Source: Chrysochromulina tobinii (taxonomy: Eukaryota; Haptophyta; Prymnesiales; Chrysochromulinaceae). From it: a stretch of DNA of 23,625 nt. The notes under the pieces are model-generated. The model did no database searches. It was given only the letters and a program-made list of their open reading frames with translations, and had not been told where the DNA came from. Shown here piece after piece: positions 1-23,625 of the stretch. Position 1 is the stretch's first letter. Each line of letters begins with the position of its first letter. The stretch covers positions 1 to 23,625 of the forward strand of contig JWZX01002593.1 in assembly GCA_001275005.1 (NCBI GenBank), given 5' to 3'. Position numbers and translations under genes: made by a program.

Positions 1-1038
1 GTGGACACGGCGCGCAGCTGGCGGCATAGTGCACCCTCAGCACCTCCAGCCCCCCCTCAACCTCCAGCCCCCCCAGCACCCCCTGCACCCCCACCCCCAG
101 CGCCTCCAGCACCCCCAATACCCCCAGCGCCACCAGCCGCCCTCGTTGCCGCCACGTCGGTGCTTATCAGCGCCGCGGACGCGATGCTCGGGGGCGAGGG
201 CCGGCTGGCGCAACTCGTGGGCGAGGAGAACTTGCCGCTGGCGGCTGCGTTAACGGCTCTCTTGCTCGCGCTACTTCTCGGCGCAATTGGCTGGTGGGCT
301 TTGGGCGACATGTTCGCGGCAGAGGAGGCCAAGGGCAGGAAGCCCGGGCAGAAGAAGTATCGAGTTCAGCAGTCGTCGGCGCTGCCGTCTCGGTCTGCCT
401 CCAAAGGAGTGGTACCGCCCGCGCGTGGACCTGTGCGCATCCGTGAGGAGGAGGCCTCTAGGATCTTTGGTGCTCGGGGCTCGAGAGGTTATCAAATGCT
501 CTCGGACGACCTGCAGTCAGAGCCGCCGCCCCAAAGATCCTTCGATGGACTGGGTACGCTCTCGCGTCGTGCTGAGTCCAACCTATTTCGAGAGGAGGCG
601 GCTTCCATGACGCCCAATATGGCGCATTCCTTCGGCTCGAGCGGACAGGACGCCAGCCAAGCTCGTCAGCCGCTGGCATCACACGCGGCCCCGCCTTACC
701 GTGCGGAGCTGCCAGTCGGCGACGACAACTCGTGCGGCGTGCTCTTCGACATCACGTCCATACCGGTAACTAGCCCCGCGCACCAGGTGGTGGCGCACGC
801 GGTCTACGAGTTGGCCAGGACCAATTATGAGGTGACGCAGGAGGTTGCCAAGGCCAAGTTGGACCTCGAACGCGCCAAGCTCGCGGTCATCACGACCCTT
901 GTCGCGCCCCCTGGCACCCTCCCTGGGGGGCTTGGCCGCCCCGCGGCGCCTCAGAGCCAAGGAGCGGATCGCCTCCCAGCGGGGACTCAGATGAGAGACG
1001 GCCAAGCTAGGCGCGGGAGCTTTACGGCGATGTGGTGA
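1..1038 (+). CDS. Proline-rich single-pass membrane protein, 5'-truncated
   Basis: The reading frame is open at the window edge, so the first visible codon (GTG) is not the start and an N-terminal part is missing. Visible order: a PPAP/APPAPP proline stalk (residues about 10-46), a short linker, one strongly hydrophobic helix (about 77-102, Ala/Leu-rich ending in GWWALG), a basic stop-transfer stretch (KGRKPGQKK), then a polar tail of about 230 residues with a short helix rich in Lys/Glu/Ala near residues 262-300. This suggests a type I or II surface protein with a Pro-rich (hydroxyproline-type) extracellular stalk and a cytosolic tail. No catalytic domain or named family is recognised. A ligand-binding ectodomain could lie upstream of the window. 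The frame ends at TGA 1036-1038. Confidence 0.7.
   Translation: MDTARSWRHSAPSAPPAPPQPPAPPAPPAPPPPAPPAPPIPPAPPAALVAATSVLISAADAMLGGEGRLAQLVGEENLPLAAALTALLLALLLGAIGWWALGDMFAAEEAKGRKPGQKKYRVQQSSALPSRSASKGVVPPARGPVRIREEEASRIFGARGSRGYQMLSDDLQSEPPPQRSFDGLGTLSRRAESNLFREEAASMTPNMAHSFGSSGQDASQARQPLASHAAPPYRAELPVGDDNSCGVLFDITSIPVTSPAHQVVAHAVYELARTNYEVTQEVAKAKLDLERAKLAVITTLVAPPGTLPGGLGRPAAPQSQGADRLPAGTQMRDGQARRGSFTAMW
40..146 (+). repeat. Low-complexity PPAPPAPP-coding repeat
   Basis: CCAGC/CCCCC-type degenerate repeats encode alternating Pro and Ala. The antisense strand is a Gly-rich open frame, which is only a shadow of this repeat. Confidence 0.8.
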
Positions 1039-1329
1039 TCTCGGCACTCGGGCTTATTATCCCGCGCCGAGACTCGTGTTTTCCGTTTTCACTCGACTTT
1101 TCGCTCTTATCCGAGGATCCCGTAAACGTAATAGGTAATTCGGTATTCGCCCTCCCGCGATGCGATGGACGGTTGGAACGATCTCTCATGACGCTCGCGG
1201 TCTCATAGTCCGGTCGTACCAAACAGCTATCGTATCGAGTTCGGGCTGCGGGGGGGCGCGAAAACCGAAATTATATAACGAAACGCTGCGAATCTCACCC
1301 CAGCCCAAAGCGCAACCATTGAAATGCAA
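1039..1329. other. Intergenic, convergent 3' ends
   Basis: This holds the 3' flank of the proline-rich gene and of the GT32 gene on the opposite strand. A short AT-rich patch (AATTATATAACG, about 1267-1278) is the only notable composition change. No coding signal is seen. Confidence 0.5.
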
Positions 1330-2409
1330 TCAACCTGCAGACGATGTGGGGTGCAGTAAATACCTATCCGAACTCGCGTTGTGAAGGTGGAGCCGCTGAT
1401 CTTGCGCGCCCCACAGGTCGAGAGACGAACCCCAATGTGAAGCTCTCGAAGCGTTCGCAACTATGGCGCCTGGAATAGCGACGTATTTGTTGAGCAGCAA
1501 CAGGCGATCGTGTGCCAGCTTGGGCCTGTTTGGCTCGTTCAACCTCACCTGCTCGCATGTTGCCTTGCGTATGCCACTCCAACCCGCCACCTTGCGCTCG
1601 AGAAGTATGCGATAGAAACCCCGCGATGTGCGAAACCCTTCGCCGAGGAAACTCGGATTCGCCGCACTGTCGTTGCGAACGCTCACCAGTCCATTGAATA
1701 ATGGTTTGCAGCCCGACCAAGTCCAATATGAGTATCTGGTACTGCGTATGGTCTGCATCAAGGCAGAGAGAGCCTTTGCCAGAGCAGGCTCACCTGGGCT
1801 TGCGACCATGAAGTGAAAGTTGGTCTGCGCGTGGTAGAGGCTGCCAGAGGTGACAAAGATATCGTCTGGCCGAACGAATGATCGCAAGCTCGCCACTGGC
1901 TCTACATCGGCGTCAGAGTATACGCCCCCGTGAGCCAGGATGAAGGCAGTCCGCCAGAAGTCGCTCTTGATGACGCCGTACGGAATGCTGGTCCAGAGCT
2001 TGTGAGCATCGTGCCATAGGCTATTCGACCTGGAGAAATCACGCAAGAAGCTGTCACACTCCGAATCGTTGTGAACCTTGAGCGAAAACCCTGGGTTGAG
2101 GCCGCTTGCGATCCACGTGCGCTGTAGGAAGCGTGCGGGGTCGTTGCCGGTGAACTCACAATACTTGTTCGTCGGCCACTTATCACACGCAGTGTCTGGG
2201 AGCGTCATGTGGATGTGCTTCGGAATTGCCTCCGGCCAGGGCATCTGAGGGAAACGTGTGTTCATGAGTGCCACCCGACTGTTTTTCAAGCAAAATGCCG
2301 TCGGTTCGCGCATCGTGACGTTCGTGCACACGGTTGGCGCGTGCGATTCGCACGATGTTCGAAACAGTTCAGAGAGAGATAAACGACGGTTTCTTTGCAT
2401 GCAACGCAT
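1330..2409 (-). CDS. GT32 (OCH1-like) glycosyltransferase
   Basis: Predicted glycosyltransferase of the DXD-containing GT32 family, which transfers sugars from nucleotide-sugar donors, usually in the Golgi. The family signature is clear: IPKHIHMT near the N-terminus (the usual IPKxIHQ/xW element), then SDFWRTAFILAHGGVYSDAD with the metal-binding DAD at residues 166-168. Near the C-terminus is HWGSS, matching the conserved His region. ATG at 2409 is chosen because the frame upstream opens only with a TTG codon; ATGs at 2313 and 2265 are alternatives, and a start at 2313 gives 327 aa. No signal anchor is visible, which is unusual for a Golgi enzyme, so a 5' exon carrying one may have been missed. 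It is divergent from the RECQ1 gene. The family call is firm; the acceptor and donor are unknown. Confidence 0.75.
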   Translation of the reverse strand: MRCMQRNRRLSLSELFRTSCESHAPTVCTNVTMREPTAFCLKNSRVALMNTRFPQMPWPEAIPKHIHMTLPDTACDKWPTNKYCEFTGNDPARFLQRTWIASGLNPGFSLKVHNDSECDSFLRDFSRSNSLWHDAHKLWTSIPYGVIKSDFWRTAFILAHGGVYSDADVEPVASLRSFVRPDDIFVTSGSLYHAQTNFHFMVASPGEPALAKALSALMQTIRSTRYSYWTWSGCKPLFNGLVSVRNDSAANPSFLGEGFRTSRGFYRILLERKVAGWSGIRKATCEQVRLNEPNRPKLAHDRLLLLNKYVAIPGAIVANASRASHWGSSLDLWGAQDQRLHLHNASSDRYLLHPTSSAG

Positions 2410-2587
2410 AATAAGTCTCGGAACATGTATGGGCTTTCGTGTAAGCACCCCAAATTTTTTACATATTTGTCGAGGGGCCGCTGGCGCGGCGCACGCGCGC
2501 CTTTTCGGGCGCAAGCGCGTTCACAAGAGCCGCGCGGCGCCGCGCGCGGACGCTTCGCCACACAGGGCGGAAACATCGCGCCCGTCC
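2410..2587. promoter_or_regulatory. Putative bidirectional promoter, GT32 / RECQ1
   Basis: At most 178 bp separates the two divergent starts. It contains an AT-rich block (about 2452-2470, TTTTTTACATATTTG) inside otherwise GC-rich DNA. The position fits a shared core promoter. No specific factor site is claimed. Confidence 0.35.
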
Positions 2588-4804
2588 ATGGAGCCCTCCG
2601 ATGTGGACCCGTCGATCGCCGCGCTCGAGCGCAGCCTCGCACTCAATCGTGCTCGGCAGCGCGACCTGCGAGATGAAGAGGCGGAAATCTGTAGCCAGCT
2701 TCAAGAACTGAGGAGCTCTGCGAAGCAGGCGGCCAAGGACGCGGCCGAGGCGCACCATGTTCTAGTGGACTGGACGGGCACCTTTGAGTGGGATGCGACT
2801 GTGGCCGACTTGCTCAAATCGCGATTCGGCCACGACTCCTTCCGTCCATTGCAACGCGAAGTGATCAACGCAACACTCTCCCGACGAGACACATTTGCGA
2901 TCTTGCCAACCGGTTCGGGCAAGTCGGTAAAGAGCGCGACTCAAACTCATGCTCTCAGCCTTCGGCTGCCTCACACCGCTCGCGTTCTGATAGGCGAGCT
3001 GCAACGATTCTCGCCCATGCAGCTGCTCTTCCAACTCCCGGGCTTGCTTTCTCCGAGCGGTCTGACAGTTGTTGTGAGCCCGCTGGTGAGCCTGATGGTG
3101 GACCAGGTGGCGAGCTTGAGCCAACGCGGCGTGCGGTGCGCCTTGCTTGCGGCTGACCTCACCGACCGCACCCAATCGACGGAAGTACATCACCAGATCG
3201 AGGACCCGGCCACCTCGGGCTTACGATTCCTCTACGTGACGCCCGAGCGCATCGCCAAGTCGAAGATGCTCGTGAGCAAGCTTCAAAAGGCATACCACGG
3301 CAAGATGCTGCTGCGCTTTGCCATCGACGAGGCACATTGCGCGTGTGCGCAGGGCCACGACTTCCGTCCGGACTACCTCTCGCTCGGCACGCTGAGGACG
3401 ACCTTCCCCGAGGTGCCCATTCTCGCCCTCACAGCGACTGCGTCTGAGAGCGTTCGTGCCGACGTCGAGCGATCCCTCCAGATGGACCATTTGAGTGCGC
3501 GCTTTCGTGGGCACTTTGACCGACCGAACATCAAGTACAGCGTGCGCAAGAAGCTGGACGAGGCGGCGCTCCTAGACGAGATGGCTGCCCTCGCGCTGCG
3601 CGACTTCCCGTCGCAGGCGGGCATTGTGTACACTCTTTCGCGCGCGGATGCGGAGAAGGTGGCAGACGGTCTGCAGCGGCGCGGCGTGCGCTGCGCGCCG
3701 TACCACGCTGGCGTAGACGCACTGTCACGCCAGAGCATGCAAGCGGCGTGGCAAAGCGGGCGGATGCAGATCGTGGTGGCAACGATCGCGTTCGGCATGG
3801 GCATTGACAAGCCGGATGTCCGCTTCGTGTTCCACCACAGCATGTCCAAATCTCTCGAAGCTTACTACCAGGAGAGTGGCCGCGCTGGGCGTGATGGCAA
3901 GCCAGCCGAGGCGATCGCCTGGTGGTCGCCGAGCGATTTCTATCGGCTGGCCTCCTTGGCGTGCGATACGTCCGATCGCGCGGCCGCATGGCGAGCCCTC
4001 GTTGGATCTGGTCGCTTCTGCGAGATGAGGCACTGCTGCCGCCGCGAGTGCCTCGCCTCGCTCTTTGGACAGTCGCTGCCGGCTCGGGTGGGAGCCGTGA
4101 GCCTGGGCCAGTGCTGTGATGTGTGTGCCGCGGCGAGCGCCGAGGCAGCGGCACCCTCGGCATCGATCGCGCATCGGAGCACCCTGGAGGAGATGGACGT
4201 GAGTCCGCTTGCGATCGACGCGCTACGCTGCCTCGCCGAGCTCAATGATGCCGCCGCCGCCGAGGGCGTGACCGACGGCGGCGCAGCGCCCGCCAAGCTT
4301 ACCGCTCTGAAGCTCGTGGAAAAGCTCGCCTCGCGGCTGAGGCACGCCGACGCAAAGCTCAGCCGCGAGGCGTTGGAGCACCTCGTGTTGCGTCTTGTGC
4401 TTGCCGATGCGATCCGCGTGCACTTTGCGTTCACGGCTTACTCGATCCTCACGTACCTGTTCACGCGACCATCACTCGCGAGCGCCGTTCTGGGCGACCC
4501 AGGCGCCACTGCGCACTCGGCTGGTCTGCACGCTCTCGCCTGCTCGCTGCCGTCCACCCTACTTCCAATGGCGAAGGCTGCAAAGGCCAACAAGGGAGGC
4601 GGCAAGCGCAAGGCAGCTGCGGCGAGTGACGTGCCGCCACAGTCGCGCAAGCGGGTGCTGCCGGAGAGCGATGGCAGTGACTTTGAGGTGGAGCAGCCGA
4701 TGAAGCAGACAGGCCGAGACGCAGCAGGTGGCATGCCAGCGGGCCGCGGAAGGATTGCATCAGCTGGAGTCGAGGTCGTTATCATTGACGACGACGAAGA
4801 ATAG
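2588..4804 (+). CDS. RECQL: RECQ1-type RecQ DNA helicase (one intron)
   Basis: ATP-dependent 3'-5' DNA helicase for nuclear genome maintenance. Spliced as 2588..2926 joined to 3023..4804 it encodes 706 aa. Order: N-terminal coiled coil (about 5-50) as in RECQ1; motif 0 FRPLQ; Walker A LPTGSGKS (Lys112); motif Ia VVSPLVSLMVDQ; DEAH 215-218; motif III LTATAS; motif V VVATIAFGMGIDKPDVRF; motif VI QESGRAGRDG (about 395-405). The zinc-binding Cys set follows (C446, C451/C452, C456, C477/C478, C481), then the RQC winged helix with LTALKL and FTAYSILTYL, both resembling human RECQ1. The tail is Lys/Ser-rich and ends in an acidic VVIIDDDEE. YVTPERIAKSKM and HHSMSKS also match RECQ1 rather than BLM or WRN. 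ATG 2588 is chosen because the coiled coil begins there; the frame upstream is low-quality and overlaps the divergent gene. Oddity: the aromatic-rich loop lacks its Trp (Gln223). Confidence 0.92.
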   Translation: MEPSDVDPSIAALERSLALNRARQRDLRDEEAEICSQLQELRSSAKQAAKDAAEAHHVLVDWTGTFEWDATVADLLKSRFGHDSFRPLQREVINATLSRRDTFAILPTGSGKSVKSATQTHALSLRLPHTARVLIGELQRFSPMQLLFQLPGLLSPSGLTVVVSPLVSLMVDQVASLSQRGVRCALLAADLTDRTQSTEVHHQIEDPATSGLRFLYVTPERIAKSKMLVSKLQKAYHGKMLLRFAIDEAHCACAQGHDFRPDYLSLGTLRTTFPEVPILALTATASESVRADVERSLQMDHLSARFRGHFDRPNIKYSVRKKLDEAALLDEMAALALRDFPSQAGIVYTLSRADAEKVADGLQRRGVRCAPYHAGVDALSRQSMQAAWQSGRMQIVVATIAFGMGIDKPDVRFVFHHSMSKSLEAYYQESGRAGRDGKPAEAIAWWSPSDFYRLASLACDTSDRAAAWRALVGSGRFCEMRHCCRRECLASLFGQSLPARVGAVSLGQCCDVCAAASAEAAAPSASIAHRSTLEEMDVSPLAIDALRCLAELNDAAAAEGVTDGGAAPAKLTALKLVEKLASRLRHADAKLSREALEHLVLRLVLADAIRVHFAFTAYSILTYLFTRPSLASAVLGDPGATAHSAGLHALACSLPSTLLPMAKAAKANKGGGKRKAAAASDVPPQSRKRVLPESDGSDFEVEQPMKQTGRDAAGGMPAGRGRIASAGVEVVIIDDDEE
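2927..3022 (+). other. Stop-free 96-nt intron in the RECQ1 Walker A region
   Basis: It starts GTAAAG and ends CCCATGCAG. Removing it joins GKS directly to LLFQLPGLLSP, exactly the family pattern (GKSLCYQLPAL in human RECQ1). The 96 nt are a multiple of three with no in-frame stop, so an unspliced transcript stays in frame and gains 32 residues right after the Walker A Ser. Confidence 0.9.
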
Positions 4805-5173
4805 GCAGCGGTCTGAGTCACACAGTTCTCTCCGAGAACTCCTGAGAGCGCGTGCACCGTAAGGAGCAGGGAACACGACTGCTTGACACAGGTCACGACG
4901 ACGGCGACAGCGGGCAGGAGTGCCCGCTCCCTCCGCTCCCTACCACGAGCACTCTCGTCACTGAAGGGTGGTTTAAGAAGGCACTAGTGACTTGAGACGA
5001 TGTTGTTAAACTTAGGTGCACGGAACGGGATATTTCACCTTGACCTAGAAAGGACTTTCTTGCTCCATCGGCAGATTCGTCCAAGGTCACGCTCCTCTGC
5101 TGGCGCGTTTGTGTTTTTGTGAACTGTGAACGTGGTTGGAAGGCGTGAAGAGTAGTTTCGACGTTGTTACGCC
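4805..5173 (+). other. Intergenic, 369 bp
   Basis: This is the 3' flank of the helicase and the 5' flank of the next gene. It is less GC-rich around 4960-5050 and 5100-5165, consistent with promoter or UTR sequence. No coding or RNA-gene signal is seen. Confidence 0.4.
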
Positions 5174-6313
5174 ATGGTGGTGCTCGCGCAAAGCGCGCAG
5201 CTCAACCCCAAGCTGCAGGGCGTCAAATGGCGCTTCCTGAGCGAGGCGGCCCTGAGCTACTCGGTCAAACCGTCAGGCTGGACCGAGGGACCGATGAAGC
5301 GCATCGGCCACCTCGAGAAGGCGCTGGCCTCCACACACGATCTGGAGGCACAGTACCGATCCTTTTTGCAGGAGGTCGCGAGGAGCGACCCGTCGGGCAC
5401 CATCTTCGACGGGGTTGGCCCGGGCTGGGTCGGCATCCGCGGCAGCTACGGCGTTGACAGCACCGGCCTTATGGAGCCCGACGTGATCCCAAGCGATCCG
5501 ATGCCATCAGTCAAGGCGAGCGGCGCCCCCGCAGCCGCCGCCGCTGAGTCAGCAGAGGACGCTGAGGTGGCGCGCGTGCAGGCACTCGGTGGAGATCACG
5601 AGGCGGGGGAGGAGCGCCCCGAGAGCCCCTCGCCCGTTATCATCTGGCGCCATGCCGCCCCCGTAAAGATCGCGACGAACGTGCCCGCCGACCTGCTCGA
5701 AGAGCATGAGATGGCCTCTACCCGCCCCGGCCGGCGGGCTGCCGGCCAGGCGCTGAGCGGCAGCTCGAACGCACTGCACAAGGCGCGTATTGTGCAGCCA
5801 CCCGTGCAACCCATCGACCCGAGGCGCGCGCAGGCGGCGGCGGCGCTCAACAGACGCACGTCCTATGGTGTGTGGTATTTGCCGAAGGACCAGTGGGAGT
5901 CGCGCGCTTTCGACGCCGGCCGTGGCGGGCACGGCGCCAGTTCATTGGGGGGGGCGGGCACGTCTAGCAAGAGCAGCAGCGGCCCCAACGGGGGCTCCTC
6001 TGGGGGCCCCTCGAGCATCGGCACCGGCGCGTCGTCTGGCAGCGTCAGCGCGGGAGGCGCTCACCATGGCGCTTCCACCGACGGAGCCGATCTCGACGAT
6101 CTCGCGGAGCAAATCCCGAAGCTCTACGCCTCTCGCACGTACAAGGACTACCTGCGAGCCCAACACATCACGCGCCTACCCCACTACCTGCAGCGCGTGC
6201 AATCGCCCAAAGAGAGCGCCATGGTGAGCGCCAAGGGTCTGTCCTCGCGCCGTGGCAACATCCCTCTCATAGAGGGCGAGGGGGCCACCGCCGACGGCAC
6301 CGCAAGCCCCTGA
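5174..6313 (+). CDS. Possible FAM47-like protein
   Basis: A 379-residue protein without signal peptide or membrane helix. Three segments look conserved and recall FAM47-family proteins. The N-terminus has a KWRFLSEAALSYS element. Around residue 231 is YGVWYLPKDQW, like the RYGAWYL-P--W motif of FAM47. Near the C-terminus (from about 314) is IPKLYASRTYKDYL followed by RLPHYLQRV, like the family's terminal LYGT-AFKDFL...MPRFL region. Between them are an Ala/Glu-rich linker (about 115-150) and a Ser/Gly-rich linker (about 255-300), probably disordered. FAM47 function is poorly known, so no role is assigned. The start is the first ATG of the frame, with a less GC-rich flank just upstream. The resemblance is from memory of the motif pattern and needs a profile search. 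Confidence 0.6.
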   Translation: MVVLAQSAQLNPKLQGVKWRFLSEAALSYSVKPSGWTEGPMKRIGHLEKALASTHDLEAQYRSFLQEVARSDPSGTIFDGVGPGWVGIRGSYGVDSTGLMEPDVIPSDPMPSVKASGAPAAAAAESAEDAEVARVQALGGDHEAGEERPESPSPVIIWRHAAPVKIATNVPADLLEEHEMASTRPGRRAAGQALSGSSNALHKARIVQPPVQPIDPRRAQAAAALNRRTSYGVWYLPKDQWESRAFDAGRGGHGASSLGGAGTSSKSSSGPNGGSSGGPSSIGTGASSGSVSAGGAHHGASTDGADLDDLAEQIPKLYASRTYKDYLRAQHITRLPHYLQRVQSPKESAMVSAKGLSSRRGNIPLIEGEGATADGTASP

Positions 6314-6690
6314 GCACCCCACGCCCTTCCTCCCCCCTCCCCGCGCGGCGCAGTGCCCTCCGGATCATGCGCGCTGCGAGACCGTTTACACAAATTACGC
6401 CGTCAAGAGATCGCTCCGTGCTCGAGGATGATCCTGCCAGGACGGTACACTCAGGCTGTGTACGGTAGATGATGCTCACCTCTCTGTGTCGTTTCGCCCA
6501 TGCCGAAATCGGCCGGCCAATCTCAAATAACGTATATGTAATATGAAAAGCAATACACCCATCGCGCAGCCGTCCCCGCACCAGCGCTCTGCGAGCCCCC
6601 CGTCGCCCGAGGGCTCGTGCCTCGTGGCGGGAGTAGCTCTACGACCTACGTGTGTGCGAGGGTCCGGCACCGGGACGGCGAGGGTCCAGT
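6314..6690. other. Intergenic, convergent 3' ends
   Basis: This lies between the stop codons of the FAM47-like gene and ClpR. A short AT-rich patch (about 6523-6548) may mark 3'-end formation. No gene is seen. Confidence 0.4.
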
Positions 6691-7584
6691 TCATGCCGGC
6701 ATGGCTCCCAGACCGCCAGGGGTCTGCGGCGGCGAGGCCTCTGGGGCGAATGACCTATCGCCATAACGTTGCCCATCGCCGCCGAAATTGCCCATCTTGG
6801 CGTCAGCGCTGGACTGCTTGTCGGGCCGCTTTGGCGCAAGAATCTGGTCGATCAACCCGTACTGCTTCGCCTCGAGCGCGTCGAGGTAGAAGTTACGCTC
6901 AAAGTCCTTCTTCAACACATCTACTGGACGTTTTGTGAAGGTCGAGAAGCCGTCGATCATGCGCTTCCGGTCGCGCAGCACCTCCTCTACCTCGAGCTTC
7001 ATCTCCGTCGCCTGCATGATGCGCGTCCGCGGGTTGCCCTCTCGATCATATTGCGGGTAAAGGTACGGCTCTTGCAGGACAAAGCGTGCGTTCGGCAGCG
7101 CGTAGCGCTTGCCCGGCGTGCCGCCGGCAACGATGAACGCCGAAATCTGCGCACACATGCCAATGTTGACCGTCTGGATGTCATATGGCATGATGCGCAT
7201 GGTGTCATACAGCGCCAGGCCCGACTTGGCGAGGCCGCCACCACAGTTGCAGTACATGGCGACGGGAGAGTTGGCGTCCTCGCTCTCGAGATACAGCAGA
7301 ACGGCGACCATCTTGTTCGCGATGTCGTCGCTAATGGGGTCCTGCAAGAACATGATGCGCTCGCGGTAGAGGCGGTTGTAGACATCAATCCACTGGGTCA
7401 TCTCCATGCCTGGAAGCTTGATGGGCACCATCGGCCGCTTCGCCATTGAGACCCTGCCCGCGCGGGGATCCGGACGGCGGCCGACCGGTGAGCCCGTCAG
7501 CAGGGCGGTCACGACTGTGATCGTCGAAAGGATCGCCAGCATCTTCGCGCCGTGAACGCGGCCGGCGTGAACCGCTTTCTTCAT
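6691..7584 (-). CDS. Plastid ClpR, catalytically inactive Clp protease subunit
   Basis: A 297-aa ClpP-fold protein of the ClpR class, a structural subunit of the chloroplast Clp protease core. The fold is clear: the NCGGG turn (113-117), GLALYDTM, GTPGKRYALPNARFVLQEP and ALEAKQYGLIDQIL. Aligned with ClpP, the nucleophile Ser (GQAAS) is Gln146 (GMCAQ), the catalytic His (IHQP) is Gln171 (LQEP), and the catalytic Asp (ERDRF) is Asn231 (ERNFY). All three triad residues are therefore lost. The insert after LQEP (about 174-190, Tyr- and Arg-rich) is longer than in ClpP. The N-terminus from ATG 7584 has a basic start then a hydrophobic stretch (15-30) and an Arg/Pro-rich region, fitting a bipartite signal plus transit peptide into a secondary plastid. 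The frame upstream of this ATG is not family-like. The tail after 250 is disordered. Confidence 0.9.
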   Translation of the reverse strand: MKKAVHAGRVHGAKMLAILSTITVVTALLTGSPVGRRPDPRAGRVSMAKRPMVPIKLPGMEMTQWIDVYNRLYRERIMFLQDPISDDIANKMVAVLLYLESEDANSPVAMYCNCGGGLAKSGLALYDTMRIMPYDIQTVNIGMCAQISAFIVAGGTPGKRYALPNARFVLQEPYLYPQYDREGNPRTRIMQATEMKLEVEEVLRDRKRMIDGFSTFTKRPVDVLKKDFERNFYLDALEAKQYGLIDQILAPKRPDKQSSADAKMGNFGGDGQRYGDRSFAPEASPPQTPGGLGAMPA

Positions 7585-7759
7585 TGTGATGTTTTTCTTA
7601 AGGTAGTGTGACTCCACGTGAGAAGACATAAGCACCGGAAATTCACGACGCTTGCACGTCCACATTGCCGACGTCTCGCGCCTGGGCAGCGCACAGGAAT
7701 CCAGGCAGCGCACCGCACCGCGGGCGGCGGGATTGGCCGGCGCGTCGGCAGCGGGCTAA
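7585..7759. promoter_or_regulatory. Putative bidirectional promoter, ClpR / sulfotransferase
   Basis: Only 175 bp separate two divergent ATGs, so both promoters must lie here or overlap the 5' UTRs. There is an AT-rich stretch next to ClpR (7588-7602). No known element is identified. Confidence 0.35.
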
Positions 7760-9217
7760 ATGGTGAAATCTCCGTATGTGGACGGCCTCGATCGCGTAAT
7801 GCCGACCGTTTTCGTCGCCGGGCCGGCCAAGTCGGGCTCAACCTTCCTTTGGGACTGTCTCCATTTGAGCTTCCATCCGCAACACATTTGCGGCAGTGCA
7901 GATGCCTCCGGCTGGGCGGATGGACGCTGCGGCACCAAACGTTTCCTGCTCCCGGCGCTGGCTGCTGACGTGACGCAGCCGGGTTGCCTGCGGCCACAAA
8001 AGGAGAGCTCGTTCTGGCGCTACTGGGGTCGCCGGCCACAGGTGACATGGGCACGGTATGGAGGGCCTCGCGTTCCTTTGAGTGAGTGGGCGCTTGATGG
8101 CGGCTCGTGCGTGCGGCGGCGGCGCAACCTGTCGCGCAGTCACGCCGACGATAGCGGGCCGCGCAAGTTCGCCGCGTACCGTGCAGTCGAGGACATTTGT
8201 CTGCAGGACTCGCCATGTGGAGGTCAGGGCGCCAGCAGTCACCGTGTGCCGTATGTTTCGCCTATGCCACCAGCTTGCATGAGCGAGTGCACGCCTTGCA
8301 CCTTGCATCCTGGGTGGGTCAACAACGTGGAGGCGCCGTGCGACATTGCATCCTACCGCTGCGCCTCACGTACGTGTGCGGAAGCGCCCTACGTGCCCAA
8401 GGCGCTGCGCCGCGCCAACTACAGTGCTTACCATGCACGCGCCTTCACTCTTACGGCGTTCCCGTCGCTGGAGGCGCTTGCCGCTGCCAATGTCAACGCC
8501 ACGCGACTCGCCTCGCTCGAAGGCAACCCAGGCCTCTTCCAGACGCCTCCGCGGCACGCTCGAGCCCTGGCCTCGCTCACCACGCCTGCGGGCCGCCACG
8601 AGCTCAAGCTCATCGTCGGCCTGCGTGACCCCATCGACCTCGCCTTTTCGCTGTGGGCTTTCCTGGCCACCATCGGCCAAGAAGGGCGTCGAGTGGAGCA
8701 GCGCATGGCCCGTGCACTCGCGGCGGTGCAAGCGTGCAACGACTCGCTCGCGGACGACCCGATGCTTCTCTTGAACCTGCCGCCGAGCGAACTTGCCCGC
8801 TACCGCGCTTGCCTTGACGACCGCCCGCGCTCAAAGCAGCACTTTTACATGTACGGTGGGCTGTATGCGCTGCACTTGCTCGGCTGGCTGCACCTCGGAT
8901 ACGAGGGCCGTCAATTCCTCTTCGTTCGCATGCGGTCGTTGCCTCGCACCGAGGCGCAAGCCCTCGCGCTCCAGAAGGAGCTGGCAGCCTTCCTTGGGCT
9001 TTCGGCCCCAGTGCCCTCCGCCCAGCGCAGCATGTGCCTGAGCGCGTCGATGATCACGGCCAAAGGCCAGCGCATTCGAGCCCACAATGCTTCCGTCAAA
9101 GAGGTGAAGAAAGCGTTCATGCAGTCGCCCACGGCGGCTACCTTGCAACACTTCTTCGACGGGCACGAAGCGCTCCTCCGTGCTCTGCTGACGAGAGAAC
9201 GCGTGCGTGTGTACTGA
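7760..9217 (+). CDS. PAPS-dependent sulfotransferase with Cys-rich insert
   Basis: A 485-aa enzyme predicted to transfer sulfate from PAPS, probably to a glycan. The 5'-phosphosulfate loop is FVAGPAKSGSTFLWDCL (18-34). The 3'-phosphate-binding element is VGLRDPIDLAFSLW (286-299) with the Arg-Asp-Pro and Ser expected of carbohydrate sulfotransferases. The later YMYGGLYALHLLGWL and FLFVRMRSL segments match the family's GxYaxhLexW and vLr-E-L regions. Between them is an unusual insert with six Cys (173, 177, 180, 194, 201, 206). An in-frame TAA lies immediately upstream of ATG 7760, which fixes the 5' limit unless an intron is missed; Met14 is the alternative. No signal anchor is visible, although family members are usually Golgi type II proteins. 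The substrate is unknown. Confidence 0.82.
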   Translation: MVKSPYVDGLDRVMPTVFVAGPAKSGSTFLWDCLHLSFHPQHICGSADASGWADGRCGTKRFLLPALAADVTQPGCLRPQKESSFWRYWGRRPQVTWARYGGPRVPLSEWALDGGSCVRRRRNLSRSHADDSGPRKFAAYRAVEDICLQDSPCGGQGASSHRVPYVSPMPPACMSECTPCTLHPGWVNNVEAPCDIASYRCASRTCAEAPYVPKALRRANYSAYHARAFTLTAFPSLEALAAANVNATRLASLEGNPGLFQTPPRHARALASLTTPAGRHELKLIVGLRDPIDLAFSLWAFLATIGQEGRRVEQRMARALAAVQACNDSLADDPMLLLNLPPSELARYRACLDDRPRSKQHFYMYGGLYALHLLGWLHLGYEGRQFLFVRMRSLPRTEAQALALQKELAAFLGLSAPVPSAQRSMCLSASMITAKGQRIRAHNASVKEVKKAFMQSPTAATLQHFFDGHEALLRALLTRERVRVY

Positions 9218-9538
9218 AACGAGACTACCTGACAACGTAACGCCTTCGCCCCTCGCCGCCCTCGCCGACTGCGGGGGGGATGGCGGGGCTTTGGGGGCTC
9301 CATGTTCTGGGGGTTGGGTGGCGCGGAACATATCACATGCGTCACATTGGCCTCAAGTTCTCTCATATTCAAAAGAGTCCTCAAACTCGAACCATATTTG
9401 GACATGTTACGTAGAATTCCTTCTGTGGAAAATCATGTTATTTCAAGACGCGAAGAGACGCCGAGCCGACATTAGAGCCGATGCGCGACGGAGCTGAGAG
9501 CGACGGAGGCGACTCTTCTCTAATATGGCGTCGCTCCG
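9218..9538 (+). other. Intergenic with a G-run cluster
   Basis: This is the 3' flank of the sulfotransferase and the 5' flank of the transporter. Five G runs at 9273-9279, 9285-9288, 9293-9297, 9309-9313 and 9316-9318 could form a G-quadruplex on the sense strand, probably in the 3' UTR. From about 9350 the sequence turns AT-richer, fitting the transporter promoter. Confidence 0.5.
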
Positions 9539-10819
9539 ATGCAGTCCATGATGGCGACCTCCATGATGTCGCGGTGGCAGAAGCAGGCGGTTGCATTTCT
9601 ATGCTTCTCTGTCTTCTACATCGCCCTCAACGAATTCAACCCATGGGCGCTCAAGGCGGGCCAGTTCCCCGGCTTTGCATTCCCCGTCTTCTACAGCATG
9701 TTTCACATGCTCTTTTCGAGCATGGCGGCGTGCATTCTGCTCTACACCGTCGCACCGCCATCCTGTGGAGGGCCGAGTTTTGCTCAGCTGCGTGAATACG
9801 GCGACGGACTCATGGTCATTGCGATCTGCACTGCTCTCAACGTCGGCTTGAATAATCTTAGCCTCACTCTTGTCTCGCTCTTCATCAACCAGGTGATCAA
9901 GGCGAGCAGTCCACTGCCGACGATGGTCTTTGAGGCGCTGCTCGCACGAAAGCGGTTCTCGCTGGCGATGGTTGTCACGGTGCTGGTCATCTGCGTGGGA
10001 TGCGTGCTGGCGCCGTTCTTCAAGCTGTCGCACTCGGCGTCTGACGGCAACTCGGCGCTCGGCGTGCTCGCCGTGCTTGTCGCGATGCTCGCCTCGTCGC
10101 TCAAGCCGGTCGTCGGCATGATCTACATGCAAGGCACGCCGAAACGGCCGAGCCTCTCGCCGACCCTTTTACTTTTCTACGACACGTCACTGAGCCTCTG
10201 CTTCATGCTCGTCTATTGTGGGCAGCTGCGCACCGCCCAGCCGTGACGCCCAGCATGACGCCTCTGACTCTGTGCAAACCAATTGGCCTCGCCCTGAGCC
10301 GCTCCCGCTCACTGACCAGTCTGTCGACTCTCGCATCTTAATGGAGCAGGGCTCTGTTCGTCCGAGCGCGCACTGAGCCTCGCCTACCTCGCCAATGCGC
10401 CCGTCAACGCCCCATACCTCGCCGGTACGAATGCGACCCTCGTCGGGCTGGGCATCATCCTTGGCGGCTCGATGATGGCCTTCTGCTTCAACCTGTCGGT
10501 GTACTATTACTTGATGCTCACAAGCGCGCTCACCTCCACGATCGGGAGCATGAGCCTCAAAGTGGTGCTCATCCTCGCTGCGGCCATGCAGGACCACGTG
10601 AACGACCCGATCTCGTGGGTGGGCATCGCTCTTGCGACGAGTGCGATGGCGGTGTATGCGTGGATCTCCTTGAGAGAGGAGGAGGCCACGAAGGTGGAGT
10701 CGTGGGGGGGAGGAAAGGGGTCGGAAGGAGGCATCGCTTTGAGCGCCTCGGTCGGAGCAGGGCCCAACGAGTGGATAGACGTGCAAACGGAGCGGACGCC
10801 GCTCACAACGTCAAATTAA
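9539..10819 (+). CDS. TPT/nucleotide-sugar-type transporter (one intron)
   Basis: Drug/metabolite-transporter superfamily protein of the triose-phosphate/nucleotide-sugar translocator group. Spliced as 9539..10217 joined to 10350..10819 it gives 382 aa with roughly ten hydrophobic helices. Family hallmarks: LNVGLNNLSLTLVSLFINQ then IKASSPLPTMVFE (the NxxL...S..FNQxIKA...P region), LASSLKPVVG, and in exon 2 MAFCFNLSVYYYLMLTSALTST then IGSMSLKVVLIL, the equivalent of the conserved TSALTxxVxGxxK region. The C-terminal tail is hydrophilic. The 5' frame alone would end at a TGA (10244-10246) after only two thirds of the fold, while exon 2 continues the family order in the same phase. Substrate and membrane cannot be assigned; no plastid leader is visible, so Golgi/ER is likely. 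Confidence 0.85.
10218..10349 (+). other. Intron in the transporter gene
   Basis: Donor GTGGGC, acceptor GAGCAG, 132 nt, phase 1. Joining gives ...CFMLVYWLCSSERALSL..., restoring the helix order. A second AG at 10318-10319 is also phase-compatible, so 30 nt (10 residues) could be alternatively included. Confidence 0.7.
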
Positions 10820-11018
10820 AGTCCTCCTAAGCTTCTTACCGCATACCGGGTTGAAAAGCAGCTACGAGGGCTGACGTGCCGACAGGGCGCCCGCACGCAC
10901 GGGCGATCGGAGATCACGGCGTCGGCAGCTGGGCGTCGGCACGGCTGGCACCTCCCGTCCACCTCGGCTCGCCGCTCTCGAACGAAAAAACTCTACACCT
11001 AAGCAGAGCCAAATGGCG

Positions 11019-11849
11019 TCACGGACGCCTGCGCGGGCTGCGGAGGTGCGTGGAGGCCTCGAGTCGCCACTGCTTGAGTGTCTCAAGATTGTTGCGCACT
11101 CGTCCACCCGGCTCGTGGTAGACGTATGCGTCGCCGAGGCGGGCTGCCGCACCTGGCGGCTGCCAACCGTACGAGGGAAGCACCTCTTCATGCCTGATGA
11201 CATTCAGCTGCAGCAGCGGGACAATCGGCAGCTCGCGTCGGGCACCCCACTGCGGAGTCGGAACTCTCCCGACTAGCAGATGCTGGTGCACCTGCGCACG
11301 GATTGCGTGCGCACGCGCGAGAGCGACCATGCTGTCTTGGGCCTCTCGCTGGCCTTTCTTCTGTTTTGTGCGCCATTGCACGCTGAGGCCCGCTTGTCGC
11401 AGCTTTGTGCTCGACAGCTTCGAGTCAAGCTTCGAGCCGCTTGTCATGACGGCGAAAGCTAAACCAGGAGCTGGACGTATATTCGGAAGCGATGCCGAGG
11501 TTCTCTGGGATTGTTTCCTGCGCGCCCTGCCCTCTACATGTACTTCTTGCCTGCCAGCTACTTGATCCGGCAGAACATGTTCAGAATGTTCGTGGCCACG
11601 ATCAATCCAGCGGAGCACGTCCTCTATCGGAGGGAGGGTGCATTGTGATGAAAGCAGGCTCCCTAGACGAGCCTGCGACAGTTCGAGCGGCCTCTGATTC
11701 CACGTTGGCGTCGGCTCCCACTCTGGGGCGACCTCGTCGTTGGAGTCCATCAACACGCTTCCCCAGAAAAACGCTCCTTCCACCTTTTGACTTCCATTCG
11801 AGGAGCAAAATTGCATGCGCAAGTGACCCGTAGCCCCGCAAAATTCCAT
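11019..11849 (-). CDS. Uncertain ORF, possibly a conserved hypothetical or remnant
   Basis: A 276-codon frame from ATG to TGA. The C-terminal half looks like real protein: MTSGSKLDSKLSSTKLRQAG, then a His/Gln-containing VHQHLLVGRVPTPQW, VPLLQLNVIRHEEVLPSYGW and GDAYVYHEPGGRVRNNL. The N-terminal third (Arg/Gln/Ser-rich, QEVHVEGRARRKQSQRT) does not. No domain is recognised. The ATG lies only 63 bp from the divergent carrier start, leaving little room for a promoter. It may be the 3' portion of a longer gene with missed introns, a decaying copy, or chance coding in GC-rich DNA. The flanks 10820-11018 and 11850-11912 hold nothing recognised. Confidence 0.35.
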   Translation of the reverse strand: MEFCGATGHLRMQFCSSNGSQKVEGAFFWGSVLMDSNDEVAPEWEPTPTWNQRPLELSQARLGSLLSSQCTLPPIEDVLRWIDRGHEHSEHVLPDQVAGRQEVHVEGRARRKQSQRTSASLPNIRPAPGLAFAVMTSGSKLDSKLSSTKLRQAGLSVQWRTKQKKGQREAQDSMVALARAHAIRAQVHQHLLVGRVPTPQWGARRELPIVPLLQLNVIRHEEVLPSYGWQPPGAAARLGDAYVYHEPGGRVRNNLETLKQWRLEASTHLRSPRRRP

Positions 11850-11912
11850 GCCTCCACGGTGGTGATTGCAACTTCATTTCACAAACCTCGTCAAATTCAG
11901 GTTCTTTTCACA

Positions 11913-12902
11913 ATGCGAGTCATCATCGTCTTTCTCGCTTCCCTCGTCCTCGTCGCCACGCGTACCTTGGCCGCGGCCGCGGAAACCAAGAAGACGTGGC
12001 AGAACCAAATGCTGTTGTAAGTGCTCGTCCTTGCTTGCGCCGCGCGCTCCTCTTCACGAACCTGCCTTTGCGGTGACACGGATGGACTGCCGACTCGCGT
12101 TGGCAGTCACGAGCGCATGCTAGCAGGTGCTGGCGCACGCGGCACGGCGCAGACGTTTCTTCACCCAATTGATGTGGCTCGTACCAGGCTGCAGGCTAAA
12201 GGCGTGACAATGGTCTTCACGCCGCAGACCTTTGTCAAGGGCATCGGACCTCAGTGTATCCTGGCCTTTCCAGCGGGCGCGCTGCAGTTTGCCGCCTATG
12301 AGTTCACCAAGTCCAAGTTCGCGCTCATGGGATTGCCGGGAGCCGGTCAGGAGCTGCTCTCAGCAATGTGTGGCGCGCTCGCCGCATCGGTCGTTCGAGT
12401 GCCGCAGGAGGTGCTCAAGCAGCGCGTCCAGGCTGACATTTACCCGAACGCCCTCGTGGGCCTCCGAACAATTCTGGCCGAGTGGGGCCCCATGGGGTTA
12501 TACAAAGGCTACACCGCGACGATCTTGCGCGATGTGCCGTGGAACGCGCTCTCCTTCATGTTCTTTGCGCAGGAGAAACAGCTCTTCACGAAGATGACCG
12601 GTGAGAAACCTACCACAGAGCAGAACCTCGCACTGGGGGCAGTGAGCGGCATGCTCGCCGCAGTGATCATGACGCCCGTCGACGTCGTCAAGACGCGCCT
12701 GATGACTGGCGGCGGCTCAGGCGGAATCGTCGGCACCTTCAACAGTATCATCAGGGAGGAGGGCGCAGCCACGCTCATGAAGGGCGTAGTTCCGCGCGTC
12801 GTGTTCCTCGCGCCACTTGCTGCGATGACTCTGAGCTTGTACGAAGCGTACGGCCGCCGACTGGTGGGGACGCGTCTGGGCGTCGATCCCAAAAGTCTGT
12901 AG
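11913..12902 (+). CDS. SLC25 carrier, plastid SAM-transporter-like (one intron)
   Basis: Mitochondrial-carrier-family protein of 299 aa, spliced as 11913..12016 joined to 12107..12902. It has the three tandem repeats with carrier signatures: HPIDVARTRLQ (54-64), VPQEVLKQRVQ (133-143) and TPVDVVKTRLM (224-234). The combination VRVPxEVLKQR, RDVPW and GAVSGMLAAVIMTPVDV, plus KGVVPRVVFLAPL near the end, resembles SAM carriers and most closely the plastid SAM-transporter-like protein of plants. The likely role is S-adenosylmethionine exchange. The N-terminus MRVIIVFLASLVLVATRTLA looks like a cleavable signal peptide, not normal for a mitochondrial carrier, and fits delivery to a secondary plastid. 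Exon 1 supplies this leader and exon 2 begins just before the first carrier helix. The substrate assignment is tentative. Confidence 0.85.
12017..12106 (+). other. Intron in the carrier gene
   Basis: Donor GTAAGT, acceptor TTGGCAG, 90 nt, phase 2. Splicing gives NQMLFHERMLAGAGARGTAQ, matching the start of carrier helix 1. The later AGs at 12122-12126 are out of phase. Confidence 0.8.
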
Positions 12903-13356
12903 TGTCACCTCCGACCCCGGGGAGCGAAAAGTGGCGCTGTTGTGAGCGCTGTTGCCGGACCCATGGGCCTACCATGGCCCATGCGCCATAGAGTCCGCCA
13001 CGTCGACCGCTGCGTGCTCCGAAGACAGGAGAGGGTTGTCCGCGTGGCGCGTGATTTCATGCGTGACTGTTCAGGTGAGCTCTTACACGGCCGCTGGCGG
13101 TCGGCGGACGACGCGCGCGTGCTCCGCACAAAAAGCGCGCTCGGGTGTGCCTGTGCCGGCCCGCTCCTTGGATCTTATACTCGTAAACCGCGTTGTAGCA
13201 TGTCACGAATTTGATGTTTTCAGTTCAACCACAAAAACAAAATTATATAACCTTATGTAGTTTCGTGAAACTCGTCAAAATCGAAGGCAAAGGTGTTCAC
13301 GCGACTGCGTCTCGCGACATTTCTCCGCGCTGAGACACTTTCGCCACTCGATCGCG
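12903..13356 (+). other. Intergenic, 454 bp
   Basis: The first part is the 3' flank of the carrier with a perfect inverted repeat. The last part (about 13205-13290) is strongly AT-rich (AACAAAATTATATAACC), the best candidate for the PFK-2 promoter. No gene is seen. Confidence 0.5.
12962..12983 (+). repeat. Perfect 8-bp inverted repeat
   Basis: CATGGGCC and GGCCCATG flank a 6-nt loop (TACCAT), 60 bp after the carrier stop. It could form a hairpin in the 3' UTR. Confidence 0.6.
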
Positions 13357-15225
13357 ATGTCTGACAGGTCTACCGAAGCAAAGCGTGATGCCTCGTCCCA
13401 GCCCCCGCTGGTCAAGTTCCTCTCCGAACTGCCACAGAGTTTGTTTAAGGCCATGAGCATCGGACGAGATGCGTCGCCGAAGACCGAGCCAAAGTGGGTG
13501 CTGCAGGAGGCACTTGGGCAGGAGAGTGCAGACGGCAATGCACAGCGTGAAGAACAAGTCATCGCCGCACTGAAGACCTTGCAGACCCATCTGCCCCATC
13601 TAACGCCCGCAGAACAATCGCGCGTGAAACAGGAGCTTCCATTCGCCTCGCCCGAGTGGCTGGATGGCCTTGCCATCTCGGCGCGTGTCAGGGCTGACGG
13701 CTCCGGGTCCTCGAAGAGTGAGACGTCGATGAGCCAATTGTTTCACGATGGCTCGGTCCACGGCGGCCTCGCAAGGTCTTCGGGCACCGACCGTCGCAAC
13801 AGGGACAGCGTGACCAACCAGGTCCCGGTGATGAAGCGCGAGGAAAGTATCAACGAGATGACCGAACGCGTCGTCGAGACCGCCACGGACGCTCGTCTTC
13901 GCCTGACGCCCGACGCGGGCCGGCTGATCCTCGTGCTCGTCGGCCTGCCAGCGCGCGGCAAGTCCATGCTCGGCTACAAGCTCGGCAGGTTCTTGGGCTG
14001 GCGCGGCTACCGCACACGTCACTTCAAGGTGGGTGACCGGCGCCGCGAAGTGTGGAATGAGTCTGGCAATCAGTCCGGCGAGCGCCTTCCGCAAACGTCC
14101 GCCTCCTTCTTCGATGGGACGAAGGCGTACGCGTCGATGACCCGCGAGCAGCTCTCGCTGCAGGCCTTCGACGACCTTCTCAAGTGGATCGAGGCCGAAG
14201 ACGGTCAGGTCGCCATCTTCGACGCGAGTAACGTCACGATCGCCCGCCGCGCCAAGCTGAGCGAGAAGGTGCAAGCCCTCAATGCCAAAGGGACCACCTC
14301 GGCCGGCATCGTGTTCATCGAGAGCGTCGTGACAGACCCCGATGTCATCTCGAGCATGTGCACGTGGAAGGTTCGTCACTCCGAGGATTTCAAGGGTCTG
14401 GGCGAGAACGAGGCGCTTGCGGACTTGCAGGAGCGCATCTCACATTACGAGAAGCAGTACCAGACAGTGCGAGAGGTCGAGGGGCCATACACCAAGATGT
14501 TCGATCTGCGTGCGAAGGTGCATGCTTGCAACATCTATGGGCGAATGGCCAAGACGGTGCTGCCCTACCTGCTTGCCATCCACGGAATTGCGAGGCCAAT
14601 CTTCATGATTGTCGTCGATGAGGAGAACACCGCCCATGCCGAGACCAACATTGAGGCCGGGCTGGCTCAATGGGCACGCATCTACCCCCGCGCAAGCGAG
14701 CTCCTCATTCTCACCTCCGCGGCGCCACGGGCTGTCCAGGCGGCAGAGGCGCTCGTTGTGGCGGCCAAATGTGCGCCAGCGGCCAAGCGCGGCTCGATGA
14801 CGCCACTGCTGCACGCCGCCGAGTCGCCCGCCGCTCGCGCCGTGTCGGGCGATGGCGCCGGCACCTTCGAGGGTCAGTTTGGCGAGTCGGTCGCAAGTCT
14901 CGTTGCACGGCTCGAGCCGGTGGCGCTCGAAATTGAGGCCGCGGTGCAGCCAGTGGTGCTGGTGGCACACGAGGCATGCTGCCTTACCCTGCGCACGCTG
15001 CTGATCGAGCCTCAAATTCGACCCATCTCTGAGCGCGAGCTCATCGACCGTCACTCGACGATGGCCTTCCACAGCCCCGAGGCGCCGCGTTTGATCGAAT
15101 TTGTCACCATCGAGAGCGGCGGCTACTCTGAGACGGTGCATATGCTCTCAACGGAGCCGCCCCTCAACGGAGCCGGTCGGCTTGGCGCAGAGGGTGCTCG
15201 GCTGGTCGGCTTGGGCGCCCTGTAA
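13357..15225 (+). CDS. PFKFB: 6-phosphofructo-2-kinase with degenerate bisphosphatase domain
   Basis: A 622-aa homologue of the bifunctional enzyme controlling fructose-2,6-bisphosphate. Residues 1-185 are a Ser/Arg/Glu-rich extension with no recognised domain. The 6PF2K domain (about 186-410) is intact: Walker A GLPARGKS (Lys202, Ser203), FKVGDRRR, FDASNVTIARR, IESVVTDPDVI and YTKMFDLRAKVHACNIYGR. The C-terminal histidine-phosphatase half (about 411-610) has lost its active-site core: IYLCRHGES of PFKFB is IFMIVVDEE here, with Arg to Val419, His to Val420 and Gly to Asp421, and the GRIGGD loop is missing. Secondary elements remain: Arg458 in TSAAPR, GES (Glu510) and the second His (VLVAHEA, His538). 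It probably makes but cannot hydrolyse F2,6BP. ATG 13357 is the first in frame. Confidence 0.9.
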   Translation: MSDRSTEAKRDASSQPPLVKFLSELPQSLFKAMSIGRDASPKTEPKWVLQEALGQESADGNAQREEQVIAALKTLQTHLPHLTPAEQSRVKQELPFASPEWLDGLAISARVRADGSGSSKSETSMSQLFHDGSVHGGLARSSGTDRRNRDSVTNQVPVMKREESINEMTERVVETATDARLRLTPDAGRLILVLVGLPARGKSMLGYKLGRFLGWRGYRTRHFKVGDRRREVWNESGNQSGERLPQTSASFFDGTKAYASMTREQLSLQAFDDLLKWIEAEDGQVAIFDASNVTIARRAKLSEKVQALNAKGTTSAGIVFIESVVTDPDVISSMCTWKVRHSEDFKGLGENEALADLQERISHYEKQYQTVREVEGPYTKMFDLRAKVHACNIYGRMAKTVLPYLLAIHGIARPIFMIVVDEENTAHAETNIEAGLAQWARIYPRASELLILTSAAPRAVQAAEALVVAAKCAPAAKRGSMTPLLHAAESPAARAVSGDGAGTFEGQFGESVASLVARLEPVALEIEAAVQPVVLVAHEACCLTLRTLLIEPQIRPISERELIDRHSTMAFHSPEAPRLIEFVTIESGGYSETVHMLSTEPPLNGAGRLGAEGARLVGLGAL

Positions 15226-15288
15226 TCAATCTCGGCTGTAATCTCGGCCGTGTAATCTCGGCCTGGTCGGTTTGGGTGCCCTGTCATC
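15202..15288 (+). repeat. Local duplication spanning the PFK-2 stop codon
   Basis: 26 bp at 15202-15227, including codons for LVGLGAL and the stop, recur with 3 mismatches at 15263-15288. The DNA between contains imperfect copies of GTAATCTCGGC. The pattern suggests slippage or a short segmental duplication of the gene end. Confidence 0.7.
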
Positions 15289-15698
15289 TGTGCGTGCGCC
15301 AGGACGGCACGCTGTGGCCTCTAGAACCACATGCACATGAATGCCATGGCAAGGGGGCAGCATGAAGTCGCGTGTACGTGCCGCTGCGTGGTGCGTGCCG
15401 GTTTCGTCGCAGCCACCATATAGGGACTTGTGCGCAAGCTAGGCGGCACATCGCGCATCTCTGCGGGCTCAACGGCAAGGCTCTACGGTTGTTCAGTCGT
15501 TCTTTAGAAGTGTGGCTGTGTGGGATGTGTGAGTTCAGAATATTTATCGGATCCCCGGGACGCGGGCTCGCGGGGACCGGACGGCACACGCCGCGCGCTT
15601 CTCGAACGCGTCGAGCCTCGAGGGCCGCGAGGGCCGAGGCACTCTTCGGTGGGTAACGCTTGTATGCAGAACGGAGCCACGTGCGAGCAGCGAGCTGG

Positions 15699-15743
15699 GA
15701 CACTTGTCAATTGACACTTGACACTTGTGCCACTTGTGACTTG
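15699..15743 (+). repeat. Short tandem CACTTG repeats
   Basis: CACTTG occurs at 15701, 15715, 15722 and 15731, and GACTTG at 15738, with GA before the first and second copies. It is a degenerate minisatellite. Confidence 0.7.
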
Positions 15744-15816
15744 AATTCGCATGAATTCATAGATGTTAGATCAAAAAACTGAAATAATCAGAAAAGTGGC
15801 TCGGACGTGTGACGAT

Positions 15817-15855
15817 ATAACACTAAATATAACACTGATATCAACAGATAACACT
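15817..15855 (+). repeat. Three copies of ATAACACT
   Basis: Exact copies start at 15817, 15829 and 15848 in an AT-rich patch. Confidence 0.7.
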
Positions 15856-15963
15856 GACGGGGACGCAGTCACGAGTCAGGAAGTCAATCCGACCGACTCG
15901 GTCTACAAGCGCGGACTAAGTGTGTTAATCGACATGTGATATCGTCCGCAATCCGGTTTGAGC

Positions 15964-15992
15964 GGGGGTACCCCCCGGACCCCCGCGGGTCC
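15964..15992. repeat. Adjacent palindromes
   Basis: GGGGGTACCCCC (15964-15975) is a perfect palindrome, followed at once by GGACCC-CCGC-GGGTCC (15977-15992). Downstream, GACCGCCCG occurs twice (about 16065 and 16080). It could be a transposon-end or cruciform-forming sequence. Confidence 0.6.
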
Positions 15993-16243
15993 AGCGAAAC
16001 ATCCATTGTGGGAAATTTGGCTCCACGCGGGCGCGGAAAATTCGCTGCGGAGGTTTGGCGGCGAGGACCGCCCGCAATTGACCGCCCGTCCATCGCATCG
16101 GTAAAAATGTCACGCGTCCGTCACGGTTCGACGTCTTGACGTTCGGCACGCCGCGTTCTTTCGTCGGGATTTGGTTATAGGCGCGCGTCCGCGGCGTGCC
16201 AAGAAGCGACTGCCGTCGCATCGGATCGATTTGTTTAGATCAA

Positions 16244-16269
16244 TAAGTAAGTAAGTAACTAGTAAGTAA
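16244..16269 (+). repeat. TAAG microsatellite
   Basis: Four TAAG units with an ACT interruption. On the complementary strand it creates a spurious hydrophobic frame. Confidence 0.75.
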
Positions 16270-16842
16270 CACACGCCAACAGGCAACGCACACGTGGCGA
16301 GGGGGATACCCAGGAATTCAGTTTTTACAGAGCGGTTTACGGTGTTCAGCAGTCGAGTGTAGGTGCTGATGAAAAAGTCATCAGTCAACGCTCGCCCGCG
16401 CGGCTCAACGAGCGGAGGTATATAGTAATAGATGTGTACGCCCAGTCGTATCTCGTAAGGAATCGAATATTAATATTGGACGAACGTCGGGAACGATGAG
16501 GGCATGAGCAATGACACTTGGACACAGCGGGGGAAAGCCCATACCTGATACCAAGCATGCGTTCCTCCCATGCGATCGCAGGCCACCCGGCCTCGGGCGG
16601 TTGTCGGCACACGGTCCCGAGTACGACGTATCCGATCGCCTCACCTTCGTTTGTTCGCGCACGACACGCTCGGCTTCTAATGTACTCTTCCCGACCTGGC
16701 AACGCAAGCGCAACGCGACCGTGGCGCGAGGTCACGCGGTTTAAGGAACGCTAATCGCATCGAGAGCTGGGTCGCTTTGTGGAAGCGTCCTCAACGCGGC
16801 GACTGCCACTACCTTTGGCGGCGACATGATGTCCGATCGAGT

Positions 16843-19800
16843 CTAGACCGAAAGCACCAAAGGTGCCGTAACGGGCGCCTTCTGTGTTCCTGCAGGCTCT
16901 GTGACCCAGGCACTGGTAGCAGGCACGCGCTGCGACACTTGGGTGCCACTGATGGCTGTGGCGGCTACTGACACGCGCGCGCGTCCCATGAGGGACGGCG
17001 GTTCGGCCGAGGGCGGCGGGTAGGCCCCAGATCCGTTGGAGCCCGGGGCTCCATGCGGCTGCGCAAGCATCGGCTTGCTGGCCATGGGCAGCAAGCTCTG
17101 CGGTACTCTCGCAGTCGCCATCTGTGGCGGCGTGTACATGGGCATCATTCCCAGAGCCACTCCCGGTGGCGGCACGCCCGAATGCGTTTGCCCGAGGGCA
17201 TCTGAGGGCATGATGCCGAGTGAGGCGGCGGCGCTGGCAGCGGCGGCGGCAGCGGCGGCGGCGGCGGCGGTGGCGGCGGTGGCGGCGGCGGTGGCGGCGG
17301 CGGTGTTGTAACCTTGCGGGATCATCGCAGCTTGAGCGGTCATTCCAGCTTGCGCGGACAACACATTAGCCATCATAGCATGCGGGGCATTCACCGCCGT
17401 TGTGTTCTTTCGCGAGCTCCGCTGCCGCTTGCCCGCGCGTACCAGCTCGATGCAGGTCTTGCCGAGCCGCTGGCAGCGGTGGCACGGATTGCCCTCGCAC
17501 GCCGTCTTCGCCTTGTGACACTCGTAGCATGCCCACTTCTTCTGACTCCCATCGGGCAATGTTGTCCCGTCTCCGTCGTGCGATTGCACCGGCGCCGGCG
17601 CCGGCGCCGCCGCCGATGCAACGCGAGTGGCGACCATCCGAATCGCTGGCGCCACCGCTGGCATGGCGCTGCTGCGAGCCTCATTGGAAGCAGCCTCGCC
17701 CTCGTTCAAGGAGGAAGCGTGCGTACTCTCCGCCGCCAGCTGGTGGCCCTGCTGCTGGAGTATCGCGTACACGCCGCGGCCGCCATAGACCGTCGGGCCG
17801 AAGACGGCGGCCGCAGACTTGCCGTGGCGAGGGCGCTGTGCCGGGCGCTCCTCTTGCAGCGCTGCTGCCATCGCATCGGGGGCTTGTGGCAGGGCTTCAG
17901 AGGGGTTGGCAGCCGCGGCCTCGAGCTCCGAGTGAAGTGCGTGCGGTCCGAGCAAGCGCTGCAGCTTCGCGAACGGAGCACCGGTCGCGTCGAAGGGAGC
18001 GTCGGCCTCGTCGAGCTCCATATCTGAGCTGAACATCAGGTGGTCGAGATCGAAATCGGCTCGGCCTTGGCTCATGAGGGGGGGGAGATCTCGGGGAGGG
18101 AGGTCATGAGATACCCCCCCCGCCCCACGTGTAACGGCGTCCCCTCCGGGTGCCCTCTGCCAGAACGGCGAGTTGGGGCCCATCCCCTCTGCCAGTCCGC
18201 CATAGTAGCTATTGCAGCTGCCCGCGGCCTCAAAGGACGAGTCGCCCGTTGAATGCGCGCTGGGATCGTCCCCCATCTCCCCGCCGAGATGAGCCGTCTC
18301 GCCCGACTCGCTCCCATCGAGCAGTGGCTGCTTCTGCTCCGACCGAGGCAGCGAAGGACCCGCGGATCGCGACGCTGTGGTGGATGGCCCTACCGGTAAG
18401 TCCTCGCTCTCCGTCGCGAGGGCCGAGAGGCTACCGATGCCTCGCAGCACGGCGGTGCCGCTGCTCGTCATGTTCGTTCCTTCAATAGATGAGAATAAAG
18501 GATGGACGTCCGAAACGTCTGATGCCCCATCGGCTCTGCGGCCGTTGGCGCCGCCGCAGAAGGAGCCGTTGCCGCTGGTGCCTGAGGTGCTTCTGGCAAG
18601 AGTAGGAGCGGCAGCATCCGTCGGCCCCGTTGGCTGAGGTGCCTCCTCGATCACGGGGGAGTCGAGGAGCCCTCGAATGCCGTACGCGCCGGCGATGGTG
18701 CCGCCGAGCGGCTTCTGCCCCTCTGCAGTGGTCGCGACCACAGAGGCGAAGCAGTTGGGGCAGAGGAACCTGGTGCCGCCATAAACGAACCCCATGGCGA
18801 GATTGTGCGAACAGCCGCTGCATGTCTCCGTGCGGCACGCAGTGGAACGGCCGTGCGCAGCGAGCGTGAAGGATGACGCGATCGCTCTCACAGAGCTGAA
18901 CGCGCCCTGTAGCCGGTGACCACAGAAAAAGGGTTCTGCGTGCACGAGGGGCGACAGGACACGTACGAGGCGTGTGAGTGCGGGGCTCGTCGCGAGAGAG
19001 TGAAGAGTCGGGCGGGCAGGTGACGGGCGGCGTCGAGGGCGGCGTTGAGGGCGGCGTCAAGGGCGTCGGGTGCGGCGCGATACGCACGAGTCGCGATGAA
19101 GGCGATGAGGCAGGTCTTGATCGGCACCAGCGAAAGCTTATCGTGTTTCTTGAGGACTTTCATTAAGGCTAAGAAATTGAAGAGGGCAAATCGGCGCAGC
19201 TCGTCCAAGTCCGCGCTCACCTGGCAGAAGATCGCAATCGCCTGTCGCATGTCTTGTGGCACCAGGGGCGACTTGATGAGCTTGCCAAGCGTCGCGGCCG
19301 GCGTGGGCAGCGTGCCGTCAAAGTCAAACACGCCCTTCACTTTGGAAGGGCTGCCAAGCAAAGGGATCACCCTGAGAGGGGTCGCGCAGCACATCACCAA
19401 CATGAGCGAACGCCTGGCACGCGCCGCCTGCTTGCCGCATGGCAGCAGCACCTGGCTGCAGCGCATGAAGCATTGCTAACATGCCGCATGCACGCGCGCG
19501 TTGGAAGCGCGCTGTGAAAGCTCGCCACCTGCCGCTTCGCGCTTCGCCCGCCTTTCCAAGGGGGCAGGTCAGGGGTGCTTTTAGGGTTGGGGGGTTGACC
19601 CCCCTACCTAGGGCTGCTCGCACCTATTTAGATGACTGCTGAGTTCTTTGGACTTCTCGATGAAAAAGCGGTTCACCTTCAGCAGCTGCAGCAACAGCGA
19701 CGACAGGAAGAGGCCCTCGAGCTGCGGGCGAAAGAGAAGCATGGAGCCGTGGTCAGTGCATCCCTTAAGCCCCGGCCCGCCGTGCACGGGCACCACGCAC

Positions 19801-20021
19801 CTGGGCATTGCCCTCTGTCTGATTCTCGACGTCGGTCGGCGACAGTTGACGCAGGATCTGCTTCAATGCCTTGTAGTCGACATAGAAGCTCGTCCACTCG
19901 GAGTTGGTGGAGGCATACGCCACGAGCTGCGAATATGTACGGGGTTCGCGCTTTCAGCAACCCATGGAGTGGGATGGGGCATGAGGGCATGCTGCGCGTG
20001 TACCTCTTTGCCAAACTTCAT
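16843..20021 (-). CDS. SPX - zinc ribbon - Zn(II)2Cys6 fusion regulator, five exons
   Basis: Exons on the minus strand: 20021..20004, 19926..19801, 19721..19624, 19371..19088 and 18935..16843, total 2619 nt, 872 aa. Residues 1-180 are a complete SPX domain: MKFGKE at the start, EWTSFYVDYKALKQIL, KVNRFFIEKSKEL, LRRFALFNFLALMKVLKKHDK, ending IATQPFF (176-179 = QPFF). The Tyr/Lys and KxxKKxxK residues of the inositol-polyphosphate site are present. A zinc ribbon follows, C214-x2-C217-x16-C234-x2-C237. Then comes a long Ser/Gly/Pro/acidic linker, with DFDLDHLMFSSDMELDEAD as a candidate activation segment. The Zn(II)2Cys6 cluster is C645, C648, C655, C660, C663, C670 (CX2CX6CX4CX2CX6C) with a basic KRQRSSRK next to it, then a poly-Ala, Met/Pro/Gln-rich tail. 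All four introns are GT-AG with matching phases (0, 0, 2, 1). The last exon has no ATG before the middle of its zinc ribbon (first at 18795), so it cannot easily be a separate gene. Inferred role: a nuclear transcription factor that reads phosphate status through inositol pyrophosphates. Confidence 0.85.
17224..17306 (-). repeat. GCC/GCA repeat encoding poly-Ala
   Basis: An interrupted trinucleotide repeat encodes an Ala/Thr then Ala-only tract of about 25 residues in the C-terminal tail of the SPX-zinc-cluster protein. Such tracts are prone to length variation. Confidence 0.85.
18936..19087 (-). other. Intron 4 of the SPX-zinc-cluster gene
   Basis: Donor GTGCGT, acceptor CACGCAG, 152 nt, phase 1. 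The split codon C+AA gives the Gln of QPFF, the conserved end of SPX domains. This is the junction joining SPX to the DNA-binding half. Confidence 0.85.
19372..19623 (-). other. Intron 3 of the SPX-zinc-cluster gene
   Basis: Donor GTGCGA, acceptor CCCTCTCAG, 252 nt, phase 2 (AG+G gives Arg). It is the longest intron of the gene and contains a strong hairpin near its 5' end. Confidence 0.75.
19588..19606 (-). repeat. G6/C6 hairpin inside intron 3
   Basis: On the sense (minus) strand GGGGGG-TCAA-CCCCCC forms a 6-bp stem with a tetraloop, extendable by GGT/ACC across an A-A mismatch. It starts about 20 nt from the 5' splice site. Confidence 0.7.
19722..19800 (-). other. Intron 2 of the SPX-zinc-cluster gene
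   Basis: Donor GTGCGT, acceptor TTTCGCCCGCAG, 79 nt, phase 0. It contains stops in the exon 2 frame (TAA and TGA), so it must be removed. Confidence 0.85.
19927..20003 (-). other. Intron 1 of the SPX-zinc-cluster gene
   Basis: Donor GTACAC, acceptor ATATTCGCAG, 77 nt, phase 0. It separates an 18-nt first coding exon (MKFGKE) from the rest of the SPX domain. Confidence 0.85.
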
Positions 20022-20328
20022 CGCGACGAGAACGTCGCCCCAATATTGTACCGCAAAGGGATACTGTAGATCCGCAAAAGGCGGCTGAAAGCTGCGGCTC
20101 GTCGCACACTCAAAAGTCTCACCAGAAATGCCTAATTCGAAAGTCCGACGGCGCTCGAATGTTTCGACGAAACCAGAGACCGTAAACCGTTTCAACAAAT
20201 ACTTGACCACCTCGACAGCGCCTCGCGACCTTGAGATGAATGGAGGGTGTGGTTCAGTAGTTTGATCGAGTATCACAACTTCGCGATGTGTGTGTGTCTG
20301 AGCGGCTGCGAAATGGATTCATTTATCC
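20022..20328. promoter_or_regulatory. Divergent promoter region, SPX gene / GT-like gene
   Basis: 307 bp between divergent ATGs. It holds two CGG triplets in direct orientation (20082-20084 and 20095-20097, 10-bp spacer) about 60-75 bp from the SPX start. CGG is the usual half-site of Zn2Cys6 proteins, but it is common in GC-rich DNA. There is a short TGTGTGTGTG run at 20287-20296. Confidence 0.35.
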
Positions 20329-21462
20329 ATGCTCCATCCCCGATCGCATCGAAACCAGCCAGATTGCTACGTTGCAATCCTCATTAGCGGACTGCTGCGC
20401 TACGCAAATGAAACATTCCAGGAGAACCTGCCCCACCTGCAAGAGCTGAATCCGCACTGCACATTTCATGTGTTCGTGTCGACCTCTTCCATATCTACAT
20501 TCGGCTCTGAAGATATCAAACACGCAAGGAGGTTCATCAGCAATGACACTGCCAGCAATGGCATGCAAGCAAGCACGAATGTCAGCATATTTTACCCGGA
20601 AAAGAGTCGCGCGCCAACGTCGATCATGATCGAACAAATCTACGGCTCGTACCTCAAGGATGCCAGACTGGCCGCTGGTCCCTTGGAAACCTCGAAAGGC
20701 ATGTTGGCCACTAATCCGTCTGCTCGAGAGCGAATCATGCGGTGGCGTATGCAAGATGTCTGGCACCTGATGGAGCCGCACATGGAAACGTACCGATACA
20801 AGTACGCCTTATGGATGCGCCCCGACGCGCTTGTTCGCTTGACAGTGCCATTTGACCAGGTTGAAATCGGCGAGGACGTTCACATGCTTGTCTGCTTTCC
20901 TCTCCGGGATCACGCATGCAGTTGGTGGGGCACGCCGAAGGCCATGGGTTGGTTGTTGAAGGACGGGAAAGTTGCCGCGCTGAGGAACAAGTGTGAGTGC
21001 GACCCGCAGCCGACCGGCGTCCCAAAGCCACCCGACGTGCGGAAGTTTGGCTTCAGTGATGACCATCTCTTCGATACTACGAAAGCGTGCAGAGACCCCC
21101 CAGGCGCCATGTCCATGGTCTACTGCGCGCTTCTCCAGCACATGTGGGCATCCAGTCCAAGCCGTACTTTCTACCTCGTTGGCTACGGAGCAGCTGTCAT
21201 GAACGGGAGGCCTCCGTGCGTACACAGTCGTTGTGCGCAGGATCCTGCAAGTAGTCTCTTCGGCTTCAACCAGACGGTCGGTCCATGGTCGAAGTGCTCA
21301 ACCAGCCCGCAGAATGACGCGGCAGTAGCGGCGGACGTTGCACAGACGATGCAGGAGCACAAACCTCAATGCACCGTGCGGAAGCCGTTTTGGGGTCCCT
21401 TCTCCCCGCCATACGGCCAAGGAGTCGTGAACAACCATGGCTACCCCAGTTACTCCCCCTAG
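20329..21462 (+). CDS. Glycosyltransferase-like protein
   Basis: A 377-aa protein with the layout of poorly characterised nucleotide-sugar-transferase-like proteins of algae and bacteria. The N-terminus YVAILISGLLRYANETFQEN resembles the SGxLRxxxxtxxNl start of such enzymes, followed by CTFHVFVSTS. The motif YKYALWMRPDALVRL matches the Y(D)xxxxxRPDxxf signature. Further on are SDDHLF (candidate acidic site) and several Cys, suggesting a lumenal or secreted protein, but no signal peptide is visible. ATG 20329 is the start; the other nearby ATG (20313) is out of frame. The acceptor is unknown. Its stop is only 7 nt from the first ATG of the next frame. Confidence 0.65.
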   Translation: MLHPRSHRNQPDCYVAILISGLLRYANETFQENLPHLQELNPHCTFHVFVSTSSISTFGSEDIKHARRFISNDTASNGMQASTNVSIFYPEKSRAPTSIMIEQIYGSYLKDARLAAGPLETSKGMLATNPSARERIMRWRMQDVWHLMEPHMETYRYKYALWMRPDALVRLTVPFDQVEIGEDVHMLVCFPLRDHACSWWGTPKAMGWLLKDGKVAALRNKCECDPQPTGVPKPPDVRKFGFSDDHLFDTTKACRDPPGAMSMVYCALLQHMWASSPSRTFYLVGYGAAVMNGRPPCVHSRCAQDPASSLFGFNQTVGPWSKCSTSPQNDAAVAADVAQTMQEHKPQCTVRKPFWGPFSPPYGQGVVNNHGYPSYSP

Positions 21463-21469
21463 CTAGTTG

Positions 21470-23533
21470 ATGACGAAGAGGTATTCCCCCCTAGCCAATT
21501 CTTACTATTCACACATGTGTTCACACAAAGGCTGGCGGTTCGCCCTGGGTGCCCTGACCGTCAGCCCCGGCTTCGAAGGGGCCACGAGTCGAATGCAGGT
21601 CGAGCAGCCAAGCTGCAGTGCTGGTCTTCCACTCCATGGAGTTCCACTTGTGCCCGTCTTTGGTCCGGGCACAGTGAACGGCATCCCGCCGCCACCGACG
21701 AACCCCTCAACGCCTCTCAGGCCTCGAGCATCGCTCTCCTCATCCGCAGCTCAAGCGATCACGCCGCCCTCACCGTCGTCTCAAGGGTCATCCACATCGC
21801 CACTTCCACGCGCCACAGTTGTCCGTGTCCACACCGGAGCGCCCAGGCTGCGCGACGCGCTCCAGGCGGCTCAGAAGGCGAGCGGGCCTGCGAAGTTGGC
21901 GCACGTTGCCGAGTTGGCGCGCAGTCACGCTGACGCCGAGCGAGCGCGTGAGGCCAAGGCGGCGTGGGATGCCGCACGCAAGCGGGCGGAGACGGCCATG
22001 GCCGAGGCGCGCCCGTCTCCTTCTCCTGCACGCCAATCCCCAGCTGGCCTCACCGAATCTCCACGACCATCTCCATCAGGCCTCACCGCACGGCTCGGCT
22101 TGAGACTACGTGGTGAGCGCATCTCTCTTGCCCAAGCGAGCCAAAGAGCTCTCGAGAACGCAGCTGCAGCCGTGCCAATCCAGCCATCAGTTCGGACATC
22201 CCGAGCGGAGGCGGCGGGAGAGGCGGCGGAAGCGACGGTGGAAGCGGCGGTGGCCCGTCCGAGTGTGCCGCCCACTCGGTTTGTGTTTGGGCCCGGCCCT
22301 CTGGGGCTCGGGTTGAGCGACGCGCTCGGTGGAGGCGTACTCATCTCGGAGGTGCATGCCGGCAGCGCCGCCGAGCGCCAAGGCATGCGCGTCGGCTGCC
22401 TCGTCCTCGAGCTTGCTGGCATCGACGCACGCCGAGCGAGCAAGCGCGAGCTAGCCCATCACATCGGCTCTCTCCCAAGACCACTTTGGCTCGTGACGGC
22501 GCTCGAGGCCAACTCGACTATGCTTCTGCCGGAGAATCTGGCTGCACTCGAGAAAGTGGAGGCGGCCGCAAGGGAGGAGGCCGCGAGGGAGGCGGCCGCA
22601 AGGGAGGCGACCGCGAGGGAGGTGGCCGCGAGGGAGGTGGCAGCGAGGGAGGCGGCCGCGAGGGAGGCAGCCGCGAGGGGCGACCTCGCTTTCTTGGCCT
22701 TCATGACGAAAGCCGAGGCCGCAGAGAAGGGAGGGGCCGAACGTCTTCCTTCAGCTTCTTCCACTGACCTTCCACAGGAGCTAGGGAGCTTCACAAGTCC
22801 AACTCCAGCAACGGATACGCTGGCGACACTCGAGGCCTCCGTGTCCGCCAACGGGGAAGTGGTGGCCGCCAGGCCTGCAAGTGCTCACCACGGCGCGCTT
22901 CCAAAAGGGGAAGTGGTGGCCGCCAAAGACGATGCGCTCACGATGGCGCGTGCGAGGGCGGCCGCCGATCTGGAGGCAGTAGCCAAGAAGGAGGCGGTAG
23001 CCAAGAAGGAGAAGGCTGCAGCATTGGCCGCCGCTGCAGCGGACGAGCTCGAGGCGGCGAAAGCGAAGGCGGCGGCCGAGGCTGCCGCGGCTCTCGAGGC
23101 GACGAAAGCCGAGGCGGCGGCCAAGGCTGGAGCGCAAGCGGCGGCCAAGGCTGCGCTTGAAGCTGGGGCGATGGAAGCCACGCTGCCGCCCGTGAGTGAG
23201 CTCGACGCACAGCATAGCCGTTTGGAAGCGCGCCGTGATGAGCACTTGCAGGCACGGCATGGCCGTATGGAAGCGGAGAGGGCCGCGGTGCGCCCAACGG
23301 CTTCCAAGGAAGACTGCGACGCGTTGGCTCCTCTCGAGGCCGTGCCTGCCAGTGCTCATCACGACGCGTTGGCTCGTCTCGAGGCCGATAATAGAGCGCT
23401 GCGCACCAGGTTAGCCGCCTTGGAGCGGACGAGTAGCCAGCGCGCATGCTGGATGGCACAGAAGCTCGAGCAGATCGGTGAGCCTGACGAGATCCGCAGG
23501 CTCTCGATGCCAAGGCGCTCTGATTGCCCTTGA
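21470..23533 (+). CDS. PDZ-domain and Ala/Glu-rich coiled-coil protein, start uncertain
   Basis: The long open frame contains a Pro/Ser-rich N-terminal part, a short Ala/Arg/Glu helix region (about 125-185), and one PDZ domain (about 270-345). The PDZ has a carboxylate-binding loop PLGLGL (278-283), GVLISEVHAGSAAERQGMRV, and a basic RELAHHIGSL helix. Then comes a pentapeptide repeat, a long Ala/Lys/Glu coiled coil (about 495-580) and a final coiled segment ALARLEADNRALRTRLAALE. It is probably a scaffold binding a partner's C-terminus through the PDZ. The first ATG (21470) is 7 nt past the upstream stop and the next 40 residues look non-coding, so ATG 21593 or an unseen upstream exon is more likely. 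Composition is strongly biased and its ends carry repeats. Confidence 0.6.
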   Translation: MTKRYSPLANSYYSHMCSHKGWRFALGALTVSPGFEGATSRMQVEQPSCSAGLPLHGVPLVPVFGPGTVNGIPPPPTNPSTPLRPRASLSSSAAQAITPPSPSSQGSSTSPLPRATVVRVHTGAPRLRDALQAAQKASGPAKLAHVAELARSHADAERAREAKAAWDAARKRAETAMAEARPSPSPARQSPAGLTESPRPSPSGLTARLGLRLRGERISLAQASQRALENAAAAVPIQPSVRTSRAEAAGEAAEATVEAAVARPSVPPTRFVFGPGPLGLGLSDALGGGVLISEVHAGSAAERQGMRVGCLVLELAGIDARRASKRELAHHIGSLPRPLWLVTALEANSTMLLPENLAALEKVEAAAREEAAREAAAREATAREVAAREVAAREAAAREAAARGDLAFLAFMTKAEAAEKGGAERLPSASSTDLPQELGSFTSPTPATDTLATLEASVSANGEVVAARPASAHHGALPKGEVVAAKDDALTMARARAAADLEAVAKKEAVAKKEKAAALAAAAADELEAAKAKAAAEAAAALEATKAEAAAKAGAQAAAKAALEAGAMEATLPPVSELDAQHSRLEARRDEHLQARHGRMEAERAAVRPTASKEDCDALAPLEAVPASAHHDALARLEADNRALRTRLAALERTSSQRACWMAQKLEQIGEPDEIRRLSMPRRSDCP
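22559..22678 (+). repeat. Eight 15-bp repeats encoding EAAAR-type pentapeptides
   Basis: Eight consecutive 15-nt units (consensus GAGGCGGCCGCGAGG) encode E(A/E/V)(A/T)AR. Such pentads favour a rigid single alpha helix with i to i+4 Glu-Arg salt bridges. The units differ by single substitutions. Confidence 0.9.
22853..22925 (+). repeat. 19-bp direct repeat, 54-bp period
   Basis: GGGGAAGTGGTGGCCGCCA occurs at 22853-22871 and 22907-22925, keeping the frame (18-codon period). A related Pro-Ala-Ser-Ala-His-His segment recurs near 23345. Confidence 0.8.
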
Positions 23534-23625
23534 TGGGCTCTGATGACCTCTCTGATTGCCTCCCTCATCAGGCGAGGGCCACGAGGCCAGCAGGCTCTTC
23601 GCCGAGGCGCTCTGATTGCCCTTGA
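23513..23625 (+). repeat. 21-bp direct repeat across the 3' end of the PDZ gene
   Basis: The 21 bp ending in the TGA stop (23513-23533) recur exactly at 23605-23625, the window edge, with partial copies (CTCTGATTGCC) between. A tandem array of about 92 bp may continue beyond the window. Confidence 0.75.

Follow-up and report, generated by a model that had tools for sequence, protein, structure and literature searches.

In the window analysed here, a 23,625-nucleotide stretch of DNA from the haptophyte Chrysochromulina tobinii, a gene on the minus strand encodes an SPX domain and a fungal-type Zn2Cys6 cluster in one chain. This architecture, which we hold to be almost certain, is seen in the domain order, the joint reading frame, the conservation of ligand and zinc residues, and relatives in named haptophytes. 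We think it fairly probable that the gene specifies a one-chain transcription regulator sensing inositol pyrophosphates (PP-InsPs), with the SPX domain covalently joined to the cluster, and for the fusion as such we lean towards a function as transcription regulator. This suggests that in haptophyte algae one molecule could both sense phosphate status and regulate genes. To our knowledge, SPX domains in the plant and yeast systems belong to sensors, transporters, enzymes or ubiquitin ligases that are separate proteins and need a partner to get to DNA. If our reading is right, the fusion would represent the shortest route known to us from inositol pyrophosphates to a promoter, and would provide a named candidate for phosphate sensing in haptophytes, which include ocean calcifiers and bloom formers.

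Results

Splice-frame reconstruction joins five minus-strand exons (20021-16843) with matching phases into a frame of 872 amino acids with one terminal stop, as a sequence-only reading of this DNA had proposed. All introns are GT..AG (4/4), with donors starting GTGCG in three of the four and acceptors ending CAG in each. Exon 1 (20004..20021) supplies the start codon and the first SPX residues, MKFGKE, residue 1 falling on position 1 of the Pfam SPX profile; exon 2 (19801..19926) encodes the N-terminal SPX part, exon 3 (19624..19721) the SPX core helix, and exon 4 (19088..19371) the C-terminal SPX helices with the motif KVLKKHDK. Intron 4 (18936..19087; 152 bases, GTGCGT..GCAG) is followed by exon 5 (16843..18935), which carries the SPX end (QPFF), a half-RING, a linker, the Zn2Cys6 cluster, a basic stretch, a low-complexity tail and the stop. 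The database protein P0004, whose chain begins with the counterpart of exon 3, aligns at the protein level without a gap across both the exon 3/4 junction (SSHLN/RVIPLL in the window, GEHLERISPII in P0004) and the exon 4/5 junction (FIAT/QPFF, FVATQPFH); the last splice completes the SPX end, as had been claimed. Because P0004 is gapless at these junctions, the 872-residue form is supported, and we rejected a 901-residue form obtained in frame from an earlier exon-4 acceptor at 19455. The distance from KKHDK to the first cysteine that follows, which spans 18935/19088, was measured on 10 chosen relatives (P0006, P0007, P0009, P0013, P0016 and P0019 being left out): it is 59 residues in the window protein, P0004, L024, P0008, P0010, P0017 and P0018, and 61 in P0011, P0012, P0014 and P0015. 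Insertions between these two points are visible in the alignment of P0009 and P0016.

The SPX domain that had been read from the sequence is well supported, its Pfam score of 43.3 bits (E 6.4e-11) exceeding the cut-off of 27.8. The PP-InsP-binding residues of AtSPX1 given in PMC7810988 are Y25, K29 and K139 (PBC) and K136, K140 and K143 (KSC). Sequence comparison finds all six kept in the window protein, as Y24 and K28 in exon 2, equivalents from the phosphate-binding cluster, together with K155 (PBC) and K152, K156 and K159 (KSC) in exon 4. The protein sequence also matches the SPX domain of XPR1 at E 2.3e-6. For the C. tobinii paralogue L024, the AlphaFold model matched the PDB 19 times at E <= 0.001, with SPX structures at the top and SPX1-PHR2 and 5IJJ, the Gde1-InsP6 SPX complex, among the matches. 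Foldseek found no PDB match for the P0004 model at E <= 0.001, the best being weak (E 5.8e-3), with Pho7 and RING structures appearing only at E 1.2 to 3.6; the AlphaFold models have low confidence at the RING and linkers. On its residues, the SPX domain in the window is a candidate PP-InsP binder.

The six-cysteine zinc cluster (17452..17529, minus strand; CYECHKAKTACEGNPCHRCQRLGKTC) is complete, with the pattern C-x2-C-x6-C-x4-C-x2-C-x6-C at residues 645-670. Its Pfam Zn_clus score of 16.6 bits (E 0.0088) is under the cut-off of 21, as are the scores of L025 (18.2 bits), a second C. tobinii paralogue, and of eight of the nine RING-bearing members scanned (13.1-18.8 bits), P0014 being unlisted. 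P0004 (28.8 bits) and, narrowly, P0031 (21.1 bits) are above it, and both also exceed the cut-off for SPX. We therefore file the window cluster as Zn2Cys6-like by its cysteine pattern and its relatives, and not by Pfam score. All six cysteines are invariant in alignments A1 and A3, the latter comprising 17 of 18 modules (P0021 was left out). The window module has a mean identity of 0.72 (minimum 0.53) to 17 other SPX-linked modules, and of 0.45 (maximum 0.52) to nine stand-alone modules of the genome, a set from which L017, with its odd pattern, was omitted. Its best PDB sequence match, a weak one, is Schizosaccharomyces pombe Pho7 (E 0.004 alone, 0.0025 as a profile); only a handful of such clusters surfaced in the PDB searches. 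The basic stretch RAGKRQRSSRK that follows the cluster (17407..17439, minus strand) might contact DNA or act as a nuclear signal, and the predicted Zn2Cys6 part may bind DNA. Scanned against Pfam at E <= 1, the window protein returned SPX and Zn_clus only, with no MYB-type DNA-binding domain. The protein also contains a long Ala tract.

Between these two parts lies the segment CSGC...CPNC (18751..18822, minus strand), which had been called a zinc ribbon and which we read differently, as probably a RING remnant. It keeps RING ligands 1, 2, 5 and 6 at the spacing seen in the family, while ligands 3, 4, 7 and 8 are gone; a complete eight-ligand RING is absent from the window protein, where Pfam reports no RING at E <= 1, and L024 does have a Pfam RING match. 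A profile of the SPX tail plus RING scores the window protein at 20.1 bits, against 7.6 for the best of 2000 shuffles of the post-SPX region. The first RING profile used 12 of 13 rows, P0009 having dropped out. With the cysteines held fixed, 20/2000 shuffles reach the window score, which is moderate evidence, and none of 2000 does so for P0004. An unrelated zinc ribbon was accordingly rejected as first choice: a RING remnant agrees better with both the spacing and the alignment of the SPX tail, the cysteine-fixed test on the window copy alone being moderate. As decay of a RING is the better account of this ribbon, the parent architecture was probably SPX-RING-Zn2Cys6; and because four of eight RING ligands are lost, the window copy is probably a ligase-dead paralogue. 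The forms with a RING are likely to be E3 ligases as well. A complete RING occurs in 14 tabulated proteins that also carry the cluster, and 6/8 ligand columns are invariant in A1, the remaining two being incomplete solely on account of the later starts of P0020 and P0021. This ubiquitin-ligase element of the family had been overlooked in the sequence-only reading.

The canonical order of the family is SPX, RING, disordered linker, Zn2Cys6, basic tail and a short acidic/hydrophobic C-terminal motif. In C. tobinii itself, L024 is a single frame of 699 residues with SPX, RING and Zn2Cys6, and L025 a single frame of 500 residues with SPX and Zn2Cys6 and no RING. A database search returned 24 matches, 12 of which have SPX, RING and Zn2Cys6 in one chain. 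What would have spoken against the fusion, relatives whose two halves are always encoded by separate genes, is therefore not what is seen. SPX is complete in eight of these chains and represented by its later part only in four; P0006 and P0007 are near-copies of L024. The other 12 comprise P0019-P0021, which begin after SPX, P0013, whose listed chain has SPX and RING but lacks the cluster, P0022, also without the cluster, a fungal SPX protein (P0023) and animal RING proteins (P0024-P0029). The haptophytes named among carriers of the fusion are Prymnesium parvum, Haptolina ericina and Scyphosphaera apsteinii; P0010, P0011 and P0012 carry labels from MMETSP or EukProt, and we take them to be transcriptome-derived. 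Judging by these three species and the single-frame paralogues, the fusion is older than the window gene. The window protein forms a half-RING pair with P0004 (44% identity), and L025 a no-RING pair with P0031. In an SPX tree of 17 rows (P0005 was left out, its cutting motif missing), these pairs are supported at 98/99 and 98/98, respectively, and 10 of 14 inner branches are unresolved. Viral contigs scanned with A1 gave 50 pattern-matching stretches, none of which was confirmed. The architecture is easily missed because the zinc cluster is below cut-off or unlisted in all nine RING-bearing members scanned and because UniRef names two such members only as "RING-type domain-containing protein".

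Discussion

The mechanism that we propose for the fusion would run as follows. In phosphate-replete cells, PP-InsPs would fill the basic pocket of SPX and alter how it contacts partners or the remainder of the chain, and in this occupied state the Zn2Cys6 cluster would be masked, or the RING would ubiquitinate the protein that carries it. A fall in PP-InsPs would leave the DNA-bound protein in control of phosphate genes; this is the putative direction of control. The window copy would act with its sensor and DNA-binding cluster kept and four of the eight RING ligands lost. Phosphate status could in this way gate DNA binding within one chain. We also entertain, without quite favouring it, a wider scheme in which haptophyte phosphate genes are under a one-component system—SPX sensing, Zn2Cys6 binding DNA, and the RING of the full form ubiquitinating the protein itself or its promoter partners—after which duplication would have yielded full-RING, half-RING and no-RING paralogues, separating the ligase from the DNA-binding output.

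Other explanations have to be weighed against a transcription regulator. The family might in essence consist of NLA-like SPX-RING ubiquitin ligases that degrade DNA-bound regulators and are not transcription factors themselves, Zn2Cys6 being a tether to chromatin or protein. The number of cluster-bearing proteins with a complete RING and the invariance of most of its ligand columns fit such a function, as does the fact that SPX-RING proteins are already a class known from the literature. However, SPX and Zn2Cys6 occur together without a complete RING in two pairs, window/P0004 and L025/P0031, and all six cluster cysteines are invariant in A1 and A3; we consider a pure ligase rather unlikely. 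That the window gene is a decaying paralogue of little function, its RING lost from an SPX-RING-Zn2Cys6 gene, strikes us as very improbable: four RING ligands and the C-terminal motif of the RING-bearing members are indeed missing, and the Ala tract is long, but P0004 shares the half-RING form at 44% identity, and the SPX ligand residues and cluster cysteines are intact. Comparison with the close relative P0003 likewise speaks against decay, with identities of 49/53 (residues 223-275), 44/45 (Zn module), 303/357 (linker) and 162/186 (tail).

Smaller still, bordering on negligible, is the possibility that the reconstruction fuses two adjoining genes, of which one would code for SPX alone and stop near exon 4 and the other would begin within exon 5 and code for Zn2Cys6. 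Retention of intron 4 is predicted to give a 241-residue SPX-only product, and P0001 and P0003 begin inside exon 5 or its equivalent, both of which such a model would accommodate. The model is nevertheless rejected on the single-frame paralogues and the P0004 alignment, which for the same reason show that the fusion is no splice artefact; the family spacing across the junction and the relatives whose single chain holds all three of SPX, RING and cluster also tell against it.

The sequence-only reading knew of no described SPX-Zn2Cys6 fusion, and we found none in the open PMC literature among the matches listed, which does not in itself establish that the fusion is unprinted. PMC4827209 had already tallied "Fungal TRF" (Zn-clus) factors for T. 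lutea, Pavlova sp. and E. huxleyi; its main text contains the term SPX 0 times and so does not describe the fusion. A transcriptome study reports that an SPX-domain orthologue rises under P stress in each of the two haptophytes it covered (PMC5513979).

Several known systems resemble parts of the family. Plant NLA proteins (class IV) share with L024, P0008, P0010 and others an N-terminal SPX followed by a C3HC4 RING, and S. pombe Pqr1/Spx1 is likewise an SPX-RING protein. The haptophyte family differs by adding a C-terminal Zn2Cys6 and basic tail, while the window copy keeps only half of the RING ligands and L025 and P0031 show no RING. Pho7, a fission-yeast phosphate-homeostasis factor of the fungal Zn2Cys6 type, has a six-cysteine cluster and basic tail and is the nearest by sequence, albeit weakly; neither SPX nor RING is seen in its PDB chains, which are 59-61 residues long. 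A further parallel is plant SPX1/SPX2 with PHR1/PHR2, which offers the same PP-InsP-binding residues and a tie to a transcription regulator. There, however, sensor and DNA-binding factor are separate and the DNA-binding domain of PHR is of the MYB type, whereas in the haptophyte family the two are one chain and the predicted DNA-binding domain is a Zn2Cys6 cluster.

Results

The minus-strand gene of the window joins five in-phase exons (20021-20004, 19926-19801, 19721-19624, 19371-19088 and 18935-16843) into a protein of 872 aa with a single stop, at its end. The introns (77, 79, 252 and 152 bases) all have GT..AG ends and CAG acceptors, with GTGCG donors in three of the four. In Pfam, the product matches SPX with an E value of 6.4e-11 and Zn_clus with an E value of 0.0088, under the curated cut-off. 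That an SPX domain is fused to a Zn2Cys6 cluster, as the sequence-only reading had proposed, is borne out by several lines of evidence that are free of the splice model. The same genome encodes two paralogues as single frames: L024 (contig C849), with SPX, RING and Zn2Cys6 in 699 aa, and L025 (contig C2237), with SPX and Zn2Cys6 in 500 aa. P0004, a JGI-sourced database protein of 700 aa beginning at the equivalent of exon 3, has both SPX and Zn_clus above the Pfam cut-offs and is 44% identical to the window protein, in an alignment without gaps at the exon 3/4 and exon 4/5 junctions. Both domains are likewise above the cut-offs in P0031, a relative of L025, Zn_clus narrowly so (21.1 vs 21). 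Finally, the distance from the KKHDK motif to the first cysteine, which spans the exon 4/5 junction, was measured in the window protein and ten others: it comes to 59 residues in the former and in six of the latter, and to 61 in the remaining four. Two further proteins, P0009 and P0016, carry insertions in this stretch. Retention of intron 4 (18936-19087) would yield a 241-aa SPX-only protein, and splicing could, judging from the sequence, switch the gene between this and the full-length form.

The fusion is a family trait. Among the matches listed for the SPX and RING part of L024 (E <= 0.001) are 24 proteins, 12 of which combine SPX, RING and Zn2Cys6 in one chain. Both SPX motifs are present in eight of these 12 (P0006-P0012 and P0014, with P0006 and P0007 being near-copies of L024), while the other four (P0015-P0018) begin inside SPX. 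P0019-P0021 have a whole or partial RING and the cluster in chains that begin after SPX, P0013 has SPX and RING with the cluster absent from the listed chain, and P0022 is without a cluster. The remainder are a fungal SPX protein (P0023) and six animal RING proteins. Named members come from Prymnesium parvum (P0008), Haptolina ericina (P0010) and Scyphosphaera apsteinii (P0012), the latter two being Prymnesiophyceae (Haptophyta) by taxonomy look-up. Since its closest named relatives in this analysis are haptophytes, we regard the window genome as haptophyte too. Among the matches listed in three protein searches, many of them nameless, the fusion was found in no named non-haptophyte. P0010, P0011 and P0012 are labeled as MMETSP or EukProt entries, which we take to be transcriptome-derived. 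Annotation would miss the fusion, since the cluster falls short of the Pfam cut-off of 21 bits (13.1-18.8 bits) in eight of the nine RING-bearing members that were scanned and goes unlisted in the ninth. No SPX-Zn2Cys6 protein is described among the open-access PMC literature matches listed.

The module between SPX and the cluster was previously called a zinc ribbon; the spacing it shares with L024 and the profile scores make half a RING the probable reading. The window's CSGCSHNLAMGFVYGGTRFLCPNC equals L024's CSICLDVLSMPVVLPCTHRFCYGC in length and cysteine spacing. In a RING cross-brace, ligands 1, 2, 5 and 6 form zinc site I and ligands 3, 4, 7 and 8 form site II; the window protein keeps ligands 1, 2, 5 and 6, has Gly and Arg for ligands 3 and 4, and has lost the CPLC of ligands 7 and 8, a form common to it and P0004. 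A profile built from the SPX tail and RING aligns without gaps to both proteins: it scores 20.1 bits over window residues 170-242, against 7.6 for the best of 2000 shuffles, and 28.6 bits over P0004 residues 139-211, against 13.6 for the best of as many shuffles. The SPX tail contributes to both scores. In a stricter test, with RING alone and cysteines fixed in the shuffles, P0004 scores 12.1 bits, reached by none of 2000 shuffles (best 11.0), and the window protein 8.6 bits, equalled or exceeded by 20 of 2000 (best 14.6). Because of these latter scores, we regard a half-RING as likely for the pair and as moderately supported from the window copy alone.

Turning to the sensor half, for the inositol pyrophosphate (PP-InsP)-binding residues listed for AtSPX1 in PMC7810988 (Y25, K29, K139 and K136, K140, K143), the window equivalents are Y24, K28, K155 and K152, K156, K159. 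Both SPX motifs also occur in L024, L025, P0006-P0014 and P0031, the remaining proteins of the motif table being without one or both SPX ends. In the AlphaFold model of L024, SPX is confident (most 10-residue blocks in the first 180 residues at >=87), the cluster scores 66-84, and RING and linkers have low confidence. SPX structures are the best PDB matches of this model, led by rice SPX1-PHR2 and 5IJJ, a Gde1-InsP6 complex.

The genome holds at least seven SPX loci, the window gene included. An own-genome SPX scan listed nine matches on six contigs, the window gene, with its SPX split over exons, not being among them; the window gene, L024 and L025 are all absent from the ten matches of the corresponding Zn_clus scan. 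Stand-alone Zn-cluster genes are also present, and two such frames (L010, contig C1785; L013, contig C1731) each have a tandem pair of Zn2Cys6 clusters. A candidate SPX-PRPP synthetase fusion (L027, G000:C1175, 5250-6791, minus strand) runs from SPX directly into ribose-phosphate pyrophosphokinase in one open frame (Pfam: SPX, 43.9 bits; Pribosyltran_N, 166 bits; Pribosyl_synth, 101.5 bits). Two further SPX frames are a polyphosphate-polymerase-like SPX-VTC frame (L026, G000:C551, 3-1241, minus strand) and L029 (G000:C1161, 4212-5423, plus strand), the latter with neither Zn cluster nor RING in Pfam at E <= 0.1.

Elsewhere in the window, all on the plus strand, 13294-15222 encodes a 6-phosphofructo-2-kinase domain followed by a weak, sub-threshold histidine-phosphatase match in Pfam, perhaps a bifunctional enzyme, and 2249-4801 holds a RecQ-like DEAD/Helicase_C frame whose RecQ zinc-binding match lies below threshold. 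A 386-aa frame (20302-21459), divergent from the SPX gene, has no Pfam match at E <= 1.

Discussion

The structural case for the window gene and its family is strong; ligand gating, the DNA site and the direction of control are what we infer from it. SPX would report the PP-InsP level in cis to a DNA-bound chain, to which full, RING-bearing members would add a ubiquitin-ligase output; the window copy has probably lost that output while retaining sensor and DNA binding. A short acidic/hydrophobic C-terminal motif (e.g., LDWSGADFSSFL or YNLSTDDLLSLL) that could serve in activation is found in all 14 chains of the motif table with a whole RING and cluster, by a pattern defined after viewing the family alignment and hence descriptive. 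It is modeled as a helix in L024 (pLDDT 61-64) and is absent from the window protein, L025, P0004 and P0031.

Zn-cluster factors were already known in haptophytes, as noted in PMC4827209. The cluster of the window protein has all six cysteines followed by a basic stretch, and the alignment of 17 of the 18 Zn modules shows 15 invariant columns. Mean identity of the window module is 0.72 to 17 other SPX-linked modules vs 0.45 to nine stand-alone ones, which fits, and does not prove, a single fusion event; the order of events cannot be read from the SPX tree. The best solved relative of the cluster is S. pombe Pho7 (E 0.004 with the window module, 0.0025 with the Zn-module profile), followed by Mdm4, Put3 and Leu3 (E >= 0.12) for the module alone and by Leu3 (E 0.032) for the profile. 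Reference titles in PMC11253589 present Pho7 as a Zn2Cys6 factor that takes part in phosphate homeostasis. The likeness is suggestive only.
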